Assembly (NCBI GenBank): GCA_024641655.1
Contig: JAHECR010000017.1
Location: 1 to 64,000, forward strand
Direction of reading: 5' to 3'
Source: Acidimicrobiaceae bacterium
GTDB taxonomy: Bacteria; Actinomycetota; Acidimicrobiia; Acidimicrobiales; UBA8592
Length of the DNA: 64,000 nucleotides
Shown here: piece by piece, positions 1-64,000 of the stretch
How the letters are laid out: every line of letters starts with the position of its first letter
How positions within the stretch are numbered: the stretch's first letter is position 1
The notes under the pieces: model-generated
Told to the model about the DNA's origin: nothing
Seen by the model: the letters and a program-made list of their open reading frames with translations, nothing else
The model's database searches: none
Made by a program: the position numbers and the translations under genes

Positions 1-19
1 AGCATCACCGTACTGAATT

Positions 20-52
20 GACGGGGGGCCGGGTCCGACCCGGCCCCCCGTT
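20..52. terminator. Strong terminator-like hairpin at the window edge
   Basis: A perfect 14-bp inverted repeat (22-35 pairing with 37-50) lies just after a possible stop codon TGA at 19-21 of a gene that begins outside the window. It is G/C only in the lower stem and is followed by TTGCCGTTCT rather than a clean T-run. It probably ends the upstream plus-strand transcript before the P450 gene. Too little of the upstream gene is visible to identify it. Confidence 0.55.
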
Positions 53-195
53 GCCGTTCTCAGGCGCTGCTGGAAGGGTCGGACCGGTTCCGACAGCCGG
101 CCGCCGCGCACCCACACAGCACTACTCCGGCTGGTACCTTCACCGGGACCGCACCGACCGGAACCGCCGGTCGACAACGCAGAGGGGGAGCACCG

Positions 196-1389
196 TTGTC
201 GTACACCACCGACTCGGATCTGAACGAGGGACGCCGCAAGCTGGCCTACGAGCGCTCGGCGCAGCCCAGGGAATACTTCGCCAGGCTTCGGGACCAGGGG
301 CGTGTCGAGGATGCCGAGAACCCCGAGCAGCCGATGCTCCTGCACCGCGACGACGTGGAGTACGCCCTGCGGAACTGGCAGGAGTTCTCCTCGGAGTTCG
401 GCGGCGTCATGGGCAGCGAGGAACCCATCATTCCGCTCAACGTCGATCCGCCCGTGCACGTGAAGTACCGGCGACTGCTCGATCCTTACTTCTCGCCGCG
501 CAAGATGGCGGCGCTCCAGCCAGCGGTCGCCTCGCACACGAACGCCATCATCGACTCGTTCATCGAGCGGGGATCGTGTGACTTCTCGACCGAGATGGCG
601 GTGCCGCTTCCGTGCTCGACGTTCCTCAGCCTGCTGGGTCTTCCCCTCGACGAGCTCGACGCGCTCGTGCGGTGGAAGGACATCATGATCCGACCCGAGC
701 ATCTCGTGGACGATCCCGACGAAGCCCTCCAGCTCCAGGCAACGACAGCGGGCGAGATCTACGCCAGGTTCAGCGCCGAGATCGCCGATCGACGTGCCCA
801 TCCTCGTGACGACCTCATCACCCACCTGACGTCCTGTGAGCTCGACGGTGAGAAGCTCAGCGAGAGCGAGATCCTTCGCACGTGCTTCCTGCTTCTCGCC
901 GCGGGCCTCGACACGGTGACCATCTCGCTGGAATGCATCTTCAACTACCTCCTCGACAACGACGATGCTCGCCGGATGCTCGTCGACGATCCGTCGAGCA
1001 CCGACAACCTCATCGAGGAGTTGCTGCGGTGGGAGACGCCGGTGCAGACGGTGACCCGCCGCGCCACGAACGACCTGCAGATCGGCGACTACACGATCAA
1101 GAAGGACCAGCAGGTGCAGGTCTGCCTGGCTTCGGCCAACACCGACCCGAACGGGCTGCCCGAGGCCGCCCAGGTCGACGTCCGGCGCGGCGATGTGCGG
1201 AACTTCGCGTTCGGTGGCGGGAACCATCGCTGCCTCGGTTCGCACCTCGCTCGCATGGAGCTGCGCACGGTCGTTCGTACCTGGCACGACCGCATCCCCG
1301 AATACCGCCTCGCGCCGGGAGTCGACCGCATCTGGAACAGCTCCACCCTGCGCGGCCTCGATTCCCTGCCCATCGTCTGGGACGTCTGA
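196..1389 (+). CDS. Cytochrome P450, CYP101 (P450cam)-like
   Basis: Heme-thiolate monooxygenase of 397 aa, usual length for soluble bacterial class I P450s. I-helix AGLDT at about residues 236-240 supplies the acid-alcohol pair for O2 activation. The ExxR pair is E275/R278, and the heme loop FGGGNHRCLG holds the thiolate C346. The GLDTV I-helix and the ending RIPEYRLAP...SLPIVWD resemble P450cam, a camphor hydroxylase. The start is TTG at 196, chosen for the AGAGGGGGAG ribosome site at 181-190. It stands alone after a hairpin and converges on the CoA transferase gene. It needs a ferredoxin partner, and one is encoded at 3271. Family assignment is firm; substrate is unknown. Confidence 0.93.
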   Translation: MSYTTDSDLNEGRRKLAYERSAQPREYFARLRDQGRVEDAENPEQPMLLHRDDVEYALRNWQEFSSEFGGVMGSEEPIIPLNVDPPVHVKYRRLLDPYFSPRKMAALQPAVASHTNAIIDSFIERGSCDFSTEMAVPLPCSTFLSLLGLPLDELDALVRWKDIMIRPEHLVDDPDEALQLQATTAGEIYARFSAEIADRRAHPRDDLITHLTSCELDGEKLSESEILRTCFLLLAAGLDTVTISLECIFNYLLDNDDARRMLVDDPSSTDNLIEELLRWETPVQTVTRRATNDLQIGDYTIKKDQQVQVCLASANTDPNGLPEAAQVDVRRGDVRNFAFGGGNHRCLGSHLARMELRTVVRTWHDRIPEYRLAPGVDRIWNSSTLRGLDSLPIVWDV

Positions 1390-1454
1390 CCCGTTCCTCT
1401 GGTGCTGCCTGTGCGGTGTCTCTCACCGCGGGTTCGAACGATGTCGTCTTGGTG

Positions 1455-1488
1455 ACCGGTTGGGGTCAGGCACCGGTTGGGGTCAGGC
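1455..1488. repeat. 17-bp perfect tandem duplication over a stop codon
   Basis: ACCGGTTGGGGTCAGGC occurs twice back to back (1455-1471 and 1472-1488). The second copy covers the TGA stop (1483-1485) and last codons of the minus-strand CoA transferase gene. One copy would already supply the stop, so the duplication only lengthens the convergent intergenic gap. Confidence 0.85.
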
Positions 1489-2715
1489 GACGATGCCTCG
1501 TGCGCGGAGGGCGGCGATCTGCTCGGGGGTGAGCCCGAGCTCGGCCATGACCTCGTCGGTGTGCTGGCCGTGGGTCGGCGATGCCCGCAGCTCGCCGACG
1601 GGGCGGCCGTCGAATTGGGCCGGTGCCGCGCCGGTCAGGTAGCTGCCCCCGTCGGGGAACGTCACCGGCGTCACGAAACCGTTCACGAGGGCCTGCTCGT
1701 CTTCGATCACCTCGGCGGGGCTCTTCAGCGGCGACCACACGCCCTCGAGCGCCTCGAGCTGGTCCTCCCACTCGGCGAGGGTCCTGCCGGCGAAGATGGC
1801 GTCGAGCTCCGCGATGAGCGCGACATTGTTCTCGGCGCGCGCCTCGGGGCTAAAATAGCGTGGATCGGTGAGCCAGTCGTCCCGACGGAGTTTCTGCGCG
1901 AGGTCGGGCCACCACGCGTCGTAGAGCAGGCAGAGCACCAGCCAGCGGCCGTCGCTGGTGCGGTAGATGTTGTTGGCCGGGTCGGGCGCGTCCTCACGCC
2001 CGCGCCGCGGGCCGGCCGCAGACTGTGCCTCGGCCGGGGCCTGCTGGGTGAGGCTGGCGTTGATCAGCGCCTGGCTCATGATGTAGGTGCCCATCATGTA
2101 GAGCGCATGGTCGACCACGGCCCCCTTGCCGGTCCGCTCCCGACGGAACAGCGCCGCGGCGATGGCGCCCGCGAGCGTCGCTCCGCCGGTCAGGTCGCCC
2201 ACCGAGCCGGGCTGCGACGGCGGAGGGCTGCCGTCGGCGGGGGTCTGCACGAAGGCCGAGCCCGAGCGGCACCAGGACGTGGGGTAGTCGAAGCCGCGCC
2301 GCGACGCGAGGGGGCCTTGCTTTCCGTAGCCGGTTCCACTCGCGTAGATCAGTCGCGGGTTCAAGGCGAACAGGTCGTCGGGCTCGATGCCGAGCTTGGC
2401 CCGGGCGTCCTCGCGCATGTTGGTGATGAACACGTCGGCCTCACCGATCATCGAGTGCAAGATGGCGCGGCCGTCCTCCGACGTCAGGTCGAGCCCGATG
2501 CCGCGTTTGTTGCGGTTCGCCGCCTCGAAGAACGGGTTCGATCGCAGGCCGGGTCGTTGGATCACCCGCATGCTCCGTGACGCATCGCCGCCGTGCGCGG
2601 CGCGCTCGACCTTGATGACGTCGGCGCCCCAGTCGGCGAGGATCATCGACGCGGCAGGCACGAACGTGTGCTCGGCCACCTCGACGACGCGCACTCCCTC
2701 CATCACGTCGTACAT
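1483..2715 (-). CDS. CaiB/BaiF family (class III) CoA transferase
   Basis: A 410-aa enzyme that moves CoA between carboxylic acids, activating or recycling an acid for beta-oxidation-type breakdown. The N-terminus GVRVVEVAEHTFVPAAS and the following ADWGADVIKVE are the typical family III start. The catalytic aspartate that forms the aspartyl-CoA anhydride is D174 in SVGDLTGG. Length agrees with formyl-CoA transferase-type proteins (about 400 aa). The start ATG at 2715 has an AGAGGGGAAA-type ribosome site. It is a single gene converging on the P450 gene. The substrate acid is not predictable; a terpenoid- or steroid-derived acid is a guess from the neighbours. Confidence 0.92.
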   Translation of the reverse strand: MYDVMEGVRVVEVAEHTFVPAASMILADWGADVIKVERAAHGGDASRSMRVIQRPGLRSNPFFEAANRNKRGIGLDLTSEDGRAILHSMIGEADVFITNMREDARAKLGIEPDDLFALNPRLIYASGTGYGKQGPLASRRGFDYPTSWCRSGSAFVQTPADGSPPPSQPGSVGDLTGGATLAGAIAAALFRRERTGKGAVVDHALYMMGTYIMSQALINASLTQQAPAEAQSAAGPRRGREDAPDPANNIYRTSDGRWLVLCLLYDAWWPDLAQKLRRDDWLTDPRYFSPEARAENNVALIAELDAIFAGRTLAEWEDQLEALEGVWSPLKSPAEVIEDEQALVNGFVTPVTFPDGGSYLTGAAPAQFDGRPVGELRASPTHGQHTDEVMAELGLTPEQIAALRARGIVA

Positions 2716-2892
2716 GTGGTTTCCCCTCTCTCGTGGCTTTTCGTCGGCAGCCCCGTGTCAGGCGCTCACCGGCGATCCGATGCGCGACCCTAACGCGGCG
2801 CCTGCGCTCGGTGTTCGGGTCCAAGGTCCCTGGTGGGGTCGATGTCGCGGGCCTAGCGTCGAGCGGACGCGACGGTACCGGGGAGGGCAACC

Positions 2893-3159
2893 ATGGGAGA
2901 GCTCGAACAGCTGCAGGAAGTATTGGAGTCGCGTGGGGTCTCCGCGCACGTTCACGCAGCCGACCCCGGCAGCTGCAACGCGCCAGGACTGTGCCTGCAG
3001 CCTGGCGAGGGCTTTACTGCGGTGGTCGTGTCCGCTGACGGAGCGTCGCGGCTGTACGTCGACCCGATGACTGCCTGGGGGGTCGTCGATGCGCTGTCGG
3101 AAGGTGCCGGCGCCGACGTGGTCTGGTCTGAGCTGGCGGACATCGATCACGGGCAGTGA
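2893..3159 (+). CDS. Small hypothetical protein
   Basis: An 88-aa acidic protein that I do not recognise. It has a plausible gene start: ATG at 2893 preceded by GGGAGGG at 2881-2887. Two cysteines lie about seven residues apart in the middle (DPGSCNAPGLC), followed by a beta-rich stretch and a short helix. No signal peptide or membrane segment. It sits 111 bp upstream of the ferredoxin gene on the same strand and could be cotranscribed with the ferredoxin and second P450, but no function is inferred. Confidence 0.55.
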   Translation: MGELEQLQEVLESRGVSAHVHAADPGSCNAPGLCLQPGEGFTAVVVSADGASRLYVDPMTAWGVVDALSEGAGADVVWSELADIDHGQ

Positions 3160-3270
3160 GTCCTCGGCGCTGTCTCGTCATCGAGGCTGTGGGTCGCATT
3201 ACACTGCGGCGGCGATGAGCGCTGACTGCGCCCCCATCGCCAACCGAATACCCGAGTAGAGGAGACCACG

Positions 3271-3468
3271 GTGCGGATTTCGATCGACAGCGAGACCTGC
3301 AGCGGACACGGACGGTGCTACGTGCTGTCGCCGTCGCTGTTCACCGACGACGACGAGGGCTACGGCCAGGTCATCGGCGACGGCACCGTGACGCCCGAGC
3401 TGCTCGAGGACGCCCAGCGAGCGGTGCGCGGCTGCCCGGAGCGAGCGATCACCCTCTCCGAGGACTGA
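3271..3468 (+). CDS. [3Fe-4S] ferredoxin, P450 redox partner
   Basis: A 65-aa ferredoxin. Motif CSGHGRC at residues 10-16 has His where a 4Fe-4S ferredoxin has its second cysteine. With the distant CPE cysteine at about 54, three Cys remain, the hallmark of the single-cluster [3Fe-4S] ferredoxins that feed electrons to actinobacterial P450s. GTG start with AGAGGAG upstream. It lies 145 bp before a P450 gene and between two P450 genes. No ferredoxin reductase is encoded in the window, so the reductase must come from elsewhere. Confidence 0.92.
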   Translation: MRISIDSETCSGHGRCYVLSPSLFTDDDEGYGQVIGDGTVTPELLEDAQRAVRGCPERAITLSED

Positions 3469-3613
3469 CTCGGGCCTTCCCTGGGCCCGTTCCCCGGTGG
3501 ACGCGGTGTGACGCTGGGCATACCTGAGGCGGATCTGGCAGAATGGCGCGACGCCCCCGCAGGCAGGTCCTCCGCTGGGGTCGTTGACGCTCGCCAGAGG
3601 AGGCAGGCCCACC

Positions 3614-4852
3614 GTGCTACAGATCACGCCCGACGCGCAGTTCCATCGCGTGCCCGATCACGTTCCGCCGGAGTTGGTCTACCCGTTCGAGCAGGTCTTC
3701 GTCGACGGGTTCGACGTCGATCCCTGGAAGGTCTTCCAGCAGATCCAGCAGGAGGCGCCGCCGATCTTCTACAGCCCGATCTCGGCGCGGGGCCAGGGCA
3801 CCTGGTACGTGACTCGTAGTGAAGACGTGCGCACCGTCTACCAGGACTACCGCCGGTTCACCACCGCAGTCGGTTACTCGGCGGGCGGGCAGATGGCGCG
3901 CCGCATGCTGCCACTCGAGCTCGACCCGCCAGAGCACAACAAGTATCGCTCCCTGCTGACGCCGCTGTTCGCCCCCAAGCAGATCGATCGGCTCGAGGAT
4001 TCCATCCGGGCGACCTGTGACGCGCTGCTCGAGAGCATCGTCGAGCGCGGCGAGTGCGAGTTCATGCACGACTTCTCCCGTACCTTGCCCGGCACCGTGT
4101 TCATGGAGCTGATGGGCCTGCCCATGGACCGCGCCGAGGAGTTCTTCACCTGGGAGGAGACGTTCTTCCACGGGGCCACCCCCGAAGAGCGTGCCGCGGT
4201 GGGGAAGGCCATCGAGGCCGCGCTCGAGGAGCTCGTCGCCGAACGCCGCGCCGAGCCGCGTGAGGACCTCATGTCGATGCTCGTGCACGGCACGTTCGAC
4301 GATGGTTCGCCGATTCCGCACGCGGACGTGATGGACATGTGCTGGTTGCTCTTCATCGCCGGACTCGACACGGTGCACGCCGGCCTCGGGCACTCGTTCC
4401 GGTACCTCGCCGAGCATCCCGAGCTGAAGCAGCAGCTGATCGACGATCCGTCGTTGATCCCCGCAGCGGTGGAGGAGCTGCTCCGCTGGCATACCTGGGT
4501 GAACCCGGCTCGCACCGTCGCGGTCGACACCGAACTGCAGGGGGTCACCCTCAAACAGGGCGACAAGGTCGCGATGCTCGGCGTGATCGCCGACCGCGAC
4601 CCGGAGGTGTACGAGAACCCCGACGCAGTCGACCTCAACCGCGACCGCACCATTCACTGGGCCTTCGGCGGGGGAGCGCACCGCTGTGTCGGCTCGCACC
4701 TCGCCCGTCGCGAGATCGGCATCGCGGTGGAGGCGTGGATCCATCGCATTCCCGATTTCAGGATTGCCCCGGACGCCCAGGACTCGCTTCGGTATGCAAC
4801 CCTGGGCATGTGGTCGCTGCCACAACTCCCGTTGGCGTGGGACGCACGCTGA
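3614..4852 (+). CDS. Cytochrome P450, CYP101 (P450cam)-like
   Basis: A 412-aa P450. I-helix IAGLDT with D252/T253; heme loop FGGGAHRCVGSHLARRE with thiolate C358. The C-terminus (WIHRIPDFRIAPDAQ, then LPLAWD) matches the end of P450cam closely in pattern, so a monoterpene-like or other bulky hydrophobic substrate is reasonable. GTG at 3614 is chosen over an upstream TTG (3584) because AGAGGAGGC lies at 3596-3604 with 9-base spacing and would be inside the longer reading frame. It follows the ferredoxin gene directly and precedes a 3-alpha-HSD-like SDR that could oxidise the hydroxylated product. Confidence 0.93.
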   Translation: MLQITPDAQFHRVPDHVPPELVYPFEQVFVDGFDVDPWKVFQQIQQEAPPIFYSPISARGQGTWYVTRSEDVRTVYQDYRRFTTAVGYSAGGQMARRMLPLELDPPEHNKYRSLLTPLFAPKQIDRLEDSIRATCDALLESIVERGECEFMHDFSRTLPGTVFMELMGLPMDRAEEFFTWEETFFHGATPEERAAVGKAIEAALEELVAERRAEPREDLMSMLVHGTFDDGSPIPHADVMDMCWLLFIAGLDTVHAGLGHSFRYLAEHPELKQQLIDDPSLIPAAVEELLRWHTWVNPARTVAVDTELQGVTLKQGDKVAMLGVIADRDPEVYENPDAVDLNRDRTIHWAFGGGAHRCVGSHLARREIGIAVEAWIHRIPDFRIAPDAQDSLRYATLGMWSLPQLPLAWDAR

Positions 4853-4972
4853 CGCACCGCGATCGCATCGTAGGAGTGGCCGATGTGCCTGAGGGCACAG
4901 TAGGTTCGCAGGAATCAGTTAGCTATTCGAAAAAGCCGCTCGCGCGCGAGCTGAAGCATGAGGAGTCAAGAC

Positions 4973-5824
4973 ATGGGTGCAGAGGTATTCCGGTACGACG
5001 GTAAGCGCGTGCTGGTGGTGGGCGGCGCGACAGGCATGGGTGCAGCTGCCGCACAGCAGGCGTCCGCCCTCGGGGCGGAGGTCGTCGTCATGGACGTCGC
5101 CGATGTCTCGTACCCGGTGGCCAAGGCCATCAAGGTCGACCTGCGCGACAAGGCGAGTGTTGATGCCGCGATCGACGCCGTCGGTGCTCCTGTCGACGCG
5201 ATCTTGGCCTGCGCCGGCGTTGCCGACGGCACCCGAGGCATCATGCTCATCAACTTCACCTCGCAGCGTCACCTTGTCGAGCGCATGGTGAACGAGGGCA
5301 AGCTCAACAACGGCGGTGCCATCGGCTTCATCTCCTCGGTGGCCGGCCTCGGCTGGATGCAGAACCTCGACACGGTGAAGGACTTCCTTGCCACCCCCGA
5401 CTGGGAGTCGGCCGCCGAGTGGGTTGCCGCCCACGAAGGCACCGACGGATATGGCTTCTCGAAGGAAGCCATCAACTGCTACGTGGCCCAGCAGGCGCTG
5501 CCCATGCTCAAAAAGGGCCACCGGATCAACGCGATCCTTCCTGGCCCGACCGACACCCCGCTCGCCCGGGCCAACGCCGACATCTGGCTCACCTTCGGTG
5601 CCGACTACCGCGAAGCGGCCGGGGTCAACCACCTCCAGCCTGAAGAGATGGGCAACACGCTGCTGTTCCTGTGCAGCGCTGCGGCCAGTGGCATCAACGG
5701 CATCACGGTCCTCGTCGACCAGGGCCATGTGCAGGCCTCGCTCGTCGACGCGTTCGAGGCGCCGATGGTGAAGATGCTCGCCGGCCTCATCCAGCCCGAC
5801 CCGTCGATGTTCGGCGAGGCCTGA
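4973..5824 (+). CDS. SDR, 3-alpha-hydroxysteroid dehydrogenase/carbonyl reductase-like
   Basis: A 283-aa NAD(P)-dependent short-chain dehydrogenase. Cofactor motif GGATGMG at 17-23; catalytic YGFSK with Y160 and K164. The long segment between the Ser strand and the Tyr, and the lone CAG in place of NNAG, recall Comamonas-type 3-alpha-HSD/carbonyl reductase. Start at ATG 4973 (AGGAG at 4961-4965) rather than 4958; the paralog at 37578 begins with the same MG.E.FRYDGKR pattern, which supports this. Probably oxidises an alcohol made by the adjacent P450s (inference). A strong terminator follows. Confidence 0.88.
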   Translation: MGAEVFRYDGKRVLVVGGATGMGAAAAQQASALGAEVVVMDVADVSYPVAKAIKVDLRDKASVDAAIDAVGAPVDAILACAGVADGTRGIMLINFTSQRHLVERMVNEGKLNNGGAIGFISSVAGLGWMQNLDTVKDFLATPDWESAAEWVAAHEGTDGYGFSKEAINCYVAQQALPMLKKGHRINAILPGPTDTPLARANADIWLTFGADYREAAGVNHLQPEEMGNTLLFLCSAAASGINGITVLVDQGHVQASLVDAFEAPMVKMLAGLIQPDPSMFGEA

Positions 5825-5833
5825 TCGACCCGA

Positions 5834-5880
5834 CGCCGAGGCCCGGAGCCACGAGCTGGCTCCGGGCCTCGGCGCTTTTC
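5834..5880 (+). terminator. Rho-independent terminator after the SDR gene
   Basis: Perfect 17-bp inverted repeat, 5834-5850 with 5858-5874, extended by one A-T pair, leaving a 5-base loop, followed by CTTTTC. It sits 10 bp after the SDR stop and separates it from the aldehyde dehydrogenase gene. One of the few textbook intrinsic terminators in the window. Confidence 0.9.
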
Positions 5881-5947
5881 GCACGCGCCGCTTGGAGCGT
5901 GCGTCCCTGACAAACCCCCCTACCAAGACCCAAAGCGAGAGGACACC

Positions 5948-7423
5948 ATGGCCGATCTGAAGTTCACCCCCGAAACCCGCATGATGATCGACGGCAAGCT
6001 CGTCGAGGCCGATTCGCGCAAGACGTTCGACAACATCAACCCTGCGACCGAAGAGGTTGCCGGCGTCGTCGCCGACGCCGGCGTGGCCGAGATGCAGCGC
6101 GCCATCGCCGCCGCCCGCCGTTCCTTCGACCAGACCGACTGGTCGACCAACCACTCGTTCCGCAAGAAGTGCCTCGAGCAGCTGCAGGAAGCGCTCGAGG
6201 CCGAGCGCGAAGAGCTCCGCGAGGAGCTGATCGTCGAGGTCGGCACCCCCCGCGTGCTCACCTACTCCGCGCAGCTCGACGCGCCGCTCGCCGAGGGCAT
6301 TCTGTGGCCGGCAAAGATGATCGACGAGTTCGCGTGGGAGCGCGACATGGGGATCGCCGAGGCGTTCGGTACCCGTCACCGTCGGGCCATCTGGAAAGAG
6401 GCGATGGGCGTCGTCGGCGCGATCGTGCCGTGGAACTACCCGTTCGAAGTCACGATCAACAAGATCGCCCAGATCCTCGCGACCGGCAACACCACAGTCC
6501 TCAAGCCCGCCCCGGACACGCCGTGGAATGCCACCCGCCTCGGACGTCTGGTCGCCGAGAAGACCGACATCCCCGCCGGGGTGTTCAACGTCGTCACCTC
6601 GAGTGACCACCTCGTGGGCGAGGAGCTCACCTTGTCGCCGTTGGTCGACCAGATCAGCTTCACCGGTTCCACCGTGACGGGTAAGCGCATCATGGAGAAG
6701 GGTGCGGCCACCCTCAAGCGGGTCTTCCTCGAGCTCGGCGGCAAGTCCGCGGCGATCGTTCTCGACGACGCCGATTTCAGCGCTGTCCTCCCGGCCACCG
6801 CGAGCGTGTGTGCCCACGGCGGCCAGGGCTGCGCGATGCAGACGCGACTTCTGGTGCCCCGGTCCCGCCTCGACGAGGCCGTCGAGCTGGCCAGCCTCGG
6901 CATGGCGAACTTCCCCTACGGCGATCCCCAGAGCATGGACGTGGTCATGGGGCCGCTCGTCTCCGAGAAGCAGATGAACCGGGTGCTCGGCTACATCGAG
7001 AAGGGCAAGGCCGAAGGCGGCGAGGTCGTCGTCGGTGGTGGAAGGCCCGCGCACCTGCCCAAGGGTTGGTACGTCGAGCCGACGCTGTTCGTGAACGTCG
7101 AGAACTCCGCCACCATCGCGCAGGAGGAGATCTTCGGCCCGGTCATGGTGGTCATCCCCTTCGACGACGACGATGACGCGGTGCGTATCGCCAACGACTC
7201 GCATTACGGCTTGTCCGGCGGTGTCTTCGGTGGCGACATGGAGCGGGCCACCAACGTCGCCCGCCGTATCCGGACCGGCTCGATTTCGGTGAACGGTGGC
7301 TCCTGGTACGGCGCCGACATGCCCTACGGCGGGTACAAGGACTCCGGCATCGGACGCCAGAACGGGACCGAGGGCTTCGACCAGTACCTCGAGACCAAGA
7401 TCATCGCCTGGCCCGCAGACTGA
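5948..7423 (+). CDS. NAD(P)-dependent aldehyde dehydrogenase
   Basis: A 491-aa ALDH-superfamily enzyme oxidising an aldehyde to its carboxylic acid. Visible landmarks: PWNYPF with N163 (oxyanion), FTGS at the nicotinamide site, general base E262 in LELGGKS, and nucleophile C295 in GQGCAMQTR. The end (PYGGYKDSGIGRQNG) is typical. Ribosome site GCGAGAGGA ahead of ATG 5948. Placed between an SDR and a P450, it fits an alcohol-aldehyde-acid oxidation series whose acid could then be thioesterified by the CoA transferase (inference). The exact aldehyde is unknown. Confidence 0.94.
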   Translation: MADLKFTPETRMMIDGKLVEADSRKTFDNINPATEEVAGVVADAGVAEMQRAIAAARRSFDQTDWSTNHSFRKKCLEQLQEALEAEREELREELIVEVGTPRVLTYSAQLDAPLAEGILWPAKMIDEFAWERDMGIAEAFGTRHRRAIWKEAMGVVGAIVPWNYPFEVTINKIAQILATGNTTVLKPAPDTPWNATRLGRLVAEKTDIPAGVFNVVTSSDHLVGEELTLSPLVDQISFTGSTVTGKRIMEKGAATLKRVFLELGGKSAAIVLDDADFSAVLPATASVCAHGGQGCAMQTRLLVPRSRLDEAVELASLGMANFPYGDPQSMDVVMGPLVSEKQMNRVLGYIEKGKAEGGEVVVGGGRPAHLPKGWYVEPTLFVNVENSATIAQEEIFGPVMVVIPFDDDDDAVRIANDSHYGLSGGVFGGDMERATNVARRIRTGSISVNGGSWYGADMPYGGYKDSGIGRQNGTEGFDQYLETKIIAWPAD

Positions 7424-7429
7424 GTTCCC

Positions 7430-7523
7430 CCGTGGCCCCGCTCGCTCTTGGCCACGGTATTTCCGACTGGTCCGGCGCAAGCCGGTCCACTGCACTTCCT
7501 GGTGGCCCGGCCTGTGCCGGGCC
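7430..7523. other. Three consecutive hairpins in the ALDH-P450 gap
   Basis: The 123-bp gap holds three perfect inverted repeats: 7430-7437/7450-7457 (8 bp, then TATTTCC), 7472-7476/7481-7485 (5 bp, GCAA loop) and 7504-7511/7516-7523 (GGCCCGGC/GCCGGGCC, CTGT loop). The first may end ALDH transcription. The last lies about 23 bases before the ATG of the next P450 and could affect mRNA stability or attenuation. Function is inferred only. Confidence 0.5.
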
Positions 7524-7546
7524 GCCGTGAGAACCGAAGGTGGCAC

Positions 7547-8734
7547 ATGAGCGCTGACGAGCCGACGACGCCGACACCGGACACCGTCTATCGAGCTGGG
7601 GTGGTCGACGTCTTCCGCGACGTCGCGCGTCTCCACGAAGGCCCGCCGGTGGTGCGGCGCGCCGACGGCGGCGCCGCGGTGCTGACGATGGACGCCGTAC
7701 GCGCCGTCACCAAACGCCGCGACGTGCACTCCATGGATCCGGTGTCGGTGGAGATGATCTCCCAGGTGATGGGGGCCGGACGCCCGTTGATCCCCCTGAT
7801 GCTCGACGGCGACGAGCACACGAAATACCGGCGGTTGCTGGACCCGTTGTTCGCGCCCGCCAAGATGCGAGCGTTGGAGTCCGACATCGCCGAGCTCGCG
7901 CACGCGCTCATCGACGACTTCGCAGCTTCCGGCGAGGTCGAGCTCTTCGGCGCCTTCTGTGAACCCTTGCCGAGCCAGATCTTCCTGCGGCTGCTCGGGT
8001 TGCCGGCGAGCGATCTCGACTTCCTGCTGTGGTTCAAGAACGGCATCATTCGGCCCGACGACGAGGAACACCGCGCCGCAGCCAGTCCGAAGCTGATCGA
8101 GTACCTCTACGCCGAGCTCGATCGACGCGCCGCCCTCGACCACCCAGGAGACGATCTGATCGGCGGGTTCATGACCGCCGAGGTCGACGGGCATGGCTTG
8201 ACTCGTGAAGACGTCATCGACATCACGTTCCTGTTGATCATGGCCGGGCTCGACACGGTGGCTGCGTCGCTCTCCTGCATGATCGACTGGCTCGCCCGCA
8301 ACCCCGAGCAGCGCCAACGCCTCATCGACGATCCCGAGCTCACCCCGGCCGCCGTCGAGGAGCTGATGCGGGTCATGACCCCGGTCGTCGGTGGGGGACG
8401 TCACGCGGTGGGCGATTTCGTCATCGGGGGCGTGGAAATCCATGCCGGCGACGCCCTCGGCGTCAGCTGGGCCGCAGCCAATATGGACCCGACCATCTTC
8501 GAGGACCCGACCCGCGTCGACTTCGACCGGGCCTCGAATCCCCACATCGCCTTCGCCTCGGGCTTCCATCGCTGCCTCGGCTCGCACTTGGCGCGGGTAG
8601 AGCTGTGGACGGCGCTCAACGTGCTCCACGACCGGATTCCCGACTACCGGATCGACCCGGACGCCATCCCCGGCTACAACAACACGGCGATCCGTACGGT
8701 CGACCCGTTGCCACTGCGGTTCACCCCGCGCTGA
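7547..8734 (+). CDS. Cytochrome P450, CYP101-like
   Basis: A 395-aa P450. I-helix MAGLDT with D236/T237; ExxR in EELMR; heme loop FASGFHRCLGSHLARVE with thiolate C343 (Ser replaces Gly in the usual FGxG). The ending DRIPDYRIDP again looks P450cam-like. ATG 7547 chosen with GAAGGTGG about 4-10 bases upstream; the same frame stays open to 7448 but lacks a ribosome site. The next gene, an ABC exporter half, starts only two bases after the stop, so the P450 and exporter are likely translationally coupled. Confidence 0.93.
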   Translation: MSADEPTTPTPDTVYRAGVVDVFRDVARLHEGPPVVRRADGGAAVLTMDAVRAVTKRRDVHSMDPVSVEMISQVMGAGRPLIPLMLDGDEHTKYRRLLDPLFAPAKMRALESDIAELAHALIDDFAASGEVELFGAFCEPLPSQIFLRLLGLPASDLDFLLWFKNGIIRPDDEEHRAAASPKLIEYLYAELDRRAALDHPGDDLIGGFMTAEVDGHGLTREDVIDITFLLIMAGLDTVAASLSCMIDWLARNPEQRQRLIDDPELTPAAVEELMRVMTPVVGGGRHAVGDFVIGGVEIHAGDALGVSWAAANMDPTIFEDPTRVDFDRASNPHIAFASGFHRCLGSHLARVELWTALNVLHDRIPDYRIDPDAIPGYNNTAIRTVDPLPLRFTPR

Positions 8735-8736
8735 GT

Positions 8737-10608
8737 GTGGCGATCCTCAACGAGACCGCGGCATTCGAGGAGCGCGCCCGCAGCGCAGCTGCCGAGCGGC
8801 GACTCCCGCTCCAGGAGCTGGCCCGGTACGGCCCGCCCAGATCGCTGCCCAACCCCGACCAGCGGCTTGGGTGGATCCGTCGACTCCTGCCGGTGCTCGG
8901 CGACTACCGCTGGAGCCTCGGGCTGACCATCGGGTTCTTCTCGATCGGCATGGCCCTGCGCGCCGTCATCCCTCGGGTCTTGATGGCAGGAATCGACAAC
9001 GGCGTCGATGGCGACGACAGCCTGGTGCCGTACGCGGTCGCGTTGGGGGTGCTCGCGGTGGTCGCCGCGATCGCCGGATACATCTCACGGCGCGAGATGT
9101 TCAGAATGGCCTACCGCGTCGAGACCAGCCTGCGGCACACGGTCTTCGCGAAACTGCTGAAGTTGTCGCCGTCGTTCTACGACACCTCCGAGACCGGCCA
9201 ACTCGTGTCGCGAGCCAACGGTGACATCCGCGCTGTCCAGATGTTCCTGGCATTCGGACCGGTGATGTTGCTGAACCTCGTCATGTTCGCGGTCGCCCTC
9301 GTCTTCATGCTCCAGGTCAGTGTGGCGCTCACCGCCGTGGCGCTCTGTCCCCTCCCGCTCGTGTTCGTGATCGCGAATCGCAGCCGGAGCGCGCTGTTGC
9401 CGATCTCGTGGGTGGTCATGGCCCGACAGGCTGAGGTCGGCGGTCTGGTCGAGGAGAACATCGCCGGCGTGCGGGTGATCCGGTCCTTCGGCGCCGAAGA
9501 GGCCGAGATCACCAAGATGAACAAGGTGGCCGATCAGCTCCGATGGGCCGAGGTCCGGCACTTCGACGTGACGGCCCAGTTCGCCCCACTGCTCGAGAAC
9601 CTTCCGAGGCTCGGGCTCGCCGCAGTGCTGCTCTATGGCGGTCTGCTCGCCGAGTCCGGCGACGTGACCCCGGGTGCGCTGGCCGCGTTCAGCGCCTACG
9701 TGGTGATGCTGCAGATGCCGTTCCGGTTCATCGGCCAGATCATGCAGATGGCCCAGCGTGCTCGTGCCGCGGCGTTGCGCGTGTATGACATCCTCGACGA
9801 GCCGATCACCGTCGCCGACGCGGCCGACGCCGTCCCGCTCGGGACCGTCGAGGGGCTCGTCGAGTTCCGCGACGTGTCCTTCGGCTACGGCCCCAACGGC
9901 AACGTGCTCGACGGATTCGACCTCACGATCCGCCCCGGCGAGTCCGTCGCGCTGGTCGGCGAGACCGCAGCAGGGAAGTCCACCGTCGCCCGACTGCTCA
10001 CCCGGATGTACGACGTCCGCTCCGGCCAGGTGTGCATCGACGGCCACGACGTGCGCGCCGTGACCCTCGAGAGCCTGCGATCCCAGGTGAGCGTGGCGCT
10101 CGACGAGCCGTTCCTGTTCTCGACGACGATCCGCGACAACATCGCCTACGCAGACCCCTCCGCGTCGATGGATCGCCTCCGCGAGGCCGCAGCGTCGGCC
10201 CAAGCGCTCGAGTTCATCGACCAGCTCGACGAGGGGTTCGAAACCCCCGTCGGCGAACGCGGTTACACCTTGTCGGGTGGCCAGCGCCAGCGGGTTGCGC
10301 TCGCCCGGGCACTGCTGCTGCAGCCGCCCATCCTCGTTCTCGACGACGCGACCAGCGCCATCGACGTGCGGATCGAAGCCCGCATCTACGCTGCTCTCCG
10401 CGCGACCACCGCGGACCGGACCGTGCTCATCATCGCCCACCGGCTCTCGACGATCTCATTGGCCGACCGGGTCGCCCTGCTCGAGGGTGGCCGCGTCGTC
10501 GCCCAAGGCACCCACCAGGAGCTCCTCGCAACCGAGCCCCGGTACGTGCGCCTTCTCGAGCATCTCCAGGACCCCGACGCCGACGACCTCGCGGAGAGCG
10601 TGTCATGA
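8737..10608 (+). CDS. ABC exporter half, degenerate-site subunit (type IV/ABCB-like)
   Basis: A 623-aa fused TMD-NBD half transporter with six predicted membrane helices then an ATPase. Walker A GETAAGKST at 408-416 and signature LSGGQ at 512-516 are intact. The Walker B reads VLDDATS, with D537 where the catalytic Glu belongs, and the Q-loop Gln is replaced by D456 (VALDEPFLF). This is the pattern of the degenerate-site partner in heterodimeric exporters such as TM287/288 (family knowledge). GTG start two bases after a P450 stop; overlaps the partner gene by ATGA. Likely exports a hydrophobic compound or lipid; substrate unknown. Confidence 0.93.
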   Translation: MAILNETAAFEERARSAAAERRLPLQELARYGPPRSLPNPDQRLGWIRRLLPVLGDYRWSLGLTIGFFSIGMALRAVIPRVLMAGIDNGVDGDDSLVPYAVALGVLAVVAAIAGYISRREMFRMAYRVETSLRHTVFAKLLKLSPSFYDTSETGQLVSRANGDIRAVQMFLAFGPVMLLNLVMFAVALVFMLQVSVALTAVALCPLPLVFVIANRSRSALLPISWVVMARQAEVGGLVEENIAGVRVIRSFGAEEAEITKMNKVADQLRWAEVRHFDVTAQFAPLLENLPRLGLAAVLLYGGLLAESGDVTPGALAAFSAYVVMLQMPFRFIGQIMQMAQRARAAALRVYDILDEPITVADAADAVPLGTVEGLVEFRDVSFGYGPNGNVLDGFDLTIRPGESVALVGETAAGKSTVARLLTRMYDVRSGQVCIDGHDVRAVTLESLRSQVSVALDEPFLFSTTIRDNIAYADPSASMDRLREAAASAQALEFIDQLDEGFETPVGERGYTLSGGQRQRVALARALLLQPPILVLDDATSAIDVRIEARIYAALRATTADRTVLIIAHRLSTISLADRVALLEGGRVVAQGTHQELLATEPRYVRLLEHLQDPDADDLAESVS

Positions 10609-12485
10609 GCATGGGCGGATGGGACGGCTTCGCGGCCCAGGGTTTCGCCGGCGTGCCGCCGGAGTATCGCGACGCCGTCGAGCGCCTCATGGACGAGGGA
10701 CCCGACGAGCCCCAGCTCAAACCAGCACCTTTCAGCCAGCACGACTTCGACCGCCGCCGCTTCACGATGGGGCAGTTCCTTCGCCCTCACTGGGTGAAGA
10801 TGCTGTGGCTGTTCCTCCTGTTGGCCGTCGAGGCCATCCTCGCGCAGGCGGGCCCGCTGCTGCTGCAACGAGCGATCGACCACGGCATCATCCCCCGGGA
10901 CCGGAACTACATCTGGACCGTCGGCGTGCTGTTCATCGTGCTCGTGATCGTCGGCACGGTCGTGGGCATCGTCCGCACCGCGCTGTCGGGCCGCGTCGGA
11001 TCGACGCTCATGGCCGAGCTGCGGGTGCGCCTGTTCACCCACTTCCAGCGGCTGTCGGTGGACTTCTACACCCACGAACGCGCTGGACGGCTCATGAGCC
11101 GCATGACCAGCGACCTCGAGTCGCTCCAGCAGCTCTTCTCGATGGGGCTCGTCCAGCTCGCCGTCCAGGCAGTCACCCTCGTCACGATCACGATCGTCCT
11201 CGTGTGGCTGAACCCGGTCCTGGCGTTGGTCACCTTGGCCAGCGTCGTGCCGACGACGCTGGCCATGAGCCTCTGGTACCGCAAGGCCATCTCGGCGGCG
11301 AACCTGCGGGTACGCGACCGCCTCGCCGACATGCTGGCGCACCTGCAGGAGAGCGTGTCGGGCGTGCGAGTCATTGCGGCGGCCAACCGCCGTCCCCGCA
11401 CCGTCGTCGAACACGAGAACCTCGCTGGGGAGTACCGCGACGCCAACGATCGCACCGCAGACATCAACGCGGTGTACGGCCCCGGAGTGGAGGCGCTCGG
11501 GCCTGCGAGCCAGCTGGTGTTGCTCGTCGTCGGCGGAGCGCTCGTCTCGCGGGGTTCGGTCACCATTGGTGAGCTCGTTGCGTTCGTGCTCTACGTGGGG
11601 GCGTTCTTCGGCCCGATCCAGGAGCTCGTCGGGCTGTACAACATGTACCAACAGGGAGTGGCCTCGGTGGTGAAGCTCGACGAGATCCTCCGGGCGCAGC
11701 CGAGCGTGGCCGAAGACCCAGATGCCCACCGCCTGCCCCCGGTCGAGGGACGGATCCGTTTCGAGCACGTCGACTTCGCCTACCGCGGCGGCGTCGAGGT
11801 ACTCCACGACATCGACTTCGAGCTCGAGCCTGGCGAGGTCGTGGCCGTGGTCGGGCCGACCGGCGCGGGGAAGTCCACGATCGCCAAGCTGCTCACCCGG
11901 TTCTACGACCCCACGGCTGGAACGGTGCGCATCGACGGTCACGACCTGCGGGAGCTGACCATCGCTTCGCTCCGGGCCCAGATCGGGGTCGTCCCCCAGG
12001 AGCCCTTCCTGTTCGGTGGCACGATCCGCGACAACCTCACGCTGGGCCGCACCGACCTTTCCGACGACGACCTGTTCGAGGCTTGTCGCAGCGTGGGGCT
12101 CGATCGGCTCCTCGATCGCCTGGCCGAGGGTCTCGACACCCTGTGTCACGAACGCGGGGTCTCGATGTCGACCGGCGAGCGGCAGCTGCTCGCCCTCGCG
12201 AGGGCATTCCTGCATCGACCGCGTGTGCTCGTGCTCGACGAGGCGACTTCCAGCCTCGACCTGCGAACCGAGACCGCCGTCGAGCGGGCCCTCGATGTCG
12301 TGCTCTCCGGTCGCACCGCGGTCATCATCGCCCATCGACTCCAGACCACTATGCGGGCCGACCGGGTCATCGTGGTCGACGAGGGTCGCATCGTAGAAGC
12401 CGGGACCAGAGAGGCGCTCCTGGCTGCCGGTGGCCGGTTCACCGAGATGTGGGCTGCGGCCCGCCAGGCAGGGACGCTCGCCTGA
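10605..12485 (+). CDS. ABC exporter half, catalytic-site subunit (type IV/ABCB-like)
   Basis: A 626-aa TMD-NBD half transporter, partner of the preceding gene (4-bp ATGA overlap). Walker A GPTGAGKST at 417-425; Q-loop VVPQEP; Walker B LVLDEATS with catalytic E546. Its own signature is MSTGE (521-525) instead of LSGGQ. Thus it gives the competent Walker B to one composite site, paired with the partner's intact LSGGQ, and the defective signature to the other: exactly complementary defects. An N-terminal extension of about 60 residues precedes the first membrane helix. A P450 gene follows 70 bp downstream. Confidence 0.94.
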   Translation: MSMGGWDGFAAQGFAGVPPEYRDAVERLMDEGPDEPQLKPAPFSQHDFDRRRFTMGQFLRPHWVKMLWLFLLLAVEAILAQAGPLLLQRAIDHGIIPRDRNYIWTVGVLFIVLVIVGTVVGIVRTALSGRVGSTLMAELRVRLFTHFQRLSVDFYTHERAGRLMSRMTSDLESLQQLFSMGLVQLAVQAVTLVTITIVLVWLNPVLALVTLASVVPTTLAMSLWYRKAISAANLRVRDRLADMLAHLQESVSGVRVIAAANRRPRTVVEHENLAGEYRDANDRTADINAVYGPGVEALGPASQLVLLVVGGALVSRGSVTIGELVAFVLYVGAFFGPIQELVGLYNMYQQGVASVVKLDEILRAQPSVAEDPDAHRLPPVEGRIRFEHVDFAYRGGVEVLHDIDFELEPGEVVAVVGPTGAGKSTIAKLLTRFYDPTAGTVRIDGHDLRELTIASLRAQIGVVPQEPFLFGGTIRDNLTLGRTDLSDDDLFEACRSVGLDRLLDRLAEGLDTLCHERGVSMSTGERQLLALARAFLHRPRVLVLDEATSSLDLRTETAVERALDVVLSGRTAVIIAHRLQTTMRADRVIVVDEGRIVEAGTREALLAAGGRFTEMWAAARQAGTLA

Positions 12486-12555
12486 TCGCCGCCGATCGCA
12501 ACGGGTCCCGGCTGCTACCATCGGCTCGCGATTTTCGACGAAAGGGACTGCGCCG

Positions 12556-13755
12556 GTGAGCGACGAGATCTACTACGACCCGTACGACTACGAGATCGAC
12601 GCGAACCCGCACCCCATCTGGAAGCGGATGCGCGACGAGCAGCCGCTCTACTACAACGAGAAGTACGACTTCTTCGCGGTGTCGCGTTACCAGGACGTGC
12701 GCGACATGTCTGTTGACTGGCAGACCTACAGCTCCCACTACGGCTCGGTCCTCGAACTGATCGACGCCGGGCCCGAGGTCATCGAGGTCATGCGCAACAT
12801 GCTGTTCGAAGATCCCCCGATCCACGACCTGCATCGCTCGATCCTTGCGCGCGCGTTCACTCCGCGCCGGATCAACGACCTGGAGCCCCAGATCCGCGCC
12901 TTGTGCTGCGAGTACCTCGATGCCCAGGTCGGCTCCGGGGGCTTCGACTACGTCGGGGAGCTGGCTCGCAAGCTGCCGATGATGGTCATCGGGATGCTCC
13001 TGGGCGTCCCGCCGGAGGATCGCGACTACCTCCGCGAGCTCGCCGACGCGAGCGTGCACCGTGATGAAGGCGAGACCGACTTCAACACGTCCGCCCAGGT
13101 CAAGTCGATGGAGTACTTCGCGAGCCATGCCGCGCTACGCAAGGCCAACCCCGAGGAGGACTTGACCACCACGCTCGTCGGGGCGGAGTTCGACGACACG
13201 ATGACGGGGGAGCGGCGCAAGCTCACCGACGAAGAGCTCACCCAGTACCTGTCGCTCGTGTCGTCTGCGGGCAACGAGACGGTCACGAACCTGATCGGCT
13301 GGACCGGGATCGTCCTGGCCCGCAACCCCGGTGAACGCCAGAAGCTCGTCGAGAACCCGTCGCTCATCCCCAACGCCATCGAGGAGCTGCTGCGCTACGA
13401 GGCGCCGTCACCGATCCAGGCGCGGCTGGTCATGAAGGAAGTCGAGATCCATGGGCAGACGGTCCCGAAGGGCTCGAAGATGGCGTTGCTCACCGCCTCG
13501 GCCAACCGTGACGGCCGCGTCTTCGCTGACCCCGACCCCGACACGTTCGCGGTGGAGCGCAAGCTCGACCACCATGTGACCTTCGGTCATGGGGTGCACT
13601 TCTGTCTGGGCGCGGCGCTGGCCCGAATGGAGGGCCGTATTGCGCTCGAGGAGACCCTCAAGCGCTTCCCGTCCTGGGAGGTCGACGAGGCCGACGCCGA
13701 GATGGTGCACACCAGCACCGTGCGCGGCTGGGAGAAGCTCCCGATCGTCTTCTGA
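12556..13755 (+). CDS. Cytochrome P450, AGNET type
   Basis: A 399-aa P450 of a different clade from the three CYP101-like ones. I-helix SSAGNETVTN with E241/T242 as the acid-alcohol pair; ExxR in EELLR; heme loop FGHGVHFCLGAALAR with thiolate C350. AGNET-type I-helices occur in CYP107/124/125-like actinobacterial P450s acting on lipids, sterols or macrolides, but a family cannot be assigned by eye. GTG at 12556 with AAAGGGA upstream; the longer frame from 12430 lies inside the exporter gene. It follows the exporter pair closely and precedes a fused importer gene by about 80 bp, so it may belong to either unit. Confidence 0.92.
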   Translation: MSDEIYYDPYDYEIDANPHPIWKRMRDEQPLYYNEKYDFFAVSRYQDVRDMSVDWQTYSSHYGSVLELIDAGPEVIEVMRNMLFEDPPIHDLHRSILARAFTPRRINDLEPQIRALCCEYLDAQVGSGGFDYVGELARKLPMMVIGMLLGVPPEDRDYLRELADASVHRDEGETDFNTSAQVKSMEYFASHAALRKANPEEDLTTTLVGAEFDDTMTGERRKLTDEELTQYLSLVSSAGNETVTNLIGWTGIVLARNPGERQKLVENPSLIPNAIEELLRYEAPSPIQARLVMKEVEIHGQTVPKGSKMALLTASANRDGRVFADPDPDTFAVERKLDHHVTFGHGVHFCLGAALARMEGRIALEETLKRFPSWEVDEADAEMVHTSTVRGWEKLPIVF

Positions 13756-13861
13756 TCGACGTCACCACGCGACGCGGCGAGCACCCGATTTCGGCGCGCT
13801 GCTGTGGTCCCTGACCGCACTGACGGAGTACTGAACCCTGCGCTCGTTCCTGCAATTCGTC

Positions 13862-16549
13862 GTGATCGGCCTGTCGATGGGATCCGGGTATGCCTTGTTC
13901 GCGCAGGGCGCCGTGCTGATCCACCGAGGCTCCGGCTTGATCAACTTCGCACAGGGTGCGATCGGCAGCCTCGCCGCCTATGTGACCTTCGTCGACCTCG
14001 TCGACGGTCGTGGTTGGCCCATCGTCGTGGCCCTCCCGGCGGGCCTGGTGATGGCCGGATCGGTGTCGCTGGCGTTCGACGTGATCGTCCTGCGACGCCT
14101 TCGCGGCGCGCCCGCGCTCGTGCGAGTGATCGCCACTGTTGCGCTGTTCGGACTGGCGCACGCGGTCATGACCCAGCGCTATGGGATCGGTGTGGAGAAG
14201 GTCGACCGGTTCCTCCCCGACAAGGTGTACGACGTGCGCGGGGTGAAGCTCCAGAGCGACCGGATGATCACCATGGCAATCGCGATCGTGGTGACGGTCG
14301 GCGCATGGGCAGGAACGAAGTTCACCCGCGTGGGCCTGGCGATGCAGGCCGCAGCGGAGAACCCTCGTGCCGCTCGCACGTTGGCCTGGTCGACGGACCG
14401 CTTGGGCGCGCTCACGTGGGCCGTCGGAGGCGCGCTCGGGGGGCTCGCGGCGATCCTGGTGGCCCCGATGGCGGGCCTCACCCCGACGACGTTCACCCTG
14501 GCTGTGACGATCTCCGGGCTCGGGGCCGCCCTCCTCGGTGGGTTCCGGTCGTTTCCCCTGACCTTCGTGGGCGGGTTGGGCATCGGTGTGGGCGAAGCCC
14601 TGGCGACCCGCTACGGGACCGAGGTCGCCGACCTCGTCGGCGAGGACCGACTCGCCGGCATCCATCGCGCGCCGGCATTGATCGTCATCATCGCGGTCCT
14701 CATCGCGCGCGGCCGCGCGCTTCCGCAGCGCTCGCACGTGACCGAGCGCCTCCCTCGGGTCGGATCGGGCTCCGTCCACGTGCCCCTGCTCGTGGCCGGA
14801 GTTGTCGGGGCCGCGGGGTGCGTGCTCCTGGGATTCGGCGAGGACGGGGTTCGGGCATTGTCGACGTCAGCGGCTGCTGGCGTCATGGTCCTGTCGGTCG
14901 TCGTGTTGACCGGTTACGCCGGCCAGCTCTCGTTGGCCCAATGGTCGATCGGCGGCATCGCCGCGCTCGTCGGCGCCCGGCTCGTCACCGAGACGGGCCT
15001 GCCGATCGAGCTCGCCTTGCTCGGCGGCATCCTCGCGACGATCCCGATCGGAGTGATGTTGGCCCTGCCGGCACTGCGCACGCGTGGCGTCAACCTCGCG
15101 GTCCTCACGTTGGGGCTGGGATATCTCATCACCGAGGTGGTGTTCAACAACGGGGCCTTCCTCGGTTCGGGCTACCGGGGTGGCACGCCCGTCGGCGCCA
15201 TCGAGCTCCTCGGGGTGCGGGTGGACGCTCAGGACCACCCGCGGCGGTGGGCCCTGGTGTGTGTCGCTGCCTTCGCCTTCCTGGCCGTCATGGTGGCCAA
15301 CCTTCGGCGTTCGCCGACTGGGCGACGGCTCCTCGCCATCCGCTCGAATGAACGCGCAGCGGCGTCACTCGGGATATCGGTCGTCGGCGTCAAGCTGTAC
15401 GCGTTCGGGGTCGCTGCGGGGATCGCCGGTACGGGGGCGGTGTTGATCGCGTTCGAGGCCCGGTCGGTCCGCTACGTCGACTTCGGGGCCTTCCAGTCGA
15501 TCCAAGGGGTGGGCGACGCCGTCCTGGGCGGTGTCGGCTACGTCCTGGCGGGAGTGTTCGCGGCAGCGAACACCGCGGACGGCCTCGGCGCGTGGCTCCT
15601 GGGAAGCCTGGGAGGCATCAGCGCCTACAACAGGGTGGTCGCTGCAGCGCTGGTGCTGGTGTTCCTGGTGCTCGCCCCCGACGGCCTTGCCCGTATCGCC
15701 GTCGGGGCCGTTCGACGCGCCCGTGGCCCCGGCCACGCCGAGCCGCATGCTGAGTGGGGTCAGGGCCTCGACGAACCATCGGCGGCTCCGCGGGTTCGGC
15801 CGGCCACGCTGGCGATCGAAGGGCTCACCGTACGCTTCGGCGCGGTGATGGCCGTCGACGACGTCACCTTGACGATCGGGCCCGGCGAGGTCGTCGGGTT
15901 GATCGGCCCCAACGGTGCCGGCAAGACGACGGTCATCGATGCCGTCACCGGGTTCGTGTCCCTGGCGAGCGGACGGGTTGAGCTCGCCGGCACCCGGATC
16001 GACACCATCGGTGTCACGGGTCGGTCGAGGCTGGGCCTTCGCCGATCGTTCCAGTCCGTCGAGCTGTTCGATGACCTCACGGTTGCGGAGAACATCAGCG
16101 CGGGGGCCGATACCGGTCGCTGGTGGACCTGGATCACCGACCTTGCCCGGCCCGCATCGCCTCCGGTGCCGGCCACTGCGGTGGCCGCCGCACGCGAGTT
16201 CGGTCTCTCCACCCACCTGGGTACGTATCCCTCGGGCCTCTCCGCCGGGCAGCGGCGTCTCGCCGGCATCGCCCGTACCGTGGCGTCAGGACCATCGGTG
16301 GTCCTGCTCGACGAGCCCGCCGCTGGTCTCGACGAAACCGAGACCAGCGAGTTGTCCGCACTGATCCGCTGGTTGGCCGATGCCCAGGGCATGGCCGTGC
16401 TGCTCGTCGAGCACGACGTAGGTCTGGTCCTCACGACCTGCGACCGGGTCGTGGTGCTCGACTTCGGCCGCGTGATCGCCGACGGTACTCCCGACGAGAT
16501 CCGCCGCCATCGCGCCGTCGTCGACGCCTATCTCGGGAGCGCGCACTGA
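13862..16549 (+). CDS. Fused LivH-LivM-LivG HAAT transporter, copy A1
   Basis: An 895-aa three-domain protein: LivH-type permease (about 1-285), LivM-type permease (about 300-595, with the LTGYAGQLSLAQ signature) and LivG-type ATPase (about 640-895; Walker A GPNGAGKTT at 682-690, signature LSAGQRR, Walker B VVLLDEPAAG). Such proteins form the membrane core and one ATPase of branched-chain-amino-acid-type importers (HAAT family). The frame opens after TGA at 13832; GTG 13862 is the first standard start, but comparison with copy A2 suggests translation from CTG 13838, 10 bases after GGAG. It has no LivF or binding protein on its own strand and faces livF across 43 bp. Confidence 0.9.
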   Translation: MIGLSMGSGYALFAQGAVLIHRGSGLINFAQGAIGSLAAYVTFVDLVDGRGWPIVVALPAGLVMAGSVSLAFDVIVLRRLRGAPALVRVIATVALFGLAHAVMTQRYGIGVEKVDRFLPDKVYDVRGVKLQSDRMITMAIAIVVTVGAWAGTKFTRVGLAMQAAAENPRAARTLAWSTDRLGALTWAVGGALGGLAAILVAPMAGLTPTTFTLAVTISGLGAALLGGFRSFPLTFVGGLGIGVGEALATRYGTEVADLVGEDRLAGIHRAPALIVIIAVLIARGRALPQRSHVTERLPRVGSGSVHVPLLVAGVVGAAGCVLLGFGEDGVRALSTSAAAGVMVLSVVVLTGYAGQLSLAQWSIGGIAALVGARLVTETGLPIELALLGGILATIPIGVMLALPALRTRGVNLAVLTLGLGYLITEVVFNNGAFLGSGYRGGTPVGAIELLGVRVDAQDHPRRWALVCVAAFAFLAVMVANLRRSPTGRRLLAIRSNERAAASLGISVVGVKLYAFGVAAGIAGTGAVLIAFEARSVRYVDFGAFQSIQGVGDAVLGGVGYVLAGVFAAANTADGLGAWLLGSLGGISAYNRVVAAALVLVFLVLAPDGLARIAVGAVRRARGPGHAEPHAEWGQGLDEPSAAPRVRPATLAIEGLTVRFGAVMAVDDVTLTIGPGEVVGLIGPNGAGKTTVIDAVTGFVSLASGRVELAGTRIDTIGVTGRSRLGLRRSFQSVELFDDLTVAENISAGADTGRWWTWITDLARPASPPVPATAVAAAREFGLSTHLGTYPSGLSAGQRRLAGIARTVASGPSVVLLDEPAAGLDETETSELSALIRWLADAQGMAVLLVEHDVGLVLTTCDRVVVLDFGRVIADGTPDEIRRHRAVVDAYLGSAH

Positions 16550-16592
16550 CTTCCGAACGGCCGCCGTCGACCCTGGTGGCACCAGAGGGTGC

Positions 16593-17288
16593 CTACTGCA
16601 CGCCCGAGAGGTACGCGGCCTCGATCTCGTCGAGTTGGCCGCGGACCTGGTCGGCGGTGCCGTCGAGCACGATCCGGCCCCGCTCCATCAGGTAGACGCG
16701 GTCGGCGATCTTGAGTGCCTGGCGCACGTGCTGCTCGACGAGCAGCACGCCGACGCCGCGTTCGTCGGCCGCGTCTCGCACGGCCTCGAGGAGACGGGTG
16801 ACGATCAGCGGGGCGAGGCCGAGGGAGAGCTCGTCGGCGAGGAGGACCTTGGGCTGTCGACCGAGCGCCCGCGCCAGCGAGAGCATCTGCTGCTCACCTC
16901 CCGAGCACAGCCCAGCGGTGCGCCCCGCGAGGCGCTCCAGCTCCGGGAAGAGGCCGTAGGCGACCCCGGGGGCAACGTCGGCGAGTCGGAGGTTGTCGGC
17001 AACCGACAGCCCCATGATGACCGAGCGCTCCTCGGTGACGTAGCCGAGCCCGCTACGGCAGCGCGTGTGCATCGGCGCAGTGGTCTCACTGCCGAGGAAC
17101 TCGACGTGACCCGCGAGGGGGGTGAGCTCACCGGCGAGGGTGAGCAGCGTCGTGGTCTTGCCGGCGCCGTTCGCGCCGATCAGCGCCACGACCTCCCCGG
17201 CGTCGACGTGGAGGTCGACCTCGCGGACGACGGCCATCTCGCCGTAGCCGGTGGACAGGCCGCGTGCTGCGATCAGGGTTTCGCTCAT
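16593..17288 (-). CDS. livF: LivF-type ABC ATPase
   Basis: A 231-aa ATPase of HAAT importers, partner to a LivG domain. Walker A GANGAGKTT, signature CSGGEQQML (Cys for the usual Leu), Walker B LLADELSLGLAP, H-loop LLVEQH. The GANGAGKTT/SLGLAP combination marks LivF rather than LivG. Start ATG 17288 with AGGAGCACCG upstream; the frame continues much further but overlaps the preceding gene's end. Last gene of the minus-strand operon binding protein - fusion A2 - LivF (44 bp after A2). It could also serve the oppositely oriented fusion A1, which lacks a LivF. Confidence 0.94.
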   Translation of the reverse strand: MSETLIAARGLSTGYGEMAVVREVDLHVDAGEVVALIGANGAGKTTTLLTLAGELTPLAGHVEFLGSETTAPMHTRCRSGLGYVTEERSVIMGLSVADNLRLADVAPGVAYGLFPELERLAGRTAGLCSGGEQQMLSLARALGRQPKVLLADELSLGLAPLIVTRLLEAVRDAADERGVGVLLVEQHVRQALKIADRVYLMERGRIVLDGTADQVRGQLDEIEAAYLSGVQ

Positions 17289-17332
17289 CGGTGCTCCTTC
17301 GGCGGCTGCTCGGTGTTGCCGATCATCATCGC

Positions 17333-20053
17333 TCAACTTTCCTCGGCATGGCCAAGGTACGCCTCTTTGACCGCGGAGTTGCCACGGATCTCGTCGGGTG
17401 TACCCGATGCGATCACTCGGCCGAACTCGAGTACGACGATTCGGTCGCAGGTCGACATGACCATCGCGACGTCGTGTTCGACGAGCAGCACCGCCATGCC
17501 TCGCTCGTCGGCGAGGCGGCGGATGAGTGTGGCCAGCTCGCGGCTCTCGTTCTCGTCGAGACCGGCAGCAGGTTCGTCGAGCATCACCACCGACGGTCCC
17601 GACGCCACGGTTCGGGCGATGCCGACGAGCCGACGTCGGCCGTAGGGGAGCTCCCCGGGCAGCTTGTCGAGGTGCTCCTCGAGATTGAACTCCTTCACCG
17701 CGGCGACCGCTGTGGAGGCCAGCGGGTGGCTGCCGGGCCAGAACAGGTCGGTGATCCACGACGCTGTCGTGGCGATGTCGGCGCCGGCCTTGATGTTGTC
17801 CTCCACCGAGACGTCCTCGAAGAGCTCCAGCGACTGGAACGATCGGCGGAGCCCCTCGTTGGCGCGGCGGTTGGCCGACCACGTGTTCATCGACACCCCG
17901 GCCAGATCGACCGAGCCTTCGGCGGGCTTCACGAAACCAGTGACGGCGTCGATGATGGTCGTCTTGCCGGCGCCGTTTGGGCCGATCAGGCCAACCACCT
18001 CACCGGGCTGCACCTCGAAGTTGACCCCGTCGACGGCGGTGACCCCGCCGAAACGGACGGTGAGGTCCGACACCGACAGTGCCTTCGGATTGACCCGTTC
18101 GACCGATGGCTCGACGAGCGCGGCGCGGGGAGGCGGGTCGGAGATCAGACGGAGCTTCCGGTTGAGGGCTCGTCCCTGCTCGGTGGCCGTGGCGGCAACG
18201 CCGTCTTGCTGGACAACGATGATGAGGAGCAGGATGATGCCGCCTACGAGGGCTTCCCACTTGGCGCTGATGGTGAGGACCTTGTCCATGAACTCGCCAC
18301 CGATGCCGCCCAGTGCGTTCGGTGCCGAGAACAGCGCGCCGACGACGTACCCGAGGCCGCCGATGACGGCATAGCCGACGGAGAAGATCGAACCCAGGAT
18401 GTTGAAGTCCGAGCCGTAGATGATGGTGCTGTTCTTGAAGCCCACGAGCACGCCCCCGAGGCCGGCGATGCCGGCGGCCACTGCGAACGCGTAGAGCTTG
18501 GCGCCGAAGACGCTTATCCCGAGCGAGGCTGCAGCCCGTTCGTTGGTACGGACGGCGATCAGTCGTAGACCCGTCCGCGAGCGGCGAAGGTTGGCCACCA
18601 TCAGGCCCGTGGCCACCAGGGCGATCAGGCACACCACTGCCCAGCGTTTGGGGTGCGAGGTTGCAGTGACGTCGACGCCGAACAGGTTGACGTTGCCGAT
18701 GCGGGTGCCGGCGTCTTCCCGCCGGCCGATCCAGGTGCCGTTCTGGAAGACGACTTCCTGGACGACGAAACCGAGGCCGAGGGTGACGACCGCGAGGTTC
18801 ACGCCGCGCGTGCGCAGCGCCGGAAGCGCGAACAGCATGCCGGCAGGAATGGTGAGCAACACGCCCACGAGGATGGCGAGCTCTATGGGCCAGCCGCCGC
18901 GCAGTACGAGGTTTCCCGCGAACAGCGCGCCGAGTCCGGCGATGGCGAGCTGCCCGAGCGAGAGCTGACCGGCATACCCGGTGAGCACGACGACCGACAG
19001 GACGATGACCGCGGAGGACAGCGACAAGAACAGCGCCCGGCTCCAGTTGTCCGGGGTCGACCAGATGAACAGGGAGATCACCACGATGCCGAACACGAAG
19101 GCGCGGGGTTGGAAGATGCCCGTCCCCAGTTTGGGTAGTCGGTCGCTGAGATGGCTGCGCAAGGGGAGGCCTCGGCCGCGTACGACGAGCACGACGAGGA
19201 TGACGATGAAGGGAATGGCACGGGGGAGGCCGCGGATGTCGGTGCCGCCGAACAGCGCGTCCTGGATGTTGAGCTTGTACCGGCCGGTGAGGCTCTCCCC
19301 GATGCCGACGACGTAGCCGCCGACCAGGGTCATCGGGAAGGAGCGGAAGCCGCCCAGGAGCGCGGCGGCGAGTGCGGTGATGGTGACCACGTTGGTGAAG
19401 GTGATCGGGGAGAGACCGGTGAGCGGAGCGACGAGGATGCCGGCCACGGCGCCCAGGGCACCACCGACGCCCCACGTGAGCGTCGACAGCGAGCCTGGAG
19501 ACCAACCGAGGGTCTGGACCGCGCGCTCGTTCTCGGCTGCGGCGGTGATGGCCAAGCCCGGCCGTGAGTAGCGAGCGAAGGCCCAGAGCGCGGCGGTTAT
19601 GACCCAGGAGATGGCGATGATGTAGAGCACCTGCTCTTGCACCCGGACGCCACCCCAGTTGAAGGTCTGCGAGGGCAAGAAGGGGGTGACGGGCTTGTTG
19701 GCCTTGCCGTACTTGAGCTCCACTGCAGACTGCACGCTGATGAGCAGGCCGAGCGTCGAGATCAGACGCACGATCGGCGCGGCATGGCGCATTGCTCGCA
19801 GCACGAGGTACTGATAGGCGAAGGCGACCGCGACCGAGAGGACGATGCCCGTGAGGATGCTGGGCACGATGGGCCAGCCCCAGTCCTGATTCGCCGTCCG
19901 GAAACACACGTACGAGGCGATCATGCCGAGGGCGCCCTGGGCGAAGTTGACGATGCCCGAGCCGCGATAGATCAGGACCACGCCCTGTGCGAACAGCGCG
20001 TAGGTCGAGCCGAGCCCGATGCCGATGAGCATGAACTGGATGAACGTGGTCAC
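17333..20053 (-). CDS. Fused LivH-LivM-LivG HAAT transporter, copy A2
   Basis: A 906-aa fusion like A1: LivH-type permease starting TTFIQFMLIGIGLGSTYALF, LivM-type permease with LTGYAGQLSLGQ, a linker near 600-650, then a LivG ATPase with Walker A GPNGAGKTT at 691-699, a divergent signature LPYGRRR and Walker B VVMLDEPAAG. GTG at 20053 with AGGGGGCC upstream is preferred over the further upstream frame. It lies 116 bp after the binding-protein gene and 44 bp before livF, giving a compact importer operon. LivH and LivM are normally separate genes; here three Liv functions are in one chain. Substrate unknown: HAAT members take amino acids, amides, urea or aromatic acids. Confidence 0.93.
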   Translation of the reverse strand: MTTFIQFMLIGIGLGSTYALFAQGVVLIYRGSGIVNFAQGALGMIASYVCFRTANQDWGWPIVPSILTGIVLSVAVAFAYQYLVLRAMRHAAPIVRLISTLGLLISVQSAVELKYGKANKPVTPFLPSQTFNWGGVRVQEQVLYIIAISWVITAALWAFARYSRPGLAITAAAENERAVQTLGWSPGSLSTLTWGVGGALGAVAGILVAPLTGLSPITFTNVVTITALAAALLGGFRSFPMTLVGGYVVGIGESLTGRYKLNIQDALFGGTDIRGLPRAIPFIVILVVLVVRGRGLPLRSHLSDRLPKLGTGIFQPRAFVFGIVVISLFIWSTPDNWSRALFLSLSSAVIVLSVVVLTGYAGQLSLGQLAIAGLGALFAGNLVLRGGWPIELAILVGVLLTIPAGMLFALPALRTRGVNLAVVTLGLGFVVQEVVFQNGTWIGRREDAGTRIGNVNLFGVDVTATSHPKRWAVVCLIALVATGLMVANLRRSRTGLRLIAVRTNERAAASLGISVFGAKLYAFAVAAGIAGLGGVLVGFKNSTIIYGSDFNILGSIFSVGYAVIGGLGYVVGALFSAPNALGGIGGEFMDKVLTISAKWEALVGGIILLLIIVVQQDGVAATATEQGRALNRKLRLISDPPPRAALVEPSVERVNPKALSVSDLTVRFGGVTAVDGVNFEVQPGEVVGLIGPNGAGKTTIIDAVTGFVKPAEGSVDLAGVSMNTWSANRRANEGLRRSFQSLELFEDVSVEDNIKAGADIATTASWITDLFWPGSHPLASTAVAAVKEFNLEEHLDKLPGELPYGRRRLVGIARTVASGPSVVMLDEPAAGLDENESRELATLIRRLADERGMAVLLVEHDVAMVMSTCDRIVVLEFGRVIASGTPDEIRGNSAVKEAYLGHAEES

Positions 20054-20169
20054 GTGGCCCCCTGGGACGTGGAACGGTTTGGAACTGGTCGGGGCCGGTC
20101 GCACGCGACCGGCCCCGAGTCAGTTACTGATGCATTGCCTCTATGGCTGGACTTCTGGGAGTCCGGGAA

Positions 20170-21555
20170 CTACGGCTGCGGGTAATCGTTCACGCCGCCG
20201 AGTTCGGCGAGCATGTTCAGCTTGTAGTCCTGGACGACGAAGTTGTCCTGCGCCGCGTCATAGAGCCACACGTAGTACCAGGGGTTCGAGATGCGGGCAA
20301 ACGGGCCACCCTGGCCACCGAAGTCGAGGTTCGGGGTCCAGTCGATGACGGTGAGGCCCAGCATGTCGATGTCCTGTGCGGCGCGGATCGCTGCGTTCAC
20401 GGCGGTGCGGGAGACGTCGTCAGGGGTGCCGAAGTCCTCGATGGTCCGGATGAAGGCGTAGAGGCCGAGCCACGAACGCATCGGGCTCTCCTTCAGGTTG
20501 TCACGCTGGAGCTGCGGGTCGCTGCTGGTCTCCATGTCGGAGATGAGCGCCTCGAGGGCGGGGAACACGTCCCAGCTCGCGGTGGCTGCAGGCATGGCAC
20601 CATTGAGGAACAGCTGGTCGCCGACGTTGGGGAGCTCCTTCACGCCACGAAGACCGGTACTGCCCGAGCTCGTGGAGAACCACAGGTCGGTGTCGAGCTG
20701 GTCGGCGGCGTTGAGGACCTGGAGCACCTCGTTCTCGCCGAGCGGGAGCATGACGCACTCGGCGCCCTTGTCCTGCATGGTGAGGGTGAACTGCTGGAAG
20801 TCGGTGGTGCCGGCCGGCACGGGGACGTTGCCGACGAACTCCACGCCGTAACTGGCGAGCATGCCGCCGAGGGCGCCCACGAGCAGGTCGATGGTCGGGG
20901 AGTCGACGTTAATCATGCCGATCTTCTTGAACCCGGCTCGGGCGCACGGAGGCAGCATCATGAAGGTGGTGCCGCTACCGCCGCCGGTGAACGGGTAGGA
21001 GTTGATGACGTCGGCCGCCATGTCCTGCTGCCCCGGCGAGATCGCGAATCGAGCCAGGTCGGCGGGGAGTGCCACGTCGATGAAGCCCTGGGGGTTGATC
21101 GACGTGGTGTCGTTGATGGTGGCGACGATGCTCTCGTCATCGACCATCTGCTGGGCGCACTCGACCTCTTTGTTGGGGTTGAACTCGTCGTCACACTTCG
21201 TGAGCTTGATGCAGTGACCGCCGATGCCGCCGCGGGCATTGAACTGATCGACGGAGACCTCGAGCGCGGTGACCTGATCGATCAGCGACAGGACCGCCGA
21301 TTCGAACACGGTGGTGATGCCGATGCCGTATTCGGTGAGGCTGGCATCGCAGGGACCGTTGTCCCAGATGATGCCACCGTAGCTCAAGTCGACGCCCGAG
21401 CCGCCGTCGGTGCCGTCGTCGGTGGTGCCGCTCGTGGGGGTCGCGGTGCTGCCGTCGTCGCTCGAAGTGGTGTCGTCGTCACCGCATGCTGCGGCTACGA
21501 GCGTGAACACGCACAGCAGCGCGAGCAGCTTTATCAACCAGGTCCTCTTTGGCAT
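20170..21555 (-). CDS. HAAT substrate-binding lipoprotein (LivJ-like), system A
   Basis: A 461-aa extracytoplasmic binding protein. Signal peptide of about 23 residues ends in a lipobox VAAAC with C24 as the lipidated residue, followed by an Asp/Ser/Thr/Gly-rich tether to about residue 55. The rest is a periplasmic-binding fold of the Leu/Ile/Val-binding type (early IWDNGPCDAS, mid TMQDKGAECVMLP). Four or more cysteines could form disulfides. ATG 21555 has GGAAGGACAAC upstream. First gene of the minus-strand importer operon; divergent from the TauD gene. Ligand not predictable. Confidence 0.92.
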   Translation of the reverse strand: MPKRTWLIKLLALLCVFTLVAAACGDDDTTSSDDGSTATPTSGTTDDGTDGGSGVDLSYGGIIWDNGPCDASLTEYGIGITTVFESAVLSLIDQVTALEVSVDQFNARGGIGGHCIKLTKCDDEFNPNKEVECAQQMVDDESIVATINDTTSINPQGFIDVALPADLARFAISPGQQDMAADVINSYPFTGGGSGTTFMMLPPCARAGFKKIGMINVDSPTIDLLVGALGGMLASYGVEFVGNVPVPAGTTDFQQFTLTMQDKGAECVMLPLGENEVLQVLNAADQLDTDLWFSTSSGSTGLRGVKELPNVGDQLFLNGAMPAATASWDVFPALEALISDMETSSDPQLQRDNLKESPMRSWLGLYAFIRTIEDFGTPDDVSRTAVNAAIRAAQDIDMLGLTVIDWTPNLDFGGQGGPFARISNPWYYVWLYDAAQDNFVVQDYKLNMLAELGGVNDYPQP

Positions 21556-21780
21556 GTTGTCCTTCCCTCCGGGGGGTGGGGGGCCCCGGGGTGGGTCCCC
21601 CCGCGGCGCGCGGGGACATGTACCCCTGTCCGCAGGCATGCGGCTGCACCGGGGGTGAACTCTACGCACGGCTGGGGACCGATGCCAGTCATTCGCGTTA
21701 TCGATTTCTTTCGTGGTGACCCCTACGATGTGCGCTGGCGTGTCGAGGCGCACCGACACCGGCACGCGAAAGGCATGCAC

Positions 21781-22605
21781 ATGTTCGATCTGATGGAGTT
21801 GGGTCCGACGATCGGGGCCGAGGTCGAATCCATCGACCTCGCCGCCGGGCTCGATCAGGCCATGATCTCGAAGCTGCGAGAAGCGCTGCTCGAGTACAAG
21901 GTGCTCTTCTTCCGCGACCAGCACCTCACCCCCGACGAGCATCTCGCCTTCGCACGGTGCTTCGGCGAGCTCGAGGTGCACCCGTTCGCCCAACACCGGA
22001 ACGGCTACCCCGAGCTCATGCAGCTCCATCATGACGACACCCCTCCCGTCGACGGGCAGTACCAGGAGAACATCTGGCACTCAGATGTCACCTGGCGGTT
22101 GCGCCCGTCGTTGGGCTCGATTCTGCGCGCCGTGGAGGTGCCGCCCATCGGCGGCGACACCCTTTGGGCCGACATGTACCAGGCCTACGACGACCTGAGC
22201 CCCTCGATGCGGGCCTCGCTCGAGGGACGGACCGCCATCCACGACTTCCTCCCCGCCTTCGGTCCGGGTATCCCGCCCGAACGGATTTCTGCGATGCGCG
22301 AGCAGTTCCCGCTCGCCGAGCACCCGGTCGTTCGCATCCATCCCGAGACCGGCCGCAAACTGCTGTATGTGAACGCGTCGTTCACGACGCGCATCGTCGA
22401 CATGGATCTCGACGAGAGTCGAGCCCTGCTCGCGTTCCTCACGAGCAGGGCGGCGCGTCCCGAGTACCAGGTACGCTTCCGCTGGCAGCCGGGGTCGATC
22501 GCCTTCTGGGACAACCGCTGCACCCAACACTACGCCGTCCAGGACTACTGGCCCCAGCGGCGGATCATGGAACGCGCGACCATCGTCGGCGACACCCCGA
22601 GCTGA
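21781..22605 (+). CDS. TauD/TfdA family 2-oxoglutarate-dependent dioxygenase
   Basis: A 274-aa Fe(II)/2-oxoglutarate oxygenase. Iron facial triad: H100 and D102 in WHSDVT, and H250 in TQHYAVQDY; R265, 15 residues after the distal His, is placed to bind the 2-oxoglutarate carboxylate. Length matches TauD (about 280 aa). ATG 21781 is preferred over 21775 because the AAAGG at 21768-21772 is only two bases from the latter. Family members cleave taurine, alkyl sulfates or aryloxyacids by hydroxylation; the substrate here is open. Divergent from the importer operon, followed 49 bp later by an alpha/beta hydrolase. Confidence 0.93.
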   Translation: MFDLMELGPTIGAEVESIDLAAGLDQAMISKLREALLEYKVLFFRDQHLTPDEHLAFARCFGELEVHPFAQHRNGYPELMQLHHDDTPPVDGQYQENIWHSDVTWRLRPSLGSILRAVEVPPIGGDTLWADMYQAYDDLSPSMRASLEGRTAIHDFLPAFGPGIPPERISAMREQFPLAEHPVVRIHPETGRKLLYVNASFTTRIVDMDLDESRALLAFLTSRAARPEYQVRFRWQPGSIAFWDNRCTQHYAVQDYWPQRRIMERATIVGDTPS

Positions 22606-22654
22606 CCGCCGGGCGGTCGAGCGTTCCGTCCGCACCATCAGGAGCATCGAAGCC

Positions 22655-23677
22655 ATGCCGACGTCCCATGATCTCACCATCGACGTGTCGAGCGCGGCAG
22701 GTCTCGACGGTCCCGCACGCATCGTCGCCACCGTGCACCTGCCCGACACGCTGCCGGACGAGCCGACGGTGGCCTTCGGTTTCCCCGGCGGGGGGTACAG
22801 CCGTCACTACTACTCGATGGACTTCCCCGACGTCGGCGCCGGGGGCCAGGCCGGCTTCCACGTCGACCGCGGGTGGGTGTTCGTCGCCGTCGACCCTCTC
22901 CAGGTGGGCGACTCGACGCTGTTCGACCCCGACCTGCTGACGTTCGAGACCATCTCCGCCGCGAACGCGATCGTCGTGGCCTCGGTGCTCGACCAGCTGG
23001 CCGCCGGCACCGTCGGTGATGGCCATGGGGCGGTGATCGAACCCCGCACCATCGGTTTCGGGCAGTCGATGGGTGGCTGTTTCACGCTGGTGTTGCAGGC
23101 ACAGCACCGGTGCTTCGACGCCATCGGCATCCTCGGCTACAGCGCGACCCAGACCGTGGTGCCGTCACGTCCGGGCACCCCGAACCTGCCGATGCCGTGG
23201 ATGAGCCGGTCGAGCTATCCGCACAACCCGATGATCTACAACCCGGAGGCGCTCGAAGAGCCCGGCGCGGTCTCGGGCCCCGACGACCTGGCGACCGCCG
23301 CGACCGCTCAGGAGCACCCGTGGACCTGGGCGTTCCACGACGACAGCGAATCGCGCGAGCTCGTGCAGCAGGACATGGTCGCAATGTCGGGCGGGTCCGT
23401 CCCGCCGTGGCGGTCGGCCACGACGCCGGCCTGCGCGATGTTGATGGTCGCTCCCGGGGTGGTCGCCACCGAGGCTGCATCCATCTCGGTGCCGGCCTTC
23501 TTGGGAACCGGTGCCACCGATGTCGTGCCCGACCCGTGGATGGAGCCCAAGGCCTACAAGGCGTGCCGCGACATCACCGTGTACGTCTGCCCGCAGATGG
23601 CGCACATGCACAACTTCGCGCCGACGCGCGAGCAGTTCTGGACCCGCATCCAGGGCTGGGCCGACGGCCTGGCCTGA
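22655..23677 (+). CDS. Alpha/beta-hydrolase fold protein
   Basis: A 340-aa probable serine hydrolase. Nucleophile elbow GFGQSMGGC puts the Ser at about 138; a likely acid is D289 in GATDVVPD and the base H317 or H319 in MAHMHN. The oxyanion region is FGFPGGGYSRHYYS. No signal peptide, so cytoplasmic. Same strand as and just after the TauD dioxygenase gene, so the two may act on one substrate (ester or lactone opening is a guess). Ends 20 bp from the convergent Mo-hydroxylase gene. Confidence 0.85.
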   Translation: MPTSHDLTIDVSSAAGLDGPARIVATVHLPDTLPDEPTVAFGFPGGGYSRHYYSMDFPDVGAGGQAGFHVDRGWVFVAVDPLQVGDSTLFDPDLLTFETISAANAIVVASVLDQLAAGTVGDGHGAVIEPRTIGFGQSMGGCFTLVLQAQHRCFDAIGILGYSATQTVVPSRPGTPNLPMPWMSRSSYPHNPMIYNPEALEEPGAVSGPDDLATAATAQEHPWTWAFHDDSESRELVQQDMVAMSGGSVPPWRSATTPACAMLMVAPGVVATEAASISVPAFLGTGATDVVPDPWMEPKAYKACRDITVYVCPQMAHMHNFAPTREQFWTRIQGWADGLA

Positions 23678-23697
23678 CGGTTCTCCTCGAGTCGCGA

Positions 23698-26070
23698 CTA
23701 GCCGGGGAGGACGCCGGCGAGCTGAAGGATCCGTTCCGGCGGGAGGTGCTGTTCGCGCACCTTGGCGCCCAGGTGCGCCAGCGCGTCCTCGATGGCGTTG
23801 GTGAGTGCCGCCGGGGCCACGATCATGCCGCCTTCGCCGACGCCACGGAAGTTGACGTCGGGATCGAGGGCGATCGTGTCGAGGTGGTGGATCTCGATGC
23901 GCGGCACCACGGTGGTGGTGGGCATCAGGTAGTCCATGAAGCTTCCCGCGAGATTCTGACCGTCGTCGTCATAGGCGGCATGCTCGAGCAGCACGGCGCC
24001 GATTGCCTGGGCGATGCCGCCGCGCACCTGGCCCTCGACGATCGCCGGATTCACGGGAACGCCGCAGTCCTCGACCACGACGTAGCGGTTGATCTTCACC
24101 TGGCCGGTTTCGAGGTCGATCTCGAGCTCGACGCAGTGTGTGCCTCCCGACCAGCCGCCTTCGCCACCGTCGTAGGTGTTGCTCACGCGCAGCTCCGTGT
24201 CGAGGTCGGCAGGGAAACGGTCGTCGCCGGCGGCCACCGCTTCGGCCAGGGCGGCGAAGGTCAGGCTCGCGGTGGGCGTACCTCTCACCGACACCACGCC
24301 CTCGGCGATGTCGAGGTCGCCGGGGTTGGCCTCGAGGAGCTCCGCCGCGATCGACAGGACCTTGTCGCGCAGGCCCCGTGAGGCGTGCAGGACCGACCCG
24401 TTGGCCATGGTCGCGGCCCGACTGCCGCCGGTTGCGACAAGGGCGAACGGGGTGATGTCGGTGTCGCCGTAACGCACCTTCACCGACTCGAACGGGACGC
24501 CGAGCTCGTCTGACACCACCTGGGCCAGGGTCGTCTCGTGGCCCTGACCGTGGGGTTGTTGTTGGGTGATCACGCTCACCGTGCCGTCGGGTTCGATCGC
24601 CAGGTGCGACGTCTCGTCGCCGAGGATCCCGCCACCGCGGGGAACGCCGGGGGTACGGGGACCGGGAGCGGCCTCCAGGTACGAGGCCATGCCCATGCCG
24701 ATGCATCGCCCTTCGGCGCGAGCGGCCTCTTGGCGCGCTCGGAAGCCCTCCCAGTCGACGAGCGTCGCCGCCTGTTCGACGGACTCGTGGGTGGTGATCC
24801 CCGAGAACGGTGTGCCGTTCAACATCGTCAGCGGTTCCTGGCCGCGGTGGACGTAGTTGCGTCGGCGGACCTCGAGCGGGTCGATGCCGAGCTCGCGGGC
24901 GACGATGTCGAGCAGTCGCTCGCGCATGAAGTCGGCGGTCGCCCATGGGCCGCGGTAGGAGCAGTAGGCGGCCTTGTTCGAGAACACCGAGGTCGAGGTC
25001 GACGAGAGCCCCTTGAGCGCGAGAGGACCCTGGAACGACCCGCTGACCGAACCGGCGAACATCGCTCCGGGGAACGGGTCACTCGGGTATGCGCCGGCGT
25101 TGAGCTTCACGGCCATGCGAACGCCGAGGATGACGCCGTCGTCGGTGACCGCGGCCTCCATGTCGGCCATCTCCTCGCGCGCATGGCCCGCAGCGAGCAG
25201 GTGCTCGGAACGATCCTCGATCCACTTGACCGGTCGGCCCAGGTCCTTGGCGGCAGCGACGAGCGCGACGTCCTCGCGGAACACCGCGTTCTTCAGGCCG
25301 AACCCGCCGCCGACGTCACCGGCGAGGACGCGGATGTTCTCCATCGGCACGCCGACCTGCGAGGGCAGGAGCAGCCGCAGCATGTGGGGTGACTGCGTCG
25401 AAGTGTGCAGCGTCAGGTGCTCGGTGGCAGGGTCCCATTCGGCGATGCTGCCCCGACCTTCCATGGGAACCGGCTGGTGACGATGCACCTCGACAGTGGC
25501 CCGCACGACGCGGTCGGCTTGGGCGAAGGCGCCATCGACGTCGCCGAGGACCATCTCGCCGGTGAGGGCGATGTTGTCTCCGAGCTCGTCGAACAGCGGG
25601 GGCCGGTTCGGGTCGAGGGCATGGGCGTAGGTGACGACCGGTTCGAGGATGTCGAAGTCCTCGACGATGAGATCGACGGCATCCTCGGCGATGTAGCGGT
25701 CCTCGGCGACGACCATGGCGATCGGGTCGCCGACGAAACGCACCTTGTCGGTGGCGAGCCCGTAGAACTCCGGTGACTTCAGGTTCGGCATCATGTTGAT
25801 GCCGATCGCGGAACCGGCGATGCCGGGCTGACACAGGCGCATCATGTCCTCGCCGGTGTAGACCGCGACGACGCCCGGCAGGGCCTTCGCCTCGGACACG
25901 TCGACGGAGAGCAGGCGGGCGTGGGGGACTGCGCTCCGCAGGAATGCAGCGTGCAACATGCCCGGGATCTCGACATCGTCGATGTAGTTGCCCCGGCCGG
26001 TGAGGATGCGCGGGTCCTCGGCCCGCTTGACCCGGGCCCCGACCGCTCGTGCTCCAACTGGCGTGCTCAC
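23698..26070 (-). CDS. Molybdenum hydroxylase large subunit (CoxL-like), set 1
   Basis: A 790-aa molybdopterin-cytosine-dinucleotide subunit of the xanthine oxidase/CO dehydrogenase family. GGGFGLKNA marks the Mo domain; the base Glu is E746 in GVGEGG. The active-site loop reads AYCSYRGPW (Y369-W376). It keeps a Cys-Ser-aromatic-Arg order like form I CO dehydrogenase (AYxCSFR) but with one residue fewer between Tyr and Cys, and differs from the form II AYRGAGR. GTG 26070 overlaps the stop of the small-subunit gene (GTGA). No coxDEF-type accessory genes are nearby, so CO oxidation should not be assumed. Confidence 0.92.
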   Translation of the reverse strand: MSTPVGARAVGARVKRAEDPRILTGRGNYIDDVEIPGMLHAAFLRSAVPHARLLSVDVSEAKALPGVVAVYTGEDMMRLCQPGIAGSAIGINMMPNLKSPEFYGLATDKVRFVGDPIAMVVAEDRYIAEDAVDLIVEDFDILEPVVTYAHALDPNRPPLFDELGDNIALTGEMVLGDVDGAFAQADRVVRATVEVHRHQPVPMEGRGSIAEWDPATEHLTLHTSTQSPHMLRLLLPSQVGVPMENIRVLAGDVGGGFGLKNAVFREDVALVAAAKDLGRPVKWIEDRSEHLLAAGHAREEMADMEAAVTDDGVILGVRMAVKLNAGAYPSDPFPGAMFAGSVSGSFQGPLALKGLSSTSTSVFSNKAAYCSYRGPWATADFMRERLLDIVARELGIDPLEVRRRNYVHRGQEPLTMLNGTPFSGITTHESVEQAATLVDWEGFRARQEAARAEGRCIGMGMASYLEAAPGPRTPGVPRGGGILGDETSHLAIEPDGTVSVITQQQPHGQGHETTLAQVVSDELGVPFESVKVRYGDTDITPFALVATGGSRAATMANGSVLHASRGLRDKVLSIAAELLEANPGDLDIAEGVVSVRGTPTASLTFAALAEAVAAGDDRFPADLDTELRVSNTYDGGEGGWSGGTHCVELEIDLETGQVKINRYVVVEDCGVPVNPAIVEGQVRGGIAQAIGAVLLEHAAYDDDGQNLAGSFMDYLMPTTTVVPRIEIHHLDTIALDPDVNFRGVGEGGMIVAPAALTNAIEDALAHLGAKVREQHLPPERILQLAGVLPG

Positions 26071-26588
26071 GATGCAGCTCCTTCGGTGGAGGTGGACTTG
26101 GCGATCTCTCGGAGTTTGTCCGCTGCCAGCAGGACCCCGTTGACGATGCTCTCGTAACCGGTGCACCTGCAGATGTTGCCCGACAGCGCCTCCCGGATGG
26201 CTTCCTCGTCGGCGTCTGGCTGGTCGCGCAGCAGCGCGACAGTGGCCATGACGAAGCCCGGCGTGCAGAACCCGCACTGGAACCCGTGACGTTCCCAGAA
26301 CGCCTCCTGGACCGGGTGGAGCCCGTCGGGTGGGGCCAGTCCCTCCACCGTCGTGACCTCGCCGCCGACGGCCTGGACCGCGAGCATGAGGCACGACCGG
26401 ACCTCGTCACCATCGACGAGGACGGTGCACGCACCACACACGCCGTGCTCGCACCCGAGGTGCGTGCCGGTGAGCCCCAGATCGTGACGGAGGAAGTCGG
26501 CGAGCGTGGTGCGTACCTCGGCGTCGGCTGCACGTGCCTGGCCGTTGACGGTGAGCTCGATGTGGATGGCTCCGTCGGTATTGGTCAT
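26067..26588 (-). CDS. Molybdenum hydroxylase small [2Fe-2S] subunit (CoxS-like), set 1
   Basis: A 173-aa electron-transfer subunit with two [2Fe-2S] clusters. The N-terminal ferredoxin-like cluster uses CEHGVCGAC plus the Cys in RSCLML; the second helical cluster uses CGFCTPG and CRCTGY. It passes electrons from the Mo site in the large subunit to FAD in the medium subunit. Starts with an ATGA overlap to the FAD-subunit gene and ends with a GTGA overlap to the large-subunit gene, so the three are strictly coupled in the order M-S-L. Confidence 0.95.
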   Translation of the reverse strand: MTNTDGAIHIELTVNGQARAADAEVRTTLADFLRHDLGLTGTHLGCEHGVCGACTVLVDGDEVRSCLMLAVQAVGGEVTTVEGLAPPDGLHPVQEAFWERHGFQCGFCTPGFVMATVALLRDQPDADEEAIREALSGNICRCTGYESIVNGVLLAADKLREIAKSTSTEGAAS

Positions 26589-27469
26589 CGGGTTGCTCCT
26601 TGCGATGCGGTGGCGCGTGCTGCGGCGGTGGTCAGTGCCCGAGCGACGAGCACACCCGCGAGGTGTTTGCGGTAGGTGGCTGATCCGTGGACGTCGCTCG
26701 AGGGGTGGAGCCCTGCGACCGCTGCGGAGGCGGCGAGGGCGATGGTCTCGTCGCTGAGCGCCTTCCCGACGAGAGCCGCCTCGGCCTCGGTGGCGCGGAT
26801 CGGGCGATCGCCGACGCCGGACAGGGTGATGCGGCAGTCGCTGGCGAGGCCGCCGTCGATGGCCACCGTGGCCGCGACGCCCACGAGGGCGAAGTCACCG
26901 TGGCGCCGTGCGACCTCCACGAACGCCGACCCCGTCGACGGGGGTGTGACCGGAATTCGCACGTCGACGAGGATCTCGTCGTCTTCGATCGCAGTGGTGT
27001 AATGGCCCTGGAACAGGTCGGCAGCGCTGATCGTGCGTTCGCCGCCGGGCCCGACCACCGTCACGCTGGCATCGAGCGCCACCATCACCGCGGGGATCTC
27101 CGCAGCGGCGTCGGCGTGCACGATGCTGCCGCCGACGGTGCCTCGGTTGCGGATGGCGACGTGGCCGATGTGGGGCAGCGCCTCGGCCAGCAGGGGAAGG
27201 TGGCGGGTCACGATGTCGGATCGCTCGGCGTCGCGTTCGGTCACCATCGCGCCGATGGTGACGACGTCGTCGTCGACGCCGATGTGCGACAGCGAGGCGA
27301 TACCGCCGAGGTCGATGAGCGCCTCGGGCCGCGCGAGCCGCAACGACAGCAGGGGCATGAGGCTCTGCCCGCCGGCGAGCACCTTGGCATCGTCGCCGTG
27401 CTCGGCGAGCAGGCCGAGGGCCTCCTCCACCGTGGCCGGCGCGTGGTAGGCGAACTTTGGTGGCTTCAC
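26585..27469 (-). CDS. Molybdenum hydroxylase FAD subunit (CoxM-like), set 1
   Basis: A 294-aa medium subunit. FAD-contact motifs AGGQSLMPLLSLRLA and RNRGTVGGS lie where CoxM has AGGHSLLP and TIGG, followed by the CO-dehydrogenase flavoprotein C-terminal domain. GTG 27469 with AGGGGGTGTTTCC upstream; both CoxM paralogs at 37433 and 55572 also start VKP.(K/P)F or similar, supporting this start. First gene of the minus-strand M-S-L operon, divergent from the second importer operon across 177 bp. Confidence 0.94.
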   Translation of the reverse strand: MKPPKFAYHAPATVEEALGLLAEHGDDAKVLAGGQSLMPLLSLRLARPEALIDLGGIASLSHIGVDDDVVTIGAMVTERDAERSDIVTRHLPLLAEALPHIGHVAIRNRGTVGGSIVHADAAAEIPAVMVALDASVTVVGPGGERTISAADLFQGHYTTAIEDDEILVDVRIPVTPPSTGSAFVEVARRHGDFALVGVAATVAIDGGLASDCRITLSGVGDRPIRATEAEAALVGKALSDETIALAASAAVAGLHPSSDVHGSATYRKHLAGVLVARALTTAAARATASQGATR

Positions 27470-27563
27470 GGAAACACCCCCTGAGTGGGCCGAAGCCTCT
27501 GGCAGCGATCGGCGAGCGGCACCGTAGCAGAGGCTCCTGGCGGCGGCATCTGCGCCATATGAC

Positions 27564-27591
27564 TTGCACGGCTGCAACCATGCGGTAGTGT
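27564..27591 (+). promoter_or_regulatory. Candidate promoter/operator in the CoxM1-importer gap
   Basis: TTGCAC (27564-27569) and TAGTGT (27586-27591) are 16 bases apart and could be -35/-10 boxes for the importer operon. The -35 is embedded in a dyad TTGCA-CGGC-TGCAA (27564-27568/27573-27577), which could be a small operator. Match to consensus is weak; this is inference. Confidence 0.25.
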
Positions 27592-27646
27592 CCGCGTCGG
27601 CGTCCACCGGACGTTCGACCTGTTCTCAGAGGGGGGAACACTCCGA

Positions 27647-28969
27647 ATGAACCTTCGCAAGCTCTTGGCCATGCTGGCCGTATTCACCTTGTTCGTGACC
27701 GTCATGACCGCATGCGGCGATGACGACACCACCGCATCGGACGACGGAGCCACCGACAGCACCGATGGCAGCGGTGGTGACTGCACGCCACCGACGGGGA
27801 CCGAGATCCTCATCGGGCAGGTCTCAGCGCAGACCGGCGGGCCCGCCGGGGGCACGCTCACCTTGGCGCGCGACACCCTCGACGCCTGGGTCCAGCACAC
27901 CAACTGCAACGGCGGCGTCGCCGGACACCCCGTCAAGGTAAGCCAGCGTGACACCCGCACCGATCCCGCCGCGGGGGGCACCGCGGTGCAGGAGCTGCTC
28001 GACGAGGGCGTCGTCGCCATGGTCGGATCCGCCGACACGACCACGATGGGTCAGTGGCAGGCGCTCGTGACCGAAGCCGGCGTGCCGCTCATCGGCGGCA
28101 CCGTGTACAACGCAGCCGACATCACCCTTCCGGGCATGTACGGCGTCATGACGACGGTCACGCAGATCCTCTACTTCGAGATCTTCGCCCTGAAGAACGC
28201 CGGGGCCACCAAGGTCGCCTCGCTGCTGTGCAACAACGCCGACGTCTGCCTCCAGGCACGCGCCGGTGTGCTCGCAGCGGGTGAGGCGTTGGGTGTCGAG
28301 ATCGTCTACGACGACGTCGCCGACAACACGCCGGGAACCGACTACACCGCGCAATGCCTCGCCATGAAGAACTCCGGCGCCGACGCCGTGCTGCCCTTCG
28401 TGGACAACGCCGGTCTCGCGACGAACTGCGCCCAGCAAGGCTTCGAGCCCATCTACGGTGGCTCGGAAGTCTCGATCGGTCTCGACGACGTGGCGGCCAC
28501 GCCGGCCTTCCAAGGCCTCTCGGCGCCGATGTCGGCATTCCCGTACTTCCAGGAGTTCCCGACGACGGCGGCGTACTTCGACGCCATCAAGACCTACCAC
28601 CCCGAACACGCCGAAGGCGGCGACCTCTACGGCCAGGCCCACATGGCATCGAGCCACGTCTGGGTCGCCGGCGAGACCTTCAAGAAGGCGGTCGAGAATG
28701 CTGCGGTGGCCGAGGACGCCGTGGTGACCGCTGAGGACGTGCACCGCGGTCTGGCGATGTTCAACGGCGAGACGCTGAGCGGCCTCATCCCGCCACGGAC
28801 CTACGCCGACTATCTCGCCGATCCAACGGTGCCGAACCCGCAGAACGACTGCGTGTTCCTGTACCGGATCAACGACGGCAAGTACGAGACCACCCCGGCC
28901 GGCGAGCTGCGTTACTACTGCCGCAGCGACATCGAGGCCGGGAACGAAGCCGGAATTCCAGTCGGCTGA
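27647..28969 (+). CDS. HAAT substrate-binding lipoprotein (LivJ-like), system B
   Basis: A 440-aa binding protein. The signal peptide ends at C23 in VTVMTAC (lipobox with Thr/Ala), then an Asp/Gly/Ser/Thr-rich tether to about residue 43. The mature part opens with EILIGQVSAQTGGPAGG, the normal first strand and loop of Leu/Ile/Val-binding-type proteins, and contains several cysteines. Distinct in sequence from the system A binder. It heads the plus-strand operon with livF and two LivHMG fusions and is separated from livF by a large hairpin. Ligand unknown. Confidence 0.93.
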   Translation: MNLRKLLAMLAVFTLFVTVMTACGDDDTTASDDGATDSTDGSGGDCTPPTGTEILIGQVSAQTGGPAGGTLTLARDTLDAWVQHTNCNGGVAGHPVKVSQRDTRTDPAAGGTAVQELLDEGVVAMVGSADTTTMGQWQALVTEAGVPLIGGTVYNAADITLPGMYGVMTTVTQILYFEIFALKNAGATKVASLLCNNADVCLQARAGVLAAGEALGVEIVYDDVADNTPGTDYTAQCLAMKNSGADAVLPFVDNAGLATNCAQQGFEPIYGGSEVSIGLDDVAATPAFQGLSAPMSAFPYFQEFPTTAAYFDAIKTYHPEHAEGGDLYGQAHMASSHVWVAGETFKKAVENAAVAEDAVVTAEDVHRGLAMFNGETLSGLIPPRTYADYLADPTVPNPQNDCVFLYRINDGKYETTPAGELRYYCRSDIEAGNEAGIPVG

Positions 28970-28980
28970 TTCTCGTGCAT

Positions 28981-29041
28981 CGGTGACGACGGGCCTGTGG
29001 GGCCGGCCATCGGCCGGGCCCACAGGCCCGTTGCGTCACCG
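28981..29041 (+). terminator. Large stem-loop between binding protein and livF
   Basis: Nested inverted repeats: 28981-28988 with 29034-29041 (CGGTGACG/CGTCACCG) and 28989-29001 with 29019-29031 (13 bp), plus a short inner stem. No T-run follows. A hairpin here is typical for partial termination or mRNA stabilisation that makes binding protein more abundant than the membrane components; that role is inferred. Confidence 0.6.
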
Positions 29042-29062
29042 GACGCGAACGCAAGGGGGACC

Positions 29063-29773
29063 ATGCTCGAGGTACAGGAACTCGTAGGGGGCTACGGGGC
29101 CACGCCGGTGCTGCACCAGGTGTCGTTGACGGTACCCGACTCGTCGGTCGTCGCTCTCCTTGGAGCGAACGGCGCCGGGAAGTCGACCACGCTGCGGATG
29201 ATCTCGGGCCTGCTCCGCCCGACGAGTGGATCGGTCACCTTCGACGGCGTCGAAATGACCTCGATGCGGCCCGCAGCGCGGGTGCAGCGCGGGTTGTGTC
29301 ACCTCCCCGAAGGTCGCGGGGTGTTCCCGTCGCTGTCGGTGCGTGAGAACCTCGTGCTCTTCTCGCCGAAGGGCCAGGAGGCCGATTCGTTCGACGCCGC
29401 GGTCGAGGCGTTCCCGATCCTCGGCGAGCGCCGCAAGCAGCTCGCCGGCACCTTGAGCGGCGGCGAGCAACAGATGCTCACCCTCGCTCGCGCCTACGTG
29501 TCGCGCCCGAAGATCGTCCTGGTCGACGAGGCCTCCCTCGGGCTTGCGCCGTTGATCGTCGACGCGATCTTCGAATTCCTCGAGCGCATGGTGGCCGAGG
29601 GAATGTCCCTCCTGATCGTCGAGCAGTACGTCCAACGAGCGTTGGCCATCGCCTCGACGGTGAACGTGCTCCACAAGGGCGAGATCGTCTGGACGGGACC
29701 GAGCGCCGACCTCGACCAGGACATGCTCTTCGCGCTCTACGCCGGCGAGTCCGTTGCCGGGAGGACATCGTGA
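29063..29773 (+). CDS. livF: LivF-type ABC ATPase, system B
   Basis: A 236-aa ATPase. Walker A GANGAGKST, signature LSGGEQQML, Walker B IVLVDEASLGLAP, H-loop LIVEQY (Tyr for His at the switch position is usual in LivF proteins; the system A copy has EQH). ATG 29063 with AAGGGGGA upstream. The stop overlaps the GTG of the fused permease gene (GTGA), so it is coupled to fusion B1. Pairs with the LivG domain of B1 and/or B2 to power import. Confidence 0.94.
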   Translation: MLEVQELVGGYGATPVLHQVSLTVPDSSVVALLGANGAGKSTTLRMISGLLRPTSGSVTFDGVEMTSMRPAARVQRGLCHLPEGRGVFPSLSVRENLVLFSPKGQEADSFDAAVEAFPILGERRKQLAGTLSGGEQQMLTLARAYVSRPKIVLVDEASLGLAPLIVDAIFEFLERMVAEGMSLLIVEQYVQRALAIASTVNVLHKGEIVWTGPSADLDQDMLFALYAGESVAGRTS

Positions 29774-32490
29774 GCGACATCCTGCCCTTCGTCGTCATCG
29801 GCCTCGTGACCGGATCCATCTACGGCTTGGCGGGCACCGGGCTGGTGCTGACGTACAAGACCTCGGGGATCTTCAACTTCGCTCATCCCGCCGCGGCCGC
29901 CATCGGCGCATACGCCTTCTACTTCCTCACCTACGACGAGGACTACTTCGACCTCAAGCTGCCCTGGGGTATCTCGGCGCTCATCGTCATCTTCGTGGTC
30001 GGCCCGCTCATGGGGATCGTGCTCGAGTGGGCGGTCCGGGGTCTGGCGACGGTCGCCATACCGCTCCAGGTGGTGGCCACCATCGGTCTGGCCTTGGGCA
30101 CCATCGGCGGTCTCGGCCTGCTCTACACGAAGCGCACCCGCATCCTCTTCCCGTCGTTCCTGCCCACGGACCTGCACCGCATCGGTGGGGTGAACGTCAC
30201 CGAGCTCCAGATCATCGTGTTCGTCTTCGCGGCGGTGAGCACGGCGGTGCTCTACCTGTTCTTCAAGAAGACCCGCCTCGGCATGGCCATGCGCGCAGTC
30301 GTCGACAATCCCGAGCTGATGGACCTGACCGGGATGAGCGCAGTCAGGGTGTCCCGTTCGGCGTGGATCATCGGAACGACCTTCGCGGTCGCTTCCGGGG
30401 TGCTCATGAGCGCCATCCGGGGGAATCTCAACGCGAGCGCCCTGTTCTTCTTCATGATCTCGTCGTTCGGCGCCGCAGCCGTCGGCGCCTTCGCGAGCCT
30501 GCCGCTCACCTTCGTCGGTGGCCTCGGGCTGGGCGTGCTGGGGGCGTTGGCCACGAAGTACTCCCAGGACATCAGCTTCCTGGGCGGCATGCAGCCGGCA
30601 CTGCCGTTCATCGCGCTGCTCCTGGTCCTGATCTTCATCGACAAGAGCAAGCTGGTCGACAACCGGGTCGCCAAGCCCAAGCCGATGGCCCAGAGCTATC
30701 AGGCACCATGGCGGGTGAAGGCCGTCGCGGCAGCGGTGTTCCTGGTCGCCGCGGCAACCATCCCGTGGTGGCGCGAAGGAGATCTGCGCCTCTACGCCGG
30801 TGGCCTGTGCTTCATGATCCTGGTGCTGTCGCTCGGGCTGCTGGTCAAGGAGTCGGGGCAGGTCTCGCTCTGCCAGACCGGGTTCGCGGCCGTCGGCGCA
30901 ACGACGTTCGCGCACGCCTCGAACGACTGGAATCTGCCCTGGGTGCTTGCCCTCGTGATCGCGAGCTTCGTCGCCGCGGCTGCCGGTCTGGTGGTGGCCA
31001 TCCCGGCCATCCGGGTGTCGGGCGTGTTCCTCGCGATCGCGACACTCGGCTTCGGCCTCGCGCTGCAGAACCTCTTCTATCCGACCGAGCTCATGTTCAC
31101 CACGGCAACCGATGGCCTCGGCCGTATCCCGCGCCCGGGCTTCGCGCAGAGCGATCGGGCGTTCTACTGGGTCATCTTGTTGATCGTCGTGCTCGTTTCC
31201 CTGTTGCTCGTCAGCATCCACTTCGGCAGGCTCGGACGCATCCTGCGGGGCCTGGGAGACTCCGCTCTCGCGCTCAACACGATGGGCACGGCGGTGAACG
31301 TCACCCGGGTCATCGTGTTCTTCATCTCCGCATTCCTGGCCGGGCTGGCCGGCGCGCTGTACGCCTCGTTCTTCCAGGGCGCTGGGATCACCACACCGTT
31401 GTTCCAACCGATCCTGTCGCTCAACCTGTTCGCGCTGATCATCCTGATCGCTGCGGCCGCACCCTGGTACGGCATGATGGGCGGGCTCGCGCTCCAGGTG
31501 TTCCCTGACTACTTCACCGGCTGGTTCAACATCGCCAACATCCAGCCGTGGCTCTCCTTGCTCTTCGGCGTCTCAGCGGTTTCGGTCGCCATACAGGCGG
31601 ACCGGCGCCCAGGGCTACCCGCGGCCTGGATTCGCTTCTTCGAACGGTTCCGGGGCGAGCCGCCCCCGCTCGACGATGCCTTGGCGCTTGCCCCCGAGCG
31701 ACCTCGACCGAGCGGCGAGGGCCTCGAGGTGCGCGAGCTCGTCGTGCGCTTCGGTGGCGTCGTCGCGGTGAACCATCTGAGCCTGCATGCTCCCTACGGT
31801 CGCATCACCGGGCTGATCGGCCCCAACGGCGCGGGGAAGACGACCACCTTCAACGCCTGCTCGGGTCTGCTGAACCCCAGCGAAGGCGCGGTGTACTTCG
31901 ACGGTGCCGACATCTCGCGTGTGGCGGTTGCCGCCCGGGCCCGCAGCGGGATAGGGCGCACGTTCCAGCGCGCAGAGCTGTGGGACTCGCTCTCGGTGCG
32001 AGAGAACGTCGAGCTCGGGGTCGAGGCGCCGTGGGCGGGCGCAGGCGTTCTGGCGCAGCTGACGCCCAAGCGCGGTGAGGTCGTCGAGATGCGTGCCCGC
32101 GCCGCTGAGGCGCTGGAGCTGACCGGCATCACCCACCTCGCGAGCCGGCGCGTCGGCGACCTCCCGGCAGGCCAACGACGGCTCGTCGAACTGGCCCGAG
32201 TGCTCGCCGGCCCCTTCGACCTGCTCCTTCTCGACGAGCCCTCCTCTGGCCTCGACAAGGTCGAAACCGACGAGTTCGGCGCGGTGCTCAAGAAGGTCGT
32301 GGCCGAGCGGGGCACGGGGATCCTGCTCGTCGAGCACGACATGCGTCTGGTCATGGACCTGTGCCAGCACATCTACGTGATGGACTTCGGCAGCCCGATC
32401 TTCGAGGGACCACCGGCAGCGGTGTCCACGAGCGACATCGTGCGGGCTGCGTACCTGGGTACCGAGGAGGTCGAGACCGCCGGCGCATGA
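29770..32490 (+). CDS. Fused LivH-LivM-LivG HAAT transporter, copy B1
   Basis: A 906-aa fusion: LivH-type permease (opening SDILPFVVIGLVTGSIYGLA), LivM-type permease (KESGQVSLCQTGFAAVGA, AIPAIRVSGVFLAIATLGFG) and LivG ATPase (Walker A GPNGAGKTT at 684-692, signature LPAGQRR, Walker B LLLLDEPSSG, H-loop VEHD). Belongs to a different subgroup from A1/A2 (RTFQRAELWDSLSV in place of RSFQS.ELF). Start GTG overlaps livF; a second, related fusion begins 28 bp after its stop. Confidence 0.94.
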   Translation: MSDILPFVVIGLVTGSIYGLAGTGLVLTYKTSGIFNFAHPAAAAIGAYAFYFLTYDEDYFDLKLPWGISALIVIFVVGPLMGIVLEWAVRGLATVAIPLQVVATIGLALGTIGGLGLLYTKRTRILFPSFLPTDLHRIGGVNVTELQIIVFVFAAVSTAVLYLFFKKTRLGMAMRAVVDNPELMDLTGMSAVRVSRSAWIIGTTFAVASGVLMSAIRGNLNASALFFFMISSFGAAAVGAFASLPLTFVGGLGLGVLGALATKYSQDISFLGGMQPALPFIALLLVLIFIDKSKLVDNRVAKPKPMAQSYQAPWRVKAVAAAVFLVAAATIPWWREGDLRLYAGGLCFMILVLSLGLLVKESGQVSLCQTGFAAVGATTFAHASNDWNLPWVLALVIASFVAAAAGLVVAIPAIRVSGVFLAIATLGFGLALQNLFYPTELMFTTATDGLGRIPRPGFAQSDRAFYWVILLIVVLVSLLLVSIHFGRLGRILRGLGDSALALNTMGTAVNVTRVIVFFISAFLAGLAGALYASFFQGAGITTPLFQPILSLNLFALIILIAAAAPWYGMMGGLALQVFPDYFTGWFNIANIQPWLSLLFGVSAVSVAIQADRRPGLPAAWIRFFERFRGEPPPLDDALALAPERPRPSGEGLEVRELVVRFGGVVAVNHLSLHAPYGRITGLIGPNGAGKTTTFNACSGLLNPSEGAVYFDGADISRVAVAARARSGIGRTFQRAELWDSLSVRENVELGVEAPWAGAGVLAQLTPKRGEVVEMRARAAEALELTGITHLASRRVGDLPAGQRRLVELARVLAGPFDLLLLDEPSSGLDKVETDEFGAVLKKVVAERGTGILLVEHDMRLVMDLCQHIYVMDFGSPIFEGPPAAVSTSDIVRAAYLGTEEVETAGA

Positions 32491-32518
32491 GCGCCATCGG
32501 ACTCGTGGAGAACGGTCG

Positions 32519-35209
32519 GTGAGCGATCTCCTGCCGTTCATCGTTGCCGGCCTGGTCATCGGGGCGATCTACGGCCTGGCCGGGTTGGGCCTGGTCATCA
32601 CCTACAAGACCTCCGGCATCTTCAACTTCGCGCATCCCGCGCTCGCTGCGCTCGGCGCGTTCAGCTTCCACGAGCTGCATGGCGAAAGGACCCGGTTGGA
32701 TTGGCAGCTCCCGTGGCCGGTCGCCGCCGCGGTGGTGGTGCTGGCGGTCGGGCCGCTGCTCGGCCTGCTGATGTCGTCGCTGGCTCGCCGACTGGCACTC
32801 GTCGCCGCGCCGCTGCAGATCGTGGCAACGGTCGGGATCTCCCTCGGGATCATCGGGCTGCTCGGACTGCTCCGCGGCCGGCTGCGCGGTCGGAGCTTCC
32901 TGCCCACCGGCACGTTCGAGCTGTTGGGCACCTTCATCCGGTGGGACCAGCTGATCTTGTTCGTGTTCGCGGTCGGGGCGGCGGTGAGCCTGTCCATCTG
33001 GCTTCGCCTCAGCCGGTTGGGCATGGCGATGCGCGCCGTGGTGGACAACCCCGACCTGGTCGAGTTGACCGGCTCGTCGGCGGCCTCGGTTTCGCGTCGT
33101 GCCTGGATGCTGGGGACCGTCTTCGCTGTGGTGTCCGGGGTCCTGCTCACGGCATCGAACCCCCGCCTCGGCGCGATGAGCCTCTTCTTGTTGATGATCG
33201 CCAGCTTCGGCGCAGCGGCAGTCGGAGGGTTCTCGAGCCTGCCGCTCACGTTCGTCGGCGGGCTCCTGACCGGAATCGCCGGCGCCCTGACCGCCAAGTG
33301 GCCCGTTGGCGCCATCGGCGGACTCCAGCCGGCGATGCCGTACCTGGTGTTGCTGGTGGCGCTGTTGGTGACCCGCCGGCGACACCTCCTCGACCGTCGG
33401 GTGACCAAGCCGAGGCCGATACCGAGGAGCTTCGAGGCCCCGTGGCGCATCCGCGTCGCCACTGGAGCAGTGGTGGTCGCCGTCCTGGCTGCGGCGCCGC
33501 TCTGGGCCGGGCGTGACCTGGTGGTGTGGACCTCGATGCTCATCTACACCCTGCTTGCGCTTTCGGCTGGGCTCCTGGTGCGCGAATCGGGCCAGGTGTC
33601 GCTGTGCCAGACGGTGTTCGCGGCGGTCGGTCTCACCACGTTCGCGCACGGCGTCAACGACTGGCACCTGTCGTGGGTGGTCGCGGTGCTGGTGGCCGGC
33701 GCAGTGGCCGGCGGGGTAGGGCTGGTCCTGGCGATCCCGGCGACCCGGGTCTCGGGGGTCTTCCTGGCCGTCGCAACGCTCGGTTTCGGCCTGGCCATGG
33801 CGAATCTCGTCTATCCGACCGGGCTGATGTTCACCACCGCGGTCGACGGCCTGGGTCGTCTGCCCCGTCCGGGATTCGCGCAGAGCAACGAGGCGATGCA
33901 CCTCCTGGTGGTCGCGCTCGTGACGTTGGTGGCGATCGGGCTGGTGGCGGTCCATCACGGCCGCCTCGGGAGACTGCTCCGCGGTCTCGACGACTCCGCG
34001 CTGGCACTCGAGACCATGGGTACGGGGGTCAACACCCTGCGTGCGGTGGTGTTCGCGTTGTCGGCCTGGCTGGCGGGCGTGGCCGGCGCGCTCTACGGGA
34101 GCTACTTCCGGGGTGCCGGCCTGTCGACACCGTTCTTCCAGCCGATGCTCTCGCTCCAGCTGTTCGCCGTCGTCGTGATCGTTCCCGGTGCGACCCCGTG
34201 GTACGGGCTCCTCGGTGCCGCCGCCCTGCAGCTCGCGCCCTACTACGCCGTCGAATGGTTCGATGTCGCGGCGACGGTGGGGCCGTGGTCGACGCTCATC
34301 TTCGGAGCCGCTGCGGTGACCGTCGCCGTTCGGGCCGCGCAGGGCCACACGCTTGCCCGTTGGCACGCGTACGTCGAGCGCTACCGGGACGTTCGACCGG
34401 TCGAGGCAACAGGCGATGTCCGTCCACGCCGTCGAGCGGCGGGCACCGGGCTGCGGGTCGATGGGCTCACGGTGCGTTTCGGGGGCGTCGTCGCGGTCAA
34501 TGCCCTGAGCCTCGATGCGCCGCTCGGCCACATCACCGGGCTGATCGGCCCCAATGGCGCCGGCAAGACCACGACGTTCAATGCCTGCTCCGGGCTGCTG
34601 ACCCCGGGCTCGGGCAGCATCAGCTTCAACGGGCGGGACATCTCACGGCTCCCACCGGCGGCCCGGGCCCAGCTGGGTATCGGCCGGACGTTCCAGCGCT
34701 GCGAGCTCTGGGACTCCTTGTCGGTGTACGACAACGTCGCTCTGGGAGCCGAGGCATCGGCGGCCGGCGCTCGCGCCTGGACCCAACTCAGATCCTCTGC
34801 ACGAGACGTCGTGGAGATCAGAAACGCAACCCATGGCGCGCTCGAACTCACCGAGATGGCAGGGTCGCGGGACCGTATCGTGGGTGACCTCTCCGCAGGT
34901 GAGCGTCGCCTCGTGGAGCTGGCCAGAGTCCTCGCAGGGCCGTTCGAGCTGCTCCTCCTCGATGAGCCGTCCTCGGGGCTCGATCGCTTGGAGACCGCCC
35001 GCTTCGGCGTGATCCTGCGACGTGTCGTCGAGGAACGCGGCACGGGGGTGCTGCTCGTCGAGCACGACATGTCCCTGGTCCTGACCCTGTGCCACCGGGT
35101 CCACGTGATGGACTTCGGGCGCAAAGTTGACGCGGGGACTCCCGAGGAGATCCAGGCGAGCGACTCGGTCCGACTCGCCTACCTCGGGGTCACCGGCGTG
35201 GCCGGCTGA
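32519..35209 (+). CDS. Fused LivH-LivM-LivG HAAT transporter, copy B2
   Basis: An 896-aa close paralog of B1 in tandem. Domain order is the same: LivH (SDLLPFIVAGLVIGAIYGLA), LivM (RESGQVSLCQTVFAAVGL) and LivG (Walker A GPNGAGKTT at 677-685, signature LSAGERR, Walker B LLLLDEPSSG). GTG 32519 after GGTCG; no strong ribosome site. All key ATPase residues are kept, so it looks functional. B1 and B2 share one LivF and one binding protein; whether they form alternate homodimeric cores or one mixed complex cannot be told from sequence. Confidence 0.93.
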   Translation: MSDLLPFIVAGLVIGAIYGLAGLGLVITYKTSGIFNFAHPALAALGAFSFHELHGERTRLDWQLPWPVAAAVVVLAVGPLLGLLMSSLARRLALVAAPLQIVATVGISLGIIGLLGLLRGRLRGRSFLPTGTFELLGTFIRWDQLILFVFAVGAAVSLSIWLRLSRLGMAMRAVVDNPDLVELTGSSAASVSRRAWMLGTVFAVVSGVLLTASNPRLGAMSLFLLMIASFGAAAVGGFSSLPLTFVGGLLTGIAGALTAKWPVGAIGGLQPAMPYLVLLVALLVTRRRHLLDRRVTKPRPIPRSFEAPWRIRVATGAVVVAVLAAAPLWAGRDLVVWTSMLIYTLLALSAGLLVRESGQVSLCQTVFAAVGLTTFAHGVNDWHLSWVVAVLVAGAVAGGVGLVLAIPATRVSGVFLAVATLGFGLAMANLVYPTGLMFTTAVDGLGRLPRPGFAQSNEAMHLLVVALVTLVAIGLVAVHHGRLGRLLRGLDDSALALETMGTGVNTLRAVVFALSAWLAGVAGALYGSYFRGAGLSTPFFQPMLSLQLFAVVVIVPGATPWYGLLGAAALQLAPYYAVEWFDVAATVGPWSTLIFGAAAVTVAVRAAQGHTLARWHAYVERYRDVRPVEATGDVRPRRRAAGTGLRVDGLTVRFGGVVAVNALSLDAPLGHITGLIGPNGAGKTTTFNACSGLLTPGSGSISFNGRDISRLPPAARAQLGIGRTFQRCELWDSLSVYDNVALGAEASAAGARAWTQLRSSARDVVEIRNATHGALELTEMAGSRDRIVGDLSAGERRLVELARVLAGPFELLLLDEPSSGLDRLETARFGVILRRVVEERGTGVLLVEHDMSLVLTLCHRVHVMDFGRKVDAGTPEEIQASDSVRLAYLGVTGVAG

Positions 35210-35233
35210 GCGCGCGACCGTGGGCGCGGCGCG

Positions 35234-35260
35234 AGGTCCTACTGGGTTAGGTCCTACTGG
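35234..35260. repeat. Short tandem repeat over the SDR stop codon
   Basis: AGGTCCTACTGG occurs at 35234-35245 and 35249-35260, 15-base period. The second copy contains the TAG stop (35254-35256) of the minus-strand SDR gene. A similar stop-codon duplication is seen at 1455-1488. Confidence 0.8.
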
Positions 35261-36027
35261 TGCAAGACGATGCCACCGTCGACGATCATCACTTGGCCGG
35301 TGATCCAGCTCCCAGCAGGTGAGGTGAACAGCAGGAGCGCCCCGCACAGCTCCGAAGGCTGGCCCTTCAGGTGAAGCGCGGCCCGGGTGGCCATCATCTT
35401 CGTGTAGTCGGCGTCGTCGGGCGTGAGAGCCCTGCCGGCGTCGGACTGGGTGAGTCCGGGAGCGATGCAATTGACCCGGATGTTGTGCGGGCCGAGCTCA
35501 CGGGCGAGGCTCGTCGTCAATCCGATGATCGCGACCTTGGTGATGCCGTAGACACCTTCGGCGGGGAAAGCGCCGATCGAGGCCTGGTTGACGATCGCGC
35601 CGCCACCGCGCTCGATCATCGAAGCAACGGTGGCCTTTGCGCAGCGCCAGGCACCTTTGACATTGACGTCGAACGCCCGGTCCCACATGGCGTCGGGGAA
35701 GCCCATGGTGGTGCCTCCCGCGACGAGGTCGGCCATGAGCGCGGCGTTGTTGACGAGGATGTCCACACCACCGAACCGGGCGATCGCAGCTGCGGCCATG
35801 GCTTCGACGGAGTCGTCGCTGGTGATGTCGACGCCCACTGCGAGCGCGTTGCCTCCGTCACCGGTGATGTCGGCGGCAACCCCTTCGGCGGCGTCGGCGC
35901 GTATGTCGGCGCACACCACCGACGCGCCGGCTTCGGCGAGCGCCTTCGCGTATGCCTCACCGATGCCGCCCTTGGCGGCACCGGTCACGATGGCGACCTT
36001 CCCGGCGAGTGAGTGGTCGACGATCAT
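35254..36027 (-). CDS. SDR family oxidoreductase
   Basis: A 257-aa classical SDR. Cofactor loop TGAAKGGIG at 15-23, NNA at 93-95, Ser150, and YGITK with Y160/K164. D41 after the second strand favours NAD(H). ATG 36027 with CAGGGGGAAC upstream. Lies 60 bp downstream of the CoxS2 gene on the same strand, probably the third gene of the M2-S2-SDR unit, so it may process the Mo-hydroxylase product. Substrate unknown. Confidence 0.92.
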   Translation of the reverse strand: MIVDHSLAGKVAIVTGAAKGGIGEAYAKALAEAGASVVCADIRADAAEGVAADITGDGGNALAVGVDITSDDSVEAMAAAAIARFGGVDILVNNAALMADLVAGGTTMGFPDAMWDRAFDVNVKGAWRCAKATVASMIERGGGAIVNQASIGAFPAEGVYGITKVAIIGLTTSLARELGPHNIRVNCIAPGLTQSDAGRALTPDDADYTKMMATRAALHLKGQPSELCGALLLFTSPAGSWITGQVMIVDGGIVLHQ

Positions 36028-36087
36028 TGTTCCCCCTGGTTTGGTTGGTTGTGTGGCTGCGCCCGAGCCGGCAACGGCTGGATTCGG

Positions 36088-36573
36088 TCAGCGTCCCGCG
36101 GCTTGGCGGGCGGCCTTGATGATGCCGTCATAGCCCGTGCATCGGCAGATGTTGCCCGACAGCGCCTCCCGGAGCTCGTCGTCGGAGGCATGGGGATGGT
36201 CTCCAAGGTAGGCGTGCAGGGTCATCACGACGCCAGGCGTGCAGAATCCGCACTGGAGCCCGTGATTGTCCTGCATCGCCTGCTGGACGGTGTTGAGCGT
36301 CCCGTCGGGTGCGGCAAGCGACTCGATGGTCTGCACCTGGGCTCCCGACATCTGCACGCCGAAGAGCAGGCAGGAACGCACGGCCTTGCCGTCGACGATG
36401 ATCGTGCACGCTCCGCAGGCCCCGTGTTCGCAGCCGGCGTGGGTGCCGGTGAGGCCGAGGTCCTCGCGGAGCACGTCGGAGAGCAGCTTGCGGGGTTCGC
36501 AATGCACCGTGTGTTCGGTGCCGTTCACCGTGAAGGTGACCGAGACCTCAGGGGTCGCAGCGAGATCGGTCAT
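36088..36573 (-). CDS. Molybdenum hydroxylase small [2Fe-2S] subunit (CoxS-like), set 2
   Basis: A 161-aa two-cluster subunit: CEHGACGAC plus the Cys of RSCLLF for cluster one, and CGFCTPG with CRCTGY for cluster two. Its ATG overlaps the stop of the FAD-subunit gene (36570-36573). Unlike set 1 and set 3, no large-subunit gene follows; the matching CoxL-like gene is on the other strand at 38449. Confidence 0.95.
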   Translation of the reverse strand: MTDLAATPEVSVTFTVNGTEHTVHCEPRKLLSDVLREDLGLTGTHAGCEHGACGACTIIVDGKAVRSCLLFGVQMSGAQVQTIESLAAPDGTLNTVQQAMQDNHGLQCGFCTPGVVMTLHAYLGDHPHASDDELREALSGNICRCTGYDGIIKAARQAAGR

Positions 36574-37433
36574 GCCCGTGCCTCCTCGATCGCCCTGGTG
36601 AGGGCTCGTTCGACGAGCACCGCCGCAACCTTCTTGCGGTAGGCGCCCGATGCGTGCAGATCGTCGTTGGGGGTGAGGATGGCGGCGGCGGCGCGCCCGA
36701 CCTCAGCGAGGTCGCCGTCGGCGCCGGTCGCGAGCAGCGCAGCCTCGCCGTCGCCGGAGCGGACGGGGGTCGGGCCGACGCCGAAGAACGCGATGGCAGC
36801 CTTCGTGACCGCGTCACCGTCGACGGTGACGCCGCACACCGCGCCGACCAGCGCGAAGTCGCCATGGCGCCGGGCAACTTCTTCGATGGCGAAGCCGGAG
36901 CCTGCGCCCCAGACCGGGAACCGAACGGCGGCAAGGATCTCGTCGTCGGCGAGGGTGGTCTCCCAGGTGGATTCGAAGAACCCGTTGGCCGCGATTTCGC
37001 GGACACCGCCGGGGCCGGTCGCCTCGATCGTCGCGTCGAGCGCCAGCGCCACCGCGGGGAGCTCCGACGCGGGGTCAGCGTGGGCGATGGAGCCGCCCAC
37101 GGTCCCCCGGTTTCGGATCTGGAAGTGCCCGATGTGGGGGATGGCCTTGGCGATGAGCGGGGTGGCTGTGGCAATGGTCGTGTCGTGCTCCGCGGTCGCC
37201 TGACGCACCAGGGCCCCGATGCGGAGGTGCCCGTTCGTGCGCTCGATGGAGTCGAGCCCGCCGACCGTGTTGAGGTCGACGAGGTGAGCGAACGAGGCGA
37301 GCCGCAGCGACAGCATCGGCACGAGGCTCTGACCCCCCGCGAGGATCTTGGCATCGAAGCCGTGCGTGGCCAACAGCCCGACGGCTTCATCGAGACGTTC
37401 GGGTGCGTGGTACTCGAAGCGGCTGGGCTTCAC
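36570..37433 (-). CDS. Molybdenum hydroxylase FAD subunit (CoxM-like), set 2
   Basis: A 287-aa medium subunit with AGGQSLVPMLSLRLA and RNRGTVGGS FAD motifs and the flavoprotein C-terminal domain. GTG start at 37433 (complement of CAC) preceded by AAGGGGGGACC. First gene of the minus-strand unit CoxM2-CoxS2-SDR, divergent across 144 bp from the SDR2-CoxL2-LLM unit. Together the two divergent units supply all three hydroxylase subunits. Confidence 0.94.
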   Translation of the reverse strand: MKPSRFEYHAPERLDEAVGLLATHGFDAKILAGGQSLVPMLSLRLASFAHLVDLNTVGGLDSIERTNGHLRIGALVRQATAEHDTTIATATPLIAKAIPHIGHFQIRNRGTVGGSIAHADPASELPAVALALDATIEATGPGGVREIAANGFFESTWETTLADDEILAAVRFPVWGAGSGFAIEEVARRHGDFALVGAVCGVTVDGDAVTKAAIAFFGVGPTPVRSGDGEAALLATGADGDLAEVGRAAAAILTPNDDLHASGAYRKKVAAVLVERALTRAIEEARA

Positions 37434-37511
37434 GGTCCCCCCTTGGATCCGGCAGTGGCGGTGACTGTAGTGCCGGGCGCGGCGAGACGCCGATGCCGAG
37501 CCGATATTCGC

Positions 37512-37550
37512 TGACGCGTCGTTGCCGCGTCAACCGGAGTGGGGTTAATC
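37512..37550 (+). promoter_or_regulatory. Candidate promoter with overlapping dyad between divergent units
   Basis: TTGCCG (37522-37527) and TTAATC (37545-37550), spacer 17, make a plausible promoter for the SDR2-CoxL2 unit. A dyad TGACGCG-N7-CGCGTCA (37512-37518/37526-37532) overlaps the -35 and could bind a TetR/MarR-type repressor that controls both divergent units. No regulator gene is in the window. Inference. Confidence 0.35.
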
Positions 37551-37577
37551 TCACGGCGCACGACGAGGGGGGACCAG

Positions 37578-38393
37578 ATGGGTCACGAGATGTTCCGGTA
37601 CGACGGCAAGCGCGCCCTGGTGGTGGGTGGAGCCAGCGGGATGGGGCTCGCCACCGCGAAGCTGGTGGCCGAGCTCGGCGGCGACGTCGTCGTCCTCGAC
37701 GTCCAGGACCCGCTCGAGCCCGTCGCCGCGTCGGCACACCTCGACCTCACCGACAAGGCATCGATCGACGCGGCTCTGGCCGCCGCCGGCGCGTTCGACG
37801 TCGTGTTCTCCTGCGCGGGCGTCGCCGACGGCACGCCGGGCTTGCCGGAGATCAACTTCGTCGGTCAGCGGCACCTCATCGAGTCGATGATCGCGTCGGG
37901 TGCGCTGACGAGCGGCGGTGCCATCGCCATGATCGCGTCCATCGGTGGCATGGGCTGGGAACTGCAACTCGACTCGATCAAGCAGCTCCTGGCCACCACT
38001 TCCTACGAGGACGGTGCTGGCTGGTTCGCCGACCACCCCGATCTCGGCACCTACGGGTTCACCAAGCAGGCCGTCGTCGCCTACACGGCCAGCCGAGGCC
38101 CCGAGCTGATGCGCGAGGGTATCCGCATCAACTGCACTGCGCCCGGGCCGGTGATGACGCCGCTCATGGCCAAGCACGAGGTCTGGCAGCAGTTCGAAAT
38201 GGGCGTCCATGCCGCGACCGGCATCCACGGGGCGTCGCCCGAGCAGCAGGCGTACCCCCTCGCGTTCCTCAACAGCGGGGCCGCGTCCTACATCAACGGG
38301 CACTGCCTGCTCGTCGATGCCGGCTTCATCCCCGGCGTGGTCGTGGGCGCGGTCGACTCGCCGCTCGGCGACATGCTGGTCGGCCGAGCCTGA
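37578..38393 (+). CDS. SDR, 3-alpha-HSD/carbonyl reductase-like, paralog of the one at 4973
   Basis: A 271-aa short-chain dehydrogenase starting MGHEMFRYDGKR like the SDR at 4973. Cofactor loop GGASGMG, catalytic YGFTK with Y159/K163, the same long insertion before the Tyr and the same CAGVADGT stretch. ATG 37578 with GAGGGGGGAC upstream. Probably oxidises or reduces a cyclic alcohol/ketone (family inference). Lies 55 bp upstream of the CoxL2 gene on the same strand, so alcohol oxidation and Mo-dependent hydroxylation may be consecutive steps. Confidence 0.9.
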   Translation: MGHEMFRYDGKRALVVGGASGMGLATAKLVAELGGDVVVLDVQDPLEPVAASAHLDLTDKASIDAALAAAGAFDVVFSCAGVADGTPGLPEINFVGQRHLIESMIASGALTSGGAIAMIASIGGMGWELQLDSIKQLLATTSYEDGAGWFADHPDLGTYGFTKQAVVAYTASRGPELMREGIRINCTAPGPVMTPLMAKHEVWQQFEMGVHAATGIHGASPEQQAYPLAFLNSGAASYINGHCLLVDAGFIPGVVVGAVDSPLGDMLVGRA

Positions 38394-38448
38394 CACCAAG
38401 TTCGCGACCCGCGCGATCCGTACGATTCGAACCAAGGAGCTCCAACCC

Positions 38449-40773
38449 ATGAGCACACCCACCGGCGCCCGTTTCGTGGGTCAGTCGATCAAGCGTCGTG
38501 AGGACCCGAGGCTCCTCACCGGTCACGGTCGCTACGTCGGCGACATCACGGTGCACGATCAGCTCGAGCTGGCGTTCCTGCGCAGCGACGTCGCCGCCGG
38601 CGACATCCGTTCCATCGACACCAGCGCCGCCGAGGCGTTCCCTGGTGTGGTCGCGGTGTACACCGGCAAGGATCTCAACCCCATTGCCGGTGACATCTGG
38701 ACGACCACCTCCGGACCGCCCGCGTACGGGCCGCCGATGCACCCGCTGGCTGACACCGATGTTCGCTACGTCGGCGACCCGATCGCCGTGGTGATCGCGA
38801 AGAACCGCTACATCGCCGAGGATGCCTGCGAGCTCATCGTGGTCGACATCGAGGCGCGCCGGGCCGTGGTCACGCTCGAGGACGCACTCGCTGTGGACGC
38901 GCCGTCGGTGCACCCCGAGCTCGGCTCGAACGTCGTCGACGAGCCTTCGCCGCCGCACCCGGAGTGGGATGCGACGATCGCTGCTGCCGCGCACGTGGTC
39001 GAGAAGCGGTACGCGATGACCCGCGTGACCAACGTCCCGATGGAGGGCCGCGGCATCCTGGCTCACTACGACAAGTGGGCCAACGAGCTGCGGGTGTGGG
39101 CCTCGACCCAGAGCCCCCACGAGATCAAGGCCTGGTCGTCGCGGTTGCTGCAGATTCCCGAGAACCGGGTCAAGGTCGAGTTCGGCGACGTCGGCGGCGG
39201 TTTCGGCCAGAAGATGTACCCCACCCGCGACGAGGCAGCCGTGTTGCTCGCTGCCAAGCTCGTCGGTCGGCCGGTCAAGTGGATCGAGGACCGGCGAGAG
39301 AATCTCATTGCCGCCAACCAGGCCCGCCACGACATCTCCGACCTGACGATGGCCGTGGACGAAGAGGGAACGATCACGGCCTTCTCCTTCGACCTCATCA
39401 CCGGGGTGGGGGCCTACCCCGCCGGCGGTGCCGTCGGCGGCGGCGGCATGCTCGTCGGCATGATGTTCGCCGGGCCCTACCACACCCCCGCAGCCATGGG
39501 TTTCAACGCCAAGACCTTCGTGACCAACACGTGCGGATGGGGCGCTTTCCGGGGTCCCTGGGCGGTCGAGACGATCTCGCGCGAGCAGATGATCGACGCC
39601 GTCGCCCGCAAGGCGGGCATCGATCCCCTCGAACTGCGTCGCCGCAACATCATCCGGTCCGAGGAGCTGCCCTACACGGGCCCCAGTGGCATGCCCTACA
39701 TGCAGATCACCCCGCAGGAGACGCTCGAGCAGGCAGCGTCGATGCTGGGTTACGACGCCTTCCGGGCCGAGCAGGAGGCCGCCCGCAAGGAGGGCCGCTA
39801 CCTGGGGGTCGGTATCAGCGCCATGATCGAGCCGTCGGCGGTCGGCTTCGGCGCCTGGGCGACCGAGGCGGCGACCGTGCGCATCGACGTCAACGGGCTC
39901 GTCGAGGTGCAGATGGGCACCGGGAGCCACGGCCACAGCCTCGAGACCACGATCCCGCAGGTCGTGGCGGAGCATCTCGGCTGCAACTTCGAGGACGTCG
40001 TGCTCCGCCAGGGCGGCGATACGCCCTATGGGCCCGGTACCGGTGGTAGCCGCAGCGCGGTGATCGCCGGCGGTGCCGCGCAGACGGCGTCCACGACCCT
40101 GCGCGAGAAGGTCGTGGCCATCGCCGCGCACCTGCTCGAGGCCAACCCCGAGGACCTCGAGGTGGCCGATTCGAAGGTCTCGGTGAAGGGCACTCCCGCC
40201 AAGACCGTCAGCTTCCGTGAGCTCGCCGGCCTCGCGTACCTGAACCCTGCCGAACTCCCTCCCGACACCGAAGCCGGGCTCGAGTCCACCTCGCGGTTCT
40301 CGCCGCCGATGCCGTTCACGTGGTCGAATGCCACCCACATCTGCACGGTCGAGGTCGACGTGGAAACCGGCATGGTGAAGCTCCTGCGCTACATCGTCAG
40401 CGAGGACTGCGGCACCATGATCAACCCGATGGTCGTCGAGGGCCAGATCGCCGGTGGCGCAGTGCAGGGCATCGGCGGGGCGCTCTTCGAGGAGATGGCC
40501 TACGACGCCGACGGCAACCCGCTTGCCACGACATTCCTCGACTACCTGACGCCCTCGTCGACCGAGCTGCCCGATTTCGAGTACGGCCACATCGAGACGC
40601 CCTCGATCAGCCTGGGCGGCTACAAGGGCCTCGGCGAAGGCGGTGCGATCGCGGCACCCGCTGCGGTGGCCAACGCCATCAACGACGCGCTGGCCCCGTT
40701 CGGTGCCGAGTGTCTCCAGTTCCCGATCACCCCCACCCGGGTGCTGCAGGCGATCGCCGACGCACAGGGCTGA
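38449..40773 (+). CDS. Molybdenum hydroxylase large subunit (CoxL-like), set 2
   Basis: A 774-aa Mo-pterin subunit. GGGFGQKMY at the Mo domain, catalytic E730 in GLGEGGA, PMEGRG in the N-terminal half. The active-site loop reads GWGAFRGPW (365-371 from the second Gly): no Cys, so not a form I CO dehydrogenase. ATG 38449 with AAGGAG (38434-38439). Partners CoxM2/CoxS2 are on the opposite strand. Followed 9 bp later by an LLM oxidoreductase gene, suggesting a shared pathway. Substrate unknown. Confidence 0.93.
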   Translation: MSTPTGARFVGQSIKRREDPRLLTGHGRYVGDITVHDQLELAFLRSDVAAGDIRSIDTSAAEAFPGVVAVYTGKDLNPIAGDIWTTTSGPPAYGPPMHPLADTDVRYVGDPIAVVIAKNRYIAEDACELIVVDIEARRAVVTLEDALAVDAPSVHPELGSNVVDEPSPPHPEWDATIAAAAHVVEKRYAMTRVTNVPMEGRGILAHYDKWANELRVWASTQSPHEIKAWSSRLLQIPENRVKVEFGDVGGGFGQKMYPTRDEAAVLLAAKLVGRPVKWIEDRRENLIAANQARHDISDLTMAVDEEGTITAFSFDLITGVGAYPAGGAVGGGGMLVGMMFAGPYHTPAAMGFNAKTFVTNTCGWGAFRGPWAVETISREQMIDAVARKAGIDPLELRRRNIIRSEELPYTGPSGMPYMQITPQETLEQAASMLGYDAFRAEQEAARKEGRYLGVGISAMIEPSAVGFGAWATEAATVRIDVNGLVEVQMGTGSHGHSLETTIPQVVAEHLGCNFEDVVLRQGGDTPYGPGTGGSRSAVIAGGAAQTASTTLREKVVAIAAHLLEANPEDLEVADSKVSVKGTPAKTVSFRELAGLAYLNPAELPPDTEAGLESTSRFSPPMPFTWSNATHICTVEVDVETGMVKLLRYIVSEDCGTMINPMVVEGQIAGGAVQGIGGALFEEMAYDADGNPLATTFLDYLTPSSTELPDFEYGHIETPSISLGGYKGLGEGGAIAAPAAVANAINDALAPFGAECLQFPITPTRVLQAIADAQG

Positions 40774-40782
40774 GGCAGGACC

Positions 40783-41778
40783 ATGGCGACCCGCCTGGGC
40801 ATCGGTCTGGGGGGCGCCAGCGTCGACACCCTGCGACGCGAAGCTGTCCTGGCCGACCAGGCCGGCTTCGACTTCGTGTCCGTCGGCGACAACCCCGGCC
40901 ATCAGCTCGAGTCGCTCGTCGCTCTGACTGTCGCGGCCCACGTGACCAGTCGATGCCGTATCGGAACGACGATGGTCGATCCGCGCGGGCGTGATCCGCT
41001 GGTCCTCGCCGCCGGGTTGTCGTCGATCGAGCAGATCGCTCCCGGCCGGGTGTTCCTCGGGGTCGCGACCGGCCGGGCGCGGGGCCGCGGCTCGCTCCGC
41101 CACCTCGCGGCATACCTCACCGCGCTGCGGGAGCTCTGGACTGACGGCCACACCCGCTACGACGGGGCCACGCTCGAGCTCGACTGGCCCGCCAGGGCCG
41201 TTCCCATCCTGGTGGGCGCCTCCGGACCTGGCGCGCTGCGTCTGGCCGGCGCGCTCGGCGACGGGGTGGTGATCGAGACCGGCGTGCTCGAGGCGCAGGT
41301 CGCCTCTGCGCTCGGTGCGTTGGCGGAGGGCGCGAGCGGTGCCGGCCGCTGCATCGACGATCTGGAGCGCTGGTGGTACCTGAAGGCGAGCCTGGCGCCG
41401 ACGATCGGCGAGGCGGTCGATCATGCCCGCAACGGCTTGGCCTCGACGGCCGCGTTGACCCTCGGTCGGGACCCGGTGGCCGCCGGGGTGCCTGCGGACC
41501 TGCGTCGTCGGTGTCGCGAGGCATTCGAGCGCTACGACATGAAGGCGCACGTCGGCGGCGACGCCGCGAACCCGAACCGGGCGCTCGTCGAGGACACCGA
41601 TCTCCTCGCGTACCTGCTCGACCGCTACGGCCTCGTCGGCAACAGCGACGACTGGGTGGCGCGTCTGGAGGTTTTGGCATCTCGCGGCGTCGACCGCGTG
41701 TTCTGTGCCGCCATCGTGCCCGACCGTGCCGCGCTGATCGAGGCTGCCGGCACATCGGTGATCCGTCGGCTGGGCTGA
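40783..41778 (+). CDS. LLM class (luciferase-like) flavin/F420-dependent oxidoreductase
   Basis: A 331-aa TIM-barrel enzyme of the bacterial luciferase superfamily. The N-terminus GIGLGGASVDTLRREAVLAD and the following FDFVSVGDNPG, then CRIGTTM and VFLGVATGRARG are the usual first strands and phosphate-binding region. Actinobacterial members often use F420, but FMN cannot be ruled out. ATG 40783 with GAGGCAGGA. Nine bases after CoxL2, so cotranscribed. Ends 7 bp from a convergent SnoaL-like gene. A second LLM enzyme is at 61224. Confidence 0.88.
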   Translation: MATRLGIGLGGASVDTLRREAVLADQAGFDFVSVGDNPGHQLESLVALTVAAHVTSRCRIGTTMVDPRGRDPLVLAAGLSSIEQIAPGRVFLGVATGRARGRGSLRHLAAYLTALRELWTDGHTRYDGATLELDWPARAVPILVGASGPGALRLAGALGDGVVIETGVLEAQVASALGALAEGASGAGRCIDDLERWWYLKASLAPTIGEAVDHARNGLASTAALTLGRDPVAAGVPADLRRRCREAFERYDMKAHVGGDAANPNRALVEDTDLLAYLLDRYGLVGNSDDWVARLEVLASRGVDRVFCAAIVPDRAALIEAAGTSVIRRLG

Positions 41779-41785
41779 CCCGCGC

Positions 41786-42271
41786 TCAGGCTTGGGGGGG
41801 TGGGTAGGCCCCCGGGGTCTCGAAGCTCCACTTGAGCTCGTGCACTCGCTTCGCGATCCGCCAACCGTCTGCAGTGCGCACCAGCTCGTCGCTGTTGCGG
41901 GTGCCACGCACGAGCACCAGACGGCGATCACCGCGCGGCCCGGCATGGATGGCGAGCGCATAGGACTCGGCATGGGCCCGGTCGCCGCGCAGATCGATGG
42001 CGACGTTGGTGACGACGGGCGTGCTCACGAGCCGGGCGTCGATCGGGCCCGACGCGTGTTCGGGGCGGGGCTGGTGGGCCAGGCCGCCCGAGAACAGGAG
42101 CCGGATCTGTTCCGATCCCACGATCGGCTCGTGGCCGTAGTAGTCGAGAACCGCGTCGGCGGTGAAGAGCGCCACCAGCAGCTCTGCGTCGTGGGTGGCG
42201 ACGCCTGTGGCGTAGGCGATGAGGAGATCGTTGATCTCCGCTCGGTCCGAGAGCTCCTGAAGGGTGCGCAT
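41786..42271 (-). CDS. SnoaL/NTF2-like fold protein
   Basis: A 161-aa small alpha+beta-barrel protein. The opening ELSDRAEINDLLIAYATGV and then LLVALFTADAVLDYYG are typical of the SnoaL_4-like group, followed by a central TNVAIDLRGDRAHAESYAL strand and the closing DGWRIAKRVHELKW. These proteins act as isomerases, dehydratases or ring-hydroxylating beta-subunit relatives; no specific role can be given. ATG 42271; the ribosome site is weak. Divergent from the nitroreductase gene across 125 bp. Confidence 0.85.
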   Translation of the reverse strand: MRTLQELSDRAEINDLLIAYATGVATHDAELLVALFTADAVLDYYGHEPIVGSEQIRLLFSGGLAHQPRPEHASGPIDARLVSTPVVTNVAIDLRGDRAHAESYALAIHAGPRGDRRLVLVRGTRNSDELVRTADGWRIAKRVHELKWSFETPGAYPPPQA

Positions 42272-42396
42272 GGGGGCATCGTAGTTTCCCGTCGTCGGGG
42301 AGAAGTCCCAGTCCCGGACCCACCCGCGAGGGCGGCGAGGCGTCCGCTGGAGTGTGAGGCGGGCACGAGGCGGCAACGTCGGCCACACTGTCGGAC

Positions 42397-43104
42397 GTGG
42401 AACTACGACATGTGATGCGCACGACGCCGGCGACCCGGCAGTTCACCGACGACTCCCTGCCCGACGAGGTGCTCTACGACATCCTCGACGACGCCCGGTT
42501 CGGTCCCAACGGAGGGAACCGCCAGCCCTGGCATGTGATCGTGGTACGCGACCAGGAGCGCAAGGAGCAGATCGCGGATCTGTGGGATCTCGGGATGCGC
42601 GAGGACCACGCGTTCTACGACGCCGGGCTCGTGCCGTTCGTGGCCGCCGAGGCCTACTGGCGCAACCCGCCTGGTGGCCCGTCGGAGCAGCCGGTGGACC
42701 TCGAGACGGCGCGGGTCACTCCCCGCCAGGAGGGCCGCGCCCCGATGGCGGAGGCTGCGTCGAAGGTGCCCGTAGTGCTGCTGATCTGCGTCGATCTGCG
42801 CAAGGTCACCGCCATGGACAGCGGTCTCGGCCGCCTCAGCATCAGCGCCGGGGGCTCGGCCTACCCCTTCTGCCACAACATCCTCCTCGCGGCGCGCGAC
42901 CGTGGCTACGGCGGTGTCGTCACCACCCAGCTCGTACGTCAGGAAGCCGCGGTGAAGGCGTGCATGGGGATTCCCGACGAGTTCGTGCTCGCCGCGGCCA
43001 TACCGCTCGGCAAACCGGTGAAGGAGATCACCAAGCTCCGGCGCGATCCGGTAGAGGCCTTCGCGACCGTCGACCACTTCTCGGGGCCCGCGTTCATCCG
43101 CTGA
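42397..43104 (+). CDS. Nitroreductase family protein
   Basis: A 235-aa FMN-dependent reductase. The opening RTTPATRQFTDDSLP and then RFGPNGGNRQPWHVIVV carry the FMN phosphate-binding Arg and Asn/Gln residues. The second flavin segment is near GGVVTTQLVR; AIPLGKPV is the usual final strand. It probably reduces a quinone, enone or nitro compound with NAD(P)H. GTG start at 42397 with no clear Shine-Dalgarno sequence, possibly a leaderless or short-leader message. Single gene. Confidence 0.9.
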   Translation: MELRHVMRTTPATRQFTDDSLPDEVLYDILDDARFGPNGGNRQPWHVIVVRDQERKEQIADLWDLGMREDHAFYDAGLVPFVAAEAYWRNPPGGPSEQPVDLETARVTPRQEGRAPMAEAASKVPVVLLICVDLRKVTAMDSGLGRLSISAGGSAYPFCHNILLAARDRGYGGVVTTQLVRQEAAVKACMGIPDEFVLAAAIPLGKPVKEITKLRRDPVEAFATVDHFSGPAFIR

Positions 43105-43138
43105 CCGGCGCCGGAGCGGGTCGGGAGGCGGCGTCTTC

Positions 43139-44491
43139 CTATTCGCGCGGGGCCATCCACCAGCGGCTGCGACCCTTGGCCTTGGCCAGGTAGAGCGCAG
43201 CGTCGGCGTCGCGCAGCAACGCGTCGAGGTCCTCGTGGTGGTCGAAATGGACGATGCCCACGCTGGCACCGACGGTGACCGAGTCGCGTCCGAGCCGGAA
43301 GGGCTCCCCGATCTGGGCGATGATTCGCTCCGCGAGGGCGCTCAGGTCCGCCGGTTGGGTCGGCGGCGGACACAGCACCACGAACTCGTCACCGCCGAGG
43401 CGGACCACCTCGTCGTTGTGACGGGTGTTCCTGCGCAGCACCGAGGCGACGTGCCTGAGGAGGTGGTCGCCGGCCTCGTGGCCGCAGACGTCGTTGACCT
43501 GCTTGAAGCCGTCGAGGTCGATGAACAGCACAGCGGTGCCGTCGAGACGCTGCTGGCTGCGCACCTCGTAGAGATGGGCGCGATTGGCCAGACCGGTGAG
43601 CGAGTCCGTGTAGGCCATCTGTTCGAGTTGTCGGCGCTGCAGGTCCTGGGTGATCCCCAGGCCGAGCACGCCGACTGCCTGTCGCAGGTGGTGGCGCTGG
43701 TTGGGGCTCGGCGCGCCCGCTTCGGTCCGCCAGCAAGCGAGCATGAAGGCGTCCGGCCCGACCTGGGGCACCGATCGGCACCACACCGACGCGAAGCCCT
43801 TCGCCCGAGCGGCGTCGGCCACCTCCGGGGGGAGGTCGTCGAGCGAGTTGTGGTCGGCGTCGGCGCCGCTGGAGAAGCACGTCTGCCACGGGCCGACTCC
43901 ATCTGCACTCTGCGGGACAGGCACGGCCGACCGCGACACCGACGTCACTGTTCCGTCGCGGTCACGACGCAGCACCGCCCCGGCAGCCTCCATCGGGTAG
44001 CCCTCCATCGCCTGCGCAACGGCCTCGAACACGGTCTCGAGCGGCGCGCCCTCGGCGATGTCGGTCACCGCCTCGGCCAGCCGGTGTTGGGTCGTCTCCT
44101 CGGTGAGTTGGACGACGTAGCCGCCGATGTTCGGATTGTCGAGGTGGTTCTGCGCCCAGAAGTCGGTGTAGCGCGCCCGGCCGGTCGCGGTCACATAGCG
44201 CAGCCGGACCGGTCCGAGGAGTCGAGATGGGAGGCCGATGCCGAACGTCAAGAGCTCGACCGCGAATGCCCGATCGTCGGGATGGACGAGGTCGATCACG
44301 TTCGTCCCCACGACACTGCTGGGGCCACCTGACGCGCGATCGGGATGCACCAGTGCCTCGACGCGAGCATTCGCCCAGGTGATCGTTCCGGACGCGTCGA
44401 ACACCATCGCCGTCAACGGCAAGGCCGCCAGGATCGCTGCCTCGTCGAGCGCTGGGCGTTGCTGGTCGGCTGCTGGGTGGATCGGAGTCAT
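43139..44491 (-). CDS. PAS-GGDEF diguanylate cyclase
   Basis: A 450-aa signalling protein. An N-terminal PAS domain (about 15-130; TAMVFDASGTITWAN) is followed by a GAF-like middle domain (about 135-280) and a C-terminal GGDEF domain (about 290-450) that makes c-di-GMP from two GTP. The active site RLGGDEF is intact, and RHND five residues before GGDEF is a product-inhibition I-site. No membrane helices, so a cytosolic sensor; no EAL domain. ATG 44491 chosen, though the ribosome site is poor and the frame is open upstream. The only signalling gene in the window; no operon partner. Confidence 0.92.
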   Translation of the reverse strand: MTPIHPAADQQRPALDEAAILAALPLTAMVFDASGTITWANARVEALVHPDRASGGPSSVVGTNVIDLVHPDDRAFAVELLTFGIGLPSRLLGPVRLRYVTATGRARYTDFWAQNHLDNPNIGGYVVQLTEETTQHRLAEAVTDIAEGAPLETVFEAVAQAMEGYPMEAAGAVLRRDRDGTVTSVSRSAVPVPQSADGVGPWQTCFSSGADADHNSLDDLPPEVADAARAKGFASVWCRSVPQVGPDAFMLACWRTEAGAPSPNQRHHLRQAVGVLGLGITQDLQRRQLEQMAYTDSLTGLANRAHLYEVRSQQRLDGTAVLFIDLDGFKQVNDVCGHEAGDHLLRHVASVLRRNTRHNDEVVRLGGDEFVVLCPPPTQPADLSALAERIIAQIGEPFRLGRDSVTVGASVGIVHFDHHEDLDALLRDADAALYLAKAKGRSRWWMAPRE

Positions 44492-44592
44492 TCGCGGATT
44501 CTGTCGGCACCTGCGCGCGGGCAATGAGGACCTTGGAACGCAAGGAACCAGATGGTCCATCGCCGACGGTGAGGCGTCGGTCCTGGTCGTGA

Positions 44593-45414
44593 CTACCCCG
44601 CAATTGACCCTGGGTCGAGGAGCCCGGTGAGGCAGCGCTCGAGCCACTCGAGTCCACGCGCCACCGCCTCGTCGTAGCCTTCGGCCTCGATGCGGGGACC
44701 GAGGAATTCGAGGTCGAACGTGTAGGCGTAACCCCCGTCGATCAGGGCGCCGATCAGTACGGTCAGGGGGATGTCACCGTCGCCGGGAACGGCGCGGTCC
44801 ATGCGTCGATCGGTGCCGACGACGAAGTCGCTGACCTGGACCAGCGCGATCGACGCCACGCTGGCACGCAGTCGGTCGGCGATGCCGTACTCCAGCCAGC
44901 AGTTCTGCAACTCGACGTCCATCCCGATGCCGGTGCGCTCGCTCACCAGGACGAGGTCCGCGAACGTGTGGATGCATCCGCCGTCGTGGGCGAGTGAGTG
45001 GTTCTGCTCGACGGCGAGCCAGACACCAGCAGCTTGCGCGGGCGCGATCAGCGGTGCCACGGCCTGGCAGAAGGCGTCGATCGACTCATCGGCGGTCATG
45101 CCCCGACGGGACGGCCCGGTGGTGACATAGAGGACTCGGCTTCGGTGGCTCGCGGCGACGTCGATACGGCGCCGAAGCGCCTCTCGCTCGGTGGGCCACG
45201 CGTCGGGATCGCCCAAGGTGAACACGCTGCCGGCGATCATGCTGTCGATCTCCAACCCGGCCTCGGCGACAAGCGTCGCCGCGTGCGGGTCGGCCTCGTA
45301 CTTGGACAAGGGGATCCCCACGCGGGTGATCCCGTGCTCCTGCCACGCCCGGACGTCGTCCGCGAGGCTCCGCTGCCAGGAGCACACCGCGTTGACCGAG
45401 ACACGTGGGTGCAT
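44593..45414 (-). CDS. Sugar phosphate isomerase/epimerase (xylose isomerase-like TIM barrel)
   Basis: A 273-aa AP-endonuclease-2/xylose-isomerase-fold protein. Barrel strands are visible in RVSVNAVCSW, RVGIPLSKYE and LYVTTGPSRRG; metal ligands are likely E in LAVEQNHSLAH, the D of GMDVELQNCW, the H/D-equivalent in VQVSDFVVG, and the E in FDLEFLGPRIEAEG. It may isomerise a sugar or keto acid, but many family members do other work. ATG 45414, 10 bp after the VOC gene, so cotranscribed with it. Confidence 0.87.
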   Translation of the reverse strand: MHPRVSVNAVCSWQRSLADDVRAWQEHGITRVGIPLSKYEADPHAATLVAEAGLEIDSMIAGSVFTLGDPDAWPTEREALRRRIDVAASHRSRVLYVTTGPSRRGMTADESIDAFCQAVAPLIAPAQAAGVWLAVEQNHSLAHDGGCIHTFADLVLVSERTGIGMDVELQNCWLEYGIADRLRASVASIALVQVSDFVVGTDRRMDRAVPGDGDIPLTVLIGALIDGGYAYTFDLEFLGPRIEAEGYDEAVARGLEWLERCLTGLLDPGSIAG

Positions 45415-45424
45415 CTGCGCCTCG

Positions 45425-45877
45425 TTAGGCAGTCTTGGGCTCGACGCGGATGATCTCGAACATCAAGCCGTCGACGATGCAGAAGAAGTTGGCGATGTTG
45501 TCGCGCTCGTTCCAGTCGGCGATCGTGATGGGGGTGCAGGGGATCGCGCGTGCCTTGGCCCTCTCGTGGATGTCCTCGATGTAGCGCGTGGAGATGCAGA
45601 TCGCCCAGAAGTCGGAAGGTTCGCCGCGCAGGATCTGGAACTGCCGGCTTGCCGAATCGCCGGCGATGTAGCCGCCGGGACCGGTCACCTTGCGCGCGTC
45701 GAAGATCGCTTCCATTGGCAGGTCGCCGCCGCCGCCGAGCGGTTCGTCGGGTCCGACCACTCGGTCGTTCTCGCCCAGGGGCCACCCGTCGGGAATATCG
45801 CAGACCTGGGTGAGGAAGGCGTTGATGACGCCGGGGTTCGGCGTGACAAGCTTCACGTGGTTGATGCGGCTGGGCAT
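45425..45877 (-). CDS. VOC (glyoxalase/extradiol dioxygenase fold) protein
   Basis: A 150-aa vicinal-oxygen-chelate protein. It opens INHVKLVTPNPGVINAFL with the first metal-ligand His (H7) and shows a second beta-alpha-beta unit with FWAICISTRYIEDIHERAK. The expected last ligand is the Glu in GLMFEIIRVE. A single VOC domain pair, so it could be a lyase, isomerase or binding protein. ATG 45877. First of a two-gene unit with the TIM-barrel isomerase. Function not predictable. Confidence 0.85.
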   Translation of the reverse strand: MPSRINHVKLVTPNPGVINAFLTQVCDIPDGWPLGENDRVVGPDEPLGGGGDLPMEAIFDARKVTGPGGYIAGDSASRQFQILRGEPSDFWAICISTRYIEDIHERAKARAIPCTPITIADWNERDNIANFFCIVDGLMFEIIRVEPKTA

Positions 45878-46029
45878 GGGGACTCCTGCGGGTGTGGTCA
45901 GGTGAGCGGAAAAGTGCGTCAGCCCCCGGTGCGGCCCGTGGCCGACGTTCGTGCGGGAGCGTGGTCGGCGGTTCTGCCGATGGTCACCGACCCGCGCCGG
46001 CCCTCGGCGCGAAGGCCTGGGCAGGGGGA

Positions 46030-46902
46030 CTAGGCGGGGAGATAGGTGGCGCGGCCTTCGGAGATCACGATGTCGCCCTGGTCGTTCTGGGTCGTGTAGA
46101 CGGCTTCCCCGTCGCCGAGGTCCCAGATACGGATCGTGAGGCCCTGGCCGGGCATCACCGGCTTGGCGAAGCGGGCTTCCATGCTCGTGAAACGACGGTC
46201 GTCGCTGCCAGCGAGGGAGTGCAGAAGTGCCCGTCCCGTGAAGCCGAAGGTGCAGAGCCCGTGCAGGATCGGCCGTTCGAATCCTCCGAGCTTGGCGAAC
46301 TCGGGGTCACTGTGGAGCGGGTTGCGGTCGCCTGACAGGCGATACGTGAGCGCCTGGTCGGTCCGGGTCCGGTAGGTCACGACATGGTCGGCGTCACGTT
46401 CGGGCGGGACGTTCTTGGGGCCCGCGGGGCCACGGTCGCCGCCCCAGCCGCCCGCGCCGCGGATGAACGCCGACATGGACGTGGTGAGCAGCGGCTCGCC
46501 GGTATCGGCCAGCACCGAGTTGGCCTCGGAGGCGATCACCATGCCGGAGCCCTTGTCGTAGATGCCGGTGACCTTGCCGGTGGTCCGCACCGTGCCCGAC
46601 ACCGGGATGGGCTGGTGGATCTTGAAGGTCTGCTCCCCGTGGACGAGGTGGGCCATGTTGATCTGCCCGATCGCGGAGAAGTCGACGCGGGCACCGCCGA
46701 GCATGACCGCGAACGACGGCAGGACCCGCTGCTCGATGCCGATGCTGTTCTCGGTGGTGTACGGGAGCTCGTCGGGGGAGAGGGGGTCGACCGACCCGGC
46801 GCCGACGCCGACGGCGTAGAGCAGGCAGTCCTTGGAGTCCCACGAGCGCTCGACCGGTTCGGTCTCGACGCCGATGACGTCCATGTTCGGTGCTTCTGAC
46901 AT
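46030..46902 (-). CDS. MaoC-like (R)-specific enoyl-CoA hydratase, double hot-dog
   Basis: A 290-aa protein with two hot-dog domains. The C-terminal one carries the hydratase-2 motif YRLSGDRNPLHSDPEFA (catalytic Asp and His) followed by the GFERPILHGLCTFG helix, as in eukaryotic multifunctional enzyme type 2 and actinobacterial cholesterol-pathway hydratases. It would hydrate a trans-2-enoyl-CoA in beta-oxidation of a side chain or fatty acid. ATG 46902 with GTGGAGGCAC upstream. This is the clearest link in the window to CoA-ester breakdown. Confidence 0.92.
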   Translation of the reverse strand: MSEAPNMDVIGVETEPVERSWDSKDCLLYAVGVGAGSVDPLSPDELPYTTENSIGIEQRVLPSFAVMLGGARVDFSAIGQINMAHLVHGEQTFKIHQPIPVSGTVRTTGKVTGIYDKGSGMVIASEANSVLADTGEPLLTTSMSAFIRGAGGWGGDRGPAGPKNVPPERDADHVVTYRTRTDQALTYRLSGDRNPLHSDPEFAKLGGFERPILHGLCTFGFTGRALLHSLAGSDDRRFTSMEARFAKPVMPGQGLTIRIWDLGDGEAVYTTQNDQGDIVISEGRATYLPA

Positions 46903-46986
46903 CGGTCTGTGCCTCCACGAAGGTTCTCGGAACGTCGAGCATTCTGGCACAGCGACCGCGGCGCCGCCGATGCGGCGGGGCGTCGT

Positions 46987-47700
46987 TCAGGGCCGCAGTA
47001 CGTACACCAGGAAGTCGGCGAGACGCTCGTACTCGTCGTCGGGGACCGCGCCGTGGGCTCCCGGGACGATGCAGAGCCGCTTGTCCTCGGCCGGGATCGC
47101 CGCATAGAGATCGATGGCGCCACCGATCGCGAACAGCTCGTCGTCCCAGTTGAGGATCGATCGAACCGGGACGGTGACCTGCGCAGCTGCGGCGGTGATG
47201 GAGTCGCCGGCCTCCGGGCCGATCAGGCCGATGACCGCGGCTCGCAGGCGGGGCTCGGCTGCCAGGAGCGGGATGCCGAACCGGGAACCCATCGACACGC
47301 CCCAGTAGCCCAGCTTCCCAGGGTCGATGCGGCCCAGCTCGACGAGATGATCGATGGTGGCGCGCCAGTCGGCCACCATGCTCGCGGCGACCGCATCGGC
47401 GCCGCGTTCGGTGATGAAGGCGCGGTACGCCACGAAGAACTCGTCGGCGTCGGTGCCGGCCCCCTGCGGCGCGCGCTCACCGTGCATCGGCCCGTCGATG
47501 ACAGCGACGGCGAGGCCTCTGGAGAGCAGCCGGGCGACGCCCGTGCGGGTGTGGGCATCGTGCTTGTGGCCGGTGCCACCGTGGCCGTACAGGACGGTCG
47601 GCCCACCACCAGCCAACGCGTCGGGTGTCCACAGCACGCCCGGGACCTCCCGGTCGTCGACATGGACCCGGAAACCGAGCTTGCGGGGCGCGTCGGCCAT
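46987..47700 (-). CDS. Alpha/beta-hydrolase (dienelactone hydrolase-like)
   Basis: A 237-aa hydrolase. The strand-3 loop YGHGGTGHKHD forms the oxyanion region, nucleophile motif GVSMGS supplies Ser, likely acid in NWDDELF, and His in PGAHGAV near the C-terminus. No signal peptide. ATG 47700 begins four bases after the amidohydrolase stop, so the two are coupled. May cleave an ester, lactone or thioester; substrate unknown. Confidence 0.88.
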   Translation of the reverse strand: MADAPRKLGFRVHVDDREVPGVLWTPDALAGGGPTVLYGHGGTGHKHDAHTRTGVARLLSRGLAVAVIDGPMHGERAPQGAGTDADEFFVAYRAFITERGADAVAASMVADWRATIDHLVELGRIDPGKLGYWGVSMGSRFGIPLLAAEPRLRAAVIGLIGPEAGDSITAAAAQVTVPVRSILNWDDELFAIGGAIDLYAAIPAEDKRLCIVPGAHGAVPDDEYERLADFLVYVLRP

Positions 47701-47704
47701 CGCT

Positions 47705-49363
47705 TCAGGAGAACGAGCCCGGACCGAGCACCGTGCCGGGCCCTTCGGCCATGGCAGCAGGCTGCGGTCGATGGTCGTTGACGATCGCGGTGCCGTTCAC
47801 CAGCACGTGCACGACGCCCTCGGGTCGGTCGGCGGTGAGGCGCGATGCGCCGCCGGGGAGGTCGGCGACCCTTCGCGTCGGGCCGGGGTCGACGCGTTGG
47901 AGGTCGATGACAGCGACGTCGGCGTAGGCGCCGGGGCGGAGGTAGCCGCGGTCGGCGAGGTCGAACAGGTCCGCTTGCAGGCCGCTGAGCATCCTGATGG
48001 CCTTCTCGACCGGGAGGGTCGGCCGTTCACGTACGTAGTGCGCCAGCAGATGCGTCCCCTGCGGTGCGTCGCACAGCTGCCCGAGGTGGGCTCCGGCATC
48101 GGACAACCCCAGCGTCATGCCGTCGGCGCCGAGCAGCGCCGCCACGCCGTCGGGGTCACCGTTGGCGACCACCGTCTGGAACGAGGTTTCGAGATCGTCG
48201 TCGACCGCGGTATCGAGCAGCACGTCGATCGGGTCGCAGCCCCGTTGCGCTGCGATCTCCGTGAGTGGCCGATCGAGCAGCTCGGGGTGCGTCGCCGAGG
48301 CCGTGAGGCGGACCTGGGACCAGTCCAGACGCAACGAGGAGGTCGCGACGCCGACGCGTACCTGCGCGCGCCACTCAGGGTCGCGGTAGTAGCCGACCCG
48401 TTGGGCGTGGTCGGCGGCGGCGATGGCACCCATGGCCTCGATGCCGTTGAGCAGGTAAGGCTGTGCTGCGTTCAGCCCCATGACCAGCGGACGTGGCGTG
48501 ACCTGCGGCCACAGGCTCGAGCCGGCGCGCCACTCTGCGAGGTGACGCTCGATCTGGTCGTGCACCGCCGGCGTCGCGAGCATCGGCGTCGTGACCGGCC
48601 GTCCGTTGCGTCGCTGGAAGTCGTACAACCCCTCGGCATAGGGGCTGCCCGAGACCTCGATGACCCCGCGCCCGAGCGCCGTGAGCACGCCGGCGAGCGC
48701 CTCGAACTCCTCGATGTCGGCGAACCGGCTGGGGACCGGCCGGCCGTCGGCGCCGAGGTGCACGCCCACGTAGCTGGTCGCGAACCCGACGGCGCCGGCT
48801 TCCATCGCCTCGCGCACAACGGTGCGCATGGCGTCGACCTCCCCGGGCGTGGCCGAGCGCTCGTAGGCATCGGTGCCCATCACCGCCAGCCGCACCGCGG
48901 AGTGGCCCACGAACGCTCCGAAATTGAGCGCCGGTCGGCGCGAGGTGACCGACGCGAGATACTGAGCGAAGCTCTCGAAGTCCCAGGGGACGCCCTCCAC
49001 GAGCGCCGTGAAGTCCATGTCCTCCACATTCTCGAGGGTGCGTGCGACGAGCTCGTGGTGCTCGGGTCGAACCGGCGCGATCGAGAAACCGCAATTGCCG
49101 GCGAAGACGGTGGTGACGCCGTGGAAGCACGACGGGGTGAGGGCAGGGTCCCAGAACACCTGGGCGTCATAGTGGGTATGGATGTCGATGAACCCGGGGG
49201 TCACGATCGCACCGTCGGCATCGAGGACCCTCGCACCGGTGAGACCGGGCCCCACGTCGACGATTCGGTCACCGGCGATGGCGACATCGGCGTGGCGCGG
49301 CGGGCCACCGGTGCCGTCGACGACAAGGCCGTCCTTGATCACGATGTCGGCATGCGGTGCCAT
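47705..49363 (-). CDS. Amidohydrolase, N-acyl-D-amino-acid deacylase-like
   Basis: A 552-aa metallo-amidohydrolase. The small beta domain begins ADIVIKDGLVVDGTG; metal ligands H62 and H64 in DIHTHYD; C91 in AGNCGFS corresponds to the metal-bridging Cys of D-aminoacylases; a late aspartate in LGLSDAGAHLG. Length suits the D-aminoacylase (about 480-550 aa) group. Probably removes an acyl group or opens a cyclic amide. ATG 49363 with GAGAGGGGC. Same strand as the SDR-PPOX pair upstream and the hydrolase downstream. Confidence 0.92.
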   Translation of the reverse strand: MAPHADIVIKDGLVVDGTGGPPRHADVAIAGDRIVDVGPGLTGARVLDADGAIVTPGFIDIHTHYDAQVFWDPALTPSCFHGVTTVFAGNCGFSIAPVRPEHHELVARTLENVEDMDFTALVEGVPWDFESFAQYLASVTSRRPALNFGAFVGHSAVRLAVMGTDAYERSATPGEVDAMRTVVREAMEAGAVGFATSYVGVHLGADGRPVPSRFADIEEFEALAGVLTALGRGVIEVSGSPYAEGLYDFQRRNGRPVTTPMLATPAVHDQIERHLAEWRAGSSLWPQVTPRPLVMGLNAAQPYLLNGIEAMGAIAAADHAQRVGYYRDPEWRAQVRVGVATSSLRLDWSQVRLTASATHPELLDRPLTEIAAQRGCDPIDVLLDTAVDDDLETSFQTVVANGDPDGVAALLGADGMTLGLSDAGAHLGQLCDAPQGTHLLAHYVRERPTLPVEKAIRMLSGLQADLFDLADRGYLRPGAYADVAVIDLQRVDPGPTRRVADLPGGASRLTADRPEGVVHVLVNGTAIVNDHRPQPAAMAEGPGTVLGPGSFS

Positions 49364-49422
49364 GTGCCCCTCTCTCAGCGAACTGGCATCAGCATGGCAC
49401 GCGGCGCCCCGCGTGCCGAGAC

Positions 49423-50211
49423 TCAATCCGGTCCGAAGGTCGCAGTGCGCAGGAGCTCACCGCTGAAGCGCAGCGGGTCTGCCGCGGTGACCACGGCGAG
49501 GATCGTTCGCACCGGATCGTCCATCGGGCGGGCGTCGGTGGTGTCGACCACGCCGCGAGTTCCCATGAACGCGAGGAGCTCGGTGAGCACCAGCCCCGGG
49601 TCTACCGTCACAACGGCGATTCCGTGGGCGGCAAGCTCGGGCGCCACGATGTTGCCGAGCCGGTTGAGGCCGGCCTTGCTCGTTGCGTAGGCGAACTGCT
49701 TCCCGACGCGGTCCGCCTCGCTGCCGACGGGCTGGTCGGACCTGGCGGTCAGGTCACCGGCACCCGAGGTCATGTTCACGATGATCCCGCCGCCGCGCTC
49801 GGTCATCACCGGGATCACCGCCGCCATGAGCGCGATCGGTGCCAGGAGATTGGTGGTGATCTGCTGCTCCCATCCGCTGCGCTCCCACGACGTCAGGGAA
49901 CCGCCAGAGGTGTCGGCGGCGTTGTTGATCAACACGTCGATGCCGCCGAAGCGCGCGACGGCCTCGGCGACGAGGCGCTCGGGGGCGTCGGGGCTCGTCA
50001 GGTCCACAGCTACCGCGAGCGCCTGTCCGCCCGCCGCTTCGACTTCGGCGGCGGTCTCGGCGATCGTTCCGGCGAGCGAACGCCGAGGTTCGACGGTCCG
50101 GGCGGCGATGACGATGTTGGCGCCGAGCGCACCGAGTGCGATCGCGGTCTGCTTCCCGATGCCCCGGCTGGCGCCGGTGATGACGACGGTCTTGCCCGCC
50201 GCCGTGCTCAT
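49423..50211 (-). CDS. SDR family oxidoreductase
   Basis: A 262-aa classical SDR: TGASRGIG at 12-19, INNAAD near 95-100, S149, YATSK with Y175/K179. The distance from Ser to Tyr is slightly long because of an inserted loop (ARSDQPVGSEADR). The Arg residues after the second strand (AARTVEPRR) suggest NADP(H). ATG 50211 overlaps the stop of the PPOX gene (ATGA). Substrate unknown. Confidence 0.92.
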   Translation of the reverse strand: MSTAAGKTVVITGASRGIGKQTAIALGALGANIVIAARTVEPRRSLAGTIAETAAEVEAAGGQALAVAVDLTSPDAPERLVAEAVARFGGIDVLINNAADTSGGSLTSWERSGWEQQITTNLLAPIALMAAVIPVMTERGGGIIVNMTSGAGDLTARSDQPVGSEADRVGKQFAYATSKAGLNRLGNIVAPELAAHGIAVVTVDPGLVLTELLAFMGTRGVVDTTDARPMDDPVRTILAVVTAADPLRFSGELLRTATFGPD

Positions 50212-50672
50212 GAGAGCGCGGCGAGTTTGCGGAAGTCCCAGCTGACGATCTTCTCGGGTACGAGACGGAGCCACGCGTGACGTCCATCGGGCACGAACGC
50301 TCCCCCCGAGTACTTCTCGCCGAACAGCCGTTCCGGTGTGGCGAGCGCCGGCTCGTCACCGGCAGTGCGGGGAACGTCGCCCACCACCTCCACCGACCCC
50401 ATCAGCTCGCATCCCTGGAGCTCGAAGTACTCCTCGGCAGCATCGACGAGGATGCTGACGCGCGGGTCGCGCACGAGGTTGGTCCACCGCTGACTCTTGA
50501 CGATGCTGTTGAGCCACAGCGCCTCACCGTCCCACACGAACCAGAGCGCGGAGTTGTGCGGGGCGCCGTCGGCGCCGACCGTGGCCACGCGACACGTGCG
50601 CTGCAGCCGAAGGAAGTCGTCACGTTCCTCCGTTGTCATCGCGATCTTGCGGCCCCGTCGTTGTTCTGCCAT
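50208..50672 (-). CDS. PPOX (split beta-barrel) flavin/F420-binding protein
   Basis: A 154-aa pyridoxamine-5-phosphate-oxidase-fold protein. Opening helix and strand FLRLQRTCRVATVGADGAPHNS and the VWDGEALWLNSIVKSQR segment are typical of actinobacterial FMN- or F420-dependent reductases; the closing LRLVPEKIVSWDF is also common. ATG 50672 with GGAAGGAACTGC. First gene of a coupled pair with the SDR, so a reduction step may be shared. The choice between FMN, F420 or heme cannot be made by eye. Confidence 0.88.
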   Translation of the reverse strand: MAEQRRGRKIAMTTEERDDFLRLQRTCRVATVGADGAPHNSALWFVWDGEALWLNSIVKSQRWTNLVRDPRVSILVDAAEEYFELQGCELMGSVEVVGDVPRTAGDEPALATPERLFGEKYSGGAFVPDGRHAWLRLVPEKIVSWDFRKLAALS

Positions 50673-51169
50673 TGCAGTTCCTTCCGGCTCGGTTCGGGAA
50701 TTGTGGCACGGCCGCAGGAGCGGCGCCCCGTGGCTACGCTCGCCGATGTCGTCGAACGCAATGGAGGACGCGTGAAGGGAGACGGGCAGCTCACGCGACC
50801 AGTGAGGTGGCAGCGATCGTCGAAGCGGAACGCACACTGTCGTACGCGCAGCTCCGCGCCCTGGCCGCAAGCGCCGCCGGAACTCTCGGTCCACGGTGGC
50901 CGAGCTCGTCACCGTGCTCGAGTGACGAGCTCGAGGCGAAATCCATCGCTCCGTCAGCCCGACTGCAGGGCTCGACCTCGGGTCCTTCGAGGTCGGACAG
51001 GTGATCCAGGACCGTTCCCCGGAGGGTCCTGATCGGGTGCGAATCGACTGGTGGCGGGGCGAGTTCGCGTCTGTTACGTTCAGCCAACCGCAGACCCCTC
51101 CTCGAAGAGCTGCCACGCCGATCTGGAACGGATGCACCGAGCGACACGTACGAGAATGGGACGGGGTTC
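50673..51169. other. 497-bp gap with a gene remnant
   Basis: No intact gene is seen. The region holds a short stretch that looks like the N-terminus of an acyl-CoA synthetase (annotated separately) and, further on, frames without family resemblance. It would contain the promoters for the minus-strand PPOX-SDR unit and for the secreted protein at 51170; I cannot pick convincing boxes. Confidence 0.6.
50804..50890 (+). pseudogene. Remnant of an AMP-binding acyl-CoA synthetase N-terminus
   Basis: About 29 codons reading EVAAIVEAERTLSYAQLRAL and then AASAAGTL. This is the usual N-terminal signature of AMP-forming acyl-CoA synthetases (Ala-Ile-Val-x-x-x-x-x-Leu-Ser-Tyr-x-x-Leu-Arg). After GTL the similarity stops and the frame turns into nonspecific sequence, with no adenylation motifs. 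Probably the left stump of a deleted gene. Short, so chance similarity is possible. Confidence 0.35.
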
Positions 51170-52300
51170 ATGGCTGGTTCTCGCAGGGTTGCGCTGTACC
51201 GGGTCCTACCGGCGATGGCTGCCGTGGCTGCCGTAATCTCGATGGCGATGCCTGGTGCCGAGGCAGCTCAACCCGATCCCTGCGCCACGGCTCCCTGCGT
51301 GGTCGTGACTGTGCAGCCCTACGGGAACGGCACGGGAACCGTCACGTCGGTGACCTCCGCGTCTCCGGGCGCCCCAGCTGATGGGATCATCAACTGTCAC
51401 CGCAGCGGGTATGTCACCAGCGGGACGTGCTCGCACGGCTATCGCATCCGCGCCGGCGAATCCGTGACCATCACACTGCACTATGTGCAGGAAAGTTCGG
51501 TGTCGGCGCTCCTCAGTGTGCTCTGTTCCGATCCCCCGAGTTCTGCAGGCTCGATCCAGACGTTCACCTACACCGCGGCCGCCGCCGTCTCGCTCGCCAA
51601 CTTCGGCTTCTGCCTAGCACCCGCGAAGACCGTTCGTGTCACTATGGTCGGGGCAGGTGCGGGCTCTGTGACGAGCTACCCGCCAGGGATCGTCTGCCAG
51701 ACGAGCGGGACGACTTGTCAGGCGGAATTCGCGAAGTACGGTCCCGTCACGCTGTACGCAGCGCCTGGTCCCTCGTCGGTCTTCGTGGGGTGGGCTCATG
51801 ACTTCTGCACCGGGTCGGACCCGACGTGCGTGATCCCCGCGATCGGCGGCGTCGTCAGCGTCGAGGCCCGGTTCGATCCGTCGACTGCTCCGACGGCTGC
51901 ACCGACCGCGTCCCCAAGCCCCAGCCCGGCGCCTGCGACTCCGAAGCCGACACCCACCGCGACGATGATGCCGACGCCGGGGTCGGCCACCGTTCCCGCG
52001 AACCCCGCCACCCCCCGTCAAACAGACAGCCCCGGCGCGGGAACCTCACCCACATCGGTTAGCGAGGCCGCGACCCCGACCACGCCGCCAGCGGAAGCCG
52101 ATGCTACCGAGCCGACCACATCACCAGTCGGAGCCGATGCAACCGCCGACGCACAAGCAGCCGCGGAAGACGTCAGCGGCGGAGGTGGGCCTGGGCCGAT
52201 CGTCATCCTGGCCGGCGGGGTCCTCGCCGGCGCCGGCGTCACGGGTGGAATCAGTGTGTTACGCAGACGAGCCCGACCCGGTGGTCGCCCCGAAAGCTGA
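51170..52300 (+). CDS. Secreted, membrane-anchored protein with Cys-rich repeats and Pro/Thr stalk
   Basis: A 376-aa exported protein. An N-terminal signal peptide (about 1-32, ending AEA-AQ) is followed by an extracellular region with paired cysteines. It contains at least one divergent InlB/bacterial-repeat unit (AGSVTSYPPGIVCQ, then CQAEFAKYGPVTLYA and FVGWAHDFC). A Pro/Thr/Ser/Ala-rich stalk spans about 240-330; a C-terminal hydrophobic helix (IVILAGGVLAGAGVTGGI) ends in an Arg-rich tail, so it likely spans the wall and is anchored in the membrane. Base composition and codon use are somewhat less GC-biased than in neighbours. Lies between two gene remnants, suggesting a later insertion. 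Role unknown; adhesion or wall contact is a guess. Confidence 0.82.
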   Translation: MAGSRRVALYRVLPAMAAVAAVISMAMPGAEAAQPDPCATAPCVVVTVQPYGNGTGTVTSVTSASPGAPADGIINCHRSGYVTSGTCSHGYRIRAGESVTITLHYVQESSVSALLSVLCSDPPSSAGSIQTFTYTAAAAVSLANFGFCLAPAKTVRVTMVGAGAGSVTSYPPGIVCQTSGTTCQAEFAKYGPVTLYAAPGPSSVFVGWAHDFCTGSDPTCVIPAIGGVVSVEARFDPSTAPTAAPTASPSPSPAPATPKPTPTATMMPTPGSATVPANPATPRQTDSPGAGTSPTSVSEAATPTTPPAEADATEPTTSPVGADATADAQAAAEDVSGGGGPGPIVILAGGVLAGAGVTGGISVLRRRARPGGRPES

Positions 52301-52774
52301 ACAGCGAACCATGGCCGAGGCTGCAGTCGTCAAGGTCGCTCCTCCTGATCTTGCTGCGCAGCGGGGTTCTTCGAGGTGGTGACGCGCAGCCGTTCCTAAC
52401 GCTGAGCACACGGCTGCTGCCGCTGCTACGCCTGGTGGGCGCAAGTGGGCCCACCTGTTCGGCTATGTGTCGAGACGCCGAGATCAGCGGCTCGCTCATG
52501 AGATGAGTGCCGGCGGCTTGCCGGCTTCGAGGACAGGTCGAGGAATGCGCCGATGGTGATCCGGTGACGGGTCGCGGCGTCCACCCCGTCGAAGAGCTCG
52601 TGGAGGGTCTCCTGCGGGTGACCGAAGGTGCCCCTCGAGGTGGGGGTAGTCGCTGCCCACCGCGGTAGGCGATCCCGATGGACGGCCTTGCGGTGGTGGC
52701 GGTGTGCAAGGATCTGCTCGGCGTCGGAGCCAGTCGAGAACGCCCTGGCGAACCCGACGACGAGGAGGCAGATG
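52301..52774. other. 474-bp gap with an amidohydrolase remnant
   Basis: No intact gene. The part from 52496 to about 52663 is a frameshifted minus-strand amidohydrolase C-terminus (annotated separately). The stretch 52301-52495 shows no recognisable coding or RNA feature. The region just before 52775 supplies GAGGAGG for the SDR gene. Confidence 0.6.
52496..52663 (-). pseudogene. Frameshifted C-terminal remnant of an amidohydrolase (amidohydro_2 family)
   Basis: On the minus strand, AVGSDYPHLEG continues in another frame as TFGHPQETLHELFDGVDAA and RHRITIGAFLDL, then returns to the first frame as LEAGKPPALIS and a TGA stop at 52498-52496. SDYPH.EGTF is the conserved final metal-site motif of amidohydrolase-2 proteins and the rest is their usual last helices. 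One extra G near 52631 and one missing base near 52530 explain the two shifts. The upstream body of the gene is absent, so it is a dead fragment. Confidence 0.65.
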
Positions 52775-53566
52775 ATGAAGCTCGAAGGACGCGTGGCGGT
52801 CGTCACCGGAGCGGGACGAGGTATGGGTGAGGCCTTCGCGCGCCGGCTCGCGCTCGAGGGCGCGAAGGTTGCCGTCACCGACATCGACGAGGCCGCGTGC
52901 GAGCGGGTGGCGGACTCGATCGGTGCGCTCGCGCTGCCGTTCGAGCTCGACGTCACCTCGTGGGAGTCGGTGCGCGACGCCCAGCACGCGATCGAATCGA
53001 CGCTCGGACCCGTCGACGCGTTGGTCAACAATGCAGGCACGACGCGGATCGCTCGTTCCGAGGAGCTCCCCGAGGAGTGGTGGGACACGGTCGTCGATGT
53101 GAACCTCACCGGCACGTGGCGCTGCTGCCAGGTCTTCGGGACCTCGATGGTCGAGCGCGGCTACGGGGCCATCGTCAACGTCGGGTCCGCGTTCTCCGAG
53201 ATCGGCAACGGTGGCCGGGTGGCATACGCGGCGACCAAGACCGGTGTCATCGGTATCACCCGGGTCCTCGGGGTCGAGTGGGCGCCCCTGGGCGTGCGCG
53301 TCAACGCCGTCAAGCCCGGATACATCGACACCCCCATGGTCCAGGTCACCATGACGAGCGGCGCCGGCGCCGAGCAACTCCTGGCCCGGGTGCCGCAGGG
53401 TCGACTCGGCGACGCCGACGAGGTGGCGAAGGCGATTGCGTTCCTGCTCTCCGACGACGCGAGCTACATCACCGCGGAGGCGTTACGTGTCGACGGGGGG
53501 AACTTGTCCTACGGCGGCATGACGGCCGCCAACGTCCGGCCCGAGTCGCTCGGAAACGACGCATGA
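52775..53566 (+). CDS. SDR family oxidoreductase
   Basis: A 263-aa classical SDR: TGAGRGMG at 11-18, NNAG at 85-88, S138, YAATK with Y151/K155. D36 after strand two favours NAD(H). ATG 52775 chosen over 52772 because of spacing from GAGGAGG (52762-52768). Overlaps the next SDR gene by ATGA, so two SDRs are coupled and may act in sequence or as partners. Substrate unknown. Confidence 0.93.
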   Translation: MKLEGRVAVVTGAGRGMGEAFARRLALEGAKVAVTDIDEAACERVADSIGALALPFELDVTSWESVRDAQHAIESTLGPVDALVNNAGTTRIARSEELPEEWWDTVVDVNLTGTWRCCQVFGTSMVERGYGAIVNVGSAFSEIGNGGRVAYAATKTGVIGITRVLGVEWAPLGVRVNAVKPGYIDTPMVQVTMTSGAGAEQLLARVPQGRLGDADEVAKAIAFLLSDDASYITAEALRVDGGNLSYGGMTAANVRPESLGNDA

Positions 53567-54333
53567 GCTCCGCGCCGCTCCCGACACCTGGCCTCGATCA
53601 CGGGCTGGAGGGCCGCCATCTCCTGGTCACCGGCGCCGGCGGGCTCGGACGGGTGCTCACCACGCTTGCGCTCGACCTGGGCATGCGTGTGACCCTCGTC
53701 GACCGCGATCGCGGCGCACTGGACGAGGTCGACGCGTCGGACGACTTGTTCACGATCGAGGCCGACATGGTCGACATCGACGGCCACGGCCGGATCTTGG
53801 CCGCCGCCGTGGAACGGTTCGGTCCGGTGGAACGCTTCGTTCCGACCGCTGCGGTGATCCGGCGACAGTTCGACCTCAACGACGTCACCGAGGCCGACTG
53901 GGACTTCCAGGTCGACGTGAACCAGAAGTCGGTGTACTTCCTCACCCGCACCGTGGCCGAACACCTGAAGGGCAACGGCGGGGGAGCGATCGTGCTGGTC
54001 GCGTCCGCCGCCGGTGTGACCGGAGGGGTACAGGGTACGACGGTGTACGGCACCGCCAAGGCGGCCGTGCTCGGCACCATGCACGGGTTCGCCCGTGTCT
54101 ACACCCCGGCGAACGTGAGGGTGAACGCTGTCGTGCCGGGCACGATGGACACCCCGATGTTGTGGGTCGGCCAGCAGCCGGGGGTCGAGGCGATCATCGG
54201 GGACATGTGCGCGATGGGTCGGGTCGGGCTGCCCGCCGAGATCGCCCGGCCGATCCTGTTCCTGCTGTCGGACTGGGCCAGCTACATCAGTGGCCACAGC
54301 CTCGACGTCGACGGTGGCTGGCTCTATCGCTAG
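53563..54333 (+). CDS. SDR family oxidoreductase lacking the NNAG motif
   Basis: A 256-aa SDR with cofactor loop TGAGGLG at 23-29, D47 after strand two (NAD-type), S148 and YGTAK with Y162/K166, so the catalytic trio is intact. The usual NNAG at the end of strand four is replaced by VPTAAVI. About 16 residues precede the Rossmann fold. ATG overlaps the preceding SDR stop. Probably active but a divergent branch; could pair with the upstream SDR. Confidence 0.9.
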   Translation: MSSAPLPTPGLDHGLEGRHLLVTGAGGLGRVLTTLALDLGMRVTLVDRDRGALDEVDASDDLFTIEADMVDIDGHGRILAAAVERFGPVERFVPTAAVIRRQFDLNDVTEADWDFQVDVNQKSVYFLTRTVAEHLKGNGGGAIVLVASAAGVTGGVQGTTVYGTAKAAVLGTMHGFARVYTPANVRVNAVVPGTMDTPMLWVGQQPGVEAIIGDMCAMGRVGLPAEIARPILFLLSDWASYISGHSLDVDGGWLYR

Positions 54334-54405
54334 CCCCCCGACCGCCCCTGTAAGGCATGCCGAACTGGTAGCGTGCCCGGACGGCCGCTGCCCAAGGAGC
54401 ACGCG

Positions 54406-55476
54406 ATGATTCTCGACACACTCGATCTCGACGCAGCAGCCTTCGCCGCAGGTACAGGATGGCAGGTCAAACCCGAGGGCGCCTGCCGGGGCGATGTCTG
54501 CGTGCCGCTCGGGGGTGGGCCCTTCGACGTGCGTGACGCCGCGGAGCGGCTCCGCATGGCGTTGGTGCACGATCCCGATGCGGGCGTGTGGGCGTTGGGA
54601 CCCGACACCGTCTCGGGTCGCGCCCTAGCGACCGCCGAGGCGCCCGAGCTCGTGCTCCCCGACGTCGACGGCAACGAGTTCCGGCTCTCCTCGCTGCGAG
54701 GAACCAAGGTGGTGCTCGTCTCCTGGGCGCCCTATTGAGGGTGCCGCATGGACCTGCCCGGGTGGCAGGTGCTGCGCAACGAGCTCGCCCCACAGGGGAT
54801 CGAGATCGTGACGGTCGGCCTCGAGATGGGTGGCGTCGACGTCCTGCGTCCGTACATCGACGACGCTGCGCCGGAGCATCCGTCGCTGATCGACGAGGCA
54901 CATGTGATGGACGCCTTGTTCGGCGTCACCAACATCCCCGAGTCGATCTGGATCGACGAGCAGGGGCAGATCGTCCGGGTACGCGACGCCGCGGTGCCGC
55001 CGCCGGTGATGCGTCCCAATGCCGACGGTGAGCTGGAGCCCTACGGGATGGGTGGCAGGTACGGGTTCGACGCCGATGCCGATGCGAACCGCCTGCGCGA
55101 GTGGGCCGCCAACGGCGCATCGAGCCGGTACGTGCTCACTCCCGAGGAGGTCATCGCCCGATCCGTGCCGCGGCCGATGTCGGTCTCGCAGGCCGCAGCG
55201 CACTTCGAGCTGGCCCAGCACCTCTGGCGGAGCGATGGATTCGGAGAGCGCACGCTCTCGCACTTCGCGCAGGCGCACACCCTCCAGCCCGACAACATCA
55301 CGTACAAGCGCCAGGCCTACAGCGCGTACAGCTACGGCCGCAGCGATGGGTCCGAGGTCAGCCGCTTCCGCCAGGCACCCCAGGAGGGCGAGCCATGGCC
55401 CTTCGTGTCGGACTTCACCGCGGACATGGCCCGCCTGCGCGCCGAGCGCGATGCGCAGAAACAACAACAGCAGTGA
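54406..55476 (+). CDS. Candidate selenoprotein: thioredoxin/TlpA-like redoxin with in-frame UGA
   Basis: A continuous 356-codon frame if TGA at 54736-54738 (codon 111) is read as selenocysteine. The junction reads VLVSWAPY-U-GCRMDLPGW, placing U exactly at the redox-active end of strand one in a thioredoxin fold (U-G-C, cf. Cys in Cys-containing relatives). Before it lie the redoxin strands LVLPDVDGNEFRLSSLRG; after it come IVTVGLEMGG and the cis-Pro region NIPESIWIDEQGQIV. A C-terminal helical region (about 240-320) looks TPR-like. A SECIS-like hairpin follows the UGA. ATG 54406 with AAGGAGC. Without readthrough the fold is cut in half, so two separate genes are unlikely; a nonsense mutation remains possible. 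A cytoplasmic thiol/selenol reductase or peroxidase role is inferred. Confidence 0.72.
54736..54778 (+). promoter_or_regulatory. SECIS-like hairpin directly after the in-frame UGA
   Basis: After the UGA (54736-54738), ACCTGCC (54752-54758) pairs perfectly with GGCAGGT (54764-54770) around the loop CGGGT. The loop begins 20 bases after the UGA and has a G in its first two positions, both within the published range for bacterial SECIS elements (family knowledge). A lower stem (54742-54747 with 54774-54778) can form with an internal loop. Confidence 0.5.
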
Positions 55477-55571
55477 CCACTCGCGACCGTACGAATTGAG
55501 TGACGGGAGCCGTCGCGTCGGCCGCTGATGTGGTACATCGGTATCGCACACAACTCGACCAGAGGGAACAC

Positions 55572-56447
55572 GTGAAGCCACCCCCATTCGAATACGTCGC
55601 GCCGAAAACGCTCGACGAGGCCCTCGCCGCGCTCGCCGACGCCGGAGAGGACGCCAAGGTGATGGCCGGCGGCCAGAGCCTCATCCCGCTCCTGTCGCTC
55701 CGACTCGCTCGCCCGACGGTCGTCATCGACCTCAACGGGGTCGCCGACCTGTCGGGCATCTCGGTCGGCGACGGCCTGCTCCGCATCGGGGCGACCACCC
55801 GGCACCGCGCCGTGGAACGCTCCCCTGAGGTCGCCGCGGCGGTGCCGCTCATCGCCGAGGCGATGCCCCTCATCGGCCACGTCGCCATTCGGTCCCGAGG
55901 CACCTTCGGAGGCAGCCTCGCCCACGCCGATCCTGCGGCCGAGCTGCCCGCGGTCGCCCTGGCGCTCGACGCGGTGTTCACGATGGCCAGCCGGGATCGC
56001 GGCGAGCGCACCGTAGGCGCGGCCGAGTTCTTCGAAGGCTTCTTCACCACGGCGATCCAACCCGACGAGATTCTCACCTCGGTGTCGTTCCCGATCGCGG
56101 GCGACGGAACCGGCCAGGCCATCGAGGAGGTCGCACGGCGTCATGGCGACTACGCGATGGTGGGCGCAGCGACGTCGTTGACCATCAGCGGTGGCACCAT
56201 AAGCGACGCCCGCCTGGCATTGCTCAACGTGGACGAGAAGCCGGTCCGCGCCGGCGAGGCCGAGGCCATGCTGGTCGGAGCAGCCCCGTCAGCGGACCTG
56301 TTCGCCCGAGCCGCCGAGGCCGCCACCCGCGATCTCGAGCCGAGCAGCGACCTGCACGCCACTCCCGCGTACCGCCGCAAGGTCGGGTCGGTGTGTGTGC
56401 GACGTGCCCTTCAGCGGGCAACCGAACGAGCGGAGGCAAACGCGTGA
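55572..56447 (+). CDS. Molybdenum hydroxylase FAD subunit (CoxM-like), set 3
   Basis: A 291-aa medium subunit with AGGQSLIPLLSLRLA and RSRGTFGGS FAD motifs (Phe instead of Val/Ile in the second) and the flavoprotein C-terminal domain. GTG 55572 with AGAGGGAAC upstream, consistent with the VKP start of the other two paralogs. First gene of the plus-strand set 3 operon, overlapping the small-subunit gene by GTGA. It lies 95 bp after the candidate selenoprotein gene. Confidence 0.94.
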   Translation: MKPPPFEYVAPKTLDEALAALADAGEDAKVMAGGQSLIPLLSLRLARPTVVIDLNGVADLSGISVGDGLLRIGATTRHRAVERSPEVAAAVPLIAEAMPLIGHVAIRSRGTFGGSLAHADPAAELPAVALALDAVFTMASRDRGERTVGAAEFFEGFFTTAIQPDEILTSVSFPIAGDGTGQAIEEVARRHGDYAMVGAATSLTISGGTISDARLALLNVDEKPVRAGEAEAMLVGAAPSADLFARAAEAATRDLEPSSDLHATPAYRRKVGSVCVRRALQRATERAEANA

Positions 56448-56929
56448 GCACCCCCATCTCCATCCGACTGACGCTGAACGGCACAGCCCGCGAGGCCGCC
56501 GCCGAACCCCGCAAGACGCTCGCGGACTTCCTCCGCGAGGACTGCGGCGCCACCGGGACCCACCTCGGTTGCGAGCATGGCGTCTGTGGCGCGTGCACGG
56601 TCATCGTCGACGGCGATCCGGTTCGCAGCTGTCTGATGCTCGCGGTCCAGGCGCAGGGCACCGAGATCACCACCATCGAAGGTCTCGCCGACGGCGACGA
56701 GATGAACCCGTTGCAACGCGCCATGAAGGCGGCGCACGGGTTCCAGTGCGGCTTCTGTACCCCGGGGTTCCTGATGAGCATCACTGCGATGCTCGACGAG
56801 AACCCCAACCCGTCCGAGACGGAGATCCGCGAGACGCTGTCGGGCAACCTCTGCCGTTGCACCGGCTACGAGAGCATCCTCAAAGGCGTCATCGGCGCCA
56901 TCACCGCCACCAACGGGAGCAACGCATGA
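56444..56929 (+). CDS. Molybdenum hydroxylase small [2Fe-2S] subunit (CoxS-like), set 3
   Basis: A 161-aa two-cluster subunit: CEHGVCGAC and the Cys of RSCLML; CGFCTPG and CRCTGY. GTG start overlaps the CoxM3 stop and its own stop overlaps the CoxL3 ATG. Very close in pattern to set 1 (same CEHGVCGACTV and GFQCGFCTPGF), closer than to set 2. Confidence 0.95.
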   Translation: MSTPISIRLTLNGTAREAAAEPRKTLADFLREDCGATGTHLGCEHGVCGACTVIVDGDPVRSCLMLAVQAQGTEITTIEGLADGDEMNPLQRAMKAAHGFQCGFCTPGFLMSITAMLDENPNPSETEIRETLSGNLCRCTGYESILKGVIGAITATNGSNA

Positions 56930-59250
56930 GCACCGTCGCAGCATCCATGCCCCAGCGCTATGTGGGTACCAGCGTCGAGCGTTCCGAGGATCAGCGCATC
57001 CTCACCGGGTCGGGTACCTATGTCGACGACATCAGCCTGCCGGCCATGGTGCACGCCACGTTCGTGCGCAGCCCGTTCGCGCACGCCCGCATCACCGGCA
57101 TCGACACGTCCGAAGCCGAGGCTCTGCCCGGCGTACACGCGGTCGTCACCGGTGAGGCGCTGCAGGCCATGCTCGATCCCGAGGCGCCCTCGCCAGGGGG
57201 ATTCGGGACCGCGCCCATGAAGTTCACGGTGTTGTGCACCGACAAGGTTCGCCTCGTCGGCGACCCCGTCGTGATGGTGATCGCCGACAGCCGCTACATC
57301 GCCGAGGACGCAGCGGAGCTCGTCGTCGTCGAGTACGAGCCGCTCCAACCCGTAGCGGACGCGGCCACGGCGCTTGACCCCTCGAGCGAGCCGATCTTCG
57401 AAGACCTGGGGCGCAACGTCTCCCAGGACGCGACCGTGCACGTTCACGGCGATGTCGATGCGGTGTTCGCCAAGGCCGACCGGATCGTCACGACCAGGAT
57501 CGAACAGCACCGCCATCAGAACGTGCCGATGGAGTGCCGCGGCTGCGTGGCCGACTTCGATCACGCTACGGGGCATCTCACCCAGCATTCTGCGAACCAG
57601 GGTGTGCACAGCGCCCGGAGCACCCTCGCGGTCCAGCTCGGTCTCGAACCGGACAAGGTCCGGATTCTCTGCAAGGACATCGGTGGCTCGTTCGGCCTGA
57701 AGAACGGCGCGAGCCGGGAGGAGATCGCCGTCGCGGCGGGCTCCCGGTTGCTCGGCCGGCCGGTCAAGTGGATAGAGGACCGAAACGAGAACCTGGCGTT
57801 CTCCGGCCACGCCCGTGAGGAGACCCTCGAGGTCGAGGCCGCGGTCAACGACGACGGCCTCATCCTCGGCCTGAAGGTGCGTATGGTTTGCGACACCGGC
57901 GCCTACCCGGCGATGGGCTCGATGCTCGGTGGCATCGTCGAGCGGATGATTCCGGGCCCTTACAAGATGGAGGCGCTGCAGTTCGAGTACGTGCCGGTCA
58001 TCACCAACAAGGCGGCCTATGTGGCCTATCGCGGACCGTGGGCGGCCGAGACGTTCACCCGTGAGCGCCTCGTCGACCAGATCGCCGACGAGCTCGGGAT
58101 GGACCGTGTCGAGATCCGCATGCGCAACATCGACTACCAGGGCGTCGATCCCGGGACGATGATCACCGGTTCGACCCTGAAGAGCTGCACCGTGCGCGAG
58201 TCGCTCGACACGTTGGTCGAAAAGATCGACTTCGCCGAGTTCCGGGCCCGCCAGGTCGCAGCGCACGCCGAAGGGCGCTACCTCGGGATCGGGGTCGCCA
58301 GCTACATCGAATCGGCGCCCGGTCCGTACAACGGTCGGCCACTTGGCCGCGAACGGATCAACGCAAAGCTCGACGACGACGGCACCGTGCTGGTCTTCAC
58401 CGGTCAGATGCCCCACGGCCAGAGTCACGAGACCACCTACGCCCAGATCGCCGCCGACGCCTTCGGCGTGGACTTCGACCAGGTGCGGATCGTGGTCGGT
58501 GACAGCGACGTCGTGCCTCCGGGCAACACCGGAGGCAGCCGGGGCGCGCCGATGGCCGGTGGCGGCACGCTGCATGCTGCTCGCCAGCTCCGGGGCAAGG
58601 TCCTCGACGTTGCCGCGCATCTCCTCGAGGCCAGCGTCGACGACCTCGAGATCGTCGACGCCAGCGTCGGCGTCAAGGGTGTGCCCACGAGCCGCAGAAC
58701 CCTCGCCGACATCGCCCTTGCCGCGAAGTCCGGTGACTTCCCCGACGAGGTCGACGCCGACCTGACAGTTGAGGTCAAGTACGAGGGTGGTATGGGTGGG
58801 TGGGCCGGGGGCACCCACTGCGCCATCGTGGAGGTCGACGTCGAGACCGGCCGGGTCCACATCGATCGCTATCTCGTCATCGAGGACTGCGGCCAGCTCA
58901 TCAACCCGGCGCTCGTGGACGGACAGATCTGCGGCGGCGTGGTCCAGGGCATCGGCGCGGTGCTGCTGGAGCGTTCGGCATACGACGAGGAGGCCAACTT
59001 CCTGGCCGGCACGTTCATGGACTACCTGTTGCCCTCCACCACCGAGGTGCCGCACATCGAGATCGTCCATCTCGAGAGCGTGTTCCTCGATGACGATGTC
59101 AACTTCCGCGGCGTCGGTGAGGGCGGCATGATCGTGTGCCCGCCAACGTTGATCAGCGCCATCGAGGACGCCTTGTCGCCCTTCGGTGTCCACATCACCG
59201 AACAGCACGTGCCCCCGCTGCGCATCCTGGAGATGATCGGCGCCATCTAG
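56926..59250 (+). CDS. Molybdenum hydroxylase large subunit (CoxL-like), set 3
   Basis: A 774-aa Mo-pterin subunit. Mo-domain motif GGSFGLKNG (Ser where set 1 and 2 have Gly), catalytic E732 in GVGEGGM, PMECRG in the N-terminal half. The active-site loop reads AAYVAYRGPW, with no Cys at the CO-dehydrogenase copper-ligand position. ATG overlaps the small-subunit stop. Last gene of a compact M-S-L operon and followed by hairpins. Overall more like set 1 than set 2, suggesting duplication. Substrate unknown; an aldehyde or N-heterocycle hydroxylase is typical for the family. Confidence 0.93.
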   Translation: MSTVAASMPQRYVGTSVERSEDQRILTGSGTYVDDISLPAMVHATFVRSPFAHARITGIDTSEAEALPGVHAVVTGEALQAMLDPEAPSPGGFGTAPMKFTVLCTDKVRLVGDPVVMVIADSRYIAEDAAELVVVEYEPLQPVADAATALDPSSEPIFEDLGRNVSQDATVHVHGDVDAVFAKADRIVTTRIEQHRHQNVPMECRGCVADFDHATGHLTQHSANQGVHSARSTLAVQLGLEPDKVRILCKDIGGSFGLKNGASREEIAVAAGSRLLGRPVKWIEDRNENLAFSGHAREETLEVEAAVNDDGLILGLKVRMVCDTGAYPAMGSMLGGIVERMIPGPYKMEALQFEYVPVITNKAAYVAYRGPWAAETFTRERLVDQIADELGMDRVEIRMRNIDYQGVDPGTMITGSTLKSCTVRESLDTLVEKIDFAEFRARQVAAHAEGRYLGIGVASYIESAPGPYNGRPLGRERINAKLDDDGTVLVFTGQMPHGQSHETTYAQIAADAFGVDFDQVRIVVGDSDVVPPGNTGGSRGAPMAGGGTLHAARQLRGKVLDVAAHLLEASVDDLEIVDASVGVKGVPTSRRTLADIALAAKSGDFPDEVDADLTVEVKYEGGMGGWAGGTHCAIVEVDVETGRVHIDRYLVIEDCGQLINPALVDGQICGGVVQGIGAVLLERSAYDEEANFLAGTFMDYLLPSTTEVPHIEIVHLESVFLDDDVNFRGVGEGGMIVCPPTLISAIEDALSPFGVHITEQHVPPLRILEMIGAI

Positions 59251-59302
59251 TACCGGCACCGGTCTCCCCCGACGGGGTGACGGGCCGGTCGTCGGTGACT
59301 TC

Positions 59303-59418
59303 CGAACGGTTCCCCGGGTTGACCGGGGAACCGTTCGCGTCTGCGATGCGTTGCCTAGGCGTCGCAGAGAGCGACCGAACGCCGGCACACCCAACGTGCG
59401 ACCGCAGGTGTGCCGGCG
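59303..59418 (+). terminator. Cluster of hairpins after the CoxL3 gene
   Basis: A perfect 15-bp stem 59303-59317/59323-59337 with loop GTTGA, then a small dyad 59341-59346/59362-59367, then a 12-bp stem 59380-59391/59407-59418. None has a long T-run. The first probably ends the Mo-hydroxylase transcript; the last is close to the spondin gene start and may be its leader. Confidence 0.6.
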
Positions 59419-59450
59419 GGGTTCTAGGTACCCGATTGGAAGGATACGAC

Positions 59451-60188
59451 ATGCATCCGAGATGGACGTTTGCCGCGCTCGTACTCACGCTCATCGCCGC
59501 CTTGGCGGCGATTCCGGCCGTTGCCTACGCAGGGGGTGACGACGATCACGGGCCGAGCGCCCACAGCTACGAGGTGACGGTCACGAACCTGACGCCTGGC
59601 CAGATCCTGACGCCGCCGGTGTTCGCAGCCCACCGTGGCGGCTTCGACCTGTTCAGCAAGGGTCAGCCCGCGAGCGTGTGGCTGAAGGAGATCGCCGAGA
59701 ACGGCAACGTCGGACCCCTCGCAACCTCGTTGACCCAGTCGCGAGGCGTCGTAGCGTCTGGCGTCGCGTCGGACCCCGACGGCATCACCGCTGACGGCGA
59801 AGGGCCGATTGTCGGGGGTGCGTCGCGCACGTGGACCTTCGAGGCGAGCAGTTCGGCGAAGTACCTGTCGTCGGCGTCGATGGTCGTGTGCACCAACGAC
59901 GGGTTCACCGGGCTCGACGGAACCAAGCTCCCGAAGGGGAAGGGAAAGACCGTCGAGGTGTACGTCTACGCCTTGGACGCAGGCACCGAGATCGACACCC
60001 AGGTGGCTGCCGACCTGGTACCGCCCTGCTCGGGTGGCGCGAGCGGGACCGGCGTCTCGAACCCGTCGCTGTTCGAAAGCGGCGTCGTCTCCAACCATGC
60101 CGGTATCACGGCAACCGGGGATCTCGACCCCGCTGTGTGGGGCTGGACCGGACCGGTCGCGAAGTTCGTGATCACCCGCACCGCCTGA
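59451..60188 (+). CDS. Secreted spondin-domain protein
   Basis: A 245-aa exported protein. Signal peptide of about 27 residues ends AYA-GG. The mature part matches the Spondin_N-type pattern: YEVTVTNLTPGQILTPP, then FAAHRG and FDLFSKGQPAS, LKEIAENGN, MVVCTNDGFTGLDG and a PPCSGGA region, ending with VAKFVITRTA. Bacterial spondin-domain proteins are beta-sandwich extracellular proteins of unclear role, possibly matrix or adhesion. ATG 59451 with GGAAGGATACG. Single gene between strong hairpins. Confidence 0.88.
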   Translation: MHPRWTFAALVLTLIAALAAIPAVAYAGGDDDHGPSAHSYEVTVTNLTPGQILTPPVFAAHRGGFDLFSKGQPASVWLKEIAENGNVGPLATSLTQSRGVVASGVASDPDGITADGEGPIVGGASRTWTFEASSSAKYLSSASMVVCTNDGFTGLDGTKLPKGKGKTVEVYVYALDAGTEIDTQVAADLVPPCSGGASGTGVSNPSLFESGVVSNHAGITATGDLDPAVWGWTGPVAKFVITRTA

Positions 60189-60201
60189 CCTGATGCGTGT
60201 A

Positions 60202-60242
60202 CGGTCGCTCGGGGCCGTGGCCACGGCCCCGAGCGCCGACCG
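60202..60242 (+). terminator. Long palindromic terminator after the spondin gene
   Basis: A perfect 15+15-bp palindrome (60206-60220/60221-60235) lies 17 bp after the stop, with CGGT/ACCG (60202-60205/60239-60242) as an outer extension across a 3-base bulge, then TTCTG. It would fold into a very stable hairpin. Confidence 0.7.
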
Positions 60243-60259
60243 TTCTGCAGGGGGAAGCA

Positions 60260-61219
60260 ATGGAGTACGTCACGATGGGCCACTCGGGCCTGAAGGTTTC
60301 CCGGGCGTGTCTGGGGGCCATGAACTTCGGGACGTCCGCATCTGCTCCCTGCGACGAGGCCGAGGCCAAGCGCATCATCGGCGCCTTCCTCGACGCGGGG
60401 AACAACTTCATCGACACCGCCAACATCTACACCCAGGGCGAGTCCGAGCAGATTGTCGGCCGGGCGGTGAAGGGCCGCCGCGACAGCGTGGTGATCGCCA
60501 CGAAGGGGCGCGGCCAGCAGGGACCGGGACCCAACGACATCGGGCTCTCTCGCCGCTACCTCACCCGGGCTCTCGACGACAGCCTCCGTCGCCTCGACAC
60601 CGACTACATCGACCTCTACCAGTGTCATTTCCCCGACGCCGACACGCCGATCGAGGAGACCATGGCGACCCTCGACGGGTTCGTGAAGTCCGGCAAGGTC
60701 CGCTACCTCGGCTGCTCCAACTTCTCGGGCAGCCAGATCGTGGAGGCGCAGTGGGCCGCCCAGACAATCGGCGCCACGCGGTTCATCAGCCTCCAGCCCC
60801 GCTATTCGCTCCTCGCACGTCGGATCGAGGAGGACGTCCTTGCCGCGTGTGGCCGTCACGGGCTCGGGACGCTCGTGTACAGCCCTCTCGGCGGTGGTGT
60901 GTTGACCGGCAAGTACCAGCGAGACGTGGAGCCGACCCGCGATACCCGGATGGGCCGTTACGGACAGATGGGGCGCTCGTCGGGCATTCCTGCTGCGCAC
61001 TTCGACGTCGCCGACGCCGTCGCCGAGGTTGCCGCCGAGCTGGAGACCACGTCCACGGCCGTCGCGCTCGCATGGGTACTGAGCCGACGCGGCGTGACGT
61101 CGGTGATCATCGGTCCCCGCACATTGGAACAGTACGAGGCCAACATGGTCGGGTTCGACCTGACGCTGCCCGCCGACGCCGTCAAGCGCCTCAGCGCAGC
61201 GTCGAACGGCATGCGCTGA
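60260..61219 (+). CDS. Aldo/keto reductase
   Basis: A 319-aa (alpha/beta)8-barrel NADPH-dependent reductase. Catalytic tetrad D52, Y57 (DTANIYTQGES), K82 (ATKGRG) and H123 (YQCHFPD). The cofactor end is VIIGPRTLEQ. Resembles the YghZ/Tas-type branch in length and in its MNFG and YSPLGGG motifs. ATG 60260 with AGGGGGAAGC. Followed by an LLM oxidoreductase 4 bp later, so the two are cotranscribed. Likely reduces an aldehyde or ketone; substrate unknown. Confidence 0.94.
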   Translation: MEYVTMGHSGLKVSRACLGAMNFGTSASAPCDEAEAKRIIGAFLDAGNNFIDTANIYTQGESEQIVGRAVKGRRDSVVIATKGRGQQGPGPNDIGLSRRYLTRALDDSLRRLDTDYIDLYQCHFPDADTPIEETMATLDGFVKSGKVRYLGCSNFSGSQIVEAQWAAQTIGATRFISLQPRYSLLARRIEEDVLAACGRHGLGTLVYSPLGGGVLTGKYQRDVEPTRDTRMGRYGQMGRSSGIPAAHFDVADAVAEVAAELETTSTAVALAWVLSRRGVTSVIIGPRTLEQYEANMVGFDLTLPADAVKRLSAASNGMR

Positions 61220-61223
61220 CCGC

Positions 61224-62216
61224 ATGAAGCTGTCGTGCGCTTTCGCGACGAGTCTCGACACGCCGACCCACGTGGCGGTCGCCGAGTCCTTGGGGTACGA
61301 GCGGGCCTGGCTCTACGACTCGCCGGCGCTGTATCCCGACGTGTGGATGGTGCTCGCGCTGGCCGCCGCGCGGACGACGACGATCGGTCTGGGCCCTGGT
61401 GTCCTGATTCCCAGCCTGCGTCATCCCATGGTCAATGCCAGCGCGATCGCCGCGCTCGAGGCGATGGCGCCCCGACGGGTCGCTGTGGGGGTCGGCGCCG
61501 GCTTCACCGGCCGCTACACCCTCGGCCAGAAGCCGTTGCGGTGGCGGGTGGTGGAGGACTACGTCGTTGCTCTCCGCGGTCTGCTGCGAGGTGAGACGGT
61601 GGACTGGGAGGGTGCGCTCATTCGCATGGTGCACGGCCCCGGCTTCGGAGCGTCGCGTCCGGTCGAGGTACCGATCTATGTCGGCGCGAACGGCCCGGTG
61701 GGCACCGAGGTCGCGTTGCGGGTCGGCGACGGGATCATGGCGGCGGGCGGGGCCAACCGCCTGGCCCCGGGGGCTGAGCAGGTACTCGTGCAGTTCGGTA
61801 CGGTGCTCGACGGGGGCGAGGATCCCACTGGCGATCGCGTGCTCGACGCCGCTGGTCACGCTGTCGCGCTTGCGTTCCATAGTCGCTACGAGCGGGCCGG
61901 ACGCGCCGCCGTGGCGGCGATGCCCGGAGGCGACGCATGGCTCGAGGCGATCGAGGCGATCCCGGAGGCGGAGCGCCACCTCGCCACCCACGAGGGCCAC
62001 CTGGTGCGCATCGGCCCCGTGGACGCGGTCGCCGTGCCGTTGGCGGCACCCCTGCTGGCGTCGATGAGCTTCTCGGGTTCGCCCGAGGAGCTTCGGTCCA
62101 AGGCCGAGATGCTCGCTGCGGCCGGGGTCACCGAGCTGGCCTATCAGCCCGCGGGTTCAGACATCCCCGGCGAGCTCGAACGCATGGCTGCCGCGCTCGA
62201 TGCGGTCCTCTCGTAG
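61224..62216 (+). CDS. LLM class (luciferase-like) flavin/F420-dependent oxidoreductase
   Basis: A 330-aa TIM-barrel oxidoreductase. Markers: YERAWLYDSPALYPDVW, TTIGLGPGVLIPSLRHPM, RVAVGVGAGFTGRY and VPIYVGANGPVGTEVA, typical of F420-dependent members such as methylene-H4MPT-reductase-like and actinobacterial dehydrogenases. ATG 61224, four bases after the aldo/keto reductase stop. Not close to the LLM enzyme at 40783 beyond the fold. Substrate unknown. Confidence 0.9.
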   Translation: MKLSCAFATSLDTPTHVAVAESLGYERAWLYDSPALYPDVWMVLALAAARTTTIGLGPGVLIPSLRHPMVNASAIAALEAMAPRRVAVGVGAGFTGRYTLGQKPLRWRVVEDYVVALRGLLRGETVDWEGALIRMVHGPGFGASRPVEVPIYVGANGPVGTEVALRVGDGIMAAGGANRLAPGAEQVLVQFGTVLDGGEDPTGDRVLDAAGHAVALAFHSRYERAGRAAVAAMPGGDAWLEAIEAIPEAERHLATHEGHLVRIGPVDAVAVPLAAPLLASMSFSGSPEELRSKAEMLAAAGVTELAYQPAGSDIPGELERMAAALDAVLS

Positions 62217-62256
62217 ACGCATGTCCCCCGGCAAGGGCCCGACGGGTTGACAGGGT

Positions 62257-63603
62257 TCAGTGCGGCCGCAGGGCCAGGCCGTCGGGGCGCCAGTCGGGGC
62301 CGACGAGCACCAGCTGGTTGACGGTGCACTGGCGTTCGAGGAACCCAGCCTCGCAGTACGCGAGATAGAAGCGCCACAGGCGGCAAAACCGGTCGTCGAG
62401 GTCGAGGAGCGCGATCTCGTCGAGGTTGGTGTCGAAGGTGGTGCGCCAGCGACGCAGGGTCTCGGCGTAGTGGGCCGAGAGGTCCTCGACGTCGAGGAGC
62501 TGGAGGCGTGTGTGCTTCGCGAGGGTGCGGGTGATGACCGCGATCGACGGCAGCATGCCGCCTGGGAACACGAACCGGCGGATGAAGTCCTCGGTGTGCT
62601 TGGCGGCCTCGTAGCGTCGATCGGGGACGCAGATCGCCTGCATGCCGATCATCCCGTCGGGGGCCAGACAGCGTTCGAGGGTCGAGAAGAACGCGGGGTA
62701 GTCGCGCCAGTCGACGGCCTCGATCATCTCGATGGAAACGATCCGGTCGAACCGCCCGTCGAGGTCGCGCCAGTCGTGATCGAGCAGCGTGACCCGCTCC
62801 GCGAGATCGGCCTGCTCGACGCGCCGACGAGCCTCGGCGAGTTGCTCGGAGGAGATGGTCGTGCTGGTCACCGGGCCGCCACGAGCAGCGGCACGAAGCG
62901 CGAGACCCCCCCAGCCGGTGCCGATCTCGAGGAGGTCGTGCGCCGGTCCGACGTCGAGCTTGTCGAGCAGGCGGTCGTACTTGTGGCGACTCGCGTCCGC
63001 GAGGGGGGTCGTGGCATCGGGGAACACCGCGCTCGAGTACGAGAGGGTTTCGTCGAGGAACAGCGAGAAGAACGCGTTGCCGATGTCGTAGTGGGAGGCG
63101 ATGTCGTCGCGGTTGCCCTCCCGGCCGCGGCGGGGAAAGAGGCGGCGAAGCGGGTCGGTGAGCGGGTTGCGGACCGCGGCGACACGCGCCCGGAGATCGT
63201 CGAGGGTGCCGATGTTGTTGATGATGACCCGCACCACGGTGGTGGGGTCGTCGCTGTGCCACCAGCCCTCGATGAACCCGCGTCCGAGCCCGATCGACCC
63301 CTCGGTGACCAGTGCTGTCCAGGCCCGGCCGTCGCGCACGACGATCGTCGCACCCAGCGCAGCATCGGGGTCGCCGTAGCACGTGGCTGCCCCGTCGGTG
63401 TCGACGACGTCGAGGCGGCCGTCGCGGATTCGGCGCAACAGCGCCGTGGCCGCCATCCGGGCAGCTCGAGCCCCCTTGGTCGGGAGCGGGATCGTGGTCG
63501 CATCGGCCTTCGCCAGCAGGCGTCTGGCATCGGCAGCTCCGGGCGCGGAGAATGCCGAGGTTTCGTCGCCGTCGATCGTGATGTCGTCCAGGGTGGAGCT
63601 CAT
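62257..63603 (-). CDS. cfa: Cyclopropane-fatty-acyl-phospholipid synthase family methyltransferase
   Basis: A 448-aa SAM-dependent enzyme. The N-terminal lipid-binding region ends with GFIEGWWHSDDPT; then SHYDIGNAFFSLFLD and LSYSSAVF open the catalytic domain, LLEIGTGWGG is the SAM motif, and SIEMIEAV and FIRRFVFPGG are the usual CFA synthase signatures. It methylenates or methylates unsaturated phospholipid acyl chains (cyclopropane or 10-methyl products) at the inner membrane face. ATG 63603 overlaps the DUF1365 gene stop, the usual CFA-DUF1365 pairing. Confidence 0.94.
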   Translation of the reverse strand: MSSTLDDITIDGDETSAFSAPGAADARRLLAKADATTIPLPTKGARAARMAATALLRRIRDGRLDVVDTDGAATCYGDPDAALGATIVVRDGRAWTALVTEGSIGLGRGFIEGWWHSDDPTTVVRVIINNIGTLDDLRARVAAVRNPLTDPLRRLFPRRGREGNRDDIASHYDIGNAFFSLFLDETLSYSSAVFPDATTPLADASRHKYDRLLDKLDVGPAHDLLEIGTGWGGLALRAAARGGPVTSTTISSEQLAEARRRVEQADLAERVTLLDHDWRDLDGRFDRIVSIEMIEAVDWRDYPAFFSTLERCLAPDGMIGMQAICVPDRRYEAAKHTEDFIRRFVFPGGMLPSIAVITRTLAKHTRLQLLDVEDLSAHYAETLRRWRTTFDTNLDEIALLDLDDRFCRLWRFYLAYCEAGFLERQCTVNQLVLVGPDWRPDGLALRPH

Positions 63604-64000
63604 GATGGAGTGGTCACCTCGGTGTCGGTTCGTCGTCGGGGGTGGGCAATGAACGGCACACGTTTGGCCAGCAGGCGCGCAGCTTGGATGTGAATGCCCG
63701 CGCTGACGCGATGCGCGGCCAACGGATTGTGGACGAGGAACGCTCGTCGTGCAGCAGCGGTGGGCGCGGTGCGAACGACGGAGAGACGGGTGGCCACGTG
63801 GATGGTGCCGTCGAGGGGTCTGACCACGTCGAGCTCGACCGTGATGCGGTCGCCCTCGCTTCGCAGCCGGAGCTCGTAGCAGTAGTCCTCGTCGAGGAAC
63901 GGCGACACGTGCAACACCTTCGCGAACGAGGCCCGCTGGCCGTCGCCGTCGGGGGACAGCGCCACGGGGTAGCGATGCCGCTCCTTCCAGGGAGTGTTGG
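63600..64000 (-). CDS. DUF1365 family protein, 5' part outside the window
   Basis: The C-terminal 133 or so residues of a protein whose start is beyond the right edge. Reading from the edge: NTPWKERHRYPV, then KVLHVSPFLDED, which is the conserved DUF1365 centre, and a C-terminus VSAGIHIQAARLLAKRVPF. DUF1365 genes commonly sit beside CFA synthase and amine-oxidase-like flavoproteins, and here the stop overlaps the CFA ATG. Role in lipid modification is inferred from context. Confidence 0.85.
   Translation of the reverse strand, partial: NTPWKERHRYPVALSPDGDGQRASFAKVLHVSPFLDEDYCYELRLRSEGDRITVELDVVRPLDGTIHVATRLSVVRTAPTAAARRAFLVHNPLAAHRVSAGIHIQAARLLAKRVPFIAHPRRRTDTEVTTPS

Follow-up and report, generated by a model that had tools for sequence, protein, structure and literature searches.

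The thiol-disulfide oxidoreductases ResA, TlpA and StoA carry a CxxC active site in a thioredoxin fold. A selenoprotein family of related type is held in NCBIfam as the equivalog model NF041054, "ResA-like WAxxUGC motif-containing protein" (WAxxUGC_long), with a curated cut-off of 300 bits. Families with a UGC motif in a thioredoxin fold of the TlpA/AhpC-TSA type, as in the protein described here, are listed in a table of a 2026 review as "UGC-containing TlpA disulfide reductase family protein" (PMC13188914) and in a table of the 2008 GOS selenoproteome survey as "Prx-like (UGC-containing)" (PMC2398784); going by the names in these tables, both are probably either the same as NF041054 or a sister family. 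The NF041054 family is widespread in several phyla, yet no paper in the literature searched names the WAxxUGC motif. A plasmid search returned nothing beyond partial or ordinary TlpA matches. Selenocysteine (Sec) encoded by UAG is known in the Geodermatophilaceae (PMC5330540).

We analyzed a 64,000-nt stretch (the window) of contig JAHECR010000017.1 from an Acidimicrobiaceae bacterium. Standard gene calling yields two ORFs at 54406–55476, which lie in one frame and are parted by a single TGA at codon 111 (Table 1), as an earlier sequence-only reading had described; its expectation that ordinary gene prediction would split the gene is confirmed here. The read-through product, of ∼39 kDa, has 357 residues, one more than the 356 first given, with Sec at 111 and the surrounding protein reading VVLVSWAPY-U-GCRMDLPGWQ. 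It matches NF041054 with 411.2 bits over residues 1–342 and shares with that family the full-length match, motif, length, and UGA site; there is no essential difference, the motif being spelled W-A-P-Y-U-G-C in the window protein. The next-best NCBIfam models, ResA, TlpA, StoA, and DsbE, each score far under their own cut-offs, and the ResA family model NF002854 gives 55.6 bits against a cut-off of 170. The product of 54406–55479 is thus a member of the known selenoprotein family NF041054. Because the family is already in NCBI's library, the finding is correct yet ordinary, and the label "candidate" given in the sequence-only reading is too weak. The gene adds a clear example of an uncultured actinobacterial lineage that uses Sec.

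Table 1. Features of the selenoprotein locus (window coordinates)
Feature	Position	Strand	Remarks
Likely Shine-Dalgarno AAGGAG	54394..54399	+	Probable, read from the sequence; 6 nt between its end and the ATG
Selenoprotein gene, ResA-like WAxxUGC protein	54406..55479	+	Start ATG 54406; 357 codons + TGA stop 55477-55479; NF041054 match
N-terminal C-x4-C motif (Cys27, Cys32)	54484..54501	+	Invariant in Sec and Cys forms
AhpC-TSA / ResA-TlpA thioredoxin-fold domain	54634..54975	+	Residues 77-190; PF00578 41.1 bits; Foldseek ResA E 1e-10
TGA read as selenocysteine 111 (predicted), U-G-C motif with Cys113	54736..54738	+	Column: 116 TGA, 2 TAG, 9 Cys
Bacterial SECIS-like hairpin	54752..54770	+	Stem (A)CCUGCC / GGCAGG(U), loop CGGGU
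C-terminal helical TPR-like region	55177..55284	+	Residues 258-293; designed-TPR profile matches; model helices

An AlphaFold2 model built with 58 homologs (mean pLDDT 94.6, pTM 0.92) begins the active-site helix at residue 112, directly after Sec111, and its top PDB fold matches by Foldseek are ResA structures (TMt 0.74–0.77, E about 1e-10). In this model, a predicted ResA/TlpA fold, Sec111 occupies the N-terminal end of the active-site helix, with U-G-C replacing CxxC; alignment to 3kcm shows the UGC motif to be shorter by one residue. Fold, active-site position, and cis-Pro are common to the window protein and ResA, TlpA, and StoA, whereas the shorter U-G-C site and additional N-terminal and C-terminal domains set it apart. 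The claim that the fold runs unbroken across the UGA holds up: the cis-Pro region NIPESIWIDE is present, and Pro178 is invariant in the 58 homologs. So are Cys27, Cys32, residue 111, Gly112, and Cys113 in the homolog alignment, with Sec written as Cys. The TPR-like tail is recognized from matches to designed TPR proteins, with weak single-repeat scores, and from model helices at residues 258–277 and 281–293. The fold bears on one alternative that differs on function only, namely that the selenoprotein is a peroxiredoxin-type peroxidase and not a disulfide reductase. Both AhpC-TSA and Redoxin pass their Pfam cut-offs, and the GOS survey table gives a UGC family the name "Prx-like" (PMC2398784), but the best NCBIfam and PDB relatives outside the family are the ResA/TlpA/DsbE thiol-disulfide oxidoreductases, and we regard a peroxidase as an unlikely, though serious, possibility.

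Searching the fetched loci with the pattern xxDLPGW gave 127 distinct homologous sites, at which the active-site column holds TGA in 116, TAG in 2, and a Cys codon in 9 (6 TGC, 3 TGT). Seven more loci with SAHLPGW in place of xxDLPGW also carry TGA and lie outside this count. The TGA-bearing homologs come from several phyla, and paralogs on contigs C47 and C106 of the same genome have TGA at the same column. Among the cultured relatives with the gene is Pseudonocardia kunmingensis (L077). The genome encodes a tRNA-Sec with anticodon TCA (UCA) that scores 63.5 bits, above the model's gathering threshold of 47 bits, together with selA (386 bits) and selB (303 bits), adjacent on contig C50, and selD (371 bits) on contig C113. 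Sec in SelD is well known, and this selD carries its own in-frame TGA, at SHGAGUGCK. Among 60 relatives, selA was found in all 11 genomes at least 90% complete that have the TGA form, whereas the three Cys-form genomes at least 90% complete (G021, G041, and G042) have no selA above the cut-off; four TGA-bearing relatives without selA are each only 67–83% complete. In G041 the TGA reported by the search lies elsewhere, and the Sec column is TGC. The sequence-only reading had proposed inspecting the UGA column in relatives and searching the genome for selA, selB, selD, and tRNA-Sec, and both checks came out in favor of a selenoprotein with the UGA at a thioredoxin active site. The two situations it held to be fatal, a genome without selB or tRNA-Sec, and homologs with an unrelated residue and a nonsense mutation confined to this strain, are contradicted by the machinery and the column.

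Some of the homologous loci are irregular. The third paralog in the genome (L056, G000 C106:298854-299959) has TGA at the Sec column, and its frame breaks near residue 258–265 through a frameshift or an assembly error. In a homolog from a related genome (L060, G023 C176:10195-11168), the reading frame changes past the active site, and the gene is split. Two Cys-form copies in Frankia (L142 and L147) lie ∼2.5 kb apart; the Frankia genomes have a selA-like match above the cut-off, and their best matches to the tRNA-Sec model are tRNA-Ser.

The two TAG copies are in genomes labelled Blastococcus (L076 and L080, 5334-5336), and the remaining protein is intact in both. The tRNA-Sec of these genomes (L182 and L183; 66.4 bits with the Rfam model) has the anticodon CTA, owing to which ARAGORN labels it tRNA-Pyl. 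Because the TAG column and the CUA tRNA-Sec occur in the same genomes, codon and tRNA have changed together. The Blastococcus-labelled homologs combine TAG with tRNA-Sec(CUA), in line with the UAG-encoded Sec already described (PMC5330540), whereas the organism of the window uses UGA and UCA. The TAG copies are strong independent natural evidence for Sec at this column.

Shortly after the UGA lies a predicted SECIS hairpin of conserved structure, which starts ∼13 nt past the UGA and has a UGA-to-loop distance of 20 nt. For 116 of the 118 Sec-type sequences the minimum-energy fold contains each of the five core stem pairs that were tested, whereas seven of the nine Cys forms have none of them. 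Part of the stem is fixed by the conserved DLP-WQ residues. The codon for Leu117 ends in G in 116 of 118, while the codon six places downstream, also mostly Leu, varies freely. The two sides of the stem covary, CTG going with CAG and TTG with CAA (102, 0, 4, 8; Fisher p = 9e-10, in a test that ignores relatedness). In L066 both sides have changed, to CTC with GAG, which replaces Gln by Glu and keeps the pair. Taken by itself, the hairpin in the window has a folding energy that is not significant (z = −1.24), and an Rfam scan of the window gave no match.

If UGA stood for Trp or Cys instead, owing to an altered genetic code or to suppression of the nonsense codon, the Cys found at the column in some relatives would fit. 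This is very improbable, since UGA terminates the selenoprotein gene itself and other genes of the window, the genome has a tRNA-Sec(UCA), the codon tracks the tRNA-Sec anticodon in the Blastococcus-labelled genomes, and the hairpin of the Sec types is mostly lost in the Cys types. That the gene has been disrupted by a sequencing error or by a nonsense mutation that arose recently, leaving halves that are remnants or separate genes, would agree with the two called ORFs and with a draft assembly of 121 contigs but is already refuted by the conservation of TGA across phyla (116 distinct homologs and two paralogs of the same genome) and runs against the selection downstream of the TGA, so that its chance is negligible.

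Purifying selection acts on the part of the gene downstream of the TGA, where dN/dS is ∼0.19 against L010 and ∼0.29 against L055, the C47 paralog; this part is therefore translated and useful. As a control, ten other in-frame stops of the window pass a crude filter for coding on both sides. The in-frame stop of 54406–55476 is almost certainly read as selenocysteine, judging from these comparisons of sequence. It is very likely that the gene encodes a selenoprotein with Sec at UGA 111, a three-part thiol/selenol oxidoreductase whose Sec insertion is directed by the hairpin, and it would work by the redox cycle set out here. The column, machinery, hairpin, and model support the predicted Sec identity, SECIS, and fold, and we infer the catalytic cycle, the role of Cys27 and Cys32, and the substrate.

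In the proposed mechanism, SelB carrying Sec-tRNA-Sec (UCA) would recognize the downstream hairpin and place selenocysteine at codon 111. The product would be an oxidoreductase without an obvious signal peptide, composed of a small N-terminal C-x4-C domain, the ResA/TlpA thioredoxin fold, and the TPR-like helical tail. The Sec111 selenolate, seated where the active-site helix begins, would attack a disulfide or peroxide; Cys113 would resolve the adduct as a Se–S bond, and the Cys27/Cys32 pair or an external thiol would then reduce that bond. Of this cycle, the evidence supports only where Sec111 and Cys113 are placed, and the remaining steps we infer. The C-x4-C pair and the U-G-C center could even form an intramolecular selenol/dithiol relay within a single polypeptide, present in three Sec-containing paralogs of this genome and kept through the UGA-to-UAG recoding in Blastococcus, an idea that we offer tentatively and consider rather doubtful. 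We know of no such relay architecture from ResA-type proteins.

The selenoprotein gene is preceded by two SDR genes and followed by molybdenum-hydroxylase-type subunit genes, whose best NCBIfam names are glyceraldehyde dehydrogenase beta, gamma, and alpha, all under the cut-off. Across the neighborhoods of 72 loci we found no conserved partner beyond generic SDR, and the adjoining molybdenum-hydroxylase-type subunits recur at only one other locus, in a close relative. Because this gene order is kept in one close relative only, it says little about function. The subunit genes directly after the selenoprotein gene (FAD, 2Fe-2S, and Mo types) span 55572–59250, and the minus strand carries another FAD-type subunit gene at 26585–27607.

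Of the ten other in-frame stops that pass the coding filter, a TGA at 28967 was considered as a Sec codon, since U-F-S-C looked motif-like, and was rejected: it is the normal stop codon of a gene for an ABC-transporter substrate-binding protein and is followed by a terminator-like repeat. At 40771 on the plus strand, an in-frame TGA lies between coding-like open frames of 872 and 335 codons, possibly adjacent genes in one frame.
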